Shown here: positions 1 through 64,000 of the stretch, in pieces
Numbering within the stretch: position 1 is the first letter of the stretch
How the letters are laid out: every line of letters starts with the position of its first letter
NCBI RefSeq assembly: GCF_000177375.1
Contig: NZ_ADFR01000014.1
Location: 1-64,000, forward strand
Source: Bulleidia extructa W1219
Lineage (GTDB): Bacteria > Bacillota_I > Bacilli_A > Erysipelotrichales > Erysipelotrichaceae
Direction of reading: 5' to 3'
Length of the DNA: 64,000 bases
The notes under the pieces: generated by a model
Seen by the model: the letters and a program-made list of their open reading frames with translations, nothing else
What the model was told of the DNA's origin: nothing
Database searches by the model: none
Made by a program: the position numbers and the translations under genes

Positions 1-2429
1 CAAGCAGTTATAAGATGGTGATACCGGAGAGTGTCAAAGAGATTGGTGAACGAGCGTTTGCGAATAGTGAAAATTTGAAGACCTTGACATTAAATAAAAA
101 TATTACATTAATTGCTGATAACTCTTTTGAAAATTGTTCTTCTTTAGAACTTGAATTCCCATTAAATTATGTTTGTTTGGAACATGTTTTTAAAAAGAAT
201 ATTCCTTATAAATTGATTATTGGAGAACATAAAATGAATGCCGGTATTTTGAATGAAAAATCCAGCAGATTCAAGGTGGATGGAATAACGCCTGAAGGAT
301 ATTATAACTGTAGTATTCAATATGAAGTGGATTCTAATAAGTTTGCCGCATTGAAAAATAAGATGATTCGAATGAGATTGGATAATAATACTAGAATGGT
401 CTACTCTTCTATTAAGATGAATGGTCAGAAACTGACAAATATTTCTATGATAGATCACTTGTTATCCATTCCTGTTACAGAAAATCACGGCACAATTTCC
501 TTTTTATTGAAACCATTTAATGGAATTCAAGCAAAAGCCTTTGCGTCATTTAGTTATAGTGATTCTGATAAAAAAATGGATGATTTAATTGGTTATATTT
601 CTTCAAGCGAGGCTGGCATTACGTGTGAAACACCTTCTTTTACTTCTGAAAAAACATTTGAAATTCAGGGTTATTCTAAAGCTGATGCTGTTGTTAAAAT
701 CTTTATAGATGAGAAATTACAGGGAGAAGTCAAGACAGATCATAAAGGGTTTTATAAGTATTCTCTTCACCATAATTTCAATACTTTTGGTAGTCATACA
801 ATCAAAGTGAATCTAAATGAAACGAATAAATGGGTCTTGAAGAAGGTTGTGTTTGATCCAAATCATCCTGAATTAGAGAAATTTGAAATGATTTATTCTA
901 ACCATCATTTGGAAGCTGGAAATGACTATCATTCTGTTGATTTGTTGAAAAATGATATTTCTTATGTTACGGCTTGGTATAACAGACCATTGACATTTAA
1001 AATCAAGTATAAAAATGATAAAAATATCGGAGCTGTTTTCCTAAACGGTTACATCGAAGGTAAGAAGGCCATGATACAGATGTTTAAGGATAAAAAGACC
1101 GGAGAATGGGTTAATAAGTATCCATTTGTTCCATCTGATCCTTTAAAACTGCCTTCTTCTATTTGGCCAACCGTGATTAGAAAAGATCAACTAAAGACGG
1201 AGAATGATGATAAAATTGATCTTGATTTAAAGAAAAATGAAAAGTTAGACAAGTCGGTTGCAAGAATGTCTAAAAACTATTTCAGTGAGACTTTAAAAAT
1301 TAAAAAAGATGACATCAAACCGGGGTTCAGTCGTAAAATTGATAAAAATAAAACCTCTTCGTCTTTGTTGGCTTTAGCACAAACATACGACAAACTGATT
1401 TCATCTTCAGAAGTGGAATATGACTCTATATTAGCTGAGTATAAACATTCGCTTGCTAGTTATATCAAATCCAGTGTTTCCAAATTTAAGAAGATGAATG
1501 GCATCACCATTGAAAAAAATCCAAATATTGAAGTAGTCAGCAACATTGCCATGAATATGCTTTCCATCGGATTAGGTGAATTAAACGCTGACTTAGGATT
1601 TGTATTTGATACGATCACAAATACCATAGATGTCTATACCTGTTATTACTATATGTTTAGAGTTTTAGCGGCTATTGAAAACAATAACAAAGCTGATTTG
1701 AAAAAGTATGGAAATCTGCTTATTAGAAAATCACTTGTTGCCAGTTTTAATATATATTCTCTTTTCAATCCCACACAAGGTTTAGCAAACGCCATCACCA
1801 TGGGACTATTTAGTTTTGCATTAGAAAAAATTTTAGATGGAATAGATTTTGCAACTGGTATAGAATTTCTCGTGAATTTGCCAAAGATCATCAGAGATCC
1901 AAGTGGCTATGTGTATGAGGCGGTGACTTCTAATCGAATTGAAGGGGCGGTTGTTTCTATTTATCATCAAGATTTAGTCAATGGTACTCCGGTTTTTTGG
2001 GAGTCGGCTAAGTTTGGACAAGAGAATAACCAAATTACAAAAGCGGATGGTAAATATGGTTGGAATGTGCCGGAAGGAAATTGGCAAGTGCGTTGCCAAA
2101 AACCGGGGTATGAAAATTACACCAGCGGATGGATTAAAGTACCACCACAACATGATGACATTAATATCGGTTTGATTTCCAAAGAAACGCCGACATTATC
2201 AAATGGAATCAGAAAGGATGATGGTATCGAATTGAATTTCAGTAAGTACATGAAACCGGATTCGGTTAAGAATATGGTGATTAACGATGAAAAAGGTGAA
2301 GTGTTTGCGAAAAAATACATTCTTAAAATCAAAAATAAAGGAAAAGTAGCGTATTCTTTGAAGACTAACGGAAAAATAAAGAGCTATGCCGGTATTTCTA
2401 TGGATGAAAAAACAATGGTCTTAAAGTGA
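1..2429 (+). CDS. BspA-like LRR and Ig-like repeat surface protein, 5'-truncated by the window edge
   Basis: The reading frame is already open at the left edge (codons from base 3 read SSYK before the first ATG at 15), so the gene starts outside the window. The first 45 or so visible residues resemble LRR_5/BspA-type leucine-rich repeats (VIPESVKEIGERAFANSENL). An Ig-like domain follows near bases 630-840 and a long helical, Lys-rich middle section comes after it. Near 1880-2180 there is a carboxypeptidase-regulatory-like fold (ADGKYGWNVPEGNWQVRCQ). The last residues (GIELNFSKYMKPDSVKN) resemble an SbsA-type Ig-like domain. No LPXTG or transmembrane anchor is seen at the C-terminus, and the last domain looks cut short. 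Probably a cell-surface or secreted binding protein; its ligand cannot be inferred. Confidence 0.7.
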   Translation, partial: SSYKMVIPESVKEIGERAFANSENLKTLTLNKNITLIADNSFENCSSLELEFPLNYVCLEHVFKKNIPYKLIIGEHKMNAGILNEKSSRFKVDGITPEGYYNCSIQYEVDSNKFAALKNKMIRMRLDNNTRMVYSSIKMNGQKLTNISMIDHLLSIPVTENHGTISFLLKPFNGIQAKAFASFSYSDSDKKMDDLIGYISSSEAGITCETPSFTSEKTFEIQGYSKADAVVKIFIDEKLQGEVKTDHKGFYKYSLHHNFNTFGSHTIKVNLNETNKWVLKKVVFDPNHPELEKFEMIYSNHHLEAGNDYHSVDLLKNDISYVTAWYNRPLTFKIKYKNDKNIGAVFLNGYIEGKKAMIQMFKDKKTGEWVNKYPFVPSDPLKLPSSIWPTVIRKDQLKTENDDKIDLDLKKNEKLDKSVARMSKNYFSETLKIKKDDIKPGFSRKIDKNKTSSSLLALAQTYDKLISSSEVEYDSILAEYKHSLASYIKSSVSKFKKMNGITIEKNPNIEVVSNIAMNMLSIGLGELNADLGFVFDTITNTIDVYTCYYYMFRVLAAIENNNKADLKKYGNLLIRKSLVASFNIYSLFNPTQGLANAITMGLFSFALEKILDGIDFATGIEFLVNLPKIIRDPSGYVYEAVTSNRIEGAVVSIYHQDLVNGTPVFWESAKFGQENNQITKADGKYGWNVPEGNWQVRCQKPGYENYTSGWIKVPPQHDDINIGLISKETPTLSNGIRKDDGIELNFSKYMKPDSVKNMVINDEKGEVFAKKYILKIKNKGKVAYSLKTNGKIKSYAGISMDEKTMVLK

Positions 2430-2496
2430 AAATGGATCATTAATCCCTATTTTACTCGATTTTCAAAGGGTTTTCAAAGAAAAATGGGGAAAAAGG

Positions 2497-2526
2497 TTGA
2501 CATAGAAATTATCTGTGAAATAGAAT
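2497..2526 (+). promoter_or_regulatory. Sigma-A type promoter of the Tad pilus operon
   Basis: A perfect TTGACA (-35) at 2497-2502 is separated by 18 bases from TAGAAT (-10) at 2521-2526. It lies about 80 bases upstream of the first Tad gene. This is the only good promoter visible before the chain of overlapping genes ending at 11943, so it probably drives the whole operon. Confidence 0.7.
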
Positions 2527-2606
2527 AGAGTCGGGAAGCAAGATGAGATTGGTAAGTCATTGCTAACTATAGGACATATATAAAAGTACAAGAGGGAGGG
2601 ATATTC

Positions 2607-2852
2607 TTGAGAATATCGGTTTCACATGTGATTCTATCTGTTTTGGTTGCCGTGATTTATTTTTTCTTAGCTCCTAAAATAGCAGATTGGGTCTTACAAG
2701 AAAAAAAGAAAAGACGTAAAAAGTCACTAGAAATCAAAGAATTAAATCCATATTGCTGGTATGCTGTTGGCTTGGTATCGTTGGTGGCAACTTATTTTGC
2801 ATTAGAAAAGTTTGATGTCGTTCATCTTTCTTTCTTTCTTTCTTGTGTTTGA
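2607..2852 (+). CDS. N-terminal part of the prepilin peptidase, out of frame with the catalytic part
   Basis: A TTG start is placed 7 bases after a strong AGGGAGG site. The 81 residues contain one transmembrane helix (residues 5-26), a basic stretch (KKKRRKK) and the start of a second helix (YCWYAVGLVSLVATYFAL). It is the first gene of the Tad operon. The frame closes at a TGA just after a (CTTT)4 repeat (2826-2844), while the catalytic part of an A24-type prepilin peptidase continues in the +1 frame across the same repeat. Removing one CTTT unit joins the two frames into one 224-residue protein with smooth membrane-helix sequence over the junction (VVHLSFFLVFELF). I read this as the N-terminal portion of one peptidase gene, in an off or frameshifted state. 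An independent small membrane protein is the alternative. Confidence 0.6.
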   Translation: MRISVSHVILSVLVAVIYFFLAPKIADWVLQEKKKRRKKSLEIKELNPYCWYAVGLVSLVATYFALEKFDVVHLSFFLSCV

Positions 2853-3285
2853 ATTATTTGCGGCTGTGATTTCGATGATTGATTTTAGAGCAAGAATTAT
2901 TCCAAATGAATTGGTGATGATTCTTTCGGCGATTGGTTTTATTTATTCACTTGTCACGAAAGGACTTCAAGGACTTGGAGTAGCTCTCATCGCACCTGTT
3001 GTATTGTTTATCCTATTTATGATCATTATGGTCGGCTTTCAAAAATTAACGGGTAAACAATTTGTGATGGGGGCCGGTGATTTGAAATTGATGATGGCTG
3101 CTTCGTTGGTTGTCGGTAATTTAGCCGGTTTTCAGATTTTTCTATTGGGTATGGCTGGTTTTATGATGGCTTATATTTTAATTGGTCTTGGTTTGAAAAA
3201 AATCACATTATATTCTCTGTATCCTATGGCTGCTTTTATTATGCTGGGGATGTTGTTGGGTTTGTTTGAAAGGGTTTTGATATGA
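2812..3285 (+). CDS. Type IV prepilin peptidase catalytic domain (TadV/CpaA-like, family A24)
   Basis: This integral-membrane aspartic peptidase would cleave and mature Flp pilins and TadE-type pseudopilins at the cytoplasmic face of the membrane. Both catalytic aspartates of the family are visible: D24 in MIDFRARIIPNELV and D90 in the GxGD motif MGAGDLKLM. About five hydrophobic segments span the 157 residues. Many TadV/CpaA proteins are only about 140-170 residues, so this part could work alone from the TTG at 2812 or ATG at 2815, although no good ribosome binding site precedes either. The frame overlaps the upstream 81-residue frame by 41 bases across a CTTT repeat, suggesting one split gene. 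Its stop overlaps the next start (ATGA), so the pilin genes are translationally coupled to it. Confidence 0.8.
   Translation: MMSFIFLSFFLVFELFAAVISMIDFRARIIPNELVMILSAIGFIYSLVTKGLQGLGVALIAPVVLFILFMIIMVGFQKLTGKQFVMGAGDLKLMMAASLVVGNLAGFQIFLLGMAGFMMAYILIGLGLKKITLYSLYPMAAFIMLGMLLGLFERVLI
2826..2844 (+). repeat. (CTTT)4 tetranucleotide tract inside the prepilin peptidase gene
   Basis: Four perfect CTTT units plus a partial CTT lie exactly where the two peptidase reading frames overlap. The present number leaves the N-terminal frame ending in TGA at 2850-2852. With three units (or six) the frames are continuous. Tetranucleotide tracts in coding sequence are a known substrate for slipped-strand phase variation, although four units is short. 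Confidence 0.85.
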
Positions 3286-3458
3286 GTATTGAAGAATGGA
3301 AAAGTGAAGATGGACAAGCCATGACGGAATATGGCTTATTGATTGGGATTCTGGTTGTTGCTTTATTGTTAGTGATTGGGGCTACAGCCGGTTCTATTGT
3401 AAACCTCTATGAGGTACGGATTAGACCGATTTTACTGAATGCTTTAGTTGGTCGTTAA
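3282..3458 (+). CDS. Flp/Fap-type pilin, first copy
   Basis: A short gene of 58 residues whose ATG overlaps the prepilin peptidase stop (ATGA). It has the class III prepilin signature: a charged leader (MSIEEWKSED), the cleavage Gly11, then QAMTEYG with Glu at +5 and Tyr at +6, followed by one hydrophobic helix (LLIGILVVALLLVIGATAG). Cleavage after Gly11 would give a mature pilin of about 47 residues. The C-terminal tail (VRIRPILLNALVGR) is basic, unlike the neutral second copy, so the two pilins are not simple duplicates. It may be a minor pilin or an alternative major subunit of the Tad fibre. Confidence 0.85.
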   Translation: MSIEEWKSEDGQAMTEYGLLIGILVVALLLVIGATAGSIVNLYEVRIRPILLNALVGR

Positions 3459-3516
3459 GATTGGTTATAAATCTGAAAAGATTTGTAATAAAAAAATAAA
3501 GAAAGGAGAAAAAGGC

Positions 3517-3687
3517 ATGAAGAATTTTATGAATTGGTTCACAGAAGAAGAAAGTGGACAAGGAATGGTTGAATATGGTTTGATTATCGCTTTGATTGCA
3601 GTTGTATTGATTGTGGCTTTACAAGCTATGCAAGGCGGAATCGCAAATACATTCCAAGCAATTACTAATGCTTTACAACGACCATAA
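3517..3687 (+). CDS. Flp/Fap-type pilin, second copy
   Basis: The ATG at 3517 follows a strong GAAAGGAG site, the best ribosome binding site in this part of the operon, which favours this start over the upstream GTG at 3448 and suggests high expression. The 56-residue product has leader MKNFMNWFTEEES, cleavage Gly14, then QGMVEYG (Glu +5, Tyr +6) and a hydrophobic helix LIIALIAVVLIVAL. The mature form would be about 42 residues. The short, simple tail is typical of the major Flp subunit. It sits between the first pilin and the TadE-like genes. Confidence 0.9.
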   Translation: MKNFMNWFTEEESGQGMVEYGLIIALIAVVLIVALQAMQGGIANTFQAITNALQRP

Positions 3688-3764
3688 GGCATCGTTTTTT
3701 GGAGCTGGTAAAAGGGGGTATGGTGTCAAAGCTATACCCCACTATTTTAGAAAAGGAGGATAAT

Positions 3765-4292
3765 GTGTTATTAAAGAAGATAACCCGATTTTTAAAAAGA
3801 GAAGATGGTCAGAGTTTTATTGAGTTTGCGTTGGTGTTGCCTATTTTAATAACAGTATTGTCCGTGGTATTTGATGTGGTTCGTATTGTTGATGCCAAGA
3901 TGGTACTGAATAATGTGGCGGGAGAAATATCAAGAACGTTTGTCATGCAAATTGAAGGGGTAAGTCAGGACGAGAATTCTGTTATCGAGAGGGTCAAAGA
4001 AAATTTTAAGGATCGTTTAGATGTTAAACGATTGAATGTGACAATTTCAGGACAAACACCAATATCAGCTAAGTATACCTTGAGAGGATGTTGGCTGAAG
4101 GATGCGGACGAAACTGGTTATTGTAAACCGGGTCATATCCATGAAAAAGAAAAAAATTATCGGTATAAAGAGTTAGTGGTGAATGTACAGTACAATGTTG
4201 ATGTTATTTTGCCATTATCAAGGGTGGTATTGGGAAGAGATTCAGTCAGTGCTTCTACCCGTTTTATTGCGAAAGTAGGTGTTAAGCCTTGA
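3765..4292 (+). CDS. TadE-like pseudopilin 1
   Basis: The GTG start at 3765 lies 5 bases after AAAGGAGG, much better than the TTG at 3699, giving 175 residues. The N-terminus has a prepilin-peptidase site: MLLKKITRFLKRED, Gly15, then QSFIEFALVLPIL with Glu at +5, and a hydrophobic helix. The remainder is an exported soluble domain with a Cys pair (RGCWLKDADETGYC). TadE-family pseudopilins are processed by the same peptidase as Flp and are needed for fibre assembly. The stop overlaps the next start (TTGA). Confidence 0.8.
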   Translation: MLLKKITRFLKREDGQSFIEFALVLPILITVLSVVFDVVRIVDAKMVLNNVAGEISRTFVMQIEGVSQDENSVIERVKENFKDRLDVKRLNVTISGQTPISAKYTLRGCWLKDADETGYCKPGHIHEKEKNYRYKELVVNVQYNVDVILPLSRVVLGRDSVSASTRFIAKVGVKP

Positions 4293-4822
4293 AAAAAATT
4301 TGGAAAAAAATAGGAAAAACTGAATGTGGACAAGCCATGGTTGAGTTTGCTTTAACGGCTGTGATGTTTTTTGCAGTGGTTTTTGCGGTAGTGGATATCG
4401 GATGGATAGGATATCAAATGGTTGCTTTTGATTATGGGTATCAACATGTCAGCTGGAATTTCTTTTTCGAATGGGACGGTTCGGTTAGACGAAAACAAGG
4501 AGAAGCCGGACTGAGTGATAATGAACTGATTAAAAGAAGGCTCGTTTCTTCCATTCGAATGGTAAATCCGAATGATTTAACGGTTAGTAATGGAAAATTC
4601 ACTTTTTATAAAGAAAAATTCGGTAAAACTTTTTTGCGTGGGGATAAGGAATCAATAACGAAAGATACAAAAATGAGTATGAATATTCAAGCGACGATAG
4701 AGTATCGTGTTAGAGCCTTAACGCCACTTGGTCTATATTTCTTTAATCAAAATGGAGAAAGGGGCATTGTTCTTAGAAAACAACTCAATCGATATAGACT
4801 ATTATCTGAGAGGACTGAATAA
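4289..4822 (+). CDS. TadE-like pseudopilin 2
   Basis: This 177-residue protein starts with TTG overlapping the previous stop, implying translational coupling. Its leader MKKIWKKIGKTEC is followed by Gly14 and QAMVEFALTAVMFF, with the conserved Glu at +5 and a hydrophobic helix, so it should be processed by the prepilin peptidase. The extracytoplasmic part is rich in aromatic residues at first (GYQHVSWNFFFEWDGS) and then basic. It is a second TadE-family minor component and may form a heteromer with the first. Confidence 0.75.
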   Translation: MKKIWKKIGKTECGQAMVEFALTAVMFFAVVFAVVDIGWIGYQMVAFDYGYQHVSWNFFFEWDGSVRRKQGEAGLSDNELIKRRLVSSIRMVNPNDLTVSNGKFTFYKEKFGKTFLRGDKESITKDTKMSMNIQATIEYRVRALTPLGLYFFNQNGERGIVLRKQLNRYRLLSERTE

Positions 4823-5451
4823 TGAAGATGAACATCAGGAAATGGATCAAAGAGGAAAAAGGTTCCTATATTGTGATTTTTGCATTATTTCTAACTGTCT
4901 TATTGGGGATGATTTCCTTGGCTGTTGATGTCGGGATGATGTACCTCAAAAAGAATAGGATGTATGAAATAGTTCAAGTTATGAGAGATTTACGGTTTAC
5001 GAAATATGCAGAGTCAACCTTAATTCATGTTTTGCATGGAAAGGACCCTGCTCGAGAAATATCCCAAGAAATGGTGAAATACGCTCGCTTGAATGGGTTT
5101 GAAGGTGAGATTAGAATTACTTATGTTGAAGAGCACCCGTACGATGACAACGGCAAACCGGCAGACCCTCGCTACTATAGGAGATATAGGATTTATATTC
5201 TTTTGATTGATACGTATCAAACGACAACATTAAGAGCTCTGAATTTTTTAGGAAGGAACTTTGATACGGTTTTAATTAGAAGTGGTATTGCAGGAAGTGG
5301 ACATCGATGGAATGGTGGCGGTGATGCGGTTGTGTATCGCCCGTACGTTCCGGGGGCACAAAGTGCTACCTATGTCAGCAAAGGCAAAGGAAATTTGTCA
5401 GTAGAAAAATCAGCAACTTTGGATCGATATAATTATGGAAATCATTATTAA
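4822..5451 (+). CDS. TadG-like pilus-associated membrane protein
   Basis: The 209-residue product begins MKMNIRKWIKEEKG followed by SYIVIFALFLTVLLGMISL, a hydrophobic helix placed like a class III prepilin, but +5 is Ile instead of Glu. This suits TadG-type proteins, which have a TadE-like N-terminus and are often uncleaved anchors. The rest is exported, Tyr- and Arg-rich, with no recognised von Willebrand domain, which is present in longer TadG proteins. The start overlaps the preceding stop (TAATG). It probably links pilus base and envelope; this is inferred from position and N-terminus only. Confidence 0.65.
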   Translation: MKMNIRKWIKEEKGSYIVIFALFLTVLLGMISLAVDVGMMYLKKNRMYEIVQVMRDLRFTKYAESTLIHVLHGKDPAREISQEMVKYARLNGFEGEIRITYVEEHPYDDNGKPADPRYYRRYRIYILLIDTYQTTTLRALNFLGRNFDTVLIRSGIAGSGHRWNGGGDAVVYRPYVPGAQSATYVSKGKGNLSVEKSATLDRYNYGNHY

Positions 5452-5472
5452 TAAAAGAAGGAAGGAAATATA

Positions 5473-6159
5473 ATGAAAAAAATCAAATTTATTGCGGCTA
5501 TCTCAGGAGCCTTAACCATGGTGTTTCTCGCTTTGTTCCTGATTAGTTCATCGGCTGGAAGAGGAGCTCAAAGCACAGCAGTTTATGTGGCGAGTAAGAA
5601 CATCAAAGCAAATCAACAGATCACAGAGGATATGTTGGAATATAAAAAAGTACCGGGGAACTTGGTGGTAGAAGGTGCGGCTAAAAATAAAGATGAACTT
5701 TTGGGAAAAATGGCCAAAGTAGATATCTTAAAGAATAGCGTTATTTCTAAAGAAAATGTGTATAAAGAAGGAGAACCGGAAAAAAACGGTGGTTTAACTT
5801 ATGTCATTGCAAAGGGAAAAAGAGCGATCAGTTTCCCGGTTGAATATAGTACCGGTATTTCTTCACTGTTACGTGGTGGGGATCGCGTGGACATCATTTT
5901 GACGCGTGCAAAAGACAGTAATTTTGTTTCTAAAACGATTTTGTCGAATGTTAAGATTCTGGCGTTAGGAAATGACTATTCAGTTGGTGTCAATAAGTCT
6001 GGTTCGGAAGGAAAATCTTATTCAACTGTAACAGTTGAATTAAGTCCTGAAGATTGTGTGAAGTTAATGAATGGTTCTAAGGCTGGTACATTGTCTTTGA
6101 GTTTGAGAACGCCAGGAGACAATTCATCATCTAGTAAGAGTGAGTACGTTTCTGATTAA
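5473..6159 (+). CDS. cpaB: Flp pilus assembly protein CpaB (RcpC-like, SAF domain)
   Basis: The 228-residue protein has an N-terminal transmembrane helix (FIAAISGALTMVFLALFLI) and a SAF-type domain starting at VYVASKNIKANQQITEDMLEY, the hallmark of CpaB/RcpC. In Gram-negatives CpaB sits in the periplasm by the secretin. Here no secretin gene exists, so it probably acts in the cell-wall space as a pilus-guiding component. It has a clean ribosome binding site (GAAGGAAAT) and sits between the TadG-like and CpaE genes, the usual order in Tad loci. Confidence 0.85.
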   Translation: MKKIKFIAAISGALTMVFLALFLISSSAGRGAQSTAVYVASKNIKANQQITEDMLEYKKVPGNLVVEGAAKNKDELLGKMAKVDILKNSVISKENVYKEGEPEKNGGLTYVIAKGKRAISFPVEYSTGISSLLRGGDRVDIILTRAKDSNFVSKTILSNVKILALGNDYSVGVNKSGSEGKSYSTVTVELSPEDCVKLMNGSKAGTLSLSLRTPGDNSSSSKSEYVSD

Positions 6160-6180
6160 GATAGGGTATTGGAGGAAAAA

Positions 6181-7377
6181 ATGTCATTAAGAACAATTGT
6201 ATATGGAGCTTCCCAACAGGAAATTAAATTAATTGAAGATCACTTGGTGGAAGATCAGGAAATTGAAGTGGTATATCACTCCTTAAACTTACCGGTAGCG
6301 GGAGATGATGTAGCGAAGATTCAACCGGATTTGGTTTTGGTTTATGGAGCCGCTTCGGAATGGGCCTATAAAATAGCTGGTCAAATTTATACGATGTTTC
6401 CGAATATTGTCACGATTGTTATGTCGGATTTGACGGATGAATCAGTGGCTAGACAGGTATTAAATGCCGGAACTTCAGGTTTTATCTGTCCGATTCCGAC
6501 CGATCATAATGAAACTTGTGATGCGATCAAGCGCATTTATTCAAATTCCAAATCAAGAATTGATTTGATTTTGGAAAAATCCGGTGCGCCAAGAAAAGCG
6601 GAAATGATAACGGTTTTCGGAACGAAAGGTGGCATTGGTAAAACGACGTTGGCAACAAATTTAGCAGTTTCTTTAGCCAAACAAAAGCTAAAGGTCTGCA
6701 TTTTGGACTTTGATATGCGTTTTGGGGATGCTCATATGTTCTTGGGGGTTGAAGTGAAAGAAACGGTGACGGATATGCTTCAAGAACAACGAGTTCCAAC
6801 GATTGATACCATTCGACGCTTTTTTGTAAGTCATCATTCAGGGGTGAAATTATTGGGTTCGCCATCCAGTCCTGAATACGCTAGTGATATTTCGGGAGAA
6901 CAATTGGAGCCGGTGATCAACTTGTTAAGAGCTCATTACGATTATGTGATTGTGGATGTATCACCGGAATTTTCAGACATTAATTTATTGATGTTGGAAA
7001 TGTCTAATACGGTTTTATTTATGACTTCTTTGGATATTGCGGCGTTGAAGAATGCCAAGAAGAGTTTATTGATTTTGGATTCCTTAAATTTAAAGGGAAA
7101 GGTAAAATTGATTGTTTCTCGTGAATTTAAGGGTGATATTAGCTTGAAAGATGTTGAAAAAGTAATGGGCTTGAAAGTGGAAGCTTCCATTCCAGATGGG
7201 TATCTAGATGCTACAAAAGCTTTAAATCAAGGAGAACCGATCGTTCTTTTCAATGAAAAATCAGCTATTTCAGAAGCGGTAGATCGTTTTTCATACCGTA
7301 TTTCTAGAAAAGTTGAACTTAACCGTAATGATAAGACGAAGAAAAAGTCGGCCTTTAAATTTGGAGGCAGAAAATAA
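6181..7377 (+). CDS. cpaE: CpaE/TadZ-like ParA-family pilus localisation ATPase
   Basis: The ATG at 6181 directly follows GGAGGAAAAA and is preferred over the in-frame TTG at 6169, giving 398 residues. The N-terminal ~130 residues look like a response-regulator receiver fold (degenerate). The rest is a MinD/ParA ATPase with the deviant Walker A KGGIGKTT at 149-156 and a following DFDMRFGD motif. CpaE/TadZ proteins position the Tad machinery in the cell. The stop overlaps the cpaF start (TAATG), typical for this partner pair. Confidence 0.88.
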   Translation: MSLRTIVYGASQQEIKLIEDHLVEDQEIEVVYHSLNLPVAGDDVAKIQPDLVLVYGAASEWAYKIAGQIYTMFPNIVTIVMSDLTDESVARQVLNAGTSGFICPIPTDHNETCDAIKRIYSNSKSRIDLILEKSGAPRKAEMITVFGTKGGIGKTTLATNLAVSLAKQKLKVCILDFDMRFGDAHMFLGVEVKETVTDMLQEQRVPTIDTIRRFFVSHHSGVKLLGSPSSPEYASDISGEQLEPVINLLRAHYDYVIVDVSPEFSDINLLMLEMSNTVLFMTSLDIAALKNAKKSLLILDSLNLKGKVKLIVSREFKGDISLKDVEKVMGLKVEASIPDGYLDATKALNQGEPIVLFNEKSAISEAVDRFSYRISRKVELNRNDKTKKKSAFKFGGRK

Positions 7378-8741
7378 TGTTATCGGTTCAAGAACGGTTA
7401 GAGCAGGCTAGTGCGACGAAGCTTTCTTCACGATTGAACTCCATGATGAATAATGAGGAAGCGATGATTCGCAATGGTGATGAATTTGATGCTTTCAAAG
7501 AAAAAGTTCATCTTGAGCTATTAGATCGAATCAACTATGGAGTTAGTATCAGTGCTTCGCAAAAAGATGAAGTGTATGATTTGGTAAAGTCGATTGTTGA
7601 AAGTTTAGGTAGTGATATCAGCCGTCCGATTCGAAATCGGTTGGTGGAAGAGATATTTGATGAGACGATTGGCTTAGGACCTTTAGAGCGACTGTTAAAG
7701 GATCCGGATGTAACGGAAATCATGGTCAACGGGCCTGAACAAGTGTATGTGGAACGTCAAGGTAAAATTAGCTTGAGTGATGTTAAGTTTAAAGATAGTG
7801 GAGCTGTTTTGACGGTCATTGATCGGATTATTTCTCCTTTGGGAAGACGTTGTGATGAAAGTACTCCGATGGTGGATGCTCGTTTGCCGGATGGTTCTCG
7901 TGTCAATGCGATTATTCCTCCGGTTTCATTAGTTGGTCCATCTATCACCATTCGTAAATTCTCTAAAAAAGGGTTTGAAGTGAGTGATTTGATTCGTTTT
8001 AATTCCTTATCGTATCAAATGGCAGCTTTCTTGGAAGCTTGTGTTAAGGGAAAAGCCAATATCATTGTTTTTGGTGGAACAGGTAGCGGTAAAACCACGT
8101 TGTTAAATACTCTATCGGGTTTTATTCCGGAAAACGAGCGCATTGTGACCATTGAAGATGCGGCGGAATTGCAATTGAAACAGCCTCATAAAGTTATTTT
8201 GGAAGCTAGACCGGCCAACGTGGAAGGAAGAGGCGAAATTGCGATTCGTGATTTGGTTAAGAATGCCTTGCGTATGAGACCGGATCGTATCGTGGTCGGG
8301 GAAGTGCGTTCTGGTGAAGCTTTAGATATGTTACAAGCGATGAATACCGGACACGATGGTTCTTTGACGACCGCCCATGCGAATACGTCACGGGATTTAT
8401 TGTCTCGTTTGGAAACGATGGTGTTAATGGCGGGAATGGGATTACCTTCTCGGGCGATTCGGGAACAAATTGCCTCTGCTTTTAATATCTTAGTTCATCA
8501 AAGCCGTTTAAGAGATGGAACCAGAAAGATTATGGCGATATCGGAAGTAGTGGGAATGGAAGAGGATACCATTTTATTGCAAGATATTTTCACGTTCAAA
8601 CAAGAAGGGTTTGATAGTAATGGTCATATTCATGGCTCTTACGTACCAACAGGTATTCGACCAAAGATTTTACAACGAATCATGGATGAAGGAGTGGCTA
8701 TCAATGATCATTGGTTCAATACCACAGGAGGTAGGCCATGA
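7377..8741 (+). CDS. cpaF: Tad secretion ATPase CpaF/TadA
   Basis: The 454-residue hexameric ATPase powers Flp pilus extension and probably retraction. Walker A is GGTGSGKT at 233-240, the Walker B region is RPDRIVVGEVRSGEA near 300, and the His box TTAHANT is near 331. The N-terminal domain contains the family sequence DPDVTEIMVNGPEQVYVERQG. Length and motifs are those of a complete VirB11/PulE-type CpaF. It overlaps tadB by four bases (ATGA), consistent with coupled synthesis of motor and membrane platform. Confidence 0.95.
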   Translation: MLSVQERLEQASATKLSSRLNSMMNNEEAMIRNGDEFDAFKEKVHLELLDRINYGVSISASQKDEVYDLVKSIVESLGSDISRPIRNRLVEEIFDETIGLGPLERLLKDPDVTEIMVNGPEQVYVERQGKISLSDVKFKDSGAVLTVIDRIISPLGRRCDESTPMVDARLPDGSRVNAIIPPVSLVGPSITIRKFSKKGFEVSDLIRFNSLSYQMAAFLEACVKGKANIIVFGGTGSGKTTLLNTLSGFIPENERIVTIEDAAELQLKQPHKVILEARPANVEGRGEIAIRDLVKNALRMRPDRIVVGEVRSGEALDMLQAMNTGHDGSLTTAHANTSRDLLSRLETMVLMAGMGLPSRAIREQIASAFNILVHQSRLRDGTRKIMAISEVVGMEEDTILLQDIFTFKQEGFDSNGHIHGSYVPTGIRPKILQRIMDEGVAINDHWFNTTGGRP

Positions 8742-9676
8742 GTTTGCAGTTCGTTTTTCTTATTTTATTGGTGTTGACTTTTGGTTTATTCATGTACGCC
8801 ATGATTTATTTATTGCTGTTTGAATATCGTTATGGAACGAAAAATGTCAAATACCAGCTTCGAAAAATGTATGATGGAGAAGAGAAAGAAGAGGATGATG
8901 ATTTCATTGTTCGCATATTGTCCTTCATCAACATTTCAGAAAACTTGCGTCGTTATTTATTGACAACCGGTTTACCGTTAAAACCGGAAGAATTTATTCT
9001 GCTTTGGGGTGCAACGGCCTTGATTTTGCCATTGATTACATTCATTTTAAATCTAGGTCTATCAACAATGGTTTTGTTTTTCATTGTTGGTCTTTTGCTT
9101 TTTCCGTTAATGGCGGAAATAGCAAAAAAGAAAAGATTGGCTTTGTTTAATAAACAATTACCGGAAGCGTTAGTTATTATCGGTAACTGTCTTCGTTCGG
9201 GATTTACATTCCGTCATGCTTTAGCACGGGTATCGGAAGATTTACCAAATCCTATTTCAGAAGAATTAAAACGGGTGATTCGTGAAGTGAATTATGGTCG
9301 AAAATTGGAAGAATCGCTTGGCGAATTAGCTTCAAGAACTAATTCAGCGGAATTGGAGATGATCAACTCGGCGGTGACCATTCAACAACGCTCGGGTGGT
9401 AATTTAGCAGAAATTGTAGAGAAAGTAACGGAAACCATTAATGATCGTATCAACATCCGAAATCAAATCCGTGTTTTGACAACACAGGGAAGATATTCGG
9501 GAATGTTAATTGGCTTATTACCGGTCTTTTTGCTTATAATTTTGACTTGGATCAGTCCTAATTATATGAATTCCTTTTTTAAAACTTCTATTGGTAAAGT
9601 GATGTTGGTGGTTTCTGTTATTCTAGAAACAACCGGATTCCTATTGATTCAAAAGATCGTGAATATCAAATATTAG
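8738..9676 (+). CDS. tadB: Tad inner-membrane platform protein TadB
   Basis: The 312-residue T2SSF/GspF-domain protein has two N-terminal hydrophobic segments (FVFLILLVLTFGLFMYAMIY and a pair near 90-125), the cytoplasmic core KQLPEALVIIGNCLRSGFTF, and two C-terminal helices. TadB and TadC form the membrane platform that contacts the CpaF motor. The core motif (QLPEAL..I...LRAG type) separates TadB/TadC from unrelated membrane proteins. It sits immediately after cpaF and 14 bases before tadC. Confidence 0.92.
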   Translation: MSLQFVFLILLVLTFGLFMYAMIYLLLFEYRYGTKNVKYQLRKMYDGEEKEEDDDFIVRILSFINISENLRRYLLTTGLPLKPEEFILLWGATALILPLITFILNLGLSTMVLFFIVGLLLFPLMAEIAKKKRLALFNKQLPEALVIIGNCLRSGFTFRHALARVSEDLPNPISEELKRVIREVNYGRKLEESLGELASRTNSAELEMINSAVTIQQRSGGNLAEIVEKVTETINDRINIRNQIRVLTTQGRYSGMLIGLLPVFLLIILTWISPNYMNSFFKTSIGKVMLVVSVILETTGFLLIQKIVNIKY

Positions 9677-9690
9677 AAAGTGGGGCGTGT

Positions 9691-10632
9691 ATGAGTCAGA
9701 ATTTATTAATCTTGTTGATTTCCGTCAGCACCGGCTTATTTGTGTATTCGATGATTTTGGTCAAATTTGTGAATGAAAGAACTCATTTAAGACTTCAGTT
9801 AAAGGACATTGCGGAAACGGAAAATAGCCTTAGACGCAATTCGGATGACATGGATTTTGAAAATAAATCTTTTTATAGTCGTGTTATTTTCCCAGGGATT
9901 GAGCGTTTATCACTTTTTATTGGTAGAGTTTTCCCGATTGCTCAAAAGGATCAAGATAAATTAAACCTTCAATTGCTCCAGGCGGGATTGCGGATTAAAG
10001 CACAAACGTATTTGACCATTCGTATTTTAGTGATTGCGGTCTGTATGATTTTCACCTATATTTACATTGGCCCTTATCATCTATATTTTGGCTTTTCTGT
10101 TATGATGAGTGCATTGGGAGGAATTCTTTCAGGCTATATCATCTCTCGCTTTGTTTTGGCAAGTCGGGTTACGAGAAGACAAAATTTATTGGAAAAACAA
10201 TTACCCGGTTTCTTGGATTTGTTGTCGGTTTGTGTAGAAGCCGGTTTGGGTTTTGACCAAGCGATTCAATACGTTTGTCATGAATATAAAGGGGAATTGA
10301 GTGATGAATTTAAGGTCGTACAAAGAGATATTTCACTAGGAAGTACTCGTAAACAGGCTTTAATGAGCTTATGCCAAAGAGTGACTTCCTCACAAATGAC
10401 TACATTTACGGCGGCTGTTTTACAAGCCGATGAAATGGGGATTTCTTTAAAAAATATTCTGAATGCACAATCGCGTAATGTTCGATTGGCCTACAAGAAT
10501 AAAATTGAAGAAAAAGCACAAAAACTGTCCACCAAAATTTTAATCCCGATGTTGATATTTATCTTTCCGGTGATTTTTATCATCCTATTAGGACCGGCGG
10601 TTCCGGGGATTATGAAAGCCTTGGGTAGTTAG
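9691..10632 (+). CDS. tadC: Tad inner-membrane platform protein TadC
   Basis: This 313-residue T2SSF-domain protein is paralogous to TadB, with the core KQLPGFLDLLSVCVEAGLGF and terminal helices (ILIPMLIFIFPVIFIILLGP). It pairs with TadB to build the platform of the pilus machine. The ribosome binding site (GAAAGTGGGG) is weak, so translation may depend on tadB. It is complete at both ends and directly followed by the DUF192 gene. Confidence 0.92.
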   Translation: MSQNLLILLISVSTGLFVYSMILVKFVNERTHLRLQLKDIAETENSLRRNSDDMDFENKSFYSRVIFPGIERLSLFIGRVFPIAQKDQDKLNLQLLQAGLRIKAQTYLTIRILVIAVCMIFTYIYIGPYHLYFGFSVMMSALGGILSGYIISRFVLASRVTRRQNLLEKQLPGFLDLLSVCVEAGLGFDQAIQYVCHEYKGELSDEFKVVQRDISLGSTRKQALMSLCQRVTSSQMTTFTAAVLQADEMGISLKNILNAQSRNVRLAYKNKIEEKAQKLSTKILIPMLIFIFPVIFIILLGPAVPGIMKALGS

Positions 10633-10634
10633 TG

Positions 10635-10973
10635 ATGAATCAAAAAGTGTTGATTCTAAGTGATCGAACAGAAATACCGGTTCGAGTAGCGGATACATTT
10701 TGGTTGAGATTAAAAGGACTGATGTTTGATAAGAGCTTGGAAGGCGGATTATTCTTTCCTAATGTATCTAGGGTACACACCAATTTTATGCGCTTTACGA
10801 TTGATGTGGTGTATCTGGATCAAACTATGAAAGTGTTGGATTGGGAAACCTTACCCGCTTGGCGTATTGGCAAAAAAGTGAAGCAGGCTAAACACGTGCT
10901 TGAACTGAATCAAGGAGTTGCTCAATCATTTAAAAAAGGTGAACAGATAAAGGAGAAGGAACATGAGTACTGA
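10635..10973 (+). CDS. DUF192 family protein in the Tad operon
   Basis: About 112 residues matching the DUF192 pattern: ADTFWLRLKGLMFDK, then FPNVSRVHTNFMRFTIDVVYLD and VLDWETLPAW. No enzymatic function is established for the family; it is often found next to tadBC in other genomes. There is no signal peptide, so the protein is cytoplasmic here, whereas many DUF192 proteins are exported. GTG at 10632 (overlapping the tadC stop) or ATG at 10635 could be the start. The last bases overlap the next gene by 11 bases. Confidence 0.8.
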   Translation: MNQKVLILSDRTEIPVRVADTFWLRLKGLMFDKSLEGGLFFPNVSRVHTNFMRFTIDVVYLDQTMKVLDWETLPAWRIGKKVKQAKHVLELNQGVAQSFKKGEQIKEKEHEY

Positions 10974-11943
10974 TAATCAAAATAGAAGTTCAATAGCCTA
11001 TTTGGACTCGCAATTAGAAAGTGTGTATTTTAACCAAGGTTATTCTAAGCAAACGGTTAAAAATTTTGTGGCGGAGTTATTAAAAGAATTAGAATTTCAA
11101 AAAGATAGCTTTGAACTTCAAACCAAAGATTTGTTTAATGATAAAAATCGTTTAGAAGAAGAAAATAAAGCATTGGAAGAAAAATTGAAGAAAGCATTGG
11201 AATCAGATCCGGATACGAATCAAAAAGAAGTAGAAGAGTTAACCGGTAAAGTAGATGAACTTCAAAAAAATTTGGAAGAAGCGAATAAGCGTTGTAAGAG
11301 CTATGAATCGTTATTGACAAAAGCGAAAGAAAAGATGAATCAAGATGGTCAAGGTGATGATCAACAAATAGAAAAATACCGCCTTGAAAATGAAGCTTTG
11401 CAGAAGGAATTGGAAGAATACAAGAAACAAATGGGCGGTTCTGAAAAGCTATTAGAAGATGTAGAGAAACTTCAAAAAGAAAATCATAAGTTGTCGAAAG
11501 ATTTGAAAGAAGTGAATGAACTAAAAGAAAAAATGGTTCAGGAATTGGAAGAGGCTAAAAATGAAGCGAGTCATTCTCGTTCTGCTGAAGCGTATGAGCA
11601 TCTTCAAAAGACCAATAAACTATTGGAAACGGAAATTTTCTCTTTGAGTAAGAGCATTGAAGAATTAACCGATAAGACGGTGAAACAAAATAAGCAATTA
11701 AATGATATGACCAGTGAAATGGATCAGATTCGTGAAGAAAATAATCAAGCGATCAACGCACGAACAGAAATGCACTTGCGTTTATCCTCTTACGCGGAAT
11801 TATTTAATGAAATGAAGGATGAATTGGAATACAATAAATCGAATATTGATGTTCTAAAGAGACAACTGGAGGATCAAAGAGAAAAGAATCGTTTCTTATC
11901 CGGTTTAAAGGTAGAAAAAGTTAGTGAAGATTTGAAAGGTTAA
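10963..11943 (+). CDS. Long coiled-coil protein, last gene of the Tad operon
   Basis: The 326 residues are almost entirely charged heptad repeat (for example NRLEEENKALEEKLKKALE and KSIEELTDKTVKQNKQLND) from about residue 45 to 310, with no membrane helix. The N-terminal 45 residues (FNQGYSKQTVKNFVAELLKELE) faintly recall the DivIVA membrane-binding region, but key residues cannot be confirmed. The AAAGGAGAAGGAAC site before ATG 10963 is good. It overlaps the DUF192 gene and is followed by a terminator, so it belongs to the pilus operon. It may be a scaffold positioning the machine together with CpaE; this is inference. Confidence 0.6.
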   Translation: MSTDNQNRSSIAYLDSQLESVYFNQGYSKQTVKNFVAELLKELEFQKDSFELQTKDLFNDKNRLEEENKALEEKLKKALESDPDTNQKEVEELTGKVDELQKNLEEANKRCKSYESLLTKAKEKMNQDGQGDDQQIEKYRLENEALQKELEEYKKQMGGSEKLLEDVEKLQKENHKLSKDLKEVNELKEKMVQELEEAKNEASHSRSAEAYEHLQKTNKLLETEIFSLSKSIEELTDKTVKQNKQLNDMTSEMDQIREENNQAINARTEMHLRLSSYAELFNEMKDELEYNKSNIDVLKRQLEDQREKNRFLSGLKVEKVSEDLKG

Positions 11944-11953
11944 CCAGCTAAGA

Positions 11954-11993
11954 GAAGACTTGATTTCTGTTGAAAAAAGAAATTGAGTCTTTT
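11954..11993 (+). terminator. Intrinsic terminator of the Tad operon
   Basis: A 14-base stem with two mismatches (AAGACTTGATTTCT pairing with AGAAATTGAGTCTT) and an 8-9 base loop is followed by TTTT. It lies 11 bases after the coiled-coil gene. Confidence 0.75.
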
Positions 11994-12029
11994 ATATCGG
12001 CTTTTACATAAAATTCATAAGATTTTCAC

Positions 12030-12058
12030 TGAATTTTACGGTGATTCAATGGTAGAAT
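12030..12058 (+). promoter_or_regulatory. Extended -10 promoter for the orphan gene at 12100
   Basis: TGGTAGAAT gives an extended -10 (TAGAAT at 12053-12058). A weak -35 (TGAATT, 12030-12035) lies 17 bases upstream. The start codon follows 41 bases later behind AAAGGAGG. Confidence 0.6.
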
Positions 12059-12099
12059 AGTAGTAGTGAAGCGTATAGAAGAAAAAGGAGGCGGAAAAG

Positions 12100-12972
12100 A
12101 TGGGTTTATTTGATGTGTTTAGTAAGAATAAATTCGGCCAAGAACAGCTGGACAAACGAGTCAATCAATTAAGCGATTTCTTAGGTCAAAAAAATATTCG
12201 ATGGGATTCCATTCAACTCATCAATACCACTTCAGACTGGTCAGTACATATTCATTACGCCGGTTTGGAAATATCTTTCGTCCTTGATTTAGGAAGATAT
12301 ACTTCTACCTATACGGGAGGAAATGAGTTGGAAGTCAACCAATTTGTTTCTAATTGGCGCTCGGAAATGGAAAGTTACATTAGTTCCAGTACGTCGTGTC
12401 ACGATTTTATGATTCTGAAAAAGGAAGAAAGAGATACTCGTTTATATGCTTTCATGGATGATCATTTTGAAAGTAATACCATTCTTGGTTATAATCGTAA
12501 GACACTCGCTCTTTCGAACTATCCTTCGTATCAAAATAAGGCCATCCCGTGGTTATACGAGACGGTTGGTTTATGGGAAGACATCAATGCTTTTACGACC
12601 CTTATGGAAGGAATCATGGAATCGTTAGGAACCTTCTTTGGTGGGTATTATGAAGTGAAAGTGGATCAAGAGGATTTCTTAATTTCTATTCGTGGTTCCA
12701 TTAGTGATGAGATGACGATTCGATTGAATCTTGGTAAAGGAGCCAGTTTAAAAACCAGTGATGACCAATTCCATTTGTTGGATTTTAATGTATTTAAAAA
12801 AATGTGTCATTTCTTTTATCGCGTTTTAGATGGCTTAAATCTTGATATAGAAGATTTTGGTCCAAAATTCAAGATGGTCTATGATGGCGTCGGTCGTCAA
12901 AGTTTTGAATTTACATTTGTGAACTTATTTGGATTGACGGATTTGACGGTTTATGGAGAAACTAGTCATTAA
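12100..12972 (+). CDS. Hypothetical protein, single-gene transcription unit
   Basis: I do not recognise this 290-residue protein. It has no signal peptide or membrane helix; it is acidic and aromatic-rich, with alternating beta-like segments (WSVHIHYAGLEISFVLDLGRY, DFLISIRGSISDEMTIRLNLG). Two such segments share the pattern hydrophobic-charged-hydrophobic followed by LGR/LGK, which could be an internal duplication of about 140 residues. It has its own promoter, a strong AAAGGAGGCGG site and no partner gene. It lies between the Tad terminator and the rimP promoter. No function is proposed. Confidence 0.6.
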   Translation: MGLFDVFSKNKFGQEQLDKRVNQLSDFLGQKNIRWDSIQLINTTSDWSVHIHYAGLEISFVLDLGRYTSTYTGGNELEVNQFVSNWRSEMESYISSSTSCHDFMILKKEERDTRLYAFMDDHFESNTILGYNRKTLALSNYPSYQNKAIPWLYETVGLWEDINAFTTLMEGIMESLGTFFGGYYEVKVDQEDFLISIRGSISDEMTIRLNLGKGASLKTSDDQFHLLDFNVFKKMCHFFYRVLDGLNLDIEDFGPKFKMVYDGVGRQSFEFTFVNLFGLTDLTVYGETSH

Positions 12973-12977
12973 AAAGC

Positions 12978-13006
12978 TTGCTATTTAGTCGGAAAATAGG
13001 TAAACT
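12978..13006 (+). promoter_or_regulatory. Promoter of the rimP-nusA-infB operon
   Basis: TTGCTA at 12978-12983 and TAAACT at 13001-13006 are separated by 17 bases. They lie just upstream of a perfect leader hairpin and rimP. Each hexamer matches consensus at four of six positions. Confidence 0.5.
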
Positions 13007-13020
13007 GAATCTGTTGAAGT

Positions 13021-13046
13021 AGAAGGAGTGCTTAGGCACTCCTTCT
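13021..13046 (+). promoter_or_regulatory. Perfect hairpin in the rimP-nusA leader
   Basis: An 11-base-pair perfect stem (AGAAGGAGTGC with GCACTCCTTCT) has a TTAG loop. No U-tract follows (GTTATG), so it is not a normal terminator, but it carries AGGAG-like sequence that could mimic or sequester ribosome binding. A hairpin in front of rimP is common in Bacillota. It may be a processing or feedback element. Confidence 0.7.
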
Positions 13047-13063
13047 GTTATGTATGGAGGAGT

Positions 13064-13516
13064 ATGAATCGAATAGATGAAATCAAAGCTTTAGTCGTTC
13101 CGGCTTTAAAAAAGCAGGGATTTGAAGTGGAAGAAGTAACATGGATTTCAAAGGAAAGGACGCTTCAAATCAGTGTCCACAATTTGCAAGGTGAAACGGA
13201 CTTGGAGGCTTGTGCAAAAGCCAGCGAATGTATTTCCGATATGTTGGATGAAAATGATCTGATGTTAGAAGGATATACCTTAGAGGTATGCTCTCCTGGA
13301 GCAGAAAGAGAGATTCAAGATATTCATTCCATCCAAGATGAATCCTATGTCCATGTGGAATTTAAAGAAGCAATGAATCACCATCAAAGTTTAGAGGGTT
13401 ATTTAGTCCCCACTCAAGAAGGATATGAACTTCATTATCGTGAAAAAGCCGTTTTAAAGAAAGTGAAGTTGAACGAAGAAAATATTGCGTTTTTACGCTA
13501 TGCAGTAAAATTTTAG
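13064..13516 (+). CDS. rimP: Ribosome maturation factor RimP
   Basis: The 150-residue protein is needed for 30S subunit maturation. The N-terminal alpha/beta domain (IKALVVPALKKQGFEVEEVTW) and the typical EVCSPGAEREI segment near residue 82 (LEVSSPGLDR in most homologues) identify it. ATG 13064 follows GGAGGAGT; the upstream in-frame codons overlap the leader hairpin and are not used. It is the first gene of the conserved nusA operon and lies 11 bases before nusA. Confidence 0.93.
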   Translation: MNRIDEIKALVVPALKKQGFEVEEVTWISKERTLQISVHNLQGETDLEACAKASECISDMLDENDLMLEGYTLEVCSPGAEREIQDIHSIQDESYVHVEFKEAMNHHQSLEGYLVPTQEGYELHYREKAVLKKVKLNEENIAFLRYAVKF

Positions 13517-13527
13517 GAGAAAAGAAA

Positions 13528-15237
13528 ATGAAATTAGATTACAAAAAATGGCTCGCTGCTTTAACCGATGTCGAGGAAGAAAGAAGCATTCCTCAAAGTG
13601 TGATCTTAGAAGCCTTAAAAGAAGCGATGGCAAAGGCATATAAGAAAAATGAGGAATTGCCAGATATTGATGTGGTGGCGGAAATCAATGAAAAGAAGAA
13701 ATCAATTGATTTGTTTCAAAATTATGTTGTTGTCACCGAGGTGGAAGATGATGAGTTGGAAATGTCTTTAGAACAGGCTCGTCAATTGGATAAGAATGCT
13801 CAAGTGGGAGATACCGTTCGTCGTCCGGTTGAAATTGAATCCATGACTCGTGCCGCCGCTATGTTGGCGAAAAATGTTATGCGACAAAAAATTCGGGAGG
13901 CTGAAAAAGAAGCGGTGTATAACGAATACATTGGTCAATTGAATGAAATGGTCTTCGGTACGATTGAAAGCATTAAAGATAAATTTACTTTAGTCAATTT
14001 AGGAAAAACGACAGCACTGATGTTAAGTGGAGAACAGATTCCTAATGAAAGACTAAGGGAAAATCAACGAATCAAAGTGGTGATTACCGAAGTCAACAAA
14101 GAAGGTAAAGGAGCACAAGTCTTAGTGTCACGTGGCACTGCAATGTTGGTACGTCGTTTATTTGAAGCGGAAGTTCCCGAAATTTTCCAAGGGGTTGTTG
14201 AAATCAAAGCTATTGCTCGTGAAGCTGGTGAAAGAACGAAGATGGCTGTCTTGAGTCACCATCCGGAAGTGGATCCGATTGGAGCTTGCATCGGTCCTCG
14301 CGGTTCTCGGGTACAAGAAATCATTAAGGAATTGAAAGGCGAAAAAGTAGATATTTTTGAATGGAGTGAAGATATTACTTCATTGGTTCAAAATGCGTTA
14401 TCACCGGCAGAAATTGAGACGGTCATTCCTAATGAAGATGGTTCTTTGATGGTGATTGTGGCAGAAGATCAATTGAGTTTAGCCATCGGTAAACGTGGTA
14501 AAAATGCTCGCTTAGCTGTGAAGTTAACCAATCGAAAAATTGATATCAAGACACGAGCGGAATTAGAAGAAGCCGGTGTGGATTATGAAGCCTTGATGGA
14601 AAAAGCAAAAGAACGCAAAGAAAAACTTCAAATAGAAGCTCAAGAAAGGGCTCGTAAGGCGGCTTTGGAAGCTGCTAAATTAGCGGAAAGCAAGCGTCTT
14701 GAAACTTTAGAGAAATTAAGAGCTGAAAATTCTGAAGAGTTGGAACAAGAGTTCTTCCCGGAAGAAATGCAAGAAGTCGTGGATGATGGCTTAGTGGAAG
14801 AAGTGGATCATATTGAAGAAACAAGTTCTGAAGTAAGGGAAGAAGAAAAGGTTGAAGAAGAAATCATGGTGGAAGAAAAGCCAATTGAGACAAAGAAGGA
14901 AGAAAAGAAATCCAGCAAGCATGCCAACTTGGAAGAATTAGCGAATAAGGCAACTTATGTATCGGTATTTGAAAAATTGGTAGACAATAAAACTCCGAAG
15001 CAGGAAGTCAAGAAGAAGTGGAAGAAAAAGAAGAACGAGGAAGAAGAAATCAAGGTCAATAATAAAGAACTGGAAGAACAGATCAAAAAGAAGTTGGCTT
15101 CCCAAAATAATCTTCCGATTTATACAGAAGAAGAGTTGGCTGAAATTGAAGCTCAACAACAAGCGGAAGAAGAAAAAGAATATGACTTCGATTACGATGA
15201 ATATGAAGATTACTATAACGAGGAGGATGACAACTAG
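13528..15237 (+). CDS. nusA: Transcription termination/antitermination factor NusA
   Basis: The 569 residues contain the RNA-polymerase-binding N-terminal domain (1-125), the S1 domain (GTIESIKDKFTLVNLG, about 130-200) and two KH domains including DPIGACIGPRGSRVQEI and LAIGKRGKNARLAVKL. After about residue 345 the protein continues with some 220 residues of Lys/Glu-rich helix and an acidic end (DYDEYEDYYNEEDDN). Bacillota NusA is usually about 350-400 residues, so this tail is a long extension without recognised domain. It regulates pausing, termination and antitermination and is encoded with rimP, rnpM and infB as usual. Confidence 0.95.
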   Translation: MKLDYKKWLAALTDVEEERSIPQSVILEALKEAMAKAYKKNEELPDIDVVAEINEKKKSIDLFQNYVVVTEVEDDELEMSLEQARQLDKNAQVGDTVRRPVEIESMTRAAAMLAKNVMRQKIREAEKEAVYNEYIGQLNEMVFGTIESIKDKFTLVNLGKTTALMLSGEQIPNERLRENQRIKVVITEVNKEGKGAQVLVSRGTAMLVRRLFEAEVPEIFQGVVEIKAIAREAGERTKMAVLSHHPEVDPIGACIGPRGSRVQEIIKELKGEKVDIFEWSEDITSLVQNALSPAEIETVIPNEDGSLMVIVAEDQLSLAIGKRGKNARLAVKLTNRKIDIKTRAELEEAGVDYEALMEKAKERKEKLQIEAQERARKAALEAAKLAESKRLETLEKLRAENSEELEQEFFPEEMQEVVDDGLVEEVDHIEETSSEVREEEKVEEEIMVEEKPIETKKEEKKSSKHANLEELANKATYVSVFEKLVDNKTPKQEVKKKWKKKKNEEEEIKVNNKELEEQIKKKLASQNNLPIYTEEELAEIEAQQQAEEEKEYDFDYDEYEDYYNEEDDN

Positions 15238-15239
15238 TC

Positions 15240-15497
15240 ATGATGAAAAAAATTCCCTTACGCAAATGTGTGGTTACCGGGGAACAATTTCCAAAACAAG
15301 AGCTATTAAGGGTGGTAAAAACGCCAACGGGAGAAATCCATGTGGATCTAAGCGGTAGAGCCAATGGCCATGGGGCTTATTTAAAAAAAGAAACTTCGGT
15401 TGTGAAATTGGCTCAAAAGAATAAAGCACTGGAAAGAGCTTTTAAAATGAAAATAGAGGAAAGTGTCTATGAGGAGATCTTAAGAGCCGTTCAATAA
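15240..15497 (+). CDS. rnpM: YlxR-family RNA-binding protein (RnpM)
   Basis: The 85-residue protein has the YlxR signature RKCVVTGEQFPKQELLRVV and the basic loop DLSGRANGHGAYLKK. YlxR has been linked to RNase P regulation (RnpM) in Bacillus subtilis. It starts two bases after nusA, ATG 15240 or 15243. In most Bacillota ylxQ (L7Ae-like) follows; here infB comes directly, 29 bases later, so ylxQ is absent from the cluster. Confidence 0.9.
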   Translation: MMKKIPLRKCVVTGEQFPKQELLRVVKTPTGEIHVDLSGRANGHGAYLKKETSVVKLAQKNKALERAFKMKIEESVYEEILRAVQ

Positions 15498-15526
15498 TCA
15501 AATAGTGAAATAGAAAGAGAGGGTTT

Positions 15527-17374
15527 ATGCCAGTCAATAAGAAAAACAATACAAAAAAGAATCATCATGCCAATAAGAAAAATAAGAATTATCGAGCAGA
15601 AAAACCGATTGTCAAGAAGGAAATTCACGAAATCACTTATTCAGACGGTATGACGGTTGGTGAATTAGCTGATAAGATTGGCAAACAAGCTTCTGATATC
15701 ATCAAAGCATTATTTTTAGAAGGCAAGATGGTCACGATCAACTCTGCCTTGGATGATGAAATGGTCCAATTGGTTTGTATCGGTTATGATATCGATGCCA
15801 CTAAGGTGAAAGAAAAAGATGAATTTAGTTTAGAAGATGAAGAAGAGGATGACGCAGACAGTTTGAAATCTCGTCCACCGGTGATTACGATCATGGGGCA
15901 TGTTGACCATGGTAAAACAACTTTATTGGATGCGATTCGCCGTACGAAAGTGGCGGCTGGTGAAGCGGGTGGTATCACTCAAGCTATTGGGGCGTATCAA
16001 GTCAAAGTTAATGAACGTCCGTTGACTTTCTTGGATACACCAGGTCATGAGGCTTTTACAGCGATGCGAGCTCGTGGAGCCGGTATTACCGATGTAGCAA
16101 TCATTGTGGTGGCGGCAGATGATGGAGTGATGCCTCAAACAAGAGAAGCGATCGACCATGCCAAGGCGGCTAATGTACCAATGATCATTGCGGTCAATAA
16201 GATGGATAAGCCGGATGCTAATCCGGATCGGGTTAAAAACGAATTGTCTGAGTTGGGCATCATGCCGGAAGAATGGGGTGGTGATACCATCTTTGTGAAT
16301 ACTTCTGCCCGTAATGGAGAGGGGATTGAAACATTATTAGAGACGATTTTGACAGTTGCGGATGTTTTAGAATTAAAAGCCAATCCGAATCGCATTGCAA
16401 CCGGGACGGTCGTGGAAGCTAAATTAGATAAGGGACGTGGATCGGTTGCCACTTTATTGGTTCAAAACGGAACATTACACCAAGGAGATCCGATTGTTGT
16501 GGGAACGGCTTTTGGTAAAGTGCGTCGAATGGTGGACGAAGATGGTCATGTCTTAAAGAAGGCCGGTCCATCTAGACCGGTGGAAATCATCGGTTTAAAT
16601 GCCGTTCCTGAAGCAGGTGATATTTTCCGTAGCTATGAAAACGAGAAGGAAGCTCGTGCTATGGCGGAACGTCGGATGCGTCGTAAACAAGAAAGTGATC
16701 GTCGTAAGACATCGGCGATGAGCTTGGAAGAGCTTTCCGAACAAATTGAGTCGGGTGAAATCAAAGAAATTCCGGTGATTGTCAAGGCGGATGTGCAAGG
16801 ATCAGCGGAAGCGGTAAAGTCTTCTTTAGAAAAATTAGAAGTTGAAGGAGTTAAGGTGAATGTCATTCGTGCAACAGCCGGATCAGTGACTGAGTCTGAT
16901 GTGATGCTGGCGAGTGCCTCTCATGCTATGATCATTGGTTTTGCTGTTCGTCCGGATGCAAATGTTCGTAAGAAAGCGGAAGAATCCGGTGTTTCGATTC
17001 GCTTGTATGACATTATCTATAAAGCAACGGAAGAGATGACTTTAGCTATGAAGGGGATGCTGGAACCGGTTTATGAGGAAGTGGTCATTGGGCAAGCAGA
17101 AGTTCGTGAAACCTATAAAGCTTCAAAAGTTGGCACGATTGGTGGCTGTATGGTGACGGATGGTAAATTGGTATCCGGGTGCAAGGTACGTTTGATTCGA
17201 GATGGTATTGTGGTCTATACCGGTCAATTGGGTTCTTTAAAGAGATTCAAAGACGATGCTAAGGAAGTATCGACCGGTTTTGATTGTGGTATTACGATTG
17301 AAAACTACAATGATATCAAAGTGGGTGATACGATTGAAGCTTATCAGGATCAAGAAGTTGAGGTGGATGCTTAG
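15527..17374 (+). CDS. infB: Translation initiation factor IF-2
   Basis: This GTPase delivers fMet-tRNA to the 30S subunit. The 615 residues include a short basic Lys/Asn-rich N-terminus, the IF2-N domain ([21 protein letters not shown]), and the G domain with G1 [10 protein letters not shown]3 DTPGHEAF, G4 NKMD and G5 TSARNGEG. The C-terminal domains end with VGDTIEAY. The length is near the lower limit for the family because the N-terminal extension is short. It follows rnpM and precedes rbfA by two bases. Confidence 0.97.
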
Positions 17375-17376
17375 CC

Positions 17377-17730
17377 ATGGCAAACACCATCAAACAGAAA
17401 CGATTGGAAGGCATTATCCGTAAGAATATCTCGGATATTATTCAATTTAATTTAAAAGATCCGGATGTCGGCTTTGTGACCATTACGGATGTGGCGGTTT
17501 CTAACGATCATAGTTATGCCCATGTGTATGTGGTTTTCTTAGGAAAAAAAGAAAGAGCACAGGCTGGCTTAAAGGCTTTAAATCGAGCAAAAGGATTCAT
17601 TCGTCGGGAATTAAGTCAACGTTTGGATATTCGCCGCACGCCAGAGCTTATTTTTCAAATGGATCAAGCGGAAGAAAGAGGTCGTCATATTGATGACATC
17701 ATTAGAAAAATTCATGAAGGAGAACAATAG
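17377..17730 (+). CDS. rbfA: Ribosome-binding factor A
   Basis: The 117-residue KH-like protein acts in late 30S maturation and cold adaptation. Diagnostic segments are DPDVGFVTITDVAVSNDHSYAHVYV and the C-terminal DDIIRKIHEG. It starts two bases after infB. In most Bacillota truB follows directly; here a 5.4-kb block with WXG100 and EssC-like genes is placed between the two. Confidence 0.95.
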   Translation: MANTIKQKRLEGIIRKNISDIIQFNLKDPDVGFVTITDVAVSNDHSYAHVYVVFLGKKERAQAGLKALNRAKGFIRRELSQRLDIRRTPELIFQMDQAEERGRHIDDIIRKIHEGEQ

Positions 17731-17791
17731 TTTTCCTTTTTTTGATGGAGTTTTCATTCTTTTGGGAATAAAAAAATGAAAGGAGTTTTTT

Positions 17792-18085
17792 ATGATTAAA
17801 GTTGAACCGGAAGAATTAGAACTGCAAGCCAATAGGCTTCAACAGGATTTAGAACAATATCAGAACCAAAGCAAACAAGTATTGAATACGGTATTGAATC
17901 TAAAGGATATTTGGCATGGTAAGGATAATGAAACCTTCACCAATCGTTTATTGGAGTATCACAAGGACATTCAACAGGTCGGATTGATTCTAAATGATTA
18001 CATTCAATTTCTTAAGCAAAGTACTCAAAGTTATCGTCAAGTACAAGAGGATCTGGTATCCCAAGCACAGTCTTTGAAAGGATAG
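17792..18085 (+). CDS. WXG100-family (EsxA-like) protein
   Basis: The 97-residue, all-helical protein carries the WXG turn near its middle (LKDIWHGKDNETF, W-H-G) between two amphipathic helices. That is the defining architecture of the small secreted substrates of type VII secretion systems. There is no signal peptide, as expected. The ATG is preceded by AAAGGAG. A second WXG100-size protein starts 9 bases downstream and an EssC-like ATPase is three genes on, supporting a type VII role. It could be secreted as a helical-hairpin dimer with its neighbour. The C-terminal YxxxD/E-type export motif is not obvious (YRQVQEDL is a candidate). Confidence 0.8.
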   Translation: MIKVEPEELELQANRLQQDLEQYQNQSKQVLNTVLNLKDIWHGKDNETFTNRLLEYHKDIQQVGLILNDYIQFLKQSTQSYRQVQEDLVSQAQSLKG

Positions 18086-18094
18086 GAGGTTTTT

Positions 18095-18391
18095 ATGGCC
18101 ATACAAATATCAATTGTGAATGTTCGAGAATCTAGCCATCAATTGAAACAACAGTCTCAACAAATGATGGATACTTTAGAAGCTATCAAGCAAAAGATGT
18201 TATTGGTGCAACAGAGTTTTGAATCGGAAGCTTCAACCGAGTTTCAAAATCGTTTTTTGCAATTCTCAAAACGTTTTTTGGAAATGCAGGATACGATTCA
18301 GTCTTATATTCAATTTCTAGAGATTACAACCAGTTCTTATGAAAGTTTGGATGCAAGTCTAAAAGGAAATGCGAATGGTATGCAAGTCTAG
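18095..18391 (+). CDS. WXG100-like partner protein without the WXG motif
   Basis: The 98-residue helical-hairpin protein has the same size and register as the upstream WXG100 protein, but its turn reads FESEASTEFQNRF instead of W-X-G. Loss of the motif in one partner is known in heterodimeric type VII substrates (EsxB-type or PE-like partners). Both proteins share the pattern SYIQFLxxxTxSY near the end of helix 2, suggesting divergence from one ancestor. A clear AGGAGG site precedes the ATG. The gene overlaps the lipoprotein start by 17 bases. Confidence 0.7.
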   Translation: MAIQISIVNVRESSHQLKQQSQQMMDTLEAIKQKMLLVQQSFESEASTEFQNRFLQFSKRFLEMQDTIQSYIQFLEITTSSYESLDASLKGNANGMQV

Positions 18392-20348
18392 CAAAATTAT
18401 TTTAAGTTTGTTTCTGGGATTGACTTTATTGGCTTGTCAGAAAGAGGTAAAGGAAACCATCACTCTTGGTTCTTGGCTTCAAGCGATGGAGCAAGAATCT
18501 CATATTGAATTGACGAAAACAGCTTCTCCTTATTTTCTTCATATTCAGAAAGATCATCCTCAGTTTCAAGTGGTTCAAACGGCGGTGGATTGGAAAATAG
18601 TGGAAGAAGGCATCCGTTTGGATTTAGAAAAGCCGTTAAATAAAGAATGGTTAGCGTATACGTTGGTGAATCTATGGTCACCTCAAAAAGAAGTATCTGG
18701 TTCAAAGGTGAAAGATAAAAATAAATCACAGTTTCCTAAGCATATCGAAAAAGCCATTTCTTTAGGAATATTAGAGGTGGATCAACATCATCTTTTTCAT
18801 CCGGAAGAGGTGGTTGAAAAAGATAAAGCGATGGCTATTTTAAAGAAGGTGGTCCGTTATTTAGACGATAGAAAAGTGGATTTAAACAAAGGAAAAGTGG
18901 AATGGAAAGAACAGATGGATGTGCAGGAAATAAAGCCATCTGATTGGAATGAAAATGAACAGTCGCTTCATTTAGCTAAAAATTCTCACCTAAAAGTAGG
19001 CTCTATTGTGAAATGTCGGGATCAGTATTATCGCATCTGGAAACAAAAGAAAAACAAGGCTTTTTTAGAGAAAATTAATCCATTAGAATTAACCAAAAAA
19101 ATAGATTTTTCAGGGGAAACGAAGATTGATTGGTCACAAGCCAAGATTCAACCCATTTCTAATGGGGTTCAACCAACTGCACTAACGACTTCTTCTTATC
19201 GAAAACCCATTCAGATTTTAGGGTATCAAGGAGAATTGAAATTGGATTCTTCAGGAGTATATGCTCGTTTGGAAAAGCAACTTCCGAAGGAAGCTAAGGC
19301 TTTTGTTCAAATGGAGGTAAGTGGCTTATCGGTTAAATACGATTGGCATTCTAGGGGCTTAAAAATACCGGATGCGTATGTCCGTTTTCGCTTTCAATCT
19401 AATCAAAAAGTAGGGATTGAAAAAGGAAAAAAAGTCAGCTATCAAGCTCATTCAAAAATCAGTTTAGATGAAATCCGTTCGTATCTCATTCCTGAAAATC
19501 AATTTGTGCAAGCTAAGATTCCTTTGTGTTCCATCCAAGTTCCACTTCCTCAAATCCCCGGTTTGTATGTCCATTTGGCATTGATGGTTGAATTGGACAT
19601 TCAGGGGTATCTTCATTTTTCCCTCCAACAAATGAATTTATTGGGGTTTCAAATTCGCAATTCCCATGTCCGTTGGATTCGTAATTCCAGTCAACAAAAT
19701 TCTCTTCAATCCAATGCGTCCGCTTCTGTATTGGCTAATGTACATTTGGGATTGAGACTGGCTAAGTATGATTTAGGAAATATCGGTTTAAAAGCGGGAA
19801 TACAAGGTCGCTTAAAAGATAAAGTGGTTTTTTATGATTCTCACCAGAAAGCTCAAGAAGTTTTTGGACCCTTTGATCAACAAATTCGACAAAAAGAAGG
19901 AATACGGTATTGTCAAGATCACTCTGCCAATTGGATTTTAGAAGTTTTTTTCAATCAGGAAAATAGTCTTTTAAATAAACTGGGTATCAAAGCAAATTTT
20001 TCATTATTAACTGAGAAACAAGCCACCATTTTTCAATCACAAGCTCATCATTTAGAATCCTGTCGCCTGAATCCACCTTATGATCAGGAAAATCTTCATC
20101 ACCGAGATGGCTTTGGAATTCAAAAGCTCAGTTATATGGTTAAAAAAGGACAGTCCATTGATATTACATTAGAAGAGCTACCGGCTGGCTATTCCTTATC
20201 TGATATTGAAGTAAAAGTGGTGCATCCGGATATTATTGAAAATGACTTTCTACGCTTTAAAGGTTTACAAGAAGGAGCCAGCTCCATTCGTATCCAAACC
20301 AAAGATCAGGCACATATCCTTTATATTTCCATCATGGTTGTTTCATGA
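18375..20348 (+). CDS. Lipoprotein with SLH-like region, part of the type VII-like module
   Basis: ATG 18375 is favoured because AAAAGGA lies 7 bases upstream; the ATG at 18369 is too close to it. A lipoprotein signal ends in LTLLAC with the lipidated Cys at residue 21. Residues about 50-165 resemble two S-layer-homology-like segments (KHIEKAISLGILEV, LFHPEEVVEKDKAMAIL). The remainder is beta-rich and unrecognised, closing with an Ig-like or bacterial cadherin-like end (LPAGYSLSDIEVKVVHPD). Its position between WXG100 genes and the EssC-like gene, with a 4-base overlap with the latter, suggests an extracytoplasmic part of the secretion apparatus, perhaps replacing EssB/EsaA. That role is inference. 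Confidence 0.6.
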   Translation: MVCKSSKIILSLFLGLTLLACQKEVKETITLGSWLQAMEQESHIELTKTASPYFLHIQKDHPQFQVVQTAVDWKIVEEGIRLDLEKPLNKEWLAYTLVNLWSPQKEVSGSKVKDKNKSQFPKHIEKAISLGILEVDQHHLFHPEEVVEKDKAMAILKKVVRYLDDRKVDLNKGKVEWKEQMDVQEIKPSDWNENEQSLHLAKNSHLKVGSIVKCRDQYYRIWKQKKNKAFLEKINPLELTKKIDFSGETKIDWSQAKIQPISNGVQPTALTTSSYRKPIQILGYQGELKLDSSGVYARLEKQLPKEAKAFVQMEVSGLSVKYDWHSRGLKIPDAYVRFRFQSNQKVGIEKGKKVSYQAHSKISLDEIRSYLIPENQFVQAKIPLCSIQVPLPQIPGLYVHLALMVELDIQGYLHFSLQQMNLLGFQIRNSHVRWIRNSSQQNSLQSNASASVLANVHLGLRLAKYDLGNIGLKAGIQGRLKDKVVFYDSHQKAQEVFGPFDQQIRQKEGIRYCQDHSANWILEVFFNQENSLLNKLGIKANFSLLTEKQATIFQSQAHHLESCRLNPPYDQENLHHRDGFGIQKLSYMVKKGQSIDITLEELPAGYSLSDIEVKVVHPDIIENDFLRFKGLQEGASSIRIQTKDQAHILYISIMVVS

Positions 20349-22969
20349 GATTATTGCTTTATCATCAAAAGCAGGTAAGGCAAATTGCGTTGAATGAGTG
20401 TTTTGCGGATAAATTAAAGGTGGAATTTCATGAGGGATTTTATTTAGGTAAGAAACGTTTGGAAAGTCATCAGTGGCTGTATTTTCGCTATCATCATGAA
20501 CAGTATGGTCTTTGGATTGAAGATCATCCAAGCTATAGCTATATTTTTCCGTGCGACTTATGGCTGGAAAAAGACCTTCCGAAAGAAGTTCCAATCCTAA
20601 AATTAAAAGCCAATGGAGAAATAGAACCTTTGGGTCGACAATGGGCTAAAGGAGATGGTTTGGATTACTACCAATACCATTTAGAATGGCATGACTTTGG
20701 CTGGCTGGTGAATACAAATCTTTTGGAAAAGAAGGTGAAGATTGAAAAACATCATAGAAAAGAACTCTATTTTCCTAAAATAGAAGAACCGATCGTTCCA
20801 AAGATTTCCGATCCTGCCATATCTTCCATTCATCCAAAGCGTTCTCTTTTTCTTCAAATGGGGCCAGGTTTAACCATGGCTTTTGCGACTTTGATGAATG
20901 CGATGGTTCAATCAATCCGCTTATATGAACAAGGAAAGCCTTATGAAGAGCTTCTCTTTGTGTTTTTAATGCCGATGATGATGTTAATCAGCATCCTTCT
21001 TTGGCAACCTTTAAATCGTTTTGCGGAAAATAAACAAGAAAAGAAAATTCAAGAAGTGCAAAAAGAAGAATATCGGAAAAAAGCAGAGAAAAATTGGCAT
21101 TCTTTTCTAACAATATTTCAATCGTATCAAGAAACCATCAAACAATCATTTTTTTCTTTAGATAGTTGCTTAAGGCATCCGTCCGGTATTTGGATGGGGT
21201 TGGGATTTTACCAAGAAACCATTCCATATCTCATACCAAAGACGATCAAAAAGCTAAAGATTGAAAATTTTACGAATCAACAATTATTATTTTCGAGTAG
21301 TGAAGAGGATTTTATTCAATGGATTAGAAGATGGGATGCTCTTTATCAGGCCGGTGATGTACCGGCTTATTTATTGGCTTCGAAAACTTGGTTTTCCAAT
21401 TATCCTGAAGTGTTACAACTTCCGATTTTCTATCATCATGGGAAAAGACATCTTTATGAAGCTGGTCAAACATTTGAAATGGAGGAAGGAGGCATTCTTT
21501 TTTCATTAATTCCTTTAACCGATAAACACAAAGGAACTTGTTTCGTATGGAGTCATCAAGCCCTTCAGTATCCTTTTGAAAAAAGGCTGTTGTATTGTCA
21601 ATCGAAAATGATCGTAGAAGATCAAATGGAAAAAAGAATTTATCAGCCTTTAGACATAGAACAAAAAGATTATCGGGCAGATCCATATCAAATTCAAAAA
21701 ACGAAAAGTAATCCCCATCAAAAAGGCTTGGTTTGTGTGATGGAAGAGGGGAATTTATCATTAGATCTAAGTGAAAACAAAATGGGACCTCACGCTATCA
21801 TTACAGGAACAACCGGAAGCGGGAAAAGTGAATTGGTGCTGTATTGGCTTTTAAGTATGGCCAAACAAAATTCTCCCGAACAACTTCAAATTTTATTATT
21901 TGATTTTAAAGGTGACAGTTTAAAACAATCTCTTCGTTTTAAGGGAAAGACCATTCCGCATATTAATGCCAGCATTAGTGATTTACAAGTCGATGAAGTA
22001 GATCGTGCTTTATGTGGCTTGGAACAGGAATGTCGATATCGAGAAGCACTTTTTCAAAAAGCAAGTACTTGTTTTCAAGAACCAATCACGAGTTTGGCAC
22101 AATATCAAAAATACCAAAAAAAGGGATGGGAACGGTTACCTGAAATAGTGTTGGTTTTTGATGAATTTGCTCAATTTAAACAACGGTTTCCAGATAAACT
22201 AAATCCATTTGTGACATTAGCCAGAATTGGTCGAAGTTTAGGAATTCATTTTATTTTAATCACCCAAAAAGCCAGTGGTGTGATTTCCGAACAAATTTGG
22301 GCTAACATTCGTTTGAGAATTTGTATGAAAGTGACGGATCGGCAGGATTGTTTGGATACACTTCACCAAGATCGAAGAAAAGAATTAAAGTCAGCGGGAG
22401 ATTTTATTGCTCATTATGATGAGACATACATTCAGGGACATTGTCCTTACTTGGAAGATTACATTTCTCCAAAAGAGAATAAGGTGGAATTAGACCATCA
22501 GTTACAACCTATACCGACCTATAAGAAAGGTCAAATACGATTGCGAGAATATCTGTTAGAAAAGATTATTGAAAAAAAAGAAGAAAACCATTTGCGTTCG
22601 ATTTGGTTAAAAGCGCCAAGTTCCGATTTATTAAGAAATTCTCTTCTCGGTATTTTGGATGATTATGAAACAGCTCGCTATATCTCGATACCTTTAGAGG
22701 AAGTAAAAAGACCTATTTTATTCATATACGATGATCCAAAGGATTTATATTATCTTAAAAAACGACTCGGAAAAGATACTTTCCAAGCACGGTCCATTCA
22801 TGAAAAGATCGGTTTGTCAGAAGAAAAGTATTTTATCTTGTATAAAGGTCCATTGACGTTAGATCGAATGAGTCAATACTTTCACCAAATGAAACGGATT
22901 CATTCTTTAAGAAAAGGAGAAGCTCTATGTTTGTATCAGGGAAAGATTCAAAAGATTCTGATATTTTAA
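20345..22969 (+). CDS. Compact EssC/EccC-like FtsK/SpoIIIE ATPase of a type VII secretion system
   Basis: The 874-residue protein has an N-terminal soluble domain (about 1-165; position and size fit the FHA region of EssC), two transmembrane helices (about 173-225) and one FtsK/SpoIIIE ATPase. Walker A is GTTGSGKS at 488-495, Walker B is VLVFDEFAQ with Asp606-Glu607, and the family block ARIGRSLGIHFILITQKASG follows. After about residue 715 there is only about 160 residues of remnant with no Walker motif, whereas EssC/EccC normally carries two or three ATPase domains and exceeds 1,200 residues. It presumably drives WXG100 export. The 5' end overlaps the lipoprotein gene by 4 bases. Confidence 0.8.
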   Translation: MRLLLYHQKQVRQIALNECFADKLKVEFHEGFYLGKKRLESHQWLYFRYHHEQYGLWIEDHPSYSYIFPCDLWLEKDLPKEVPILKLKANGEIEPLGRQWAKGDGLDYYQYHLEWHDFGWLVNTNLLEKKVKIEKHHRKELYFPKIEEPIVPKISDPAISSIHPKRSLFLQMGPGLTMAFATLMNAMVQSIRLYEQGKPYEELLFVFLMPMMMLISILLWQPLNRFAENKQEKKIQEVQKEEYRKKAEKNWHSFLTIFQSYQETIKQSFFSLDSCLRHPSGIWMGLGFYQETIPYLIPKTIKKLKIENFTNQQLLFSSSEEDFIQWIRRWDALYQAGDVPAYLLASKTWFSNYPEVLQLPIFYHHGKRHLYEAGQTFEMEEGGILFSLIPLTDKHKGTCFVWSHQALQYPFEKRLLYCQSKMIVEDQMEKRIYQPLDIEQKDYRADPYQIQKTKSNPHQKGLVCVMEEGNLSLDLSENKMGPHAIITGTTGSGKSELVLYWLLSMAKQNSPEQLQILLFDFKGDSLKQSLRFKGKTIPHINASISDLQVDEVDRALCGLEQECRYREALFQKASTCFQEPITSLAQYQKYQKKGWERLPEIVLVFDEFAQFKQRFPDKLNPFVTLARIGRSLGIHFILITQKASGVISEQIWANIRLRICMKVTDRQDCLDTLHQDRRKELKSAGDFIAHYDETYIQGHCPYLEDYISPKENKVELDHQLQPIPTYKKGQIRLREYLLEKIIEKKEENHLRSIWLKAPSSDLLRNSLLGILDDYETARYISIPLEEVKRPILFIYDDPKDLYYLKKRLGKDTFQARSIHEKIGLSEEKYFILYKGPLTLDRMSQYFHQMKRIHSLRKGEALCLYQGKIQKILIF

Positions 22970-23169
22970 GAAGAATGATTTTAAAAACGAATTTCTCAGA
23001 ACATTGGTATGAACTGCCCAGTCATCAATCTTTAGCAGAAGCCTTCCCTGAGTATGAATTATTTTATGATTTAGTGCAAGGAGAATGGATTGATGCTGAT
23101 GTAGCGATAGAGAGACTTTGCAAGGGGAACCGTCTTCCATATGTAGAAGCCTTTCAGCTCTTTGAATAA
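22927..23169 (+). CDS. Small acidic hypothetical protein overlapping the EssC-like gene
   Basis: The 80-residue frame starts at ATG 22927, 5 bases after AAAGGAGAA, and overlaps the 3' end of the EssC-like gene by 43 bases in another frame. The real ribosome binding site and codon pattern argue that it is expressed. The sequence (EAFPEYELFYDLVQGEWID, DADVAIERLCKGNRLPYVE) is soluble and acidic, with no membrane helix or known domain. Its position makes it the last gene of the type VII-like block. It might be a chaperone or regulator, but nothing in the sequence proves this. Confidence 0.5.
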   Translation: MFVSGKDSKDSDILRRMILKTNFSEHWYELPSHQSLAEAFPEYELFYDLVQGEWIDADVAIERLCKGNRLPYVEAFQLFE

Positions 23170-23173
23170 ATGG

Positions 23174-23179
23174 TATAAT
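23174..23179 (+). promoter_or_regulatory. Extended -10 promoter of truB, probably leaderless
   Basis: TGGTATAAT contains a perfect -10 (23174-23179) with the TG extension. Only six bases separate it from the truB ATG at 23186, so transcription should begin at or next to the start codon. No good -35 and no ribosome binding site are present. Confidence 0.6.
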
Positions 23180-23185
23180 ATCCCC

Positions 23186-24028
23186 ATGGATGCAATCTAC
23201 TTAATCAATAAACCGCAAGGTATGACATCTTTTGATGTGATTGCGAAAATGCGCAAGGTGTTACAAATGAAAAAAATTGGCCATACCGGCACTTTAGATC
23301 CTGAAGCTGGTGGCCTTTTAATTGTTTTGACCGGCAAATTCACAAAGTGTATTCCGTATTGTGTGAAAGATCATAAACACTACATCGCTCAATTTGAATT
23401 AGGTAAAGCTAGCGATACGGAAGATGTGTTTGGACAGATTATTCAAGAAAGAAAAGCCCGTAAACATACCGCTTTAGAATTAAATGAAATCTGTTCTTCC
23501 ATGAAAGGACGCTATCTTCAAATTCCTCCTATGTATTCCGCTAAAAAAATAAAAGGGAAAAAATTGTATGAATACGCTCGAGAAGGAAAGGAAATGGAAA
23601 GAAAAACGGTGGAAGTAGAAATCAGTGATCTTTCAGTTCGTCATCTTCATGATGATATATATGAGATGGAAGCGGTGGTTTCTTCGGGGACTTACATACG
23701 CACTTTGATCGTGGATTTTGCGAAAAAATTAGGTGAATTAGCGTTGATGACTTCTTTGAAGAGAGTGGGAATTGAACACTTGTCTTTAAATCAGAGTGTT
23801 CCTTTAGCCGATTTCGATAAGACAACAAAGGGAATTAGATTGTTTGATTGTGTGAATCCTGCTTATCCCTTAGTTGAAGTAAAAAATCCTGCGCCTATTT
23901 TGCAAGGTAAAAAAATAGCGTTAGATCGAAATGAAGAAATTGTCTTATTGTATCATCAACAAGACATACTAGCGGCCTATCAAAAAGAGAATTCAGGTTT
24001 ATATCGTTGCTTAAGAGGCTTATTTTAA
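23186..24028 (+). CDS. truB: tRNA pseudouridine(55) synthase TruB
   Basis: The 280-residue enzyme makes pseudouridine 55 in the T-loop of tRNAs. The start MDAIYLINKPQGMTS matches family N-termini, which supports ATG 23186 over the upstream TTG at 23162. The catalytic Asp38 is in HTGTLDPEAGG, and the segment SSGTYIRTLIVDFAKKLG is present. No Shine-Dalgarno sequence precedes the ATG and a -10 box lies 6 bases upstream, so the mRNA is probably leaderless. The stop overlaps the ribF start (TAATG). Confidence 0.95.
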   Translation: MDAIYLINKPQGMTSFDVIAKMRKVLQMKKIGHTGTLDPEAGGLLIVLTGKFTKCIPYCVKDHKHYIAQFELGKASDTEDVFGQIIQERKARKHTALELNEICSSMKGRYLQIPPMYSAKKIKGKKLYEYAREGKEMERKTVEVEISDLSVRHLHDDIYEMEAVVSSGTYIRTLIVDFAKKLGELALMTSLKRVGIEHLSLNQSVPLADFDKTTKGIRLFDCVNPAYPLVEVKNPAPILQGKKIALDRNEEIVLLYHQQDILAAYQKENSGLYRCLRGLF

Positions 24029-24945
24029 TGGAAAAACATTTTTTACACATGACAAATGGGACAAAGATAGAAGAAAATTTAGTGGCTTGTATCGGTTATT
24101 TTGATGGTCTTCATAGGGGACATCAAGCTTTGGTGCAAAAAACGTTAGAAGTAGCCAAACAGATGAAGGCAGTTCCAACCATGATTTCTTTTGAACCGGA
24201 TCCTAGGGTGGTGATTAAAGGAATTTCGAATTTTAAGCATATTATGACCATGAGTGATCGTTTTAGTTTGGCGGAAAAATTAGGTATTGAAAAATTTGTT
24301 TTATTGGATTTCACTAAAGAGATGGCGGCCTTAAAACCACAAGCTTTCATTGATCAAATTCTAGGTCAACTTCATTTAAAGGGATTAGTTTGTGGCTTTG
24401 ATTTCCATTTTGGACAATATGGTCAAGGGGATTATCATTTTTTACAAAAACAATGTGACTATCCTGTTTTTCGAATTGACAAAGTAGAAGATCAACAGGG
24501 AAAAATCAGTTCGACTCGAATCGGAAAAGCGATCCAAAAAGGTCGTATGGAAGAAGTTAATCATCTTTTAGGAAGGGAATACAGCAGTGAGGGAAGGGTG
24601 ATTCATGGTTTGCATAATGGGCATTCCCTACACTTTCCGACCGCCAATATTGATTATTCTGAAGAATTGATATTACCAAAAGTTGGCGTTTATGGGGGAT
24701 ATGTTTTATTGGACGGGATTAAAAAACTTTGTATGATCAATTTAGGACATAATCCAAGTGTTCAATATCAAAAAAGGTTATCGTTAGAAGTGCATATCTT
24801 AGACTATAAAGGCGATTTGTATGATCAAACAGTGCGTATCTATTGGCTTGGTTTCTTACGTGATGAAATACATTTTTCTTCCAAAGAAGAATTGATTCAA
24901 CAGTTAAAGAAAGATCAAACTGAGGTAATTAAAAGATGGAAATAG
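24028..24945 (+). CDS. ribF: Bifunctional riboflavin kinase/FMN adenylyltransferase RibF
   Basis: The 305-residue enzyme converts riboflavin to FMN and FAD. The adenylyltransferase domain starts with GYFDGLHRGHQALV (nucleotide-binding HxGH) and contains STRIGKAIQKGRMEEVN. The C-terminal flavokinase domain has HFPTANIDYSEELILPKVGVY. ATG 24028 overlaps the truB stop, the usual truB-ribF coupling. The 3' end overlaps the next gene by 10 bases. Confidence 0.95.
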   Translation: MEKHFLHMTNGTKIEENLVACIGYFDGLHRGHQALVQKTLEVAKQMKAVPTMISFEPDPRVVIKGISNFKHIMTMSDRFSLAEKLGIEKFVLLDFTKEMAALKPQAFIDQILGQLHLKGLVCGFDFHFGQYGQGDYHFLQKQCDYPVFRIDKVEDQQGKISSTRIGKAIQKGRMEEVNHLLGREYSSEGRVIHGLHNGHSLHFPTANIDYSEELILPKVGVYGGYVLLDGIKKLCMINLGHNPSVQYQKRLSLEVHILDYKGDLYDQTVRIYWLGFLRDEIHFSSKEELIQQLKKDQTEVIKRWK

Positions 24946-26249
24946 AATTACCAAAAGATTTTTTGAAGCGGATGGAAGTTATGTTGGGAAAGGAATATGA
25001 TGATTTTTTAAAGGTTTATAAAAAGCCATATCATCGCCATGGTCGTTTCAATTCTTTAAAAAAGAAGGATTTTCCTTTGGAGGTTCAAGATTGGATTCTA
25101 AAAAGAAGCCCATTTTGTCCGAATGGGGCTTATTTTAAAGAAGGAATTCAACCAATTCACTTTGCCAGCTATCGTAATGGTGGATTTTATATGCAGGAAG
25201 CTTCTGCTTCATCCGTGATTTCTTTATTAAAAATCCAACCGGGTGATTATGTGTTGGATATGTGTGCCGCTCCGGGTTCTAAAACCACGCAAATAGGAGA
25301 ATATTTACAACAAGAAGGGCTGTTAGTCAGCAATGAATACGTATCTAAAAGAGCGATGATTTTATTGGAAAATATAATTCGCCACGGTCTTCAAAATGCC
25401 TTGGTTTTGAATTGTGATACCAGTTTATTAGCCAAAGAATTTCCATCTGGATTTGATAAAATAGTCGTAGATGCCCCTTGCTCTGGGGAGGGATTATTTT
25501 TGAAACAAGAAGACAGTGTTCAAGAATGGTCTTTGGATCATATCGCTGTTTGTGCAAAAAGACAAGCTTCTATTTTAGAAAATGCCTATACCTGTTTAAG
25601 AAAAGGAGGAGATTTGTTGTATAGTACCTGTACTTTTGCAAGGGAAGAAAATGAAGATTTAATAGAGGCTTTTTTAAAAAAACACGCAGATATGGAATTA
25701 GTCCCTATAACTGTTCCATTTGGTCGTCCCGGTTTTTTACCATTTGAAAAGACCAGGAGAATTTTTCCCATGGATGGTGGGACAGGACAGTTTATGGCGT
25801 TATTGCATAAAAAGGGAGAAGAAACAAGACACACATGGAAAACCATTTCCACTAAAAAAGAATCTTTTTTTCAAAAGGAAGTCAATGCTTTATTAAAAAA
25901 ACCATATCGTTATTTTCACGAATTTCGCGGAAAATTATTTGCCGGAAATAACCCTTTTCTAGATAACCAATCCCTTAAAATCATTCGTCAAATGGTGTAC
26001 GTAGGAGAAATTCGAACTGGGCGGCTTATATTGGATCATCACTTCTTTATGTCTTCTTCTTTAAAAGAAACATGTATGATAGAGATAAATGAAAATCAAT
26101 ATCGACAATATATTCATGGTGAAACCTTATCTATTTCGAAACCAAAAGGGTATTATGGTTTATCTTTTGATGGTTTGGTGGTGGGCGGTTGTCGTAGTGA
26201 TGGTCAACAATTGAAAAATCTGTATCCGAAAGTATTAAGAACTCGCTAG
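24936..26249 (+). CDS. rsmF: RsmF-type 16S rRNA m5C methyltransferase
   Basis: The 437-residue NOL1/NOP2/Sun-family enzyme has the SAM site YVLDMCAAPGSKTTQIGEYL and both cysteines of the m5C mechanism in DAPCSGEGLF and YSTCTFAREENED. The C-terminal domain (FAGNNPFLDNQSLKIIR; LSFDGLVVGGCRSDG) matches RsmF/YebU proteins. Substrate assignment to 16S rRNA is by family resemblance. It overlaps ribF by 10 bases and is followed by AGGAGG and the RelA-like gene, so the three are likely co-transcribed. Confidence 0.88.
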   Translation: MEIELPKDFLKRMEVMLGKEYDDFLKVYKKPYHRHGRFNSLKKKDFPLEVQDWILKRSPFCPNGAYFKEGIQPIHFASYRNGGFYMQEASASSVISLLKIQPGDYVLDMCAAPGSKTTQIGEYLQQEGLLVSNEYVSKRAMILLENIIRHGLQNALVLNCDTSLLAKEFPSGFDKIVVDAPCSGEGLFLKQEDSVQEWSLDHIAVCAKRQASILENAYTCLRKGGDLLYSTCTFAREENEDLIEAFLKKHADMELVPITVPFGRPGFLPFEKTRRIFPMDGGTGQFMALLHKKGEETRHTWKTISTKKESFFQKEVNALLKKPYRYFHEFRGKLFAGNNPFLDNQSLKIIRQMVYVGEIRTGRLILDHHFFMSSSLKETCMIEINENQYRQYIHGETLSISKPKGYYGLSFDGLVVGGCRSDGQQLKNLYPKVLRTR

Positions 26250-26257
26250 GAGGAAAA

Positions 26258-27595
26258 ATGAACTTAGCTTTATTTCAATATGTGGATGATGTTTTGTCTT
26301 TGTATAAACAAAGAAGAGCTCTTTATGTAGAGGTGAAAGATCAGTTAGAAAGTTTTTTTGAAAAGACCGATTTAGGAGATGGCATAGTGTCTTATCCTTC
26401 TCGTTTGAAATCAGAGAAAAGTTTAAAAGAGAAATTAATTCGACAAGAATTTTTCTCCAAGTTTTCTAATGCACAAGAAACTTTATCACAATTATCAGAT
26501 TTGATCGGGTTAACCATTCAAGTTCAGTTTATCCGTCATGAAATTTCCATCTTTGAGAATTTGTTTCACTTGTTTTTGCCTTGTGATAACGGTCTTTATC
26601 AATCCAAAGATTGCGAGAATCTGTATTTGAATTTGCATGCTCCTCAACCACAATCCCAAAAAAATGGGTATCCTATTTATCGGATTGATGGTTATTACCG
26701 AATTCAAGATGAGATGGTTCGCTTCGAAGTTCAAATTAAAGCGATGGTTCATCAATTTTGGGCAGATATTGAACATGAAGTCATTTATAAAAATTCAGAT
26801 TATATTATGTATGATCAGTTTAATCGAAATATGTTAGCAGCCATTCGGGATAATTTAGAAGTGATGGATCATCAACTAGAATTAATTTATTCCGAGATTT
26901 TTCAAGGGGAATCCGCTTCTCTTGGTCTGGATGAAATTCATTTCAAGGTATTTTTAGCAAAATCTTTAAATGAGCTGGTAAAGAAAAATATGGAGAAGGG
27001 GCTTGGTTTCAGTACGGATTTCCAGAAGCCTTCCAGTACCATTGCTCAAATGATCTTTATTCAGGAGTTTATTCAACGTGAACAAAAAGAATTTTTAATG
27101 TTGGATTATTTGGAAAGGTTGGATGAATTAAAGCAGGGAGAAATTGACTTTAAAAAGTCATTTTTATTGGAAGAGGCAACTAATTTAGAGGATGGCTTTT
27201 TAATGGAGATGGTGCCGTATTTATATCGAAAAGCGAATGTTAACTTTCATTGGCATGTGTTTTTTCGGATGATTTTTGCGGTTCAAAAAGAGGAAAACAT
27301 CACTTGTTTTGTGCGAAGTATTCGTATGATTGAACGATTAATTGTACAAGATCAATGGTTAAAAGAAAAATTAGATAAAGCCTATGGACAAGATTCAAAT
27401 CGTATGAATCAAGAGATGAGAAGAACCTTAGGAAGAGCTATGTGTGAGATAGATGATATACGTTGTTTCTATGAGGAAAATCTATTGAAGATCAGTCGTA
27501 TTTTTCAAAACAAATTGGAAATCATGATTCAAGAAAAAAGAGATTTGGCTTGGTTTGATATAGAATTGAAAGAAGAAATTGCACAGCAGATTTAA
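26258..27595 (+). CDS. RelA/SpoT-domain protein (atypical small alarmone synthetase-like)
   Basis: Residues about 35-200 match the (p)ppGpp synthetase fold: SRLKSEKSLKEKLIRQ, the DLIG motif, LYLNLH in place of GYRSLH, and FEVQIKAMVHQFWADIEHEV in place of EVQIRT...FWA..EH. The catalytic Glu (FEVQ) and the DLIG Asp are kept, but the Arg of the DIAGIR motif is Thr and the Arg of GYRSLH is Leu. No HD hydrolase domain is present. The remaining 240 residues are helical and unrecognised. Activity is therefore uncertain: an altered nucleotide synthetase or a pseudoenzyme. It lies between the rRNA methyltransferase and the Asp23-family gene. Confidence 0.7.
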   Translation: MNLALFQYVDDVLSLYKQRRALYVEVKDQLESFFEKTDLGDGIVSYPSRLKSEKSLKEKLIRQEFFSKFSNAQETLSQLSDLIGLTIQVQFIRHEISIFENLFHLFLPCDNGLYQSKDCENLYLNLHAPQPQSQKNGYPIYRIDGYYRIQDEMVRFEVQIKAMVHQFWADIEHEVIYKNSDYIMYDQFNRNMLAAIRDNLEVMDHQLELIYSEIFQGESASLGLDEIHFKVFLAKSLNELVKKNMEKGLGFSTDFQKPSSTIAQMIFIQEFIQREQKEFLMLDYLERLDELKQGEIDFKKSFLLEEATNLEDGFLMEMVPYLYRKANVNFHWHVFFRMIFAVQKEENITCFVRSIRMIERLIVQDQWLKEKLDKAYGQDSNRMNQEMRRTLGRAMCEIDDIRCFYEENLLKISRIFQNKLEIMIQEKRDLAWFDIELKEEIAQQI

Positions 27596-27608
27596 AAAAT
27601 GGTAGAAT
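27579..27608 (+). promoter_or_regulatory. Promoter of the Asp23-family gene
   Basis: TTGCAC at 27579-27584 and an extended -10 (TGGTAGAAT, hexamer 27603-27608) are separated by 18 bases. The promoter overlaps the 3' end of the RelA-like gene. Confidence 0.6.
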
Positions 27609-27635
27609 GAGAACAAGTAAAAAGAGGTAATGGAT

Positions 27636-27959
27636 ATGGCTGAATATATTGTAGTGGAAAAAAATAATGAATTAGGTCGAATTGCGGTGAATAAGTCGGT
27701 GATTACATCTATTGTGGAATTATCCATTCAAGAAGTTGAAAATGCGATTGTCATTCCTAGTACACGCTTGAAAAAAACAACCACTGCCAAAGTGGAAAAA
27801 GGGGAATTATCGGTTTATATTGAGATGAATTTGAAATTTGGAGCCAATGTGAATGCGACTTGCGAATTGGTTCAAAATAAGGTATATGAAAATCTTCAAT
27901 TTATGACAGGACTAAAACCAAAGGAAATTATGATCACGGTGGTTAATTTTGAAAATTAG
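27636..27959 (+). CDS. Asp23/Gls24 (YloU-type) family protein
   Basis: The 107-residue cytoplasmic protein fits the Asp23/Gls24 family, with LGRIAVNKSVITSIVELSIQEVENA and the C-terminal VQNKVYENLQFMTGLKPKEIMITV. Family members are membrane-associated or envelope-stress proteins, often abundant. ATG 27636 is favoured because AAGAGG lies 8 bases upstream, whereas the ATG at 27630 is too close. It has its own promoter. In related genomes a similar gene often sits near nusB or dak genes, which are not seen here. Confidence 0.85.
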   Translation: MAEYIVVEKNNELGRIAVNKSVITSIVELSIQEVENAIVIPSTRLKKTTTAKVEKGELSVYIEMNLKFGANVNATCELVQNKVYENLQFMTGLKPKEIMITVVNFEN

Positions 27960-27976
27960 CCTCTTGTTAGATTCAG

Positions 27977-28004
27977 TTGGATCTGTACGGTAAATCAGTA
28001 AGAT
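27977..28004 (+). promoter_or_regulatory. Probable promoter of the UbiA-GtrA cassette
   Basis: TTGGAT at 27977-27982 and TAAGAT at 27999-28004 are separated by 16 bases. They precede the first gene of the cassette by 18 bases, with AGGGAAG as ribosome binding site. Confidence 0.4.
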
Positions 28005-28022
28005 AAATAAAGGGAAGTTTGG

Positions 28023-28883
28023 ATGGAACGAGTACGCAATTATATAAAGTTGATGCGCCTTAAACATTGTGTTAAGAATATTTTGATTTTACTCCCACTG
28101 GTTTTCAGCGGGGAGCTTTTTCAGTACGGAAAACTGTTGAGTTCTGCTTTGGGATTCTTAGCGTTTTCTTTTTTAGCATCCGCTGTTTATATTTTAAATG
28201 ATATTCAAGATGTTGAAAAAGACAGGCTTCATCCTAAGAAGAAATTTAGACCGATCGCTAGTGGAAAGGTTTCAGAGAAACAAGGGAAAGTGTTGAGTGT
28301 AGTTGCGATGATAGGAGCTATTACATTGAATTTTCTAGCTACAACAAATTATGTATCGTTTATCTTTCTTGGGATTTATCTAGTAATGAATATTTTTTAT
28401 AGCAAAGGATTAAAAAATGTTCCGCTATTAGATATTGTTGTTCTGGCTTCGGGTTTTTTGCTTCGATTGATATATGGAGGTATCGTTACAAATATTCATA
28501 TTTCAAATTGGTTGTATTTGACGGTTATCACGGCTTCCTTTTATATGGGGCTTGGTAAAAGGCGCAATGAGCTTGGAAAAAGTGGAAATCAAATAAACAC
28601 CCGAAAAGTTTTAAAGTATTATAATTACGCATTTTTAGATAAAAATATGTATATGTGTCTTGGCCTTACCAATGCGTTTTATGCTCTCTGGGTGATTGGA
28701 ACGCAAAAAGAAGTTATGATTTGGACGGTACCGATGGTCATGGTGTTAGGGATGAAATACAGTTTGAATATTGAAAGAGATTCAGATGGTGATCCGGTGG
28801 AAGTCATATTACAGGATAAAATACTATGGCTTTTAGGAATTCTGTATTCAGCCCTTGTTATCGGAGCTATTTATTTGGTATGA
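28023..28883 (+). CDS. UbiA-family prenyltransferase resembling DPPR synthase
   Basis: The 286-residue polytopic membrane protein (about eight or nine helices) carries the aspartate motif YILNDIQDVEKDRLHPKKKF followed by RPIASG. This resembles decaprenyl-phosphate 5-phosphoribosyltransferase (Rv3806c type), which transfers phosphoribose from PRPP to a polyprenyl phosphate, more than ubiquinone- or menaquinone-type UbiA. The second Asp motif region may be NIERDSDGDPVEVIL. It starts a four-gene membrane cassette with an acyltransferase, a large polytopic protein and GtrA, which suggests a lipid-linked sugar for cell-surface glycan. The exact lipid and sugar are inferred. Confidence 0.75.
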   Translation: MERVRNYIKLMRLKHCVKNILILLPLVFSGELFQYGKLLSSALGFLAFSFLASAVYILNDIQDVEKDRLHPKKKFRPIASGKVSEKQGKVLSVVAMIGAITLNFLATTNYVSFIFLGIYLVMNIFYSKGLKNVPLLDIVVLASGFLLRLIYGGIVTNIHISNWLYLTVITASFYMGLGKRRNELGKSGNQINTRKVLKYYNYAFLDKNMYMCLGLTNAFYALWVIGTQKEVMIWTVPMVMVLGMKYSLNIERDSDGDPVEVILQDKILWLLGILYSALVIGAIYLV

Positions 28884-29950
28884 CTATGCAACAGGAAATA
28901 CGTAAATCAAATATGGAAATTTTAAGAATACTGGCCATCTTATGGATTGTCGGTTTTCATTATTGTTTTAAGGGAGGATATCACTTTACAGGTCTTTCTC
29001 TGAATCACGTTATCGTTAAGACTTTTTGGATGTTCGGCGAATGGGGAGTCAATATGTTCATGTTACTGACGGGCTTCTTTATGTGTGAAAAAACATTCCG
29101 GATGAAAAAGTTGATGAACCTATTATTACAGGTACAATTTTATACCATTTTGACGGCTTATCTAGCGTATCGGCTTGGATTTTTTTCCATCGTGGGAAAG
29201 AAAAACTGGTTTTTATTTTTCTTTCCGGTGATCACCAATCGATATTGGTATGTCACAGCCTATGTATTGATTTATATCCTGATGCCTTTTATTAATCTGT
29301 TTTTACAAGGGATGGATCAGAAAACCTGGAAAAGATTTCTGGTGATAACACTGGGTTTATGGTGTGTGATTCCGACCATATTTGGAATTTTTTACAATGG
29401 AACGGAAGGCTTCTTATATTACAATCGCTTTTTATGGTATGTAGAAATGTATTGTCTGGGGGCGTATTATAAAAAATATGGTTCAGAACTGTTTCCAACA
29501 AAAAAGTTATGTACACTGGGCATTTTGATTTCTTTTGGTTTGTTGCTTTTATCCATCATTACCATTATATGGAAGAGGGCGTTCTTTGCTCGTATTGGCC
29601 TACTAGAACCGGCTTATTTTTGGCCACCAAATACGATCTTGATTTTGATACTGAGTATCACCACTTTCCTATGGTTTGAGAAAACGGATATTAAGAATCA
29701 TCGGTTGATTAATCGACTGGCTTCGACAACGTTAGGAATTTATATGCTCCATGACGGTATCCTTGTATCTTGGCTGTGGAGGGTGGTCTTTAAAAACGCA
29801 ACTCACCAAGAGTCGCCATTCTTGTTGGCTCATATCCTATTCGCAACTTTGAGTATTTTTATCGTGGGGGTTGGAATAGATTTCATACGTCAACAATTAG
29901 AAAACACGTTTTGGAATGCCATCAAATGTGTCAAACGCAAACGCATATGA
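28880..29950 (+). CDS. Acyltransferase family 3 membrane protein
   Basis: The 356-residue protein with about ten transmembrane helices begins RKSNMEILRILAILWIVGFH, the typical AT3 start with the conserved His after helix 1, and contains WYVTAYVLIYILMPFINLFL and a conserved Arg region near RFLWYVEMYCLGAYY. Such enzymes O-acetylate or acylate surface sugars. ATG 28880 overlaps the UbiA stop (ATGA), so they are coupled. The target is probably the glycan made by this cassette. Confidence 0.85.
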   Translation: MTMQQEIRKSNMEILRILAILWIVGFHYCFKGGYHFTGLSLNHVIVKTFWMFGEWGVNMFMLLTGFFMCEKTFRMKKLMNLLLQVQFYTILTAYLAYRLGFFSIVGKKNWFLFFFPVITNRYWYVTAYVLIYILMPFINLFLQGMDQKTWKRFLVITLGLWCVIPTIFGIFYNGTEGFLYYNRFLWYVEMYCLGAYYKKYGSELFPTKKLCTLGILISFGLLLLSIITIIWKRAFFARIGLLEPAYFWPPNTILILILSITTFLWFEKTDIKNHRLINRLASTTLGIYMLHDGILVSWLWRVVFKNATHQESPFLLAHILFATLSIFIVGVGIDFIRQQLENTFWNAIKCVKRKRI

Positions 29951-29988
29951 TGTTGATAGAACTATGAAACAAATGGAAGGGGAATCGC

Positions 29989-31482
29989 ATGGATACACAA
30001 CGTAAATTGGATTTTGTTCAATCCAGAAAAAATATTTTTCAATTGAGTTTTCGATTTTTGTTAAGTTTCTCAGGAATTTTTCTATGCCTTAGTTTGCTGA
30101 GCTTACGAAGTAGCGGAATGAAGACCTTGGTAGGAAGTGCTATCGTTTCTTTTATTTTTTGGATGTATGGCTCAAAAGGAATAGGGGAAAGAAAAATAGA
30201 AATAACACCTTTATTACTATCAATAGGAATGACTTTAGCTACATTAAAAAAAGCTTGGAGCACTTATTCCATTCCACATATTTATCTGATGATGGGTTCT
30301 TTGGCGATGCTTGTTGGAATCTATGTACTCATTGATTTTTTAAAATCTCTTTTTTTCGAATTAATCGACGAGGAAAATAGAAAATGTTATGTATGGGCAT
30401 CCATAATCACGCTTGTTCTGATCGTTTTATTTTATAGTTGGAAAAATCAATTATTCCAACAGTATGATGTTGTTTATTCTATGGATGGTGGTTGGGTATT
30501 TAACAAGATGTATCCCAAGTTAACTTATTACGATATTCGACATCCGTTGATTTCAATCTTATATTTTCCTATTTATTCATTTTGTTCTTGCATTTTGAAG
30601 TTATTTCAGGCATTGAATGTAACCAATTTAGCGATTATGATTCAAGTCATTCAAGTACAGTGGATGATTATGACGGCTTTCATGTTGAGTAAAATCACGA
30701 ATAATCGGTGGATTAAGTATCTTTATATGGTTTCCGGTCCTTTTGTGATTCATGTTTTCTTTTTTGAAAAATTTTCTTTATTGGTTTTTTTGTTGGTTTT
30801 GGCGGTTTATTTCTATCAAACACAAGATCATAAAGCCAAGATAGCCGTTGCCTTAGCAACGGGCTCCATATTGACATCTTGTGTCATTGCTATCGGCTGC
30901 TTGTTGGATAACAGAAAGAAATTTTTGGCTAGAATAGTGGAACTTGGTAAAACCATTCTTTTTTCTCTTAGCTTTTTTGTGGCTTTTGGAAAAGTACATT
31001 CCTTATTACATGGTTATTCAGAAATCAATTCGATGCGTGGTTATTTGGGAATCATATCTTTAAAAGAAAAAATATATTCCTACTTGAATATGATTGGCAG
31101 TTCCTTTATATCTATTTCTCCTGATATTCAAGCAAAACGGATTTGGTGGACGGGATTGACGACGGCTCTTAATTATTTGGCTTTCATCATAATCATCTTA
31201 GTCATTTTAGGATGGATTCGATCCAGAAATAAGTTAGAAGTGCGTATCAGTGCAGGGTGGATGTTATTTTCTGTGATTTTGATTGTCATAGCGGGTTGGA
31301 GTATCACAGAAAGCCCTTTGTTTGCGATTTACTTTTCATGGGCTTTGATGATTTTGGTTCAAAATGGTCTGTTTTGTTTCCGTAAGGTGTTTCCGGAAAA
31401 ACCTATGTTTATAGCTTGCTGTGCCATTATGTTGGCATTCAATGCCAGTACCACTTTTCAGGTTGTTTTTTCTCTACTATAA
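29989..31482 (+). CDS. Large polytopic membrane protein, possible GT-C glycosyltransferase
   Basis: The 497 residues form about 12 transmembrane helices with an extracytoplasmic loop after helix 5 that reads YSMDGGWVFNKMYP and YYDIRHPLISILYFP. An acidic residue in an early external loop followed by membrane helices is the layout of GT-C transferases using polyprenyl-phosphate sugars, but no diagnostic family motif is certain. The stop overlaps the gtrA start (TAATG), consistent with a flippase-transferase pair. Alternatives are a polymer exporter or an uncharacterised DUF family. Confidence 0.55.
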   Translation: MDTQRKLDFVQSRKNIFQLSFRFLLSFSGIFLCLSLLSLRSSGMKTLVGSAIVSFIFWMYGSKGIGERKIEITPLLLSIGMTLATLKKAWSTYSIPHIYLMMGSLAMLVGIYVLIDFLKSLFFELIDEENRKCYVWASIITLVLIVLFYSWKNQLFQQYDVVYSMDGGWVFNKMYPKLTYYDIRHPLISILYFPIYSFCSCILKLFQALNVTNLAIMIQVIQVQWMIMTAFMLSKITNNRWIKYLYMVSGPFVIHVFFFEKFSLLVFLLVLAVYFYQTQDHKAKIAVALATGSILTSCVIAIGCLLDNRKKFLARIVELGKTILFSLSFFVAFGKVHSLLHGYSEINSMRGYLGIISLKEKIYSYLNMIGSSFISISPDIQAKRIWWTGLTTALNYLAFIIIILVILGWIRSRNKLEVRISAGWMLFSVILIVIAGWSITESPLFAIYFSWALMILVQNGLFCFRKVFPEKPMFIACCAIMLAFNASTTFQVVFSLL

Positions 31483-31919
31483 TGACTTCAATAATGATGA
31501 TAAAAAAAATACATACGGAAATTATGGCGTACATACTAATCGGTTTATTAACAGAGGTAATCACGCTAGGAACTTATTATTTATGCACTTCTCTTTTCTT
31601 GGATATACAACGTGCTGTAGAACTTCAAATAGCCAACATCATTTCTTGGATGGTAGCGGTTGTTTTTGCGTATTTTGCCAATAAAATCATTGTTTTTAAA
31701 AGTCAAAATCCGCATTGGCTTCGAGAAAGTTTTTCCTTTATCACATCACGTATTTTCACTTTATTATTAAGCATGGGACTGATGTATATCTTTGTAACGA
31801 TATTGCATTTGGATGATAAAATCATGAAATTGTTAGTCGAATTGGTGGTGGTTGTGCTTAATTATTTAACAAGTAAATTCATGGTATATCCTATGGGAAA
31901 AATGGATGATACCAAATAG
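31482..31919 (+). CDS. gtrA: GtrA-family membrane protein (polyprenyl-linked sugar flippase candidate)
   Basis: The 145-residue protein has four transmembrane helices and the GtrA pattern YILIGLLTEVITLGTYYLC, then SWMVAVVFAYFANKIIVFKS and LVVVVLNYLTSKFMVYP. GtrA proteins are proposed to move lipid-linked sugars across the membrane, and the mycobacterial homologue Rv3789 works with the DPPR/arabinose system. ATG 31482 overlaps the preceding stop. It closes the cassette. Confidence 0.85.
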   Translation: MTSIMMIKKIHTEIMAYILIGLLTEVITLGTYYLCTSLFLDIQRAVELQIANIISWMVAVVFAYFANKIIVFKSQNPHWLRESFSFITSRIFTLLLSMGLMYIFVTILHLDDKIMKLLVELVVVVLNYLTSKFMVYPMGKMDDTK

Positions 31920-31963
31920 AGGTTCAATGCATACGATTTTGGTGAATTATATTGAAAATTAAG

Positions 31964-31992
31964 TTGACAAATGATCTTAAATTTAGTTAAAT
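31964..31992 (+). promoter_or_regulatory. Promoter of the infC-rpmI-rplT operon
   Basis: A perfect TTGACA at 31964-31969 and TTAAAT at 31987-31992 are separated by 17 bases. They stand in front of the L20-type leader, about 155 bases upstream of infC. Confidence 0.75.
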
Positions 31993-31999
31993 AAATGGG

Positions 32000-32095
32000 T
32001 AATTGAAACGGAAAGAAGGAGCACCGCTTCTCACCTGATGTCCTTAGGGCTTGGGTAAGTATGCCGTCATGAGATAACTTGATTATTGAAATGAG
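32000..32095 (+). ncRNA. Ribosomal protein L20-type leader (infC leader)
   Basis: The transcribed leader carries the characteristic GCACCGCTTCTCACCTGATG and GGGTAAGTATGCCGTCATGA segments found in front of infC in Bacillota. In B. subtilis L20 binds such a leader as an rRNA mimic and represses the operon by premature termination. The downstream hairpin at 32096-32120 would be the terminator of this switch. Boundaries are approximate. Confidence 0.7.
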
Positions 32096-32127
32096 AGCAG
32101 GTACTTCTTCGATACCTGCTTTTTAAT
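32096..32127 (+). terminator. Attenuator hairpin before infC
   Basis: An 8-base perfect stem (AGCAGGTA/TACCTGCT) with a 9-base loop is followed by TTTTAATT. It lies between the promoter and infC, so it works as a regulated terminator for the L20-type leader and does not end an upstream gene. Confidence 0.8.
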
Positions 32128-32146
32128 TATCGAATAGGAGGTTTGC

Positions 32147-32695
32147 TTGGGAAAGATCAAAAATAACAAAAACAGAAGACCAGAAGCGAATGATATCGTT
32201 AATGAAGATATCAAAGATAAAGAACTTTTGGTCATTGGATTAGAAGGAGAACAGTTAGGAGTCTTGTCAAGACGAGATGCCCTTCAGGCAGCATACGATC
32301 AAGATTTAGATTTATTACTGGTATCTGCAAATGCTAATCCGCCTGTTGCTCGCATTCTTGACTATGGTCGTTACCATTTTGAGGATTTGAAGAAAAAGCG
32401 TGAGGCCAAACGAAATCAATCGGTGACCGAGGTGAAGCCATTACGCTTATCGCCGGTCATTGATCAACATGACTTTGAAACAAAATTAAAGAAGTCTCGT
32501 GAATGGTTGGAAGACGGATTGAAGGTTCGCATTGATATGCGTTTCCGTGGTCGAATGATTACTCGCCAAGAAATTGGCCGTGAAGTTATTGAGAGATTCA
32601 CGCAGCAAATTTCTGACATTGCGGATGTGTCAAAGCCTGCTAAATTAGAAGGTAATACATTATCCGTGGTGTATTCGCCTAAAAAGGGCAAGTAA
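32147..32695 (+). CDS. infC: Translation initiation factor IF-3
   Basis: The 182-residue factor binds the 30S subunit and checks start-codon fidelity. The N-terminal domain has LLVSANANPPVARILDYGRYHFE and the C-terminal domain LEDGLKVRIDMRFRGRMITR. It starts at a non-ATG codon (TTG 32147) five bases after AGGAGG. Non-AUG starts are a known feature of infC and permit autoregulation because IF-3 discriminates against them. Confidence 0.96.
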   Translation: MGKIKNNKNRRPEANDIVNEDIKDKELLVIGLEGEQLGVLSRRDALQAAYDQDLDLLLVSANANPPVARILDYGRYHFEDLKKKREAKRNQSVTEVKPLRLSPVIDQHDFETKLKKSREWLEDGLKVRIDMRFRGRMITRQEIGREVIERFTQQISDIADVSKPAKLEGNTLSVVYSPKKGK

Positions 32696-32707
32696 AGGAG
32701 AAAGAAT

Positions 32708-32929
32708 ATGAAAGCTAAAGCAAGAAAACCAAAGAAAATCAAAATGAAGACCAAAAAGACTTTCGCTAAGCGTTCGAAACTGACTGGTTCTGGTAAGATT
32801 TCTGTTCAACACAATTACGTTAGTCATTTTGCGGCTAATAAGACTCACAAACAAAAGAAACATCTGGCAAAGGATACTACCGCTTCTGCATCGGATGTCA
32901 AGCGTGTATCGCAATTGTTGCAAGGTTAA
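32708..32929 (+). CDS. rpmI: Ribosomal protein bL35
   Basis: The 73-residue, very basic protein has the bL35 signature KTKKTFAKRSKLTGSGKI and the C-terminal SASDVKRVSQLL. Homologues are commonly about 65 residues; the few extra residues are at the N-terminus (MKAKARKPKKIKM). It lies 12 bases after infC and 15 before rplT, in the standard order. Confidence 0.96.
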   Translation: MKAKARKPKKIKMKTKKTFAKRSKLTGSGKISVQHNYVSHFAANKTHKQKKHLAKDTTASASDVKRVSQLLQG

Positions 32930-32944
32930 TAGGGGGGCTAAACG

Positions 32945-33295
32945 ATGAGAGTAAAAGGATCAACACCTACAAGAAATAGAAGAAAGAAAGTCTTAAAGTT
33001 AGCTAAAGGTTATTTTGGAAGTAAACATGCGATTTATCGGACAGCTCATGAACAAGTGATGCGTTCTTTGCGTTATTCCTATAACCACCGCAAACAGACC
33101 AAACGTGAAATGCGTAAATTATGGATTGCCCGTATTAATGCGGCAGTTCGTCCATTTGGCTTGTCTTATTCCAAATTCATGCATGGGCTAAAAGTTGCTC
33201 ATATTTCGATTAACAGAAAAATGTTGTCGGAAATTGCGATTCATGATGAAGCCGGTTTCGTGAAGTTGGTAGACGCTGCCAAAAAAGCGTTATAA
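32945..33295 (+). CDS. rplT: Ribosomal protein bL20
   Basis: The 116-residue protein begins [20 protein letters not shown] and contains [18 protein letters not shown] and [18 protein letters not shown], all typical for bL20. It is essential for 50S assembly and the expected autogenous repressor of the operon through the leader at 32000-32127. The stop codon lies within a TATAAT that may serve the tRNA gene downstream. Confidence 0.97.
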
Positions 33296-33296
33296 T
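33291..33296 (+). promoter_or_regulatory. -10 box for tRNA-Glu overlapping the rplT stop
   Basis: A perfect TATAAT includes the rplT stop codon and lies 26 bases before the tRNA 5' end. The -35 (TTGGTA at 33266-33271) is weak with 19-base spacing. A short hairpin with a T-run (33297-33320) sits between it and the tRNA. Confidence 0.4.
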
Positions 33297-33322
33297 AAAA
33301 GAGGGAATTCCTTCTTTTTTCT

Positions 33323-33396
33323 GGTGAGTTGGTGAAATGGTTTAACACACCGCCCTCTCAAGGCGGGATGTGCGGGTTCGAATCCCGTACTCACTA
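33323..33396 (+). tRNA. tRNA-Glu (anticodon CUC)
   Basis: The 74-base cloverleaf has an acceptor stem GGTGAGT/ACTCACT, anticodon stem CCGCC/GGCGG with loop CTCTCAA (anticodon CTC, reading GAG), and T-arm GCGGGTTCGAATCCCGT. The CCA end is not encoded. The anticodon stem-loop matches the common bacterial tRNA-Glu form. It is followed at once by a terminator, so it is a single-tRNA unit between rplT and the FemABX genes. Confidence 0.92.
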
Positions 33397-33400
33397 CTAT

Positions 33401-33425
33401 AAGCTCCTAAGTAGGAGCTTTTTTT
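33401..33425 (+). terminator. Terminator after tRNA-Glu
   Basis: The perfect 8-base stem AAGCTCCT/AGGAGCTT with loop AAGT is followed by five T residues. It ends the tRNA-Glu transcript just before the FemABX promoter. Confidence 0.9.
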
Positions 33426-33429
33426 CTAT

Positions 33430-33458
33430 ATGACATATAGAGCTAGGGGGACTATAAT
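33430..33458 (+). promoter_or_regulatory. Promoter of the FemABX gene pair
   Basis: ATGACA at 33430-33435 (five of six) and a perfect TATAAT at 33453-33458 are separated by 17 bases. The start codon follows 27 bases later behind AAAGGAGAG. Confidence 0.8.
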
Positions 33459-33485
33459 AGGAAGGAATGATCAAAGGAGAGTTTC

Positions 33486-34718
33486 ATGTCTTATCAATTT
33501 CGTAGTGATATCAGCCCAAAAGAATTTGATGCTTTTGTGCATCAATCTGCTCAGAATAATTTATTCCAAGAAAGCAGCTGGGCGGCGATTAAAAATAACT
33601 GGGTTTCTTTTTTGACCGGCATTTATGACGATCAACGATTGGTTGGTACGGGCTTGGTTTTGATGCGCCGTTTATTTGGTCCTTATCAATTGTTTTATTT
33701 GCCTAGAGGTCCGATTCTAGACGTTCAGAATGAAGCCCAAGTCACCTTTTATTTTCAAGAGTTGAAGAAATTCGCCAAATCGAAAAAGGCGATTGCCATT
33801 CGCTTTGATCCCTATTTAATTTCCAGATCGTATCCTTATGAACAAAGAAAACAGAAACCGGAAAGACAATTGGAAGACTATATAGCTTTATTAAAGAAAC
33901 TGGGCATTCAACATAAGGGGTATACCGTCCTTATGGAAGAAAGCACACAACCTCGCTTTAATGCTTGTAAGCACGTTGAAGAAGATTTCTTTTCAAAGTT
34001 ACCCAACCAAACAAGACGGTACGTTCGTTTTACGAAAGAGAAAGGCATTCGGGTTTTAGAAGGTTCCCAATATATTGATGAATTAGCGAAAAGTATGCAC
34101 TATACTGAACTTAGGAAAAAAATTGCCTTGCGCAGTGAAGATTACTTTAAACATATGTTGGAAGTGTATAAGGATCGATCTATTTCTATGATTGCGGTCT
34201 TGAACTTTCCGAAACAAATTGCTCATTTAAAGCAAGAAATTTCAGAGATGGAAACTAAATTAGAGCAAGAAAACTTACCTCGAAGACAATTGGAAAAAGT
34301 CAATCAAACATTAACGAAAGATCGAAAAGAACTGGTCATTTGTGAATCGCTTTATCAAAAAGAAGGAAAAGATGAAGTGGTGACTTGTGGCTTATTAGGA
34401 GCCTATAACAATGGAGTGATGGAATTGTTTTATATGGGGAATCATCCGGACTATTTACATTTCTATTCTTCTTTTAGATTGTATTATGAAGCCATTCAAC
34501 GTTGTGCAGAGTTGAAAATTCCATACTGTTCTTTTGGTGGAATTGAAGGTACTTTAGAGGATGGATTAACCATGTTTAAATCTAAATGGAATATGGAAGT
34601 GGAAGAGCTGTTAGGAGAATTTAATATGGTTTTGAATCCAGTTCTATATATTGGTTTTGATCGCTTATATCCAAAATTAAGAGCTTTAGTGGCTAAGAGA
34701 AGAGGAAAAAATAAATGA
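33486..34718 (+). CDS. FemABX-family peptidoglycan branch aminoacyltransferase 1
   Basis: The 410-residue enzyme should add amino acids from aminoacyl-tRNA to the peptidoglycan stem peptide to form the interpeptide bridge. Family segments include LFQESSWAAIKNNW, YQLFYLPRGPILD, a two-helix coiled-coil arm near 240-285 (HLKQEISEMETKLEQE), and EGTLEDGLTMFKSKW near the C-terminus. It overlaps the second FemABX gene by four bases (ATGA), so bridge residues may be added stepwise by the two proteins. Amino acid specificity cannot be read from the sequence. Confidence 0.92.
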   Translation: MSYQFRSDISPKEFDAFVHQSAQNNLFQESSWAAIKNNWVSFLTGIYDDQRLVGTGLVLMRRLFGPYQLFYLPRGPILDVQNEAQVTFYFQELKKFAKSKKAIAIRFDPYLISRSYPYEQRKQKPERQLEDYIALLKKLGIQHKGYTVLMEESTQPRFNACKHVEEDFFSKLPNQTRRYVRFTKEKGIRVLEGSQYIDELAKSMHYTELRKKIALRSEDYFKHMLEVYKDRSISMIAVLNFPKQIAHLKQEISEMETKLEQENLPRRQLEKVNQTLTKDRKELVICESLYQKEGKDEVVTCGLLGAYNNGVMELFYMGNHPDYLHFYSSFRLYYEAIQRCAELKIPYCSFGGIEGTLEDGLTMFKSKWNMEVEELLGEFNMVLNPVLYIGFDRLYPKLRALVAKRRGKNK

Positions 34719-35983
34719 GGTTTATTGAAGGGGTAAAGGCGGAGCGATTTGACACATTTGCAGTAAACGACCCATTGAATCACTATTCAAAAACAAGCCC
34801 GTTTATTCAATTGGCTAAGTTGAACGGATATCAATCAGGGGATTTATTAGGAGTGGAAGATGAACAAGGTCACTTGATGGCGACGGCTGTCATGGTGCAT
34901 AAAAAATATCGCTTAATTAATCTGCAATATTCTTATTGTCAATACGGGTTTAATGGGGATTTTGAGAATCGTAAACTGATGCACTTTTTGATCCACCATT
35001 TAAAGAATTTTGCTCAAAAAAAAGGATCCTGTTTTTTAAGGATGGATCCAAATATCACTCGTTTAGAACATGAAAAAGACGGTAAGATCAAAGAGGGCGG
35101 TTTTAATCACGAATGGTTTACGGAATTTTTAAAGGAACAGGGATTTAGGCATCTTGGCTATAACTATGGCTATAGCGGAAACTGGATGTCAAGATTCACT
35201 TATGTGAAGAATTTGGATCTGGATTGGAACGGTTGTTTGAAATCCATTAAACGCCAAGCAAATTATTCAACGAAGAACGAAGAACGTTTTGTAAAAGTAC
35301 GCCAAGGATCAAAAGAAGATTTATGGATTCTGGTTAGGGCAGAAAAAGAGTTGGCTAAAAAACTTGGTTTTATTCCAAAGTCGGAAGAATACTTTGCGAA
35401 ATTTTGGGATATTTATGAACCTTATGCTCATTTCTATGTTGTGAAAACCAATTACCATCAAGCCAAATTATCGCTACAAACTCAGCTGGAACAAGCTAAG
35501 AATCACTTGTTGGAAATCAAAGATGCCCATAAATTAGAGGTTGAAACCAAACATATAGAAGCTTTGGAAAAAGAAATTCAAGAAATCGAACAAGGCGGAT
35601 ATGATCAAGATGAAGAGGCCTATTTGGGAGCTAAATTTATTCTGCGACAAGGGACAAAAGTCTGGAATGTGAATATGTATACCAATAAGACGTTAATGAA
35701 TTTCAGGTCGGCCTTTGCACTTCATATGCGAGCCATGAAAGATGTGTATGATCAAGGAGCCAAGAGCTACGATTTTGAAGGGGTGGTTGGTACGAATGAT
35801 CCTAAAGATCCATTGTATGGCCAACAAAACTTTAAAAAGAGTTTTGGTGGTGATTTTTTGGAATTTATCGGTGAGTTTGATTGTGTCTTTAATGAGAAGA
35901 AGTATGGTTTCTGGAAAAAATATGATCATTTATGGCGAGGGCTACGGCGTCGTTATGCTAGATGGTTCATTCGTTTGAAATAG
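34715..35983 (+). CDS. FemABX-family peptidoglycan branch aminoacyltransferase 2
   Basis: The 422-residue paralogue of the upstream gene has the segment SPFIQLAKLNGYQSGDLLGVED, the coiled-coil arm near 250-295 (ETKHIEALEKEIQEIEQGG), and YDFEGVVGTNDPKDPLYGQQ at the C-terminal domain. It starts within the preceding stop. Two non-identical ligases suggest a bridge with at least two additions, as with FemA/FemB or MurM/MurN. It ends at a GGAAG/CTTCC terminator. Confidence 0.92.
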   Translation: MRFIEGVKAERFDTFAVNDPLNHYSKTSPFIQLAKLNGYQSGDLLGVEDEQGHLMATAVMVHKKYRLINLQYSYCQYGFNGDFENRKLMHFLIHHLKNFAQKKGSCFLRMDPNITRLEHEKDGKIKEGGFNHEWFTEFLKEQGFRHLGYNYGYSGNWMSRFTYVKNLDLDWNGCLKSIKRQANYSTKNEERFVKVRQGSKEDLWILVRAEKELAKKLGFIPKSEEYFAKFWDIYEPYAHFYVVKTNYHQAKLSLQTQLEQAKNHLLEIKDAHKLEVETKHIEALEKEIQEIEQGGYDQDEEAYLGAKFILRQGTKVWNVNMYTNKTLMNFRSAFALHMRAMKDVYDQGAKSYDFEGVVGTNDPKDPLYGQQNFKKSFGGDFLEFIGEFDCVFNEKKYGFWKKYDHLWRGLRRRYARWFIRLK

Positions 35984-36003
35984 GAAGAATTTCTTCCTTT
36001 TTT
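35983..36003 (+). terminator. Terminator of the FemABX pair
   Basis: A short stem GGAAG/CTTCC (with additional AA/TT closure) starts in the stop codon and is followed by six T residues. Confidence 0.65.
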
Positions 36004-36084
36004 AGTTAGGATTATACAATATATTTTCCCTTTTTGGATAGAGGGAATCAGTGAATTTCGATATATTGATAATAGGAGGAAAAG

Positions 36085-38322
36085 ATGAAAAAGAAATTTC
36101 TTAAATTAGGATCTTTTGTGATAGCTGGCTTATTAGCCCTCCCTTCTATTTTACCAATACATGCTTGTACAGGTGTCATTGTCGGGGGAGATTTGACAAA
36201 AGACGGTACGACCATTTTTGGCCGCACAGAAGACTTAGAGGTGAATCATAATAAAGCCTATAAGGTGCATAAAGCCGGAAAGTATAAGGCCGGAAGCACT
36301 AAAGTTGATTGTGGAACAGATTGTGAAGCTGGTTATAAGCATACATTCTCACATGATTCATATCAGTATACATCTGTCAGTGATACGACCCCTGAATATG
36401 GTGAATTTGACGAAGCGGGTTATAACGAAAAGGGTGTTATTGCGGATATGACAGTATCTGCCAAAGCTAATTCAAAAGCTCAAGGTGTGGACCCTTACGT
36501 AGATAACGGTATTACAGAGGCTTTGATTACGACTGTTATTTTAAGTGAATCGGATAGTGCTGTTGATGGGGTACGCCGTATTGCGGATATCTTTGCGACA
36601 AAGGGTTCGGGAGAAGGTAATGCGTTTGTTATTGCGGATAAGAAAGAACTTTGGTATGTAGAAGTTTATACGGGACATCAATTCTTAGCTATGAAATATC
36701 CACGTAATAAATATTCGGTATTCCCTAATACATTCTGGATTAATGAAGTGAAACTTGAAAAGGGAACGGAAACAGCGAATTATATCACGGATAAGACAGG
36801 CAACTATATTTATTCCAAGGGATTGTTTGATGTAGCTCAAAAGGCCGGTACGTTTGTTGGAAATAAGGAAAAGAATATCATTGATGCCGCTAAATCTTAT
36901 GGATCTAGTCAGTACGATGCTGGAAATCGTTCTCGTGTTTATTCCGGTATTAAGGCATTAAATCCAAAATCAACGGTAAAAGAAAATGATAAAGTTTATA
37001 ATTTCTTACAAGATGCTGATAAGAACTCTATTTCTTTGAAGGATGTTTTCGCGTTTACCAGAAATCGTTTGGAAAATATTGGGAAAAAGGCGGATGATCA
37101 AAAAGGTAACACCTATCCGATTGGTAACCGAAATACCATGGAAAGTCATATTTTCCAAATAGACCATAACAAGAACGATAAGCTTCATTCGGTGATGTGG
37201 TTGGCGCTAGGTAGCCCTCGTTTTTCTCCATATATTCCTTATTACCAAAATCAAACAAAAGGAATTGAGGAAGCCAGTGCTGAAAAGAACGAATTTCATC
37301 AAAAATCGGTTTATTGGTTGGCAACCGATATGATGCATATGGCAGAAACCGATTTAGATCATTTCTCCAAGCTGGTTAAAGACGATATTGAAAAACTAGA
37401 GGATATATTAGTAAAGAAAACAAAATTGGATCCTAAGGATGCCAAGACAGCGACTGATACGAATGCAGAAGATGCTAAAAAAGGATATGAGCTTCTTCAA
37501 AAGATGCACGATAAGATGAAAGCTGAATATATCGACTACTTAAACAAACACGATACGGTAAATACTACTTATAATAGACGTAATGGAATAACGGTTCAAA
37601 TCAAGGTTCCGGCCGGTACGGCGGATGCTCGTTTACAAACTCGTATTAGCCGTAAGGGTGATGAGATTGTAATTTCAGATGTTTATGGAAATCCGGTACA
37701 AAATTTAAAGAAACCGATAGAAATTAAAGTGACTTCCAAGCAATTTAAAGACGGTCAAGAGTACGATATCAGTGATGGCAAGACGACTCAAGTTGTGAAA
37801 GTGATTAAGAATACACTCACTTATACCACTAAGAGTACCAAGACCACGATTAAGGTTCACCAAAAAGAAGAACCAAAACCAAGTGAACCTGTGTATAAAG
37901 CTCAAATTAAGAAGATTGATTCGAAATTGGAAAATCGTAAACCTGAAGAATATGAAGCTTACGACATCAGTTTTGTGGATCAAAATGGTAAGGTGGCGAA
38001 AGACGGTAAGATGAGAGAAGTCCGTTTGAGTCTTGAAAAATTTGATGCGAAAGATGTGTATATTCTTCATCGTAAAAAGGATAACAGTTTAGAGGAAGTG
38101 AAGACCATCAAGTCAGCGAATGGAAAAGAACTTGTGTTTGAACACAATGATTTCTCACCATACTATTTTGTCAAGAAGAGTACGGTGGCTAATTCTAAGA
38201 AAGGTGGTTCTTCCGCTAAGACAAACGATTCAAGCAAGGTATTTGAGTTTGGTCTCGTTGGTTTATCGGCCATGGCTTTATTGGCTTATGCCTTAAAGAA
38301 ACGTTATAGTACTTCTCATTGA
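36085..38322 (+). CDS. Secreted C69-family dipeptidase with C-terminal membrane anchor
   Basis: The 745-residue protein has a signal peptide (LGSFVIAGLLALPSILPIHA) whose cleavage would expose Cys28 as the Ntn-hydrolase nucleophile in ACTGVIVGGD, followed by FGRTEDLEVNHNKAY, typical of C69/PepD peptidases. The catalytic domain runs to about residue 500 (SPYIPYYQNQTKGIEEA is present). It is followed by beta-type domains and a C-terminal hydrophobic helix with a basic end (LVGLSAMALLAYALKKR). Before it, SSAKTND looks like a degenerate sortase-type signal. A surface-attached dipeptidase for peptide or wall-fragment use is likely. The AGGAGG site is strong. Confidence 0.88.
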   Translation: MKKKFLKLGSFVIAGLLALPSILPIHACTGVIVGGDLTKDGTTIFGRTEDLEVNHNKAYKVHKAGKYKAGSTKVDCGTDCEAGYKHTFSHDSYQYTSVSDTTPEYGEFDEAGYNEKGVIADMTVSAKANSKAQGVDPYVDNGITEALITTVILSESDSAVDGVRRIADIFATKGSGEGNAFVIADKKELWYVEVYTGHQFLAMKYPRNKYSVFPNTFWINEVKLEKGTETANYITDKTGNYIYSKGLFDVAQKAGTFVGNKEKNIIDAAKSYGSSQYDAGNRSRVYSGIKALNPKSTVKENDKVYNFLQDADKNSISLKDVFAFTRNRLENIGKKADDQKGNTYPIGNRNTMESHIFQIDHNKNDKLHSVMWLALGSPRFSPYIPYYQNQTKGIEEASAEKNEFHQKSVYWLATDMMHMAETDLDHFSKLVKDDIEKLEDILVKKTKLDPKDAKTATDTNAEDAKKGYELLQKMHDKMKAEYIDYLNKHDTVNTTYNRRNGITVQIKVPAGTADARLQTRISRKGDEIVISDVYGNPVQNLKKPIEIKVTSKQFKDGQEYDISDGKTTQVVKVIKNTLTYTTKSTKTTIKVHQKEEPKPSEPVYKAQIKKIDSKLENRKPEEYEAYDISFVDQNGKVAKDGKMREVRLSLEKFDAKDVYILHRKKDNSLEEVKTIKSANGKELVFEHNDFSPYYFVKKSTVANSKKGGSSAKTNDSSKVFEFGLVGLSAMALLAYALKKRYSTSH

Positions 38323-38333
38323 GAGTAAGTAAG

Positions 38334-38362
38334 CCTCAATCTTGGGATTGAGGTTTTCTTTT
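38334..38362 (+). terminator. Terminator of the C69 dipeptidase gene
   Basis: A perfect 8-base stem CCTCAATC/GATTGAGG with loop TTGG is followed by TTTTCTTTT. Confidence 0.92.
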
Positions 38363-38450
38363 GGTTAAAAAAGAGGTGCTAAAATCAAAATATAAAGATA
38401 AAAAATAGTTTTCATGTATAGATGATATTTATGAAAAAGGGGGCTATTGT

Positions 38451-38528
38451 ATGAACGTTTACTTTTCCGGATGGCAGAATGTAAAAATAATGAAAAGAGT
38501 GTTTCAAGTGTTTCTGTTAAAATTGTGA
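38451..38528 (+). other. Possible 25-residue small open frame
   Basis: The intergenic stretch 38363-38535 between the dipeptidase terminator and the gltX terminator contains a 25-codon frame beginning MNVYFSGWQNVKIMKRVFQV, 7 bases after GGGGG. It is amphipathic and basic. No promoter is convincing and no homologue is recognised, so this may be chance. Nothing else is seen in this stretch. Confidence 0.2.
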
Positions 38529-38535
38529 ATAGGGA

Positions 38536-38565
38536 TAAGAAAAGCAGTGACGTTGAATCACTGCT
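38536..38565 (-). terminator. Terminator of gltX
   Basis: On the minus strand a perfect 8-base stem AGCAGTGA/TCACTGCT with a 7-base loop is followed by TTTCTTAT. It lies 24 bases after the gltX stop. Confidence 0.85.
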
Positions 38566-38589
38566 TTCATGGTGTCGATCAAATCGGTT

Positions 38590-40041
38590 TTATGCTTCTA
38601 ATTGAGTAATGGATAATCGCAACCTTCGAAGAGTTTCTTCTTTGCCCAAAATATCTGCAAGTTCGATAGCCCCTCCTGGAGTAAATTGTTTTCCCGAGAT
38701 AGCTAACCGTAATGGGAAAAGAACTTGACCATTTTTCAGTTCCAGTTTAGCCGGTAATTCCATGAGCTTATCATGAATCACTTGCTCATTCCACTCTTCT
38801 TGTTCTTCTAACATCCGTAAAGCGGCTTTTAAAGAAATAAGAGCGATTTCAGGGTTGGTTTTCATTTTTTTGTTGTTATATAGGTCATTGTCATAAGCAG
38901 GGAAGTGATCAAAGAAATCAACCATTTCAGGAATTTGAAGTAGCGTCTCAGCCCGATTTTGTAAAATTTTTGCGATTTTAGTGATATCAAAATTTCCTTT
39001 GACACTTTGAACGATATATGGTTTTACAAGTTCTGTATATTGATCAAGGCTCATGGCTCTCAACCATTGAGCATTGACCCAAGTCAACTTATTCATATCA
39101 AAGATGGCTCCGGAGGTACCGATGTGTTGAACATTAAAGGCTTGAACCAATTCTTCCAGAGTATAAATCTCTTGATCAGTTTCAGGAGCCCAACCTAATA
39201 AAGCAATGTAGTTTAATATAGCTTCCGGTAAATAACCTTTTTGTATCAAGTCTTGGAATGAAGCATCTCCATTTCGTTTGGATAATTTGGTTTTTTCATC
39301 CTTCATGACCGGAGGACAATGCACATAAGTAGGGATAGCCCAATCAAATGCTTGGTAAATGAGGTTATATTTAGGAGTAGAGCTTAGGTATTCCATGCCA
39401 CGGACAACATGAGTGATATTCATGGTGTGATCATCAATAATGTTGGCGAAGTTATAGGTTGGAAATCCATCAGACTTTAATAAAATGGATTCGTCCAGTG
39501 TATCGTTATCGACCGTGATATGACCGAAGACTTCATCATCAAAAGAGGTGGTACCACTTGTTGGAACGGTTTGACGAATGACATAAGATTCCCCGTTTTC
39601 AATTCTTTTTTCACATTCTTCTATACTTAATAATTTACAGGGATCGTCATATTTAAAGTTTTCTTTACGAGCGGTTTGTAATTCACGTTGAACATGGATC
39701 ATTTCCTCATCACAGAAACAATAATGGGCTCCTCCACGTTGAATTAATTCTTTGGCGTATTTTTGATAGATACCCGAACGCATCCTCTCTGATTGAACAT
39801 ATGGACCATAATTTCCCTCTTTATCCGGTCCTTCATCGTATGTTAAATGACATTGTTTGAGAGTTTGATAAATAATATCCGTCGCTCCTTCGACAAAGCG
39901 TCCTTGATCGGTATCTTCAATGCGGAGAATGAAAACTCCTTCAGGGTCTTTTTTAGCAATTAAGTAAGTGTATAGCGCTGTTCTTAAGTTACCGATATGC
40001 ATATAGCCGGTCGGACTAGGCGCAAATCTTGTTCTTCTCAT
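38590..40041 (-). CDS. gltX: Glutamate--tRNA ligase
   Basis: The 483-residue class I synthetase has the HIGH-type motif APSPTGYMHIGNLRTAL and the KMSKS-type motif KLSKRNG, with the usual Glu-specific DTDQGRFVEGA segment. The ATG is preceded by AAGGAG. No glnS is seen in this window; in Bacillota GluRS usually also charges tRNA-Gln, which GatCAB then amidates. The tRNA-Gln gene is placed divergently just upstream, and tRNA-Glu is about 5 kb away. Confidence 0.96.
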   Translation of the reverse strand: MRRTRFAPSPTGYMHIGNLRTALYTYLIAKKDPEGVFILRIEDTDQGRFVEGATDIIYQTLKQCHLTYDEGPDKEGNYGPYVQSERMRSGIYQKYAKELIQRGGAHYCFCDEEMIHVQRELQTARKENFKYDDPCKLLSIEECEKRIENGESYVIRQTVPTSGTTSFDDEVFGHITVDNDTLDESILLKSDGFPTYNFANIIDDHTMNITHVVRGMEYLSSTPKYNLIYQAFDWAIPTYVHCPPVMKDEKTKLSKRNGDASFQDLIQKGYLPEAILNYIALLGWAPETDQEIYTLEELVQAFNVQHIGTSGAIFDMNKLTWVNAQWLRAMSLDQYTELVKPYIVQSVKGNFDITKIAKILQNRAETLLQIPEMVDFFDHFPAYDNDLYNNKKMKTNPEIALISLKAALRMLEEQEEWNEQVIHDKLMELPAKLELKNGQVLFPLRLAISGKQFTPGGAIELADILGKEETLRRLRLSITQLEA

Positions 40042-40085
40042 GTGTTTCTCCTTGTTTCTATATCTTTATTATTATAGCCTTATAG

Positions 40086-40113
40086 TTGTATTTTTCTAGA
40101 AAAACTTTATAAT
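40086..40113 (+). promoter_or_regulatory. Promoter of tRNA-Gln
   Basis: TTGTAT at 40086-40091 and a perfect TATAAT at 40108-40113 are separated by 16 bases. They lie 12 bases before the tRNA. The region 40042-40085 must also hold the divergent gltX promoter; a minus-strand TATAAT is visible there but its -35 is unclear. Confidence 0.65.
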
Positions 40114-40125
40114 TTAAAAGGTTAT

Positions 40126-40197
40126 TGGGGTATAGCCAAGCGGTAAGGCAACTGGCTCTGAACCAGTCATGCGTGAGTTCGAATCTCTCTACCCCAG
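40126..40197 (+). tRNA. tRNA-Gln (anticodon CUG)
   Basis: The 72-base cloverleaf has acceptor stem TGGGGTA/TACCCCA, discriminator G, anticodon stem ACTGG/CCAGT with loop CTCTGAA (anticodon CTG, codon CAG) and T-arm GAGTTCGAATCTC. The weak T1-A72 pair is typical of bacterial tRNA-Gln. CCA is not encoded. A terminator follows directly. Confidence 0.93.
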
Positions 40198-40199
40198 CT

Positions 40200-40221
40200 G
40201 CGCGATAGCGCTTTTTATTTT
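40200..40221 (+). terminator. Terminator after tRNA-Gln
   Basis: A GC-only stem GCGC/GCGC with GATA loop is followed by TTTTTATTTT, three bases after the tRNA 3' end. Confidence 0.8.
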
Positions 40222-40297
40222 ATCTGAAAGAGAATAAGTGAAATCGTTTGAATCACTTGTTAGTTTATATGTGTTTTCTTAACGCTTGAATTTATGG

Positions 40298-40303
40298 TAG
40301 GAT
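40298..40303 (+). promoter_or_regulatory. Extended -10 promoter of rdgB, probably leaderless
   Basis: TGGTAGGAT gives an extended -10 (40298-40303). The ATG is 6 bases downstream without a ribosome binding site, the same spacing as at truB. Confidence 0.5.
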
Positions 40304-40309
40304 TTCTGT

Positions 40310-40903
40310 ATGAAAAATGAAATTATTATTGCCACAAAGAATCAAAATAAAGTGTATGAATTTAAACAAATGTTAGAACCTATGGGCTATCAAGTGAAAA
40401 GTTTACTAGATTATCAAGACTTTCCTAATATAGAAGAAGATGGATTTACATTTGAAGATAATGCCCGTATTAAGGCAGAAACGACTTCTAAGTTATTGGG
40501 ATGTATGGTTATCAGTGATGATTCCGGATTGGAAATTGATGCCTTTGATGGACAACCGGGAGTTCATTCGGCTAGATGGTTAGGTGAGCTAACTCCTTAC
40601 AGTTATAAAAATCAAGTCATCTTAGATCGAATGAGAGATGAACCAAATCGTTTAGCTCGCTATGTTTGTGTGTTGGCATTAGCCAGACCAAATAAAGAAA
40701 CCATTTTCTTTCGTGGAGAGTGTGAAGTGGAAGTGGCTTTGGAAGCCAAAGGCAAACATGGTTTTGGCTATGATCCGATTATGTTGGATAAGAACAGCGG
40801 GAAAACATTAGCGGAAATGAGTGACACGGAAAAAGCAGCGATATCTCATCGAGGAATAGCGGTTCGCCAGTTGAAAGAATGGTTTACATATGAAATGGAT
40901 TAA
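40310..40903 (+). CDS. rdgB: XTP/dITP diphosphatase (RdgB/HAM1)
   Basis: The 197-residue enzyme removes non-canonical purine triphosphates such as dITP and XTP. Motifs are IIIATKNQNKVYEF at the N-terminus, VISDDSGLEIDAFDGQPG (metal-binding and catalytic Asp), and HGFGYDPIM near residue 150. The end ISHRGIAVRQL is typical. No Shine-Dalgarno sequence precedes the ATG; a -10 box 6 bases upstream suggests leaderless mRNA. It overlaps the next gene by 14 bases. Confidence 0.95.
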   Translation: MKNEIIIATKNQNKVYEFKQMLEPMGYQVKSLLDYQDFPNIEEDGFTFEDNARIKAETTSKLLGCMVISDDSGLEIDAFDGQPGVHSARWLGELTPYSYKNQVILDRMRDEPNRLARYVCVLALARPNKETIFFRGECEVEVALEAKGKHGFGYDPIMLDKNSGKTLAEMSDTEKAAISHRGIAVRQLKEWFTYEMD

Positions 40904-41573
40904 AACAAGTATCCTCGGTTTTTTACTCTTTTTATCATTATTATTAACCGTGGTGGATTTAGTAGCTTTTGACCCGAAATTATTTCAATCTTCTTACCAA
41001 AGAGAAAATACGATGGCCACCTTGAATATGAGTGAACAGGATCTCATGAGATCTTCAAATGTGCTATTGGATTATTTAAAAGGGAAGCGGAAAGATATCA
41101 TGGTGGAAGCCGAAGTCAATGGTCACAAGAGAATGGTCTTTAATGAAAGAGAAACCAAGCATATGGTGGATGTGAAAAAATTATACGAAAAGGCGATGCT
41201 GATACGGAATGTGTGTGTGATTTTGATGATTGTAGGGATGCTTGTTGAATTTTCAAGGAATCGTGCAGGGATGAAAACTTTTCTGTGGGAAGTTTTTAGA
41301 AACGGTCTTCTGGTATTTGGTTTTCTGTTGTTGTTTCTATTGGTCTATGCGATAACGGATTTTTATGGGTTTTGGATGAATTTCCATTATTTATTTTTTG
41401 ATAATGACTTATTTTTATTAGATCCTAATGTATCTTTGATGATCAATATGTTTCCAGAGAGTTTCTTTTTTAGAATGGTTATAAGGATCGTGATTATGTT
41501 TGCGGTTGTGAGTTTGACAATAGGGGGAGTGGTGTATGATTTATTTGGTCGTAGAAGGAGTGTGATTGCATGA
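40890..41573 (+). CDS. TIGR01906/DUF1461-type integral membrane protein
   Basis: The 227-residue protein has an N-terminal helix (SILGFLLFLSLLLTVVDLVAF), an extracytoplasmic loop with MATLNMSEQDLMRSSNVLLDYLKG and MVFNERETKHMVDVK, and three further helices, with WMNFHYLFFDNDLFLLDPN before the last. This matches the TIGR01906/DUF1461 family, of unknown function. It overlaps rdgB by 14 bases and the next gene by 4, so the three form an operon. Confidence 0.8.
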   Translation: MKWIKTSILGFLLFLSLLLTVVDLVAFDPKLFQSSYQRENTMATLNMSEQDLMRSSNVLLDYLKGKRKDIMVEAEVNGHKRMVFNERETKHMVDVKKLYEKAMLIRNVCVILMIVGMLVEFSRNRAGMKTFLWEVFRNGLLVFGFLLLFLLVYAITDFYGFWMNFHYLFFDNDLFLLDPNVSLMINMFPESFFFRMVIRIVIMFAVVSLTIGGVVYDLFGRRRSVIA

Positions 41574-42088
41574 TTCATATTGTTTTATTTGAGCCGGAAA
41601 TTCCCGGCAATACAGGAAATATTATGAGAACTTGTGCAGCTTTCCATATGAAGCTACATTTGATTGAACCATTAGGCTTTCATTTGGATGAGAAACATCT
41701 CAAAAGAGCGGGAATGGATTATCGTGAAAATGTAGATTATGTGAAACATATAAATTGGGATTCTTTTTTTCAAGAGCATGGAAATCAAGGATTATTTTAT
41801 TATGTGACTCGGTATGGTAAGCACACTCCTGATTCTTTCATGTATCCAAAAGATCAAGAAATTTACTTGGTCTTTGGAAAAGAAAGTACGGGTATTCCAA
41901 AACCTATTTTGGCCAATCATGAAGATTTTTGTATGCGCATTCCCATGGTCGAAAAGGCTCGTTCTTTAAATTTGAGTAATTGCGTGGCTTTATGTGCGTA
42001 TGAGGTGAATCGTCAATGGGGTTATTCGGGATTAAGTCATACTGAAGTCATTAAAGGAGCGAATTTTTTAGATCAATTCAAAGATTAA
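41570..42088 (+). CDS. trmL: tRNA (cytidine/uridine-34) 2'-O-methyltransferase TrmL
   Basis: The 172-residue SPOUT enzyme has the motifs IVLFEPEIPGNTGNIMRTCA, YLVFGKESTGIP and RSLNLSNCVALCAYEVNRQ (the knotted SAM-binding site). TrmL methylates the wobble nucleotide of tRNA-Leu species in characterised bacteria. Its ATG overlaps the membrane-protein stop (ATGA). It is complete and of typical length. Confidence 0.93.
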   Translation: MIHIVLFEPEIPGNTGNIMRTCAAFHMKLHLIEPLGFHLDEKHLKRAGMDYRENVDYVKHINWDSFFQEHGNQGLFYYVTRYGKHTPDSFMYPKDQEIYLVFGKESTGIPKPILANHEDFCMRIPMVEKARSLNLSNCVALCAYEVNRQWGYSGLSHTEVIKGANFLDQFKD

Positions 42089-42096
42089 GCATATCT

Positions 42097-42126
42097 TTGG
42101 ATTTTAAGGGAATAAGTGACTATTCT
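42097..42126 (+). promoter_or_regulatory. Possible promoter of the RidA-family gene
   Basis: TTGGAT at 42097-42102 and TATTCT at 42121-42126 are separated by 18 bases. A 10-base palindrome (CTATTAATAG, 42125-42134) overlaps the -10 end and could be an operator or chance. Confidence 0.35.
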
Positions 42127-42150
42127 ATTAATAGTTAATTAGGAGTATCT

Positions 42151-42609
42151 ATGATTCAAGAAAGTATACAACCGAAAAATCTTTGTGCTTGTAAGCATTC
42201 ATCTCCTGCCATTAAGAATGGAGATGCCATTTATATGGCGGCTCAATTACCTATTAATCAAGATGGGTGTTTGGTAGCGAGTGACATTCAATCTCAAGTG
42301 GATCAGTGTTTAAGAAACATGGAAATGATTTTAAAGGAAAGTGGATTGGATTTTTCGTATGTTTTGACAACCAAGGTATATTTGGTTCATATGGAAGATC
42401 TAGCACTGGTAGATGAAAAGATGGGAGAATATTTTCATCATCCATATCCAGCCAGAACGGTTATCGGGGTTTCTGAGTTGCCTTGTGGTGCTTTAATTCA
42501 GATTGAAGGTTTTGCGATGGATAACAGGGCGATTGAAATTATGATGAGTGAGGAAGACTGTTCAGATTGTTCAAAGTCTGTTTGTGAGATCGTGCAAAAT
42601 ATTCATTGA
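42151..42609 (+). CDS. RidA/YjgF-family deaminase with Cys-rich tail
   Basis: The 152-residue protein has the RidA core: AIYMAAQLPINQDG, LKESGLDFSYVLTTKVYL and the active-site segment PARTVIGVSELPCGALIQIE containing the conserved Arg. RidA hydrolyses reactive enamine/imine intermediates of PLP enzymes. Unusually, about 20 residues follow the normal end, with three cysteines in CSDCSKSVC, and two more lie near the start (LCACKH). Those could bind metal or act as a redox switch. It appears to be a single-gene unit. Confidence 0.85.
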   Translation: MIQESIQPKNLCACKHSSPAIKNGDAIYMAAQLPINQDGCLVASDIQSQVDQCLRNMEMILKESGLDFSYVLTTKVYLVHMEDLALVDEKMGEYFHHPYPARTVIGVSELPCGALIQIEGFAMDNRAIEIMMSEEDCSDCSKSVCEIVQNIH

Positions 42610-42690
42610 TTGAAGATGATTGTTTTTTTATGAAGAAATGAGTTTTTAAAGAAACGCAGGATAGATGGTAAATCATGGATGTATTTATGC

Positions 42691-42696
42691 TAGAAT
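42691..42696 (+). promoter_or_regulatory. Extended -10 promoter of the YitT-nudix-DUF421 operon
   Basis: TGCTAGAAT provides an extended -10 (42691-42696), 31 bases before ATG 42728. The presence of the promoter inside the longer frame supports the shorter protein start. Confidence 0.5.
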
Positions 42697-42727
42697 TGAT
42701 CTGGTACGAAACGGAAGAAATTACGGT

Positions 42728-43603
42728 ATGTTGAAAACGTTAAATGTTCACTTTGTCAAAAAGGATATTCGAAATATATTGATGATTATTGTGTCCTCAT
42801 TTTTATATGCTTATGGATTACAAACTTTTGTGAAATGGGGAAACTTATATCCAAGTGGGTTTGCAGGTATTTCACGATTGGTCATTCAAATTATTCATGA
42901 TATGGCAGGGGTAGAAATTCCATTTGCGCTGGTTTATTTTGGTTTAAATATTTTTGTGACGATATTGGTCTGGAAGCGAATTGGACATAAATTCATCTTG
43001 TTTTCATTTTTATGGTATTCGTTAGCTTCTTTTTTTACAGCCTTTATGAATTTTAATGTCATTACCAATGATCAATTATTGATTGCGGTTTTTGGAGGTA
43101 TCTTGAACGGTATTTCAATCGGGCTTGCTTTAAATGCGAATGCGTCTAGCGGGGGAACGGATTTTATTGCAATTGATTTAAGTGCTCGCTTGAATCGTCC
43201 AACTTGGAATTATATTTTATTCATCAATGCTTTAGTTTTGTCCATTGCCGGTATTCGTAGTGGCTGGAGTTTAGCTTTATATTCCATTATTTTTCAGTTT
43301 GCTTCAACTCAGGTGGTGAATGCGATGTATTCCCGTTATAAATTGTCACGTATGGAAATTATTACGGATTATCCCGAAGATGTGAGTCAGAGAATTTTTC
43401 GACTTTATCGCCATGGCATCACCCAAATTCAAGTGTTGGGGGTATATAAGCATCGTAGACATAGTTTATTGATGTTGACGGTGAATCAAAGTCAAGTTGC
43501 TAATATTGTTAAAGCAGTGAAAAAGGTCGATCCTATGGCATTTGTGACGGTGTATGAAGTGGAAAAGGTAATTGGTAATTTTTATCAACAACCGGTGGAA
43601 TAA
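42728..43603 (+). CDS. YitT-family membrane protein (DUF161 + DUF2179)
   Basis: From ATG 42728 the protein has 291 residues. About five or six helices (IRNILMIIVSSFLYAYGLQTF, GGILNGISIGLALNANASSG) are followed by a cytoplasmic DUF2179 domain ending VTVYEVEKVIGNF. This is the YitT/YpjC architecture; function is unknown, transport or sensing being suggested for the family. An in-frame ATG at 42665 exists, but a -10 box lies between it and 42728. The 3' end overlaps the nudix gene (TAATG). Confidence 0.85.
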   Translation: MLKTLNVHFVKKDIRNILMIIVSSFLYAYGLQTFVKWGNLYPSGFAGISRLVIQIIHDMAGVEIPFALVYFGLNIFVTILVWKRIGHKFILFSFLWYSLASFFTAFMNFNVITNDQLLIAVFGGILNGISIGLALNANASSGGTDFIAIDLSARLNRPTWNYILFINALVLSIAGIRSGWSLALYSIIFQFASTQVVNAMYSRYKLSRMEIITDYPEDVSQRIFRLYRHGITQIQVLGVYKHRRHSLLMLTVNQSQVANIVKAVKKVDPMAFVTVYEVEKVIGNFYQQPVE

Positions 43604-44145
43604 TGATGGAATTAGAATTGAAAGATAACGAATGGGACTTTGATTATTGTGATCATGATCGACAAATTTGCCGAGCTATTGTGGTGGATGAAAAGAGAAA
43701 TTTTTATTTTGTCCAAGTGCAGCGAAAAGATGATTTTGGTATTGGTACTTTCATTGAAACGGCAGGTGGAGGAAAGGAAGAAATCGAAACAGAAGAGGAA
43801 GCTATTCGTCGAGAATTGAACGAAGAATTGGGTGTTGAAGTGGATATTCTTTGTCGATTAGGGAAAGTATCGGATTATTATAATCTCATCCATCGCCATA
43901 ACATTAATCATTATTTTTTATGTCAAGTTAAAAGCTTTGGTAAAAGTCATCAAACCGATGATGAGATTCAAAACTTTCATTTATCCACTCTGAAAATGAG
44001 TTATCAAGAAGCTTTAAAAGAGTATGAACAATGTCGAAATACAAAATTGGGCAGGTTGATTGCGCAAAGAGAAATACCTATTTTAAAAAAGGCATATTCT
44101 TTTCTAAAAAGACGGTCTATTGGTAAGGAGTTTGAGGATGAATGA
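43603..44145 (+). CDS. NUDIX hydrolase
   Basis: The 180-residue protein contains the Nudix box GGGKEEIETEEEAIRRELNE followed by ELGV, with all catalytic glutamates, inside a typical alpha/beta fold. The sequence around it (IETAGGGKEE) resembles ADP-sugar/ADP-ribose pyrophosphatases more than MutT. Start and stop both overlap neighbours, so it is translated together with the membrane proteins on each side. The substrate is unknown. Confidence 0.85.
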   Translation: MMELELKDNEWDFDYCDHDRQICRAIVVDEKRNFYFVQVQRKDDFGIGTFIETAGGGKEEIETEEEAIRRELNEELGVEVDILCRLGKVSDYYNLIHRHNINHYFLCQVKSFGKSHQTDDEIQNFHLSTLKMSYQEALKEYEQCRNTKLGRLIAQREIPILKKAYSFLKRRSIGKEFEDE

Positions 44146-44794
44146 ATTTTTATTAGTGACAATAAAATTGTTAATTGGTTTTTTGGCTTTGATTATGGTC
44201 ATCAATGTGACAGGCAAAGGAAATTTAGCTCCCTCTTCTGCCAGTGATCAGGTACAAAATTATGTGCTTGGTGGTATTATCGGTGGTGTTATCTATAATA
44301 AGAACGTTCAAATTTTAGAATATATTGGTATCTTATGTATCTGGTGTATTTTAGTTCTTCTTTTAAAGTTGATTAAGACCTATAGTGTGAAAGCTAAGCA
44401 AGTTTTGGATGGTAAGGCATTTATCATCATTGATCATGGTCAAATTAATATTGAAAATTGTAAGAAAGTGGGTTTATCTGCTCATGATGTGTCTTTTAAG
44501 CTTCGGACCAATCACATCTATTCAACCAGGAAAGTGAAAAGAGCCCTCATGGAGCAAAATGGTCAGTTAATTATTGTTCAAGACGGAGAAGAAAATCCAA
44601 AGTTTCCTTTGATAACGGATGGGCAATTACAAACAGATATTTTGGATGTGATTGGCAAGAATGAAACATGGTTATTGGAAGAAATGAAAAAGCAAGGGTT
44701 AAATTCATATGGCGATGTTTTTTTGGGAGAATATATAGATGGCTATTTAGCATTGACGCCATATCCTTCAAAAAAAGATGAAGTAAAGAATTGA
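44138..44794 (+). CDS. DUF421 (YetF/YdfR-type) membrane protein
   Basis: ATG 44138 with AAGGAG upstream gives 218 residues. Three N-terminal helices contain FLALIMVINVTGKGNLAPSS and VQNYVLGGIIGGVIYN, followed by the cytoplasmic DUF421/DUF3290-type domain (LDGKAFIIIDHGQINIENCK, KRALMEQNGQLIIVQDGEE). YetF/YdfR proteins are spore- or stress-associated membrane proteins of unknown activity. It overlaps the nudix gene by 8 bases and ends the operon. Confidence 0.85.
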   Translation: MNEFLLVTIKLLIGFLALIMVINVTGKGNLAPSSASDQVQNYVLGGIIGGVIYNKNVQILEYIGILCIWCILVLLLKLIKTYSVKAKQVLDGKAFIIIDHGQINIENCKKVGLSAHDVSFKLRTNHIYSTRKVKRALMEQNGQLIIVQDGEENPKFPLITDGQLQTDILDVIGKNETWLLEEMKKQGLNSYGDVFLGEYIDGYLALTPYPSKKDEVKN

Positions 44795-44824
44795 AAAATC
44801 AATGGTATATAAAGAAATAATTGG

Positions 44825-44830
44825 TATACT
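44825..44830 (+). promoter_or_regulatory. Extended -10 promoter of the gene at 44859
   Basis: TGGTATACT carries an extended -10 (44825-44830), 28 bases before the ATG. No convincing -35 is visible. Confidence 0.45.
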
Positions 44831-44858
44831 TGTACGAAATAGGTAAGGGAAAATATCC

Positions 44859-45617
44859 ATGTCATTATTACAAAAGTGCTGGCAATTCTTGGTGAATCAT
44901 TTTGAAGATAATCATTCGTTGATTCATTTTGAACTTACAGCAACACAGTGGAAAGCACTTGTCAGAGAACATCTGACACCGATAATTGAAAAAGAATTAC
45001 AAGTGAAACAAATTGCGGATTTTGTGTGGGCAAGTGAATATAATAGTTTGGGAATGAGAAAAGTGATTTCATTCTTTTATCTCAATAATGCGTACGCAAC
45101 TTTTAAGTGGGGATGGAATTTTGAATTTATACCAAAGTGTTCTGGAAGTAAAGTTGTATGGGCGAGAACGGATAAAAGTATTCATACACATGTGTATGAA
45201 CTATCGAAGGACTTTTATAATTCTGATGGTACGAATCGTAAAAAAAGAGAAGCTTATGATAGAACTATTGTATCAAGGTATTTTGTCATTGAAAAAAACG
45301 CTAAAAATGTTATTGAAAAGATCGTAAAAGATCATAAAAAAACGCTAAAATATCTATTGCCAACGATTCAAGAGTATTATCGTTCTACAGAAACGATGGA
45401 ATTGATATTGCGTAGAATAGATCTCAATTTAGAAAATCCATATTATCGTTTTATTAATCCGGGACTTTTGATTTCAAAAGTTTTTATCTTATATTATTTG
45501 AAGTCAAAAGAAAAAGCGATTTCTGATTTTGAAAAAATTTCCTTCCAATGTGAGGATATAAAAAACCAGTATTACAAGAAATTGTTATCCATGGAGGAAT
45601 ATCGCCAGAAAAGATAA
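44859..45617 (+). CDS. Hypothetical protein next to an Imm70-like gene
   Basis: The 252-residue soluble protein is not recognised with confidence. Its start (FEDNHSLIHFELTATQWKALVREHLTPII) and the central SFFYLNNAYATFKWGWNFEFIPK hint at DUF4304-type proteins, which occur among polymorphic-toxin immunity genes. No signal or membrane helix is seen. It is followed 71 bases later by an Imm70-like gene, so the pair may be an immunity cluster. There is no toxin gene in the neighbourhood. Confidence 0.45.
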   Translation: MSLLQKCWQFLVNHFEDNHSLIHFELTATQWKALVREHLTPIIEKELQVKQIADFVWASEYNSLGMRKVISFFYLNNAYATFKWGWNFEFIPKCSGSKVVWARTDKSIHTHVYELSKDFYNSDGTNRKKREAYDRTIVSRYFVIEKNAKNVIEKIVKDHKKTLKYLLPTIQEYYRSTETMELILRRIDLNLENPYYRFINPGLLISKVFILYYLKSKEKAISDFEKISFQCEDIKNQYYKKLLSMEEYRQKR

Positions 45618-45688
45618 ATGCCGTTTCATTAGATTTTGATGTCAAAAGTGAATAGAAGGGCATTATCATTTATAGGGAGTTAAAAAAT

Positions 45689-46096
45689 ATGGTTTGTTTT
45701 AGAGTTGGAAATATCTCGTATGAAATTGGTGCTGCCTCCTTTTTATATTCTTTTTTTTCAACGGTCGCCTATAGGCTTGAAAAAGGGCGATGGGGTAGTC
45801 GGTTTCCTATGATTATGAATGAATTATACCAAGGACAATTATCTTTGGAAAAAATACTTGTGGCTAAACAAGAACTTAAGCAAATTAAAAAGGAATTATC
45901 GCTTTTTTTGCCTGATCAGGTTGTATGGGATATTGATGACTTATCAAAGCAACCACCATGGAAAAATCATATCAGCCATACCATTACAAGTTTAGAAAAT
46001 TATTTTATCACTTGTGATGGTCAGGATTTTATAGAGGTATTCCAGAACACATTAGATACCGCTATTGAAATAAAAGAAGATGTGCTGATTCAATAA
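45689..46096 (+). CDS. Imm70-family immunity protein
   Basis: The 135-residue protein resembles the Imm70 family of polymorphic-toxin immunity proteins: GNISYEIGAASFLYSFFSTV, the Trp-Gly segment GRWGSRFPMIMNELYQGQLS, and DQVVWDIDDLSKQPPWKNHI. Such proteins protect against toxins delivered between cells, often LXG or RHS types. No cognate toxin lies next to it, so it is an orphan immunity gene here, possibly against kin toxins. A GGGAG site precedes the ATG. The WXG100/EssC-like module elsewhere in the window makes a type VII link attractive, but this is inference. Confidence 0.7.
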   Translation: MVCFRVGNISYEIGAASFLYSFFSTVAYRLEKGRWGSRFPMIMNELYQGQLSLEKILVAKQELKQIKKELSLFLPDQVVWDIDDLSKQPPWKNHISHTITSLENYFITCDGQDFIEVFQNTLDTAIEIKEDVLIQ

Positions 46097-46119
46097 AATC
46101 AAATATGGAGATAAAATTC

Positions 46120-46198
46120 ATGTCATTAAAAAAAGGTTTATGAGTATTTTCGTGTAGTGACTTGTATGGGAAATGAACTGATTGAAATAGACTGTTAG
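46120..46198 (+). pseudogene. Decayed short coding remnant after the immunity gene
   Basis: GGAGA is followed by an ATG whose frame stops after seven codons (MSLKKGL) at an A7 run. With one more A the frame would continue as VYEYFRVVTCMGNELIEIDC before stopping. The reads-through-run pattern suggests a frameshifted and truncated gene of the immunity cluster. The evidence is short and could be chance. The rest of 46097-46378 holds a terminator and a promoter. Confidence 0.25.
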
Positions 46199-46222
46199 AA
46201 AAAATAGGAAATGGAAATAAGG

Positions 46223-46259
46223 GTTGAGTGGTTCGAAATAAAGAATAACTCAACTTTTT
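46223..46259 (+). terminator. Terminator of the immunity-gene stretch
   Basis: The 7-base stem GTTGAGT/ACTCAAC with an 18-base loop is followed by TTTTT. Confidence 0.55.
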
Positions 46260-46290
46260 GAGTAAAGAATAATAAATAAAATGTAAGGGC

Positions 46291-46318
46291 TTGCAAATAC
46301 TTAATTTGGAAGTATACT
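46291..46318 (+). promoter_or_regulatory. Promoter of the guanidino-amino-acid gene cluster
   Basis: TTGCAA at 46291-46296 and TATACT at 46313-46318 are separated by 16 bases. A 60-base leader with a weak imperfect hairpin precedes AAAGGAGG and the first gene. Confidence 0.65.
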
Positions 46319-46378
46319 AAAATTAAGGAGTACCTTTCTTGAATGAAAAGTACACCAATGTAAAGGAGGAAAGTTTAT

Positions 46379-47155
46379 ATGAAACATTTTAAAAATGTTA
46401 TTGTTCGTATTCCTGGAAAGGGGATTAGCGAGGGAATTACATCTAATCCTCAGCTTGGAAAACCTGTTTACGAGAATGCCTTAGTTCAACATGAACATTA
46501 TGTTGAAGCTTTGTCCAAGTGTGGTGTAAAAGTCAATGTATTACCACCAAATAATGACTTTCCTGATTCATGCTTTATGGAGGATACTGCACTTTGTACG
46601 GATAAATGTGCCATTATTTCTAGACCGGGAGCTGAAACTAGAAGAAATGAAACTCAATTAGAAGATTTCCGTAAGTTATTATCTAGTTTTTATACCAATG
46701 TTCATGAAATTAAGGCTCCTGGCATGGTAGAACCTGGTGATATTATGATGGTTGGTGATACTTTCTATGTGGGTAAATCAGCACGTACCAATGATGAAGG
46801 ATTTGCACAGATGAAGGAAATACTGGAGAGTTATGGAAAAACTGTCATTCAAGTGCCATTAGAGGAAGTATTGCATCTTAAGACAGGTGTCAATTACTTG
46901 GAAGATAATAATTTATTGGTTGCTGGGGAGTTTGTAGATAATCCTTTATTCGCATCATTTAATAAGATCGTTGTTGATTCTGATGAGGCATATGCGGCCA
47001 ATTGTATTTGGGTAAATGGAACTGTTATCGTGCCGTCCGGATATCCAAAAGTTCAATCTGCCATTGAACACCTTGGCTATAAGGTTCTTCTTGTTGATAC
47101 TTCCGAATATCGCAAGATTGATGGTGGTTTAAGTTGTTTGTCATTACGTTTTTAG
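46379..47155 (+). CDS. DDAH/arginine-deiminase-like hydrolase, copy 1
   Basis: The 258-residue protein belongs to the guanidino-group-modifying superfamily. The substrate-binding and catalytic segments are visible: PDSCFMEDTAL, PGDIMMVGDTFYVG, the His segment LHLKTGVNYLEDNN and the nucleophile Cys in GGLSCLSLRF at the extreme C-terminus. Length and layout are those of dimethylarginine dimethylaminohydrolases, not of the 400-residue ArcA. Candidate reactions are hydrolysis of arginine, a methylated arginine or citrulline. A paralogue ends the cluster, with an antiporter and a racemase-like enzyme between them. It has a strong AAAGGAGG site. Confidence 0.85.
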   Translation: MKHFKNVIVRIPGKGISEGITSNPQLGKPVYENALVQHEHYVEALSKCGVKVNVLPPNNDFPDSCFMEDTALCTDKCAIISRPGAETRRNETQLEDFRKLLSSFYTNVHEIKAPGMVEPGDIMMVGDTFYVGKSARTNDEGFAQMKEILESYGKTVIQVPLEEVLHLKTGVNYLEDNNLLVAGEFVDNPLFASFNKIVVDSDEAYAANCIWVNGTVIVPSGYPKVQSAIEHLGYKVLLVDTSEYRKIDGGLSCLSLRF

Positions 47156-47172
47156 TTAAATAATATATTTGC

Positions 47173-47210
47173 ACGATGGGAAAGGATGATTCTTTTCCCA
47201 TCGTCTTTCT
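47173..47210 (+). terminator. Hairpin between hydrolase 1 and the antiporter gene
   Basis: An 11-base stem (ACGATGGGAAA/TTTCCCATCGT) with a loop of about 10 bases is followed by CTTTCT. It may be a partial terminator that lowers expression of the downstream genes, or a stabilising 3' end for the first message. Confidence 0.7.
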
Positions 47211-47242
47211 AATCTAAAATAATATATAGGGAGAATAATTAT

Positions 47243-48679
47243 ATGAGTGAAAAAAAATCTGCTCAGCAAAATGTTAGTTTATTAGGGCTGGTTGCTCTGA
47301 CAGTTACGACAGTTATTGGGGCTGGTGTTTTTAATCTACCACGTGATTTGGCAAGCTCTGTGGCTCCCGGCCCTGCTTTGATTGCATTAGTTATTGCTAG
47401 TATTGCCTTTGCGGTATTTGTGTATTGTTTGAAGTATTTGCAAGATCATTATCCAAATTTAGATGCGGGAATTTTCAGTTTTCCGGAACAAGGGTTTGGA
47501 AAATTTATTGGTTTTTTATCTTGCGCAGGTTATTGGTTATCTATTGTAGTGGGGAATGTTTCGCTAGGCGTGTTATCGGTTAGTTCACTTGGTTATTTTA
47601 TACCAATGTTCCGTGGAGGTAATAACATACCTTCTTTAATTCTATTGTCGATTATTTTATGGGTATTTTATTATATTTGTGCTTCGGGAGCAAAGAAAGC
47701 TTCACTAGTTAATACTTTTATTTGGATTGCCAAGATGATTCCAATTGTAGTCTTTATTGTGGCTCTAATATTTGCGTTTAAGGTAGATATATTTAACACG
47801 GGATTGTGGGAAAATGCGATGGCATCTAATGGTTTACCTACATCTATAGGTGGTCAAGTTGGAAAGGCGATGGCTTCTACAATTTGGGTATATGTTGGTA
47901 TTGAAGGAGCGTTGATTTATTCAGCACGTGCGAAAACAAAATCAGATTCTTCAAAAGCGATTGTGATTTCTTATGTGATTATTGCAGTTACTTATATTTT
48001 GTTAACATTTTTGACCTTTGGTGCAGTTTCGCAAGTACAAGTGGCTGGTATGGAAGTTCCTGCATTAGGAGGTATTTTAGAAGCGGTAGTAGGAAAATGG
48101 GGTGCGGTTCTTATGAACTTCGGTATCGCTTTATCGGCTGCGGGATGTTGGTTTGGTTGCTGTTTATTTTCGGGAGAAATTTTAGATGTTGCGGCTAAAC
48201 ACGAAATAGTACCAAAGTTCTTTGGTGTGGAAAATTCAGTTGGTCAGCCAACGAACTCTTTATTAGTGTCCACCGTTATTCAACAAGCATTCTTCATTAC
48301 CATTATAGTGAATGAATCTATTTATAATGTGATGGCTTTATTTGCGTCTAGTACCATGTTAGTACCATATTTTACTGTCAGTTTAACAATGGTAAAAGAA
48401 TCAATTAAATTTGATAATGGATTTAAATGGAACACACTTTTGGGCTTTGTGTCAACTATTGCCATGGCGTATCTAATGTATTCTACAGGATGGAAATATA
48501 TAATCATTACTGCTTTGCTTTTTGCACCATGTATGATTGCTTATTATTTTGCACGTAAAGAAAACCATCGAGAATTTCTTTCTGGTACAGAAAAAATGGT
48601 AGCCCTGATCATCGTAGCACTGGCATTAATCAGTTTGTTCTTGATTTTCAATGGAACGATAGATTTATCTGCTATGTGA
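47243..48679 (+). CDS. Amino acid antiporter of the arginine:ornithine (ArcD-like) APC group
   Basis: The 478-residue protein has about 12 helices and the APC start LLGLVALTVTTVIGAGVFNL, then FGKFIGFLSCAGYWLSIVVG, typical of basic amino acid/polyamine antiporters (ArcD, LysI type). With the hydrolases beside it, exchange of arginine or a related guanidino compound for ornithine or citrulline is likely. Specificity is inferred from context. It is preceded by a hairpin and has a GGGAG site. Confidence 0.85.
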   Translation: MSEKKSAQQNVSLLGLVALTVTTVIGAGVFNLPRDLASSVAPGPALIALVIASIAFAVFVYCLKYLQDHYPNLDAGIFSFPEQGFGKFIGFLSCAGYWLSIVVGNVSLGVLSVSSLGYFIPMFRGGNNIPSLILLSIILWVFYYICASGAKKASLVNTFIWIAKMIPIVVFIVALIFAFKVDIFNTGLWENAMASNGLPTSIGGQVGKAMASTIWVYVGIEGALIYSARAKTKSDSSKAIVISYVIIAVTYILLTFLTFGAVSQVQVAGMEVPALGGILEAVVGKWGAVLMNFGIALSAAGCWFGCCLFSGEILDVAAKHEIVPKFFGVENSVGQPTNSLLVSTVIQQAFFITIIVNESIYNVMALFASSTMLVPYFTVSLTMVKESIKFDNGFKWNTLLGFVSTIAMAYLMYSTGWKYIIITALLFAPCMIAYYFARKENHREFLSGTEKMVALIIVALALISLFLIFNGTIDLSAM

Positions 48680-48771
48680 ATAATGGCTGATTGTATTTCA
48701 ACAGTATCATAAAACCAATAATTAACATTATGGTAAATATTCAAAGAAGTCATAGATAGAAGGTGAATGAA

Positions 48772-49851
48772 ATGACTTATCCGAAATTTATTATTGATAA
48801 GAAGAAATTAAAAAATAATGCCAAAAATGTTTTAGGTATGTGCAATAAATTGGGAATTGAAGTTGTTGGAGTAGTAAAAGGGATAAACGGTCTTGAAGGC
48901 GTGATTAAAATATTGATTGATGCCGGGTTTAAAACTCTGGCTTCTTCTAGATTATCTCAATTAAGAAAAATAAAAGAAATTTCTCCAGGTATTTTAACGT
49001 ATGGATTGCGCATACCAATGCTAAGCGAGGTAGATGAACTTGTTTCGTGTGCGGATATCAGTTTAAATTCTTCTGTAGAAGTTTTAAGAGAATTAAATAG
49101 AGCCGCATTTCAGCAACATAAAAGACATAATGTCATTATAATGATTGAATGTGGTGATTTACGAGAAGGAATATTTGACGAAGAGGAGCTTTTGAATACA
49201 GCGATTGAAGTGGAAAAAGAACTAAGTAATTTACACTTATTAGGAATTGGAACAAATCTAGGATGTTATGGATCCATTATGCCTACTCCGGAAAAAATGT
49301 TAGAACTGATTTCAAAAGCCGATAAGGTCAGTGAAGCCATTGGTCGCAAGATTGAAGTTGTATCCGGAGGGGCCTCTACAAGTCTTCCTTTGGTGGGAAA
49401 ACAGATAATGCCAAAAGGGATTAATCAGTTAAGGATCGGGGATGCTTTATATATAAGTGATTTAGATGATTGCTTTCAGTATAAGGTATTCTCTGATGAA
49501 GATGAGGCCTTTACTTTACAAGCAGAAATCGTTGAACTGAAAGATAAACCTAGCCATCCAATCGGGACAATTGCGGTGGACGCATTTGGTAATAAAAAAG
49601 AATACGTGGATAAAGGGATACGCCGTAGGGCATTAATTGCGGTCGGAAAGCAGGATCTAGGAGATTGTTTCCATTTGCGCCCTTTGGATAAACGTATTGA
49701 GATTATTGGTGGAAGCAGTGATCACACCATTTTGGATATTACGGAATGCAAAAATAGGTATTGTTTGGGAGATATAATCAGCTTTCATGTCATGTATGAA
49801 AATTTATTGATGCTGAGTCAGTCTGAGTATGTAGAAAAAGAATACATTTAA
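48772..49851 (+). CDS. Ornithine racemase-like (alanine racemase-family) PLP enzyme
   Basis: ATG 48772, eight bases after AGAAGG, gives 359 residues. The N-terminal TIM barrel carries the PLP lysine K36 in VVGVVKGINGL and the phosphate-binding SGGASTSLPL segment, followed by QLRIGDALYISDLDD. These features fit the ornithine racemase (Orr)/YhfX-type subgroup of fold III PLP enzymes more than Alr. It would interconvert L- and D-ornithine or another amino acid. Its place between the ArcD-like antiporter and the second hydrolase supports ornithine as substrate. Confidence 0.75.
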   Translation: MTYPKFIIDKKKLKNNAKNVLGMCNKLGIEVVGVVKGINGLEGVIKILIDAGFKTLASSRLSQLRKIKEISPGILTYGLRIPMLSEVDELVSCADISLNSSVEVLRELNRAAFQQHKRHNVIIMIECGDLREGIFDEEELLNTAIEVEKELSNLHLLGIGTNLGCYGSIMPTPEKMLELISKADKVSEAIGRKIEVVSGGASTSLPLVGKQIMPKGINQLRIGDALYISDLDDCFQYKVFSDEDEAFTLQAEIVELKDKPSHPIGTIAVDAFGNKKEYVDKGIRRRALIAVGKQDLGDCFHLRPLDKRIEIIGGSSDHTILDITECKNRYCLGDIISFHVMYENLLMLSQSEYVEKEYI

Positions 49852-49878
49852 TTTTTAAAAAATATTTAGGAGGTGAGT

Positions 49879-50658
49879 ATGCTCAAATTCAAAAATGCGA
49901 TTGTTAGAAAACCTTGTCAAGCAATGATTGAAGGAATTAGTACTGGGATGTTCAGCCATGATAGACCGGTTTATGAAAAAGCGATCAATCAACATGCGGA
50001 ATACGTTAAAGCAATGGAAAGTTTAGGTGTGAAAGTATGCGTTCTTGAATCTTTAGAACAATATCCAGACTCTTGCTTTGTCGAGGATCCGGCTGTGGTT
50101 TTAAAAGAATGTGCGATTATTACTAATTCACCAAAGGAAACAAGAAATGGAGAAAAATTAGAAATTGAACCGGTTATCAGAAAATTTTATAACAATGATC
50201 AAATTTATCATATTGAATCTCCGGGAACTATGGAAGGTGGAGATGTTATGTTGGTAGATAAACATTTTTATATCGGATTATCTGATCGTACTAATATAGC
50301 AGGGGCAAAACAGTTTGATGAAATTGTTTCGAAATTTGGATATACTTCTTCAACAATACCTGTGACAGAAGGATTGCATTTGAAGGATTTTGTAATTTAT
50401 CTTGAAAATAATAATATGTTGGTCAGTGCAAAAATGAACGAAGTTCCGGAGTTTCAAAAATTTAACAGATTTGTTGTACCAACAGAAGAGATGTATGCCA
50501 TCAATAGTTTATATATAAATGGAACAATTTTGGTTCCTGATGGATATCCAAAGACATTAGAGCATATTCAAAACTTGGGATATCCAATTCGAGTAGTCAA
50601 TACTGATGAATTCAAAAAAATTGATGGAAGTTTGACTTGCTTGTCATTGCGTTTTTAA
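49879..50658 (+). CDS. DDAH/arginine-deiminase-like hydrolase, copy 2
   Basis: ATG 49879 lies 5 bases after a perfect AGGAGG. The 259-residue product is clearly paralogous to copy 1 and keeps PDSCFVEDPAV, EGGDVMLVDKHFYIGLSDRT, the His segment LHLKDFVIYLENNN and the terminal nucleophile Cys in SLTCLSLRF. Differences around the substrate pocket (PAVVLKEC in place of TALCTDKC; GTMEGGD in place of GMVEPGD) suggest another substrate, for example citrulline (CtlX-like) as against arginine. This is a proposal from context. Confidence 0.85.
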   Translation: MLKFKNAIVRKPCQAMIEGISTGMFSHDRPVYEKAINQHAEYVKAMESLGVKVCVLESLEQYPDSCFVEDPAVVLKECAIITNSPKETRNGEKLEIEPVIRKFYNNDQIYHIESPGTMEGGDVMLVDKHFYIGLSDRTNIAGAKQFDEIVSKFGYTSSTIPVTEGLHLKDFVIYLENNNMLVSAKMNEVPEFQKFNRFVVPTEEMYAINSLYINGTILVPDGYPKTLEHIQNLGYPIRVVNTDEFKKIDGSLTCLSLRF

Positions 50659-50707
50659 GAAGTAGGTATAGAACAGGTTTCAGAATCATGCAGAAGTAAA
50701 TGTAAAG

Positions 50708-50738
50708 AAGACCAGGATGGAAAACTGGTCTTTCTTCT
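50708..50738 (+). terminator. Terminator of the hydrolase-antiporter-racemase cluster
   Basis: A perfect 8-base stem AAGACCAG/CTGGTCTT is followed by TCTTCTTAATT. It separates the cluster from convergent trpS. Confidence 0.8.
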
Positions 50739-50759
50739 TAATTATGAAAAGAAGTATGT

Positions 50760-51758
50760 CTACTTCTTAAATTGAATGGTCATGCCCATCTTTTTTTGGA
50801 CTTTTTCAAGTTGCTTATTGGCAAGATGATTCGCTTTCTTCGCTCCTTCTTTTAGAATTTCCTCCACACAACCTTCTGCTTCAATGCGTTTGTAGTTGGC
50901 TTGGATCATTTCTAATTCACGAGAAACACGATCCGCAACGGCTTTCTTAAAATCGCCATATCCTTTTCCTTCAAATTCTTTTTCAATGTCTACCATTGGT
51001 TGATTCTGATTTAAGGAAGAGTAAATCTGCATCAAATTAGAAATTCCCGGTTGATTTTCAGGATCATAATGCACTTTGGCAACCATGTCAGTAACCGCTG
51101 ACATAATTTTTTTACGAGCTACTGCTGGATCATCTAATAAATAAATAATGCCTTTTTCACCATCATCTGATTTTGACATTTTTTTCTTTGGATTTTGTAA
51201 AGACATGATACGAGCCCCTACTTTTGGTACCATCGGTTCAGGAATTTGAAAATCGCAACCATATTTATGATTCATGCGTTCTGCTAAATCACGTGTTAAT
51301 TCCACATGTTGCTTTTGATCATCACCTACCGGTACATAATCGGCTCCATACAATAAAATATCAGCCGCCATCAAAGAAGGGTAAGTGTAAATACCACCGG
51401 TTAAAGAAGTTTCCCCCTTGGCTTGTTTATCTTTAAATTGGGTCATTCGATTTAGTTCTCCCAGATAAGTGTTACTTGCCATGATAAAGCCAAGCTGAGC
51501 ATGAGCCGGTACGTCGGTTTGTAAGAAAATGGTTGATTTTTTTGGATCAAGACCACAAGCTAAATATAATAAAATACAATCTCTCAAGTTTTTTTTCAGG
51601 ATTTTGGGATCTTGGGGTACAGTAATGCAATGTAAATTAGCAATGAAAACAAACATTTCATAGTCGTTTTGTAGCTGTACAAAATTCTTTAAAGCACCAA
51701 TATAATTACCTAAATGGATTTGTCCTGTTGGCTTAATTCCACTCAACATTTTTTTCAT
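50760..51758 (-). CDS. trpS: Tryptophan--tRNA ligase
   Basis: The ATG at 51758 with GAGGTG upstream gives 332 residues, the normal length; the upstream in-frame ATG would add an unrelated 27-residue leader. Class I motifs are SGIKPTGQIHLGNYIGAL and KKKMSKSDDG, plus the TrpRS segment IYTYPSLMAADILLYGADYV. It is divergent from spx. A minus-strand promoter TTGAGA-17-CAAAAT can be drawn in the shared region. Confidence 0.96.
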   Translation of the reverse strand: MKKMLSGIKPTGQIHLGNYIGALKNFVQLQNDYEMFVFIANLHCITVPQDPKILKKNLRDCILLYLACGLDPKKSTIFLQTDVPAHAQLGFIMASNTYLGELNRMTQFKDKQAKGETSLTGGIYTYPSLMAADILLYGADYVPVGDDQKQHVELTRDLAERMNHKYGCDFQIPEPMVPKVGARIMSLQNPKKKMSKSDDGEKGIIYLLDDPAVARKKIMSAVTDMVAKVHYDPENQPGISNLMQIYSSLNQNQPMVDIEKEFEGKGYGDFKKAVADRVSRELEMIQANYKRIEAEGCVEEILKEGAKKANHLANKQLEKVQKKMGMTIQFKK

Positions 51759-51824
51759 AAAACACCTCAATTCTTTCTCTATTTTGCCACAAGGGAAGAT
51801 ATTTCTCAATGAGGTAAATAATGC

Positions 51825-51830
51825 TATAAT
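51825..51830 (+). promoter_or_regulatory. Extended -10 promoter of spx
   Basis: TGCTATAAT holds a perfect -10 (51825-51830) with the TG extension, 22 bases before the spx ATG. The -35 is weak. Confidence 0.6.
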
Positions 51831-51852
51831 GGTCTTCACAAGGAGGTGAATT

Positions 51853-52299
51853 ATGATTGTTGTTTATACATCGCCAGGTTGTGCCAGTTGTCGAAAAGTA
51901 AAAGCTTGGCTCAATGAACGTCACTTACCTTTTATAGAAAAAAACATTTTCAAAACTTTATTAAATGATAATGAAATTAAACATTTACTCATGCGTTCCG
52001 AAAATGGTTCAGATGATATTATTTCAAAACGATCCAAGGTGATTCAAGAAACGAATTTGGATCTGGATTCTATGACAGTGGATGAATTGGTTCACTTTGT
52101 TAAAAAAAATCCTTCGGTTCTAAAACGTCCGATCATTATTTCGGAGAACAGTTTCCAAGTCGGTTATGATGAGGAAGAGATGGGGGTTTTTGTACCTAGA
52201 GAATTACGAAAATTTGCCCATGAGGCTTGTGGACCGGATTGTCCCAATTATAAGCTTTGTCAGAATGGGTTTGAAGATTTACGCAAACAAGCAAATTGA
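51853..52299 (+). CDS. spx: Transcriptional regulator Spx with an extended Cys-rich tail
   Basis: The 148-residue ArsC/Spx-family protein has the redox pair CASC (Cys10, Cys13), the segment RSENGSDDIISKRSK, and RPIIISENSFQVGYDEEEM, all typical of Spx, which binds the RNA polymerase alpha C-terminal domain during disulfide stress. Most Spx proteins have about 131 residues; here a tail with three further cysteines (CGPDCPNYKLC) follows. The AGGAGGTG site is strong. A terminator hairpin overlaps its stop codon. Confidence 0.9.
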   Translation: MIVVYTSPGCASCRKVKAWLNERHLPFIEKNIFKTLLNDNEIKHLLMRSENGSDDIISKRSKVIQETNLDLDSMTVDELVHFVKKNPSVLKRPIIISENSFQVGYDEEEMGVFVPRELRKFAHEACGPDCPNYKLCQNGFEDLRKQAN

Positions 52300-52317
52300 A
52301 GTTTTGCTTGTTTTTTA
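52285..52317 (+). terminator. Terminator overlapping the spx stop codon
   Basis: A perfect 11-base stem AAACAAGCAAA/TTTGCTTGTTT encloses the TGA stop in its loop and is followed by a T-run. Confidence 0.85.
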
Positions 52318-52321
52318 ATGC

Positions 52322-52327
52322 TATAAT
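52322..52327 (+). promoter_or_regulatory. Extended -10 promoter of mnmA
   Basis: TGCTATAAT starts right after the spx terminator. The ATG is only 8 bases after the hexamer, so the transcript should start at or within two bases of it. The AGGAG between them would lie at or before the transcript start. Confidence 0.55.
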
Positions 52328-52335
52328 AGGAGCGT

Positions 52336-53472
52336 ATGAAAATATTAGTAGGACTATCAGGCGGGGTGGATTCGGCCATTGCGGCTTATTTATTGCGGCA
52401 ACAAGGTCATGAAGTGACTTGTGCTTTTATGCGTAATTGGGATAGCGTAGCTAATGGTGATTTTTCCGGAAATCCAACATTGAATGATCCGGTTTGTTCA
52501 CAAGAATCGGATTATGCGGATGCTCAAGCGGTGGCGGATAAATTGGGATTGCCTTTATTACGAGTTGATTTTATTAAGGAATATTGGGATGATGTTTTTC
52601 AAACTTTTTTAAATGACTATAAAAAAGGTAGAACACCCAATCCGGATATTCTTTGTAATCGGTATATTAAGTTTGCGGAATTTATGAATTTTGCTCAAAA
52701 AAAAGGTTTTGAAACGGTGGCTACAGGGCATTATGTGAAATTAGGGTATGAAAATGGGCATGGTGTTTTAATGAAGGCTGATGATCGAAATAAAGATCAA
52801 TCGTATTTTTTAGCTGAAGTTCATCGAGAGGTGTTGGATCATGTGGTTTTTCCTTTGGCGGAAATTGAAAAGCCAAAAGTACGAGATATGGCCTTTGAAT
52901 TGGGATTATCCATTGCCAAAAAGAAAGATAGCACGGGCATTTGTTTTATTGGAGAAAGGAATTTCCGAGCTTTTTTAAGCAATTATTTGCCAATGAAGCC
53001 GGGTAAGATTATGAATATCGTGGAACAGAAGATTGTTGGGGAACATAAGGGTGTCCTTTATTATACGATTGGGCAACGGAAGGGTTTGGATATTGGCGGT
53101 ATTGGTCCTTTCTTTGTGGTAGGTAAAAATGTGGAAACCAATACTTTGTATGTTGTGGATCAAGAACATCGTTCTTGGCTGAGATCTGATTCTTGTTTGG
53201 TGACACATGTTAATTGGTTGGCAGATCGAATGTTTCCATTAAATGGAGGAGCTAAATTCCGTTATCGCCAACAAGATCAAGCTGTTACGATGGAAAAAGT
53301 GGATGAACAAACACTTTTATTGAAATATCCCCAAGGAGTAGAGGCTGTGACACCGGGACAAGAAGCGGTGCTTTATGATGGAAATGTGATGATTGCTGGT
53401 GGACAAATTGACGTTGTTTACCAAAACGGACAAGATTTAATGGCTTGGATTGATCGACAAGGAAAGTGTTAA
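52336..53472 (+). CDS. mnmA: tRNA-specific 2-thiouridylase MnmA
   Basis: The 378-residue enzyme thiolates U34 of tRNA-Lys, -Glu and -Gln. The PP-loop is VGLSGGVDSAIAAYLL, and the catalytic cysteines lie in NPDILCNRYIKF and STGICFIGERNF. The C-terminal beta-barrel is complete (FVVGKNVETNTLYVV). It has no cysteine desulfurase gene next to it. Transcription starts almost at the ATG. It slightly overlaps or abuts the recD2 gene. Confidence 0.96.
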   Translation: MKILVGLSGGVDSAIAAYLLRQQGHEVTCAFMRNWDSVANGDFSGNPTLNDPVCSQESDYADAQAVADKLGLPLLRVDFIKEYWDDVFQTFLNDYKKGRTPNPDILCNRYIKFAEFMNFAQKKGFETVATGHYVKLGYENGHGVLMKADDRNKDQSYFLAEVHREVLDHVVFPLAEIEKPKVRDMAFELGLSIAKKKDSTGICFIGERNFRAFLSNYLPMKPGKIMNIVEQKIVGEHKGVLYYTIGQRKGLDIGGIGPFFVVGKNVETNTLYVVDQEHRSWLRSDSCLVTHVNWLADRMFPLNGGAKFRYRQQDQAVTMEKVDEQTLLLKYPQGVEAVTPGQEAVLYDGNVMIAGGQIDVVYQNGQDLMAWIDRQGKC

Positions 53473-53477
53473 GTTTC

Positions 53478-55661
53478 ATGGATGATTTGGTGGTTTTAAC
53501 AGGTAAATTTAAGTATGTTCTCTTCCGTAATGAAGAGAATTTTTATACGGTAGCTAAATTTCATGATGATACTGAAAACAATCTATTAACCATTACCGGC
53601 TATTTTTCTTCCATAGAAGAAGAGATTGTTTATGAACTAAAAGGAATGTATTTAGATCATCCGAAGTATGGTTTGCAGTTTTCTTGTATAGAATCCAAAA
53701 AAATACCTCCTCAAGATAAAGAAAGCTATATCACGTACTTTAGTAGTGGAACATTTCCTTCTATTGGTAAAAAAACCGCCAAAAGAATTGTGGAAACATT
53801 GGGACTGGATGGCTTAGCAAAAATCAAAGAGGATCCCAATTGCTTAGACCTAGTTCCTTCTTTGACTCTTAAGCAAAAGAATTCCATTTTAGAAAATTTA
53901 GAAAAAGAAGAAGATGGTTTGGAAAAATTAATTCCATTATTAAGCATTGCAGGAATTGGTCAGACAAATCTTTTGAGTATTCATCGTTTTTATGGTAAAG
54001 ATGCCTTTGAAAAAGTATTGGAAAATCCCTATCGCTTAGTAGAAGATATTCAAGGAATTGGTTTTAAAATGGCAGATAAAATTGGTCAATATTTAGGCAT
54101 TGATAAAAAAGACGAAAGAAGAATTTATGCTTATATCCTTTCCTTAGTGGATAAAATGACCATGAATGGTGGTAATAGTTTTGTTGGTTATCAAGAATTA
54201 TTGGAACATTTTATACGATTGAGTCATTTAGAAGAAGCTATTTTTTCAAGTGTTTTCAATCAAATTTTATTTCATGGTTCTTTAGTTCAAGAAGACGATC
54301 GTATTTATTCTTTAGCGCAATATGAAGCCGAGGTTGGCATTGCGAATGTATTAAACCAATTTCCATTGGAAACATTAGAAGAGTATGAAACTAAGGAGTT
54401 ACAGGAAGAAATTCTTTCTTTGCAAAGAGAATTGGCCATTGTCTATGATGAAACACAAATTCAAGCGATTCATTATTTCTTTCAAGAGGATTTTGTTATT
54501 TTGACCGGTGGTCCGGGAACTGGGAAAACAACGTTGATACGAGCTTTTGTACAGTTATTTCGGCGTCTTTATCCGACCAGAAATGTGGTTTGTTGTGCTC
54601 CGACAGGAAGAGCAGCAAGACGTCTTAGTGAGGTGTCGGATACCAAAGCCACAACCATTCATTCTTTATTGCAATGGAACCTGGAGGCGAATGTTTTTCA
54701 GAAAAATGAAGAGGATCCGATTCAAGCGGATCTATTGATTATTGATGAGTTTTCTATGGTCGATCAGTGGTTGTTTTATCATATTTTACGAGCTTGCGGG
54801 CTTGTGAAAAAAATTTGTGTGATTGGTGATGAAGAACAATTGCCAAGCGTGGCGCCAGGGGCTATATTGAGGGATTTAATCGAGTCAAAGCGATTTGGAT
54901 ATCGCCAATTAACGCATATCTATCGTCAAAAAGAAGGATCGGAGGTCATTCGCTTAGCTTTGGATATTCGTCAAGAAAATCTGGATTTAATGAATTTTCA
55001 TGAAGATGTTCGATTTGAAGAGTGTGCGGTTAATGAAATCAGACCAAAGATTCAAAAGGAGATTCAAAAGGCACTTGATGAGGGATTAAGTTTTGAAGAT
55101 ATCCAAGTCATATCTCCAATGTACAATGGTACAGCTGGCATAGAAGCTTTAAATTCATCTTTGCAAGAGTTGTTGAATCCCCATAGTGACCATAAAAAAG
55201 AAATTCATCATGGTTCACGACTTTTTCGAGAAGGGGATAAGGTTCTTCAATTGAAAAATCAACCTGATGATGATGTGTATAACGGGGATATTGGTTTTAT
55301 TGAAGAGATCCGCATGGAAAATCCTAAACAACATGAATCTTTATCGGTCATTGTTTTATTTGGTGATCATTGTGTTGAATATTCGTATCAAAATTTGGAT
55401 AAACTGAATTTAGCGTATTGTATTTCAATTCATAAATCACAAGGTTCGGAATATCCAATGGTTATTGTGCCTATTTGTAGTCAACATCGCAGTATGTTAC
55501 GAAAACGATTACTCTATACAGCCATGACTCGTAGTTCAAAAAGATTATGGATTTTCGGATCGAAAGAGGAGTTTGAAAGAGGGATTCATTTATCAGAAAA
55601 AAATGTTCGAAAAACAACTTTAGTGCAAAGATTGACGCAACAAAATTCGTTTTTATGGTAG
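53478..55661 (+). CDS. recD2: ATP-dependent DNA helicase RecD2
   Basis: The 727-residue SF1B helicase has the N-terminal FRNEENFYTVAKF domain, HhH repeats (FPSIGKKTAKRIVETLG; IQGIGFKMADKIGQYLG), Walker A LTGGPGTGKTT near 342-352, DEFSMVD, and the C-terminal YCISIHKSQGSEYP and LYTAMTRSSKRL motifs. RecD2 (without RecBC) acts in mismatch and fork repair in Bacillota. ATG 53478 and GTG 53466 are both possible starts; the ATG fits homologue N-termini. The stop codon is part of the -10 box of the alaS leader. Confidence 0.94.
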   Translation: MDDLVVLTGKFKYVLFRNEENFYTVAKFHDDTENNLLTITGYFSSIEEEIVYELKGMYLDHPKYGLQFSCIESKKIPPQDKESYITYFSSGTFPSIGKKTAKRIVETLGLDGLAKIKEDPNCLDLVPSLTLKQKNSILENLEKEEDGLEKLIPLLSIAGIGQTNLLSIHRFYGKDAFEKVLENPYRLVEDIQGIGFKMADKIGQYLGIDKKDERRIYAYILSLVDKMTMNGGNSFVGYQELLEHFIRLSHLEEAIFSSVFNQILFHGSLVQEDDRIYSLAQYEAEVGIANVLNQFPLETLEEYETKELQEEILSLQRELAIVYDETQIQAIHYFFQEDFVILTGGPGTGKTTLIRAFVQLFRRLYPTRNVVCCAPTGRAARRLSEVSDTKATTIHSLLQWNLEANVFQKNEEDPIQADLLIIDEFSMVDQWLFYHILRACGLVKKICVIGDEEQLPSVAPGAILRDLIESKRFGYRQLTHIYRQKEGSEVIRLALDIRQENLDLMNFHEDVRFEECAVNEIRPKIQKEIQKALDEGLSFEDIQVISPMYNGTAGIEALNSSLQELLNPHSDHKKEIHHGSRLFREGDKVLQLKNQPDDDVYNGDIGFIEEIRMENPKQHESLSVIVLFGDHCVEYSYQNLDKLNLAYCISIHKSQGSEYPMVIVPICSQHRSMLRKRLLYTAMTRSSKRLWIFGSKEEFERGIHLSEKNVRKTTLVQRLTQQNSFLW

Positions 55662-55664
55662 AAT
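55659..55664 (+). promoter_or_regulatory. Extended -10 promoter of the alaS T-box transcript
   Basis: TGGTAGAAT (hexamer 55659-55664) overlaps the recD2 stop codon. TTGACG lies upstream at 55632-55637, but 21 bases away, so promoter activity may depend on the TG extension. Confidence 0.5.
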
Positions 55665-55679
55665 ATCCTTAAATCGAGG

Positions 55680-55885
55680 ATAGAGGATAAGTATTGATCT
55701 AAGGATGGAAAGAGAGTGGGGGAAAGCTGAAAACCCATCATTCTTAAGTTAAGAAAGCTCCCTCTTAGAGTATGAAAACATACCGTTGATCGCGTTATTG
55801 ATCGTTGAGTGTATTTATTCTTGTTAGAATAAGTGAATCAGGATGGTACCGCGCTAGACGTTCCTGTAAAAAGGAACTTTTTTTT
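55680..55885 (+). promoter_or_regulatory. T-box leader (tRNA-Ala) of alaS
   Basis: The leader contains the T-box sequence AGGATGGTACCGCG (55840-55853) followed by a terminator/antiterminator: stem GTTCCT/AGGAAC (55860-55877) and eight T residues. Stem I spans about 55705-55770, and a GCT alanine triplet at 55757-55759 on its 3' side is the likely specifier. Uncharged tRNA-Ala would pair with the specifier and the T-box, stabilise the antiterminator and allow alaS transcription. No other gene is present in this 238-base gap. Confidence 0.92.
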
Positions 55886-55899
55886 ATGGAGGAAAACAT

Positions 55900-58527
55900 A
55901 TGTCAATGAAAAAAATAACCGGTAATGAAACGCGTCAATTGTTTTTAGATTTCTTTGCGTCAAAAGGTTGTATGATCGAACCAGGGGCTTCTTTAGTGCC
56001 TCATGATGATCCGACTTTATTATGGATCAATGCCGGAGTGGCGGCTTTAAAGCCTTATTTTGATGGGCGTAAAAAACCGATTAGTCATCGAATCTGCAAT
56101 GCTCAAAAATCCATTCGTACCAATGATATTGAAAATGTGGGGAAAACAGCTCGTCATCATACCTTTTTTGAAATGTTAGGAAATTTTTCTATTGGTGATT
56201 ATTTTAAGGTGGAAGCCATTACTTGGGCTTGGGAATTTTTAACTTCCAAAAAATATATTGGTTTTGAACCAGAACGATTATATGTGACGGTTTATCCGGA
56301 TGATCAAGAAGCCATTGATACTTGGATTAAAGTGGGAATGATACCGAGCCATATTCGTAAAACCGAAGATAACTTTTGGGAAATAGGGCGTGGACCTGGT
56401 GGACCTGATACAGAATTGTATTATGATCGTGGAGAAAAATATGATCCACAAGGAAAAGGGGAAGAATTGTTCTTTCAGGATCTGGAAAATGATCGCTATA
56501 TTGAGGTTTGGAATATTGTCTTTTCTCAATATGATTGTCATCCGGGAGAAATGCCAAGAAGTGAATACCCTGAATTACCACAAAAAAATATTGATACAGG
56601 AATGGGCTTAGAACGCTTGGTGGCTCTGATTCAAGATGGGCAAACCAACTTTGATACGGATTTATTTTTGCCGATTATTCATGCTACGGAAAAATTAGCG
56701 AGTGTTTCTTACCAAGAGGAGAAAGCCAAGATGGCGTATCGTGTGATTGCGGATCATATTCGTACGGTTACGTTTGCGATTGCGGATGGAGCGATGTTTT
56801 CAAATGAAGGCCGTGGCTACATTTTAAGAAGAGTGTTAAGAAGAGCGGTTCGTTTTGGTTTGAAGATTGGTATTGAAAAGGCGTTTATGTACCAATTGGT
56901 GGAAGTGGTCGCTAGAAACATGGAAGCTTATTATCCTTATGTGGTGGAGAAGATAGATTTGATTGCAAGGCTGGTTAAGGTAGAAGAAGAATCATTCCAT
57001 CGCACTTTATCCATGGGAGAAAATCTTTTGCAATCGGCTATGGAACAATATCAATCTGAAAAGAAGTTGCCGGGAGAAGTGGTTTTCCGATTATACGATA
57101 CCTATGGTTTCCCTTTTGAATTAACTAAAGAGATTTCATTTGAGGCAGGATATGAAGTGGATGAAGAAGGTTTTAAAGCTCAGATGGAAGATCAAAAGAA
57201 ACGAGCTCGTCAAGCCCGTGGTGAGATACAGTCCATGCGTGGACAGTCGGAAGATTTGTTAAACTTTCAAACGGAAAGTCATTTTGTGGGCTATGTTCAA
57301 TCAGAAGTTACTTCTAAAATTACGGCGTTATTTAGGAATGGAGAGCGCATTTCATCTTTGCTAGGAGAAGGCGATGTAGTTCTTGCGGAAACAGTTTTCT
57401 ATGCGGAAAGTGGAGGACAATGTGCGGATACCGGTATCTTATGGCTTGGGGATCATAAAATCTACGTGAGTGATGTTCAGAAATCTCCTAATGGTCAATT
57501 CTTACATCATGTGAATAGTGATGTGGAATTGAAAGAGGGAATGGAAGTAAAAGGATGCTTTGATGTTAAAAAACGTGAATTGACACGAGCCAATCATTCT
57601 TCTTTGCACTTATTACAAGCCGCTTTAAAGAAAGTGTTAGGAGATCATGTGGCACAAGCCGGTTCTTATAATTGTCCAGATTATGCCCGTTTTGATTTTA
57701 ATCATTTTGAAAAAATGAGTGAGGAACAATTAAGAGAAGTAGAAAACTTGGTGAATGAAAAGATCATGGCGCATATTCCGGTTACAACTGAAATTTTACC
57801 GATTGAGGAAGCGAAGAAATCAGGGGCGACAGCCTTATTTGATGAAAAATATGGCGATTTTGTTCGTATCGTTACCATGGGAGACTTTTCAAAAGAATTT
57901 TGCGGTGGAACACATGTTAGTAATACCTCAGAACTAGGGCTATTCCATATTGAAAGTGAAGAAAGCGTCGGTTCCGGAATTCGTCGTATTACTTCTACCA
58001 CAAAGAAAGTGGCTTTGCGGCATTTTAAAGAAATGGAAGACTACTTGAAAGAAAGCGCTTCTTTATTCAAGTTGAAGAAATGGAATGCTCTTCAAGATCG
58101 AATTCAAATGGTGTTGGAAGAAAACATGGCTTTACAGCATCAGATCAAAGAATTAAAAGATGAAAAAATGAAGATGGAAAGTGAAGCGGTTTTAGCTAAA
58201 AAAGAAGAAATTCATGGCTTAAATGTACTCATTTTAGAGCTTCATGATCAAGATAATGCCGGTTTGAAGGATTATGCTGTACTGCTAAGAAATAAATTGG
58301 AAAGAGGGTTTGTTCTATTAGCTAATGTTACGAAAGATAAAGTGGTCTATGTGGCAGCGGCCAGTCAAGAGGCGATTGCGGCTGGGGTGAATGCTGGTCA
58401 TATAGTGAAAAAAGTAGCGCAATTAACTGGTGGTCATGGTGGTGGTAAACCGGATTTAGCTCAATCCGGCGGCAAAGAAGTCGATCAAGTGAAATTCGCG
58501 TTAGAAAGTGTTCGTAAATCGCTATAA
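55900..58527 (+). CDS. alaS: Alanine--tRNA ligase
   Basis: The 875-residue enzyme has the class II catalytic core (FLDFFASKGCMIEPGASLVP, HHTFFEMLGNFSIGDYFK, GMGLERLVALIQ), the editing domain with HSSLHLLQAAL and CGGTHVSNTSELG metal-site motifs, and the C-terminal coiled coil and DHHA1 domain (LTGGHGGGKPDLAQSGGK). The length is typical. It is controlled by the T-box leader directly upstream, with GGAGG 7 bases before ATG 55900. Confidence 0.97.
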   Translation: MSMKKITGNETRQLFLDFFASKGCMIEPGASLVPHDDPTLLWINAGVAALKPYFDGRKKPISHRICNAQKSIRTNDIENVGKTARHHTFFEMLGNFSIGDYFKVEAITWAWEFLTSKKYIGFEPERLYVTVYPDDQEAIDTWIKVGMIPSHIRKTEDNFWEIGRGPGGPDTELYYDRGEKYDPQGKGEELFFQDLENDRYIEVWNIVFSQYDCHPGEMPRSEYPELPQKNIDTGMGLERLVALIQDGQTNFDTDLFLPIIHATEKLASVSYQEEKAKMAYRVIADHIRTVTFAIADGAMFSNEGRGYILRRVLRRAVRFGLKIGIEKAFMYQLVEVVARNMEAYYPYVVEKIDLIARLVKVEEESFHRTLSMGENLLQSAMEQYQSEKKLPGEVVFRLYDTYGFPFELTKEISFEAGYEVDEEGFKAQMEDQKKRARQARGEIQSMRGQSEDLLNFQTESHFVGYVQSEVTSKITALFRNGERISSLLGEGDVVLAETVFYAESGGQCADTGILWLGDHKIYVSDVQKSPNGQFLHHVNSDVELKEGMEVKGCFDVKKRELTRANHSSLHLLQAALKKVLGDHVAQAGSYNCPDYARFDFNHFEKMSEEQLREVENLVNEKIMAHIPVTTEILPIEEAKKSGATALFDEKYGDFVRIVTMGDFSKEFCGGTHVSNTSELGLFHIESEESVGSGIRRITSTTKKVALRHFKEMEDYLKESASLFKLKKWNALQDRIQMVLEENMALQHQIKELKDEKMKMESEAVLAKKEEIHGLNVLILELHDQDNAGLKDYAVLLRNKLERGFVLLANVTKDKVVYVAAASQEAIAAGVNAGHIVKKVAQLTGGHGGGKPDLAQSGGKEVDQVKFALESVRKSL

Positions 58528-58584
58528 TCTATTTTTAAAACCAATGAAATTAGTATAGAATGAAAGAAAAAAGGAGGATGTCCT

Positions 58585-58857
58585 ATGAATGAGAAAAATC
58601 GTGAATTAACGGAAACTGTTAGTTTTAATGCAGAAGAGTTGCGTCGTGAAAATATTAAAGAAGTTCTTCAACATGTTGAAAAGGCATTGACAGAAAGAGG
58701 TTATAACGCCATCAATCAAATGGCCGGTTTTTTGATTTCAAATGATCCTGCCTATATTTCTTCACACAATAACGCTCGCAATATCATTCAATCTATTGAA
58801 CGTCATGAGATTATTGAAGAATTGGTTCGTTATTACTTAGAGGGACAAAATAAGTGA
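58585..58857 (+). CDS. ireB: IreB-family regulatory phosphoprotein (UPF0297)
   Basis: The 90-residue protein has the diagnostic segment ERGYNAINQMAGFLISNDPAYISSH and ARNIIQSIERHEIIEELVRYYL. In Enterococcus faecalis IreB is phosphorylated by the PASTA kinase IreK and modulates cephalosporin resistance. Phosphorylated Thr residues near the N-terminus may correspond to the Thr in LTETVSF. The GGAGG site is strong. It overlaps ruvX (GTGA) in the conserved ireB-ruvX-DUF1292 order. A TATAAT overlapping the alaS stop (58523-58528) may be its promoter. Confidence 0.93.
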   Translation: MNEKNRELTETVSFNAEELRRENIKEVLQHVEKALTERGYNAINQMAGFLISNDPAYISSHNNARNIIQSIERHEIIEELVRYYLEGQNK

Positions 58858-59276
58858 GTAAATACCTGGGGTTGGATCTAGGCAGTGTGACGTGTGGCGT
58901 TAGTGCTTCAGAAACGGGTCTTATTGCCCATACGGTAGAAACGATTCGCTTTAAAAATGAAGATTACAATGAAGCTATGGATAAGGTATTAGCCATCATT
59001 GAAAGGGAAAAGCCTGATGAAATTGTGTTAGGCTATCCCTTACTTTTAAATGGTGATGTAGGTCCTAGAGCTCAGTTATCGGAGGAATTCAAGGAAGTCT
59101 TGGAGGAAGAATGCGGGTTACCGGTTCACTTAATGGATGAGCGGTTTACTACGGTAGAGGCGGAAGAAATTCTATTACAAGCAGATATTTCTCGTAAAAA
59201 AAGAAAGAAAAAAATAGATCAATTGGCGGCGGTACAAATTCTCCAATATTATTTAGACCGCATTGGAAAGAGGTAA
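58854..59276 (+). CDS. ruvX: Holliday junction resolvase-like/pre-16S rRNA nuclease YqgF (RuvX)
   Basis: The 140-residue RNase H-fold protein starts at GTG with YLGLDLGSVTCGVSAS, and has VLGYPLLLNGDVGPRAQ, MDERFTTVEAEEIL and KIDQLAAVQIL, with the metal-binding acidic residues in place. YqgF is required for 16S rRNA 5'-end maturation. The start overlaps the ireB stop by 4 bases. Confidence 0.94.
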   Translation: MSKYLGLDLGSVTCGVSASETGLIAHTVETIRFKNEDYNEAMDKVLAIIEREKPDEIVLGYPLLLNGDVGPRAQLSEEFKEVLEEECGLPVHLMDERFTTVEAEEILLQADISRKKRKKKIDQLAAVQILQYYLDRIGKR

Positions 59277-59278
59277 TC

Positions 59279-59521
59279 ATGCAAGAAGATCGTATGTGGA
59301 TACAACTGGAAGATGGAAGTGAAAAAGAGGTTCATATTCTATTCACCTTTGAAAAGGATTTTAAAAACTACGTTGTTTTTGAAGATATTGAAAACAAGGA
59401 TGGTACTGTCTATGCGTATCTTTATGATGAAGATCATCAATTAACCGCTATTCCAATGGAAGATATGGAAATGGTGGAAGAAATGATCGGAGCTTTTAGT
59501 GAGGAGGACGAAGAAGAATGA
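59279..59521 (+). CDS. DUF1292 (YrzB-type) protein
   Basis: The 80-residue acidic protein matches DUF1292: TFEKDFKNYVVFEDIENKDG, VYAYLYDEDHQLTAIP, and an acidic end (EEDEEE). It belongs to the conserved ireB-ruvX-yrzB trio in Bacillota. Its function is unknown. It overlaps mltG by four bases (ATGA). Confidence 0.9.
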   Translation: MQEDRMWIQLEDGSEKEVHILFTFEKDFKNYVVFEDIENKDGTVYAYLYDEDHQLTAIPMEDMEMVEEMIGAFSEEDEEE

Positions 59522-60582
59522 AGAAATTTCTCCGTTTTTTCGTCTTTTTAGGCGTTGTTTTATTGTTAGGGGCTTTTTCATATGGTGGTTATGGCTACGT
59601 AAAGGTTCAACGACCAGTAAGTTCTATTTCTCATAAACAAGTTTTTGTGATTGAGACTAATGAAACACCAAAAACAATTTATAAAAATTTAGAAAAACAA
59701 GGATTGATTTACAACGCGAATTTTGCTCAGTTATACGCTAAAATCCATAAAATAGGTCAATTTAAAGCCGGACACTTTGAAGTGGATCGATCTTGGGATC
59801 TAAAAACTTTAATTATGACTTTATCTGATTTGAAGAAAGCTCAATCCGGCTTAAATAAAGTGAGTATTATTGATGGATATTGGGCAAAGGATATCGCTAA
59901 GGCGATTGCGGCTAAAACTGATCTGCAAGAGAAAGAATTATTGCGACTTTGGAAAGATAAAAATTGGATTAAATCTATTCAACAAAAGTATCCTTTTTTA
60001 ACAAAAGATATTTTTAAAGATTCTATCCGATATTCATTAGAAGGTTATTTGGCGCCAGCGACATATTCGTTTGATCGAAAAATGAGTGCTGAAGGGGTGA
60101 CCAAAGTTATGCTGGATCGTAGTTTGAAAATTTATCGAGAGCATGAAAATGAATTTAAGAAATCTTCATTATCTTTGGCAGAGGTATATACGTTAGCTTC
60201 AATAGTACAATATGAATCTGGTTCTGATTTAAAAGAAGGAAAAGTGATTGCAGGTATTTTCTTGAATCGGTTGAAGGCGAATATGCCGCTAGGTTCTTCT
60301 TCTAGTGTATGTTATGCGATGGATGTGGAAAGAGCGAAAGGGGATTGGAAAGCTTGTGAAGTGAATTCCAAGGTGAAGTCGCCTTATAATACGTATCAAA
60401 ATAAAGGATTACCTCCGGGACCAATCAATCAGCCTGGAGAAATCGCTTTGAAAGCGGTATTGAATCCTGAGAAAACGGATTATTTGTACTTTATGCACGA
60501 TGTCAAAACAGGGAAGGTTTATTACGCTAAAACCTATGAAGAACATCAAAAGAATGTTAAAGAACATTTGGATTTGAAATAA
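59518..60582 (+). CDS. mltG: Endolytic murein transglycosylase MltG
   Basis: The 354-residue protein has an N-terminal transmembrane helix (FFVFLGVVLLLGAFSYGGYGY), the LysM-like YceG region (FVIETNETPKTIYKNLEKQG) and the catalytic domain with ASIVQYESGSDLKEGKVIAG, LGSSSSVCYAMD and NTYQNKGLPPGPINQPGEIA. MltG cleaves nascent glycan strands and sets their length. The catalytic Glu is in QYESG. It overlaps the neighbouring genes at both ends. Confidence 0.94.
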   Translation: MKKFLRFFVFLGVVLLLGAFSYGGYGYVKVQRPVSSISHKQVFVIETNETPKTIYKNLEKQGLIYNANFAQLYAKIHKIGQFKAGHFEVDRSWDLKTLIMTLSDLKKAQSGLNKVSIIDGYWAKDIAKAIAAKTDLQEKELLRLWKDKNWIKSIQQKYPFLTKDIFKDSIRYSLEGYLAPATYSFDRKMSAEGVTKVMLDRSLKIYREHENEFKKSSLSLAEVYTLASIVQYESGSDLKEGKVIAGIFLNRLKANMPLGSSSSVCYAMDVERAKGDWKACEVNSKVKSPYNTYQNKGLPPGPINQPGEIALKAVLNPEKTDYLYFMHDVKTGKVYYAKTYEEHQKNVKEHLDLK

Positions 60583-61043
60583 TGGTTGAAAGCAGCGTTG
60601 TGTATTTATTTCGTGATGATCAAGTTTTGATGTTGTTACGGAATAAAAAGAAGAAAGATGTTAACCAGGGAAAATGGATTGGCGTTGGCGGCAAAAAAGA
60701 GAGGAATGAAACCATAGAAGCGTGTGCTATTCGGGAAGTTTACGAAGAAACAGGTTATTGTGCATTAGATATACAAGAAATGGGCATGATCGATTTTGTA
60801 TATCCAAAGTTTAATCTGGAAAGAATTCATGTGTTTCTTTGTAAAAATTTTGATGGTGAAAAAAGAGAATGTTTAGAAGGTGAATTGCACTGGATTGATC
60901 GTTCAAAAGTTTCTTCATTAAATCTTTGGCCAGGTGATCATTATTTTCTACCAAGGATTTTCATGAAGGATTGTCCCTATTTTCATTATGAAATGAGCTA
61001 TGATGAACGAGGTTCATTGATAAAAGTGAAGGAGTTAATATGA
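60582..61043 (+). CDS. NUDIX hydrolase, MutT/8-oxo-dGTP diphosphatase-like
   Basis: The 153-residue protein has the complete Nudix box GGKKERNETIEACAIREVYE followed by ETGY, after GKWIGVG. The N-terminus (YLFRDDQVLMLLRNKKKKDVN) resembles 8-oxo-dGTP diphosphatases of the MutX/YtkD group. It starts in the mltG stop and overlaps udk by four bases. Substrate is inferred by resemblance. Confidence 0.88.
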   Translation: MVESSVVYLFRDDQVLMLLRNKKKKDVNQGKWIGVGGKKERNETIEACAIREVYEETGYCALDIQEMGMIDFVYPKFNLERIHVFLCKNFDGEKRECLEGELHWIDRSKVSSLNLWPGDHYFLPRIFMKDCPYFHYEMSYDERGSLIKVKELI

Positions 61044-61672
61044 GTAAGCCCATTATTATTGGTATTGCAGGTGGCAGTGCTTCAGGAAAAACCACCATAT
61101 CGAGAACGATTCAAGAACGTTTTAAAGAAAGAACTTCTGTCGTGACGATTCGCCAAGATGATTATTATAAAGATCAATCACATTTAACGATGGAAGAAAG
61201 GATTAAGACCAATTATGATCATCCATTTGCGTTTGATAACGCATTGTTGATTCAACAATTAATGGAATTATTAAATCGTCGATCAATCGAAAAACCAACG
61301 TATGATTTTGTGAATCATACAAGAAGTTCCATGACAGAAGTCGTTCCAGCTTGTGATGTTATTGTGTTAGAGGGCTTATATGTGTTAGAAGAGGAAGAGA
61401 TTCGTTCTCTTTGTGACATCAAGATATTTGTTGAAACCGATGCAGATGTTCGCTTCATTCGTCGCTTGGTTCGTGATGTGAAAGAAAGAGGACGTTCTTT
61501 AGATTCCATTGTCACTCAATATATGACCACCGTTCGTTCCATGCACAATTTATTTGTAGAACCAAGCAAACGTTATGCGGATGTCATCATTCCTGAAGGG
61601 GGTCGTAATACGGTTGCCATTGATTTGATTACGACAAAAATTGATAGTATCCTCAATATAATGATGGTATAA
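61040..61672 (+). CDS. udk: Uridine kinase
   Basis: The 210-residue P-loop kinase phosphorylates uridine and cytidine. Walker A is GIAGGSASGKTT, and RQDDYYKD, NYDHPFAFD and FVETDADVRFIRRLVRDVKE are typical for Udk. The ATG overlaps the nudix stop. The stop codon lies within the -10 box of greA. In many Bacillota udk also precedes greA. Confidence 0.96.
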   Translation: MSKPIIIGIAGGSASGKTTISRTIQERFKERTSVVTIRQDDYYKDQSHLTMEERIKTNYDHPFAFDNALLIQQLMELLNRRSIEKPTYDFVNHTRSSMTEVVPACDVIVLEGLYVLEEEEIRSLCDIKIFVETDADVRFIRRLVRDVKERGRSLDSIVTQYMTTVRSMHNLFVEPSKRYADVIIPEGGRNTVAIDLITTKIDSILNIMMV

Positions 61673-61673
61673 T
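61668..61673 (+). promoter_or_regulatory. Extended -10 promoter of greA overlapping the udk stop
   Basis: TGGTATAAT (hexamer 61668-61673) includes the udk TAA stop and lies 22 bases before the greA ATG. A TTGATA is 21 bases upstream, too far for an ideal -35. Confidence 0.5.
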
Positions 61674-61695
61674 TTAACGGATTAAGGAGTAGTTT

Positions 61696-62169
61696 ATGTC
61701 GGAAAATAAAATTTACGTTACCCAAGAAGGCCTTAAAAAATTACAAGATGAATATAATCATCTTGTTCATGTTGTTCGTGAACAAGTGAAAACGGAATTG
61801 GCAGAAGCTCGTGCGCAAGGCGACTTAAGTGAAAATGCGGATTATGACGCTGCTCGTGAAATGCAAGCACAAGTGGAAGCTCGGATTGCGGAGTTAGAAA
61901 TCAATCTTCAAAATTACGTTTTAATTGATACGACGAAGACGAAAGATTCTACTACCGTTCGCATTGGTGCCACCGTTCAATTGGAATTTTTAGATACCAA
62001 AGAAGTGAACGAATATATGATTGTCGGTTCTACGGAGGCTGATCCTTTAAATGGTAAGTTATCAAACGAAACGCCTTTGGCTCAAGCTATTTTAGAGCAT
62101 AAAGTGGGAGATACCGTTTTTGTTAACGTAGGGAAGCCATATCAAGTGATTATTATTTCGGTTAAATAA
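61696..62169 (+). CDS. greA: Transcription elongation factor GreA
   Basis: The 157-residue factor rescues backtracked RNA polymerase. The N-terminal coiled coil has KIYVTQEGLKKLQDEYNHLV and the tip acidic pair in GDLSENADYDAAREMQ. The C-terminal FKBP-like domain ends VFVNVGKPYQVIIISV. The AAGGAG site is good. It is likely transcribed from its own promoter and may continue into comEA. Confidence 0.96.
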   Translation: MSENKIYVTQEGLKKLQDEYNHLVHVVREQVKTELAEARAQGDLSENADYDAAREMQAQVEARIAELEINLQNYVLIDTTKTKDSTTVRIGATVQLEFLDTKEVNEYMIVGSTEADPLNGKLSNETPLAQAILEHKVGDTVFVNVGKPYQVIIISVK

Positions 62170-62213
62170 GGGTTTTAAAATTAGAAGGGAATACGATAAG
62201 AGGGGTGTTTCGA

Positions 62214-62669
62214 ATGAAACGGTTGCTTATCGTTTTTTTATGTCTTCTTTCTTTTTGCCAATCGCAATCATATATTGATTTTCGTGAGATCAATCAAGAC
62301 AAAATTCATATTGTGATTGTTACAGAACAACAGGAAAGAAAGGAAATGATGGTAAAAGTGAATAGTACCATCAAAGATATCGCCAAGATGATTCCGATTG
62401 ACTTTCAGAAACGAAGATATAATCCAAATCAAGTTCTCCATGACGGAGATGTCTTGTTTTTAAATTCAAAAGTGCCTTCAAAGATCTCTTTAAATGAAGC
62501 CGACTTAAAAGAATTGATGAAGCTAAAAGGTGTTGGTAAAAAGATGGCACAAAGAATTTTAGAATATCGGAAAGAAAAAGGTCTTTTTCAAAAATTAGAA
62601 GATTTACAGAAGGTAAAAGGAATCGGAGACAAGAAATATGAAGAACTCAAAGATCAGATTACTTTATAA
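62214..62669 (+). CDS. comEA: Competence DNA receptor ComEA
   Basis: ATG 62214 after GAGGGG gives 151 residues; GTG 62205 is too close to the site. An N-terminal hydrophobic segment (RLLIVFLCLLSFCQS) anchors or exports the protein. A shortened SLBB-like middle is followed by two helix-hairpin-helix motifs, LNEADLKELMKLKGVGKKMA and DLQKVKGIGDKKYEELK, that bind double-stranded DNA. The protein is shorter than many ComEA (about 200 residues). It overlaps comEC by 32 bases, the usual partner for DNA uptake. Confidence 0.92.
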   Translation: MKRLLIVFLCLLSFCQSQSYIDFREINQDKIHIVIVTEQQERKEMMVKVNSTIKDIAKMIPIDFQKRRYNPNQVLHDGDVLFLNSKVPSKISLNEADLKELMKLKGVGKKMAQRILEYRKEKGLFQKLEDLQKVKGIGDKKYEELKDQITL

Positions 62670-64000
62670 AATTATTCAGGAATCTTCTTTAGAAATAGCG
62701 ATATTTTCTATTTGTATTTATATGTCACCTTATCGACTTTTTTCAGTATTGGCCTCGTGCCTTTATTTTTTACTAAAGTATCATCAAATGATGTATATGC
62801 TTGTGTTTCCTTTGTTGATATTCCCTTGTCTTATTCAAATACCCATTCAATTAAACCATTTGACTTTGATTGAGAAAAGAGAGGCTTCTTCTCTTATGTT
62901 AGATTCCTTTGGTCAAACCGTCCTGGTTCGAAAAACTGTTGAAGATCCTTTAGGAAGTAGCTATTCCATAAAAGGAAAGATAGAAAAAATAGATAGGAAA
63001 GATTTCTTTTCACTTCCTTTTCAAACTCAAAGACCCAGCCTCAAACCGAAAGTAATAAAGAGACTTCAAAAAGGACAGGGATACTTGGCTTATTTTGAAA
63101 AAAGAATAAAAGAAGTGCCGTTACCATATCAAAGATTTTTTCAATCAATTTTATTAGGTTATTACCAAAAAGGTTGTTTTCATGGTTTTGCTTGGATTGG
63201 ATTTGTTAAATTGCTTTCTTCATTTTTTCGATATCGTTTGGATAATATCCAAAGAAAAGGAATGGAAATGGGATTGTATAGTTTGATTTTAGGTTTTTTA
63301 AAGTACCACCCTTTACTGGTTTTATATCTATTTCGCCATTTGATTTCTTTTTTAAAATGGGAAAGGTCGGATCAATATGGTTTACTACTGTATGGTAGCT
63401 TATTACTATTTCATCAAGAATTATTATCCTTGGGAATTTTAGTTTCTTTATTTTATCAAAGTGAATTTCTTTGGCGTTTGAAGAAAAAGGAGGCGTTTTG
63501 TTTACGGCTTTTATGGTCTATGTATGTCTTTGGTTCTTTTCGAATTGAATTATCCATCGGTTTTTCTTTTTTTCGTAAAGTACAAGCTTTTATGTATTTG
63601 AGTTGTTTGTTTTATTTATGGACAAAGCTGCCTATTTTTTTGGAACTGATTCAACTATACATCAAGCAATCGCTTTTTTTAGAAAGTTTTCGGATTGGGT
63701 ATTCTTTTTCTTGGTTATGGTGGATTTTTATTTTTTTAGCTTTATCCATGAAAAGAAAAATAATTTATCTGGGAATATGTCTCTTTTTGATGATGATGAA
63801 TACTTATCTTTATCGTCAAGTTTTAGTGTTGAGCTTGCAAGGATTACCATTAATGGTGTTACAGGAAGGTAGAAAAATAAGGGTTATTCATGCTGGTCAA
63901 CAGCTAGATTCTTTTTTAGAAAATTACCAAAAGAAGTTTCCTTTTCAAGATTATGTATTGGTGGATGGAAGAAAAAAAGTTTTTGAAATAAGATGCCAAA
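62638..64000 (+). CDS. comEC: ComEC-like DNA uptake channel, 3' end outside the window
   Basis: A frame open from ATG 62638 (GGAG 9 bases upstream) to the window edge gives 454 visible residues. It begins with hydrophobic helices, an OB-like external region with LDSFGQTVLVRKTVEDPLGS and SLKPKVIKRLQKGQGYLAYF, and then a long multi-helix competence domain (SILLGYYQKGCFHGFAWIGF onward). The usual HLLAISG-type motif is replaced by FAWIGFVKLL, so it is divergent. The visible end (DYVLVDGRKKVFEIRCQ) may lead toward the beta-lactamase-like domain. Position after comEA gives the best support. Confidence 0.8.
   Translation, partial: MKNSKIRLLYKIIQESSLEIAIFSICIYMSPYRLFSVLASCLYFLLKYHQMMYMLVFPLLIFPCLIQIPIQLNHLTLIEKREASSLMLDSFGQTVLVRKTVEDPLGSSYSIKGKIEKIDRKDFFSLPFQTQRPSLKPKVIKRLQKGQGYLAYFEKRIKEVPLPYQRFFQSILLGYYQKGCFHGFAWIGFVKLLSSFFRYRLDNIQRKGMEMGLYSLILGFLKYHPLLVLYLFRHLISFLKWERSDQYGLLLYGSLLLFHQELLSLGILVSLFYQSEFLWRLKKKEAFCLRLLWSMYVFGSFRIELSIGFSFFRKVQAFMYLSCLFYLWTKLPIFLELIQLYIKQSLFLESFRIGYSFSWLWWIFIFLALSMKRKIIYLGICLFLMMMNTYLYRQVLVLSLQGLPLMVLQEGRKIRVIHAGQQLDSFLENYQKKFPFQDYVLVDGRKKVFEIRCQ

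What the first reader, a model, noticed from the sequence alone, without database searches (positions are those of the whole stretch)
17792..23169. Minimal type VII secretion-like module inside the nusA-infB-rbfA-truB gene order
Seen: a WXG100 protein, a second WXG100-size protein without the motif, an SLH-like lipoprotein and an EssC-like ATPase (plus an 80-residue protein) lie between rbfA and truB, with no clear promoter of their own. Known: T7SSb loci normally carry esaA, essA, essB and esaB; none is here, and rbfA-truB are usually adjacent. Inferred: either a reduced secretion machine that uses the lipoprotein as its envelope part, or a system whose other parts are elsewhere. Coupling to ribosome biogenesis genes may give constitutive growth-linked expression.
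Basis: partly seen in the sequence, partly recalled or inferred. Interest (0 to 1): 0.75.

Follow-up and report, generated by a model that had tools for sequence, protein, structure and literature searches.

The report
Undescribed lipoprotein-type type VII secretion module
Many gut bacteria of one family (Erysipelotrichaceae) carry the same five-gene kit that looks like a stripped-down protein-export machine (type VII secretion) of a sort not described in the papers I could search, and in this genome its motor protein has been cut down even further, so it could show which parts such a machine really needs.

Summary
The block is real: esx1, esx2, an SLH/Big_2 lipoprotein, an EssC-like ATPase and an 80-residue protein lie between rbfA and truB (17792-23169). 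It is not a local oddity. The lipoprotein occurs in 128 of 273 family genomes (16 of 60 genera), next to EssC in the loci read, often beside rbfA and truB. EssB and EsaA models score above cut-off in only 2 and 0 of 273 genomes. The lipoprotein is therefore a shared, uncharacterised part of an undescribed T7SS subtype. Esx1 always carries WxG; Esx2 almost never does but always carries YxxxD/E, suggesting a heterodimeric substrate. Peculiar to this genome and its sister species is EssC: ATPase domain D1 plus a short tail remain, D2-D3 are nowhere else in the genome, yet the genes are under purifying selection. Secretion itself is inferred, not shown.

The parts
17377..17730 (+). rbfA, last gene of the upstream rimP-nusA-ylxR-infB-rbfA group (neighbour, not part of the system)
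   Evidence: Pfam RBFA; same order in G031
17716..17739 (+). Terminator-like hairpin overlapping the rbfA stop codon, followed by a T run
   Evidence: 10 pairs, -10.9 kcal/mol, z -4.0; counterpart in 22 of 27 loci, 0.5 expected
17792..18085 (+). esx1, WXG100 protein carrying the W-x-G motif
   Evidence: Pfam WXG100 43.2 bits; WxG in 42 of 42 homologues
18095..18391 (+). esx2, WXG100-family protein without WxG but with C-terminal YxxxD (YESLD)
   Evidence: Pfam WXG100 35.6 bits; Yxxx[DE] in 48 of 48, WxG in 2 of 48 homologues
18369..20348 (+). Lipoprotein, 659 aa: signal helix and lipobox Cys23, SLH-like region about 28-167, long beta-rich middle of unknown fold, C-terminal Big_2 Ig-like domain
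   Evidence: Homologues beside EssC in family genomes; Cys23 invariant; Big_2 in 35 and SLH in 10 of 43 homologues; AlphaFold model, SLH match to 3pyw/6bt4
20345..22969 (+). EssC/TsxC-like membrane ATPase, 874 aa: degenerate FHA-like N-terminus, putative transmembrane segment, single ATPase domain D1 (Walker A at 488), short tail; most of D2 and D3 missing
   Evidence: TIGR03928 470-685; alignment with longer relatives; Walker A position; start of D2 kept; D2-D3 not elsewhere in the genome
22927..23169 (+). EsaB/YukD-type ubiquitin-fold protein (TsxB), 80 aa
   Evidence: Position and family profile; AlphaFold beta-grasp, pLDDT 83, matches ubiquitin-like folds
23171..23179 (+). Extended -10 (TGGTATAAT) just before the truB ATG: probable truB promoter, leaderless mRNA
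   Evidence: Exact TATAAT shortly before the truB start in 25 of the 26 loci printed, window included
23186..24028 (+). truB (listed ORF starts at TTG 23162; likely start ATG 23186); neighbour
   Evidence: Pfam TruB_N; sequence

Best explanation
The block is a self-contained type VII secretion system of an undescribed, Erysipelotrichaceae-centred subtype. Shown: five genes in fixed order (two WXG100 proteins, SLH/Big_2 lipoprotein, EssC-type FtsK/SpoIIIE ATPase, EsaB-type protein), no detectable EssB/EsaA/EssA, and a place in the genome between a terminator-like hairpin and a promoter-like sequence of truB. Inferred mechanism: Esx1 and Esx2 form a heterodimer whose bipartite export signal is split, WxG on Esx1 and YxxxD on Esx2; the EssC-type ATPase with the EsaB-type protein moves it through the membrane; the lipoprotein, lipid-anchored outside and held to the wall by its SLH region, is the extracytoplasmic part standing in for EsaA/EssB. 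In this genome and its sister species the ATPase has lost most of D2 and D3, so substrate engagement must use D1 (and the remaining tail) alone.
For: Lipoprotein next to EssC in 57 loci, nearly all in the same order with the esx genes and the small protein. Lipoprotein in 128 of 273 family genomes and 63 of 70 congeners. EssB over cut-off in 2 of 273, EsaA in 0 (5 weak), EssA in 0. The profile of the small proteins picks out 54 small proteins in other T7SS loci, 52 of them next to EssC. Split WxG/YxxxD motifs, matching the bipartite signal reviewed in PMC10765036. Purifying selection between the two D1-only species: pN/pS 0.09 for both esx, 0.25 lipoprotein, 0.29 EssC, 0.17 within D1. EssC and lipoprotein distances follow InfB (r = 0.70; truB-infB r = 0.89), so largely vertical descent. 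Terminator and promoter patterns.
Against: No secretion, expression or interaction data. In S. aureus, EssC lacking D3 or D2-D3 does not secrete and D2 is needed to assemble the complex (PMC9436818), so the D1-only form may not work the same way. EssC D1 of the two species sits on a very long branch (1.93). No substrate beyond the two WXG100 proteins was recognised. Unrecognisable partner genes elsewhere are possible. The central lipoprotein domain has no assignable fold, and the SLH and envelope roles are by analogy.
Confidence: 0.62

Rival explanations
1. A decaying T7SS: in this genome-reduced lineage the system has lost most of EssC and is on the way out, with the Esx proteins kept for a while or for another role.
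For: EssC lost about 250 residues relative to congeners; very long D1 branch; small genomes of 1.42 and 1.55 Mb; S. aureus EssC without D2-D3 is inactive.
Against: All five ORFs are intact in two species that share the same architecture; D1 keeps its Walker motifs and is the best conserved part of EssC; pN/pS well below 1 for esx, lipoprotein and EssC.
Confidence: 0.18
2. Part of a larger T7SS whose other membrane subunits are encoded elsewhere and are too divergent for the models used.
For: EssA-type and EsaA-type proteins are poorly conserved; 5 of 273 family genomes have sub-cut-off EsaA matches; EssA gives scattered weak hits.
Against: No over-cut-off EssB, EsaA or EssA in this genome, while EssB and weaker EsaA matches were found in G005 and G129, so the searches work in this family; in the loci read no other gene accompanies the module consistently.
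Confidence: 0.14
3. The WXG100 pair itself is the effector: Esx1-Esx2 acts on membranes or as a surface factor (Esx2 resembles the NCBIfam 'pore-forming ESAT-6' model), and the module exports nothing else. Compatible with the main explanation; it concerns the cargo.
For: Esx2 hits NF035934 (78 bits, below its cut-off of 100); no LXG protein over cut-off in any of 70 congeners; no other WXG100 protein in the genome.
Against: Below the model's cut-off; absence of LXG does not exclude other substrate classes.
Confidence: 0.35

Closest known systems
T7SSb (Yuk/Ess; B. subtilis, S. aureus)
   Same: WXG100 proteins, FtsK/SpoIIIE-type EssC with an FHA-like N-terminus, EsaB-type ubiquitin-fold protein
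   Different: No EssB, EsaA or EssA detected; extra SLH/Big_2 lipoprotein; two motif-split WXG100 proteins; EssC shorter, and D1-only in this genome
T7SSg (Garrett et al. 2024, PMC11217815; Acetivibrio, Paenibacillus)
   Same: Simple five-part system: two WXG100 proteins, ubiquitin-like TsgB, ATPase TsgC and one extra protein
   Different: The extra protein there is a DUF5050 beta-propeller beside Tad pilus genes; here an SLH/Big_2 lipoprotein beside rbfA/truB
T7SSd/e/j (Garrett et al. 2024, PMC11217815)
   Same: Ig-like domains in an extracytoplasmic component (TsxI) proposed to span the envelope
   Different: TsdI is large with a C-terminal membrane helix, and these systems carry kinases and other parts; no kinase in the five-gene module
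T7SS locus of a Clostridiaceae genome (L189)
   Same: Two Esx proteins, EsaB-type protein and a homologue of the lipoprotein (E 7.8e-55)
   Different: Full-length 1548-aa EssC, different gene order, and a kinase-TPR and a VWA-FHA protein alongside

Membership tests
Type VII secretion system (general) | WXG100-family protein | tested here: met
   Two, both over the Pfam cut-off
Type VII secretion system (general) | Membrane-bound EccC/EssC-type FtsK/SpoIIIE ATPase | tested here: met
   PF01580 72 bits; TIGR03928 E 6.7e-59 but partial and below the equivalog cut-off
Type VII secretion system (general) | ATPase-dependent export of the WXG100 proteins | not testable with these tools
   Needs a secretion assay
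T7SSb | EsaB/YukD ubiquitin-like protein | tested here: met
   Family profile and fold; the window protein itself gives no Pfam YukD hit
T7SSb | EssB/YukC pseudokinase | tested here: not met
   No match over cut-off in the genome; 2 of 273 family genomes
T7SSb | EsaA | tested here: not met
   TIGR03929: none in this genome, 0 of 273 over cut-off, 5 weak
T7SSb | EssA | tested here: inconclusive
   PF10661: 0 of 273 over cut-off, but the family is small and divergent
T7SSb | EssC with ATPase domains D1-D2-D3 | tested here: not met
   D1 and the start of D2 only; D2-D3 profile finds nothing in G000 or G031, positive in the six controls
T7SSg | DUF5050 beta-propeller TsgL | tested here: not met
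   The fifth protein is SLH/Big_2 with a beta-rich middle
T7SSd/e/j | Ser/Thr kinase TsxD at the locus | tested here: not met
   None of the five genes is a kinase; the rest of the genome was not searched for kinases
T7SSa | EccB, EccD, mycosin MycP | not tested
   Not searched

The most novel reading that the evidence does not exclude
A complete T7SS can consist of five proteins, with one SLH/Big_2 lipoprotein replacing EsaA, EssA and EssB, and in this lineage it works with an EssC that has a single ATPase domain and no D3, exporting an obligate heterodimer whose WxG and YxxxD halves of the signal sit on different subunits.
Probability: 0.4. Interest if true: 0.8.

Novelty: new variant of a known kind. 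Interest (0 to 1): 0.62.

Why it matters
T7SSs are described as multi-part membrane machines, and in S. aureus every ATPase domain of EssC is needed for secretion. A family-wide five-gene version, with one species pair that has discarded most of two ATPase domains, is a natural deletion experiment. It makes a standing question directly testable: what is the smallest machine that exports WXG100 proteins, and where is the substrate recognised? It also gives a likely role to an uncharacterised lipoprotein found in about half of the Erysipelotrichaceae genomes searched, a family common in gut samples, for which the papers I could search hold almost no T7SS work.

Tried and rejected
Operon coupling to ribosome biogenesis: not supported on terminator and promoter patterns, pending RNA data. 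Block as a recent insertion or mobile element: rejected, since it is shared by many genera and tracks InfB. Split gene supplying D2-D3 elsewhere: searched, not found. Assembly artefact of the short EssC: rejected, the closed genome G031 has the same architecture. D3's last strand kept at the EssC C-terminus: suggested by the alignment but not distinguishable from shuffles (6.2 against 5.7 bits), so not claimed. P-loop counting to set this clade apart from other EssC: no difference with the strict motif. Single-protein scans of genome and viral collections with the window EssC found nothing; an alignment query worked. The lipoprotein alignment was too divergent to search with. Foldseek of the lipoprotein's middle gave only low-probability pore and barrel matches, not used.

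Full report
What is there. The window holds five intact forward ORFs between rbfA and truB: esx1 (17792-18085), esx2 (18095-18391), a 659-aa lipoprotein (18369-20348), an 874-aa EssC-like ATPase (20345-22969) and an 80-aa protein (22927-23169). Both small helical proteins are over the Pfam WXG100 cut-off (43.2 and 35.6 bits; cut-off 27.3), and the ATPase has one FtsK/SpoIIIE domain aligning to EssC only over residues 470-685. The genome (1.42 Mb, 16 contigs, 97.9% complete) has one other over-cut-off FtsK/SpoIIIE protein and no other WXG100 protein.

It is not a local oddity. A congener with a closed 1.55-Mb genome (G031) has the same block at the same place (esx 89%, lipoprotein 72%, EssC 68% identical), with an extra Cna_B surface protein between rbfA and esx1. 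The lipoprotein has homologues in 128 of 273 family genomes, in 16 of 60 genera, 63 of them among 70 congeners. In the loci read, esx1-esx2-lipoprotein-EssC-small protein recurs in the same order; some rows look incomplete because of contig ends or because my ORF picker masked a gene. Of 57 loci with lipoprotein and EssC, 35 have rbfA upstream and 37 have truB downstream on the same strand, in eight numbered genera each. In genera g3, g45, g47 and g57 the module lies elsewhere. In 16 family genomes read downstream of infB that lack it at this site, rbfA is not directly followed by truB. EssC and lipoprotein distances correlate with InfB (r = 0.70 each; truB with InfB 0.89), which points to mostly vertical descent. 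In a D1 tree, a fully supported branch separates most lipoprotein-associated EssC from the rest, with a few exceptions, several on long branches.

What is missing. EssB (PF10140) is over cut-off in 2 of 273 family genomes, EsaA (TIGR03929) in none (5 weak), EssA (PF10661) in none; this genome has none of the three. G005 and G129 do have EssB and weaker EsaA matches, which shows the searches work in this family. LXG (PF04740) has no over-cut-off match in 70 congeners.

The 80-residue protein. Pfam does not recognise it, but relatives at the same position give weak YukD matches. A profile of these small proteins finds 54 small proteins in other T7SS loci, 52 adjacent to EssC. The window protein's AlphaFold model (pLDDT 83) is a beta-grasp fold that matches ubiquitin-like proteins, best E 1.5e-3. 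I read it as the EsaB/TsxB component; the evidence is strong for the family and moderate for this divergent member.

The lipoprotein. Cys23 is invariant in 43 homologues. Pfam finds Big_2 in 35 and SLH in 10 of 43, and the family profile matches the SLH domain of the S-layer protein Sap. The window model (mean pLDDT 74, so moderate) matches Sap SLH structures with probability 1.00, while the long beta-rich middle has no credible match. A homologue also sits in a Clostridiaceae T7SS locus with kinase and VWA-FHA genes.

The Esx pair. In this clade W-x-G is in 42 of 42 Esx1 and 2 of 48 Esx2; Yxxx[DE] in the C-terminal part is in 48 of 48 Esx2 and 2 of 42 Esx1. In known WXG100 dimers the export arm of one subunit lies next to the WxG of the other, forming a bipartite signal (PMC10765036). 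Splitting the two motifs predicts an obligate heterodimer. This is inference from sequence.

The short ATPase. Relatives aligned here are about 1065-1360 aa; congeners of about 1080 aa keep D2 but not D3; this genome and G031 keep D1 and the beginning of D2. A D2-D3 profile finds nothing in G000 or G031 and is positive in six controls. In S. aureus, EssC without D3 or D2-D3 does not secrete and D2 is needed for complex assembly (PMC9436818). Either this system works differently or it is decaying. Purifying selection favours function: pN/pS 0.09 (both esx), 0.25 (lipoprotein), 0.29 (EssC; 0.17 in D1), in the range of neighbouring genes; the small protein's 0.61 is hard to read because it is short and overlaps EssC. 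Synonymous sites are near saturation, so these ratios are rough.

Expression. A terminator-like hairpin follows rbfA in 22 of 27 loci against 0.5 expected, and in none of 32 after infB; in the window it folds at -10.9 kcal/mol, z -4.0. A G-rich patch plus -10-like pattern before esx1 is enriched (24 of 42, shuffled mean 1.8), but the patterns were chosen after seeing the sequences, so that test is weak. truB has TATAAT just before its ATG in 25 of the 26 loci printed, including the window. The module therefore looks like its own transcription unit beside conserved neighbours, not a member of the ribosome operon.

Known systems. Garrett et al. 2024 (PMC11217815) describe T7SSa-j; none of the parts described there is an SLH lipoprotein, and Erysipelotrichaceae are not mentioned in its text. 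Searches for a later subtype letter and for T7SS with S-layer-homology lipoproteins found no description; subscription papers are not covered. The module shares the T7SS core and fails tested T7SSb features (EssB, EsaA, D2-D3), so I file it as an undescribed variant of type VII secretion. Export itself remains untested.

Noticed in passing
window 23171-23186 and the corresponding site in relatives: truB appears to have an extended -10 promoter only a few bases before its ATG, suggesting a leaderless mRNA across the family.
   Followed up: partly
L043:5261-6967: In the sister species a Cna_B-repeat LPXTG surface protein sits between rbfA and esx1; absent from the window.
   Followed up: partly
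L104:11900-14638 and corresponding genes in L102, L105, L112, L113, L117, L121: Where the module lies away from rbfA/truB (g3, g45, g47, g57) it is followed by a protein of about 870-916 aa, in L104 with glucosaminidase and Big_3 domains; in L112 an RluD-like pseudouridine synthase gene comes next.
   Followed up: partly
L052, L055: Other genera of the family carry a different T7SS locus; the L052 one has an FHA/DUF6382 protein, an Ig-like protein and a DUF4176 protein, reminiscent of T7SSe.
   Followed up: no
L114 (G006:C1 about 1054951-1056300): A 1197-aa protein weakly similar to the lipoprotein (E 8e-9) occurs in a stretch with no EssC beside it.
   Followed up: no
window 8046-8114: Weak FtsK/SpoIIIE profile match (19 bits, below cut-off) in a 460-aa open frame, unrelated to this block.
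   Followed up: no
window 33323-33396 and 40126-40197: Two tRNA genes, the only Rfam matches over threshold in the window.
   Followed up: no
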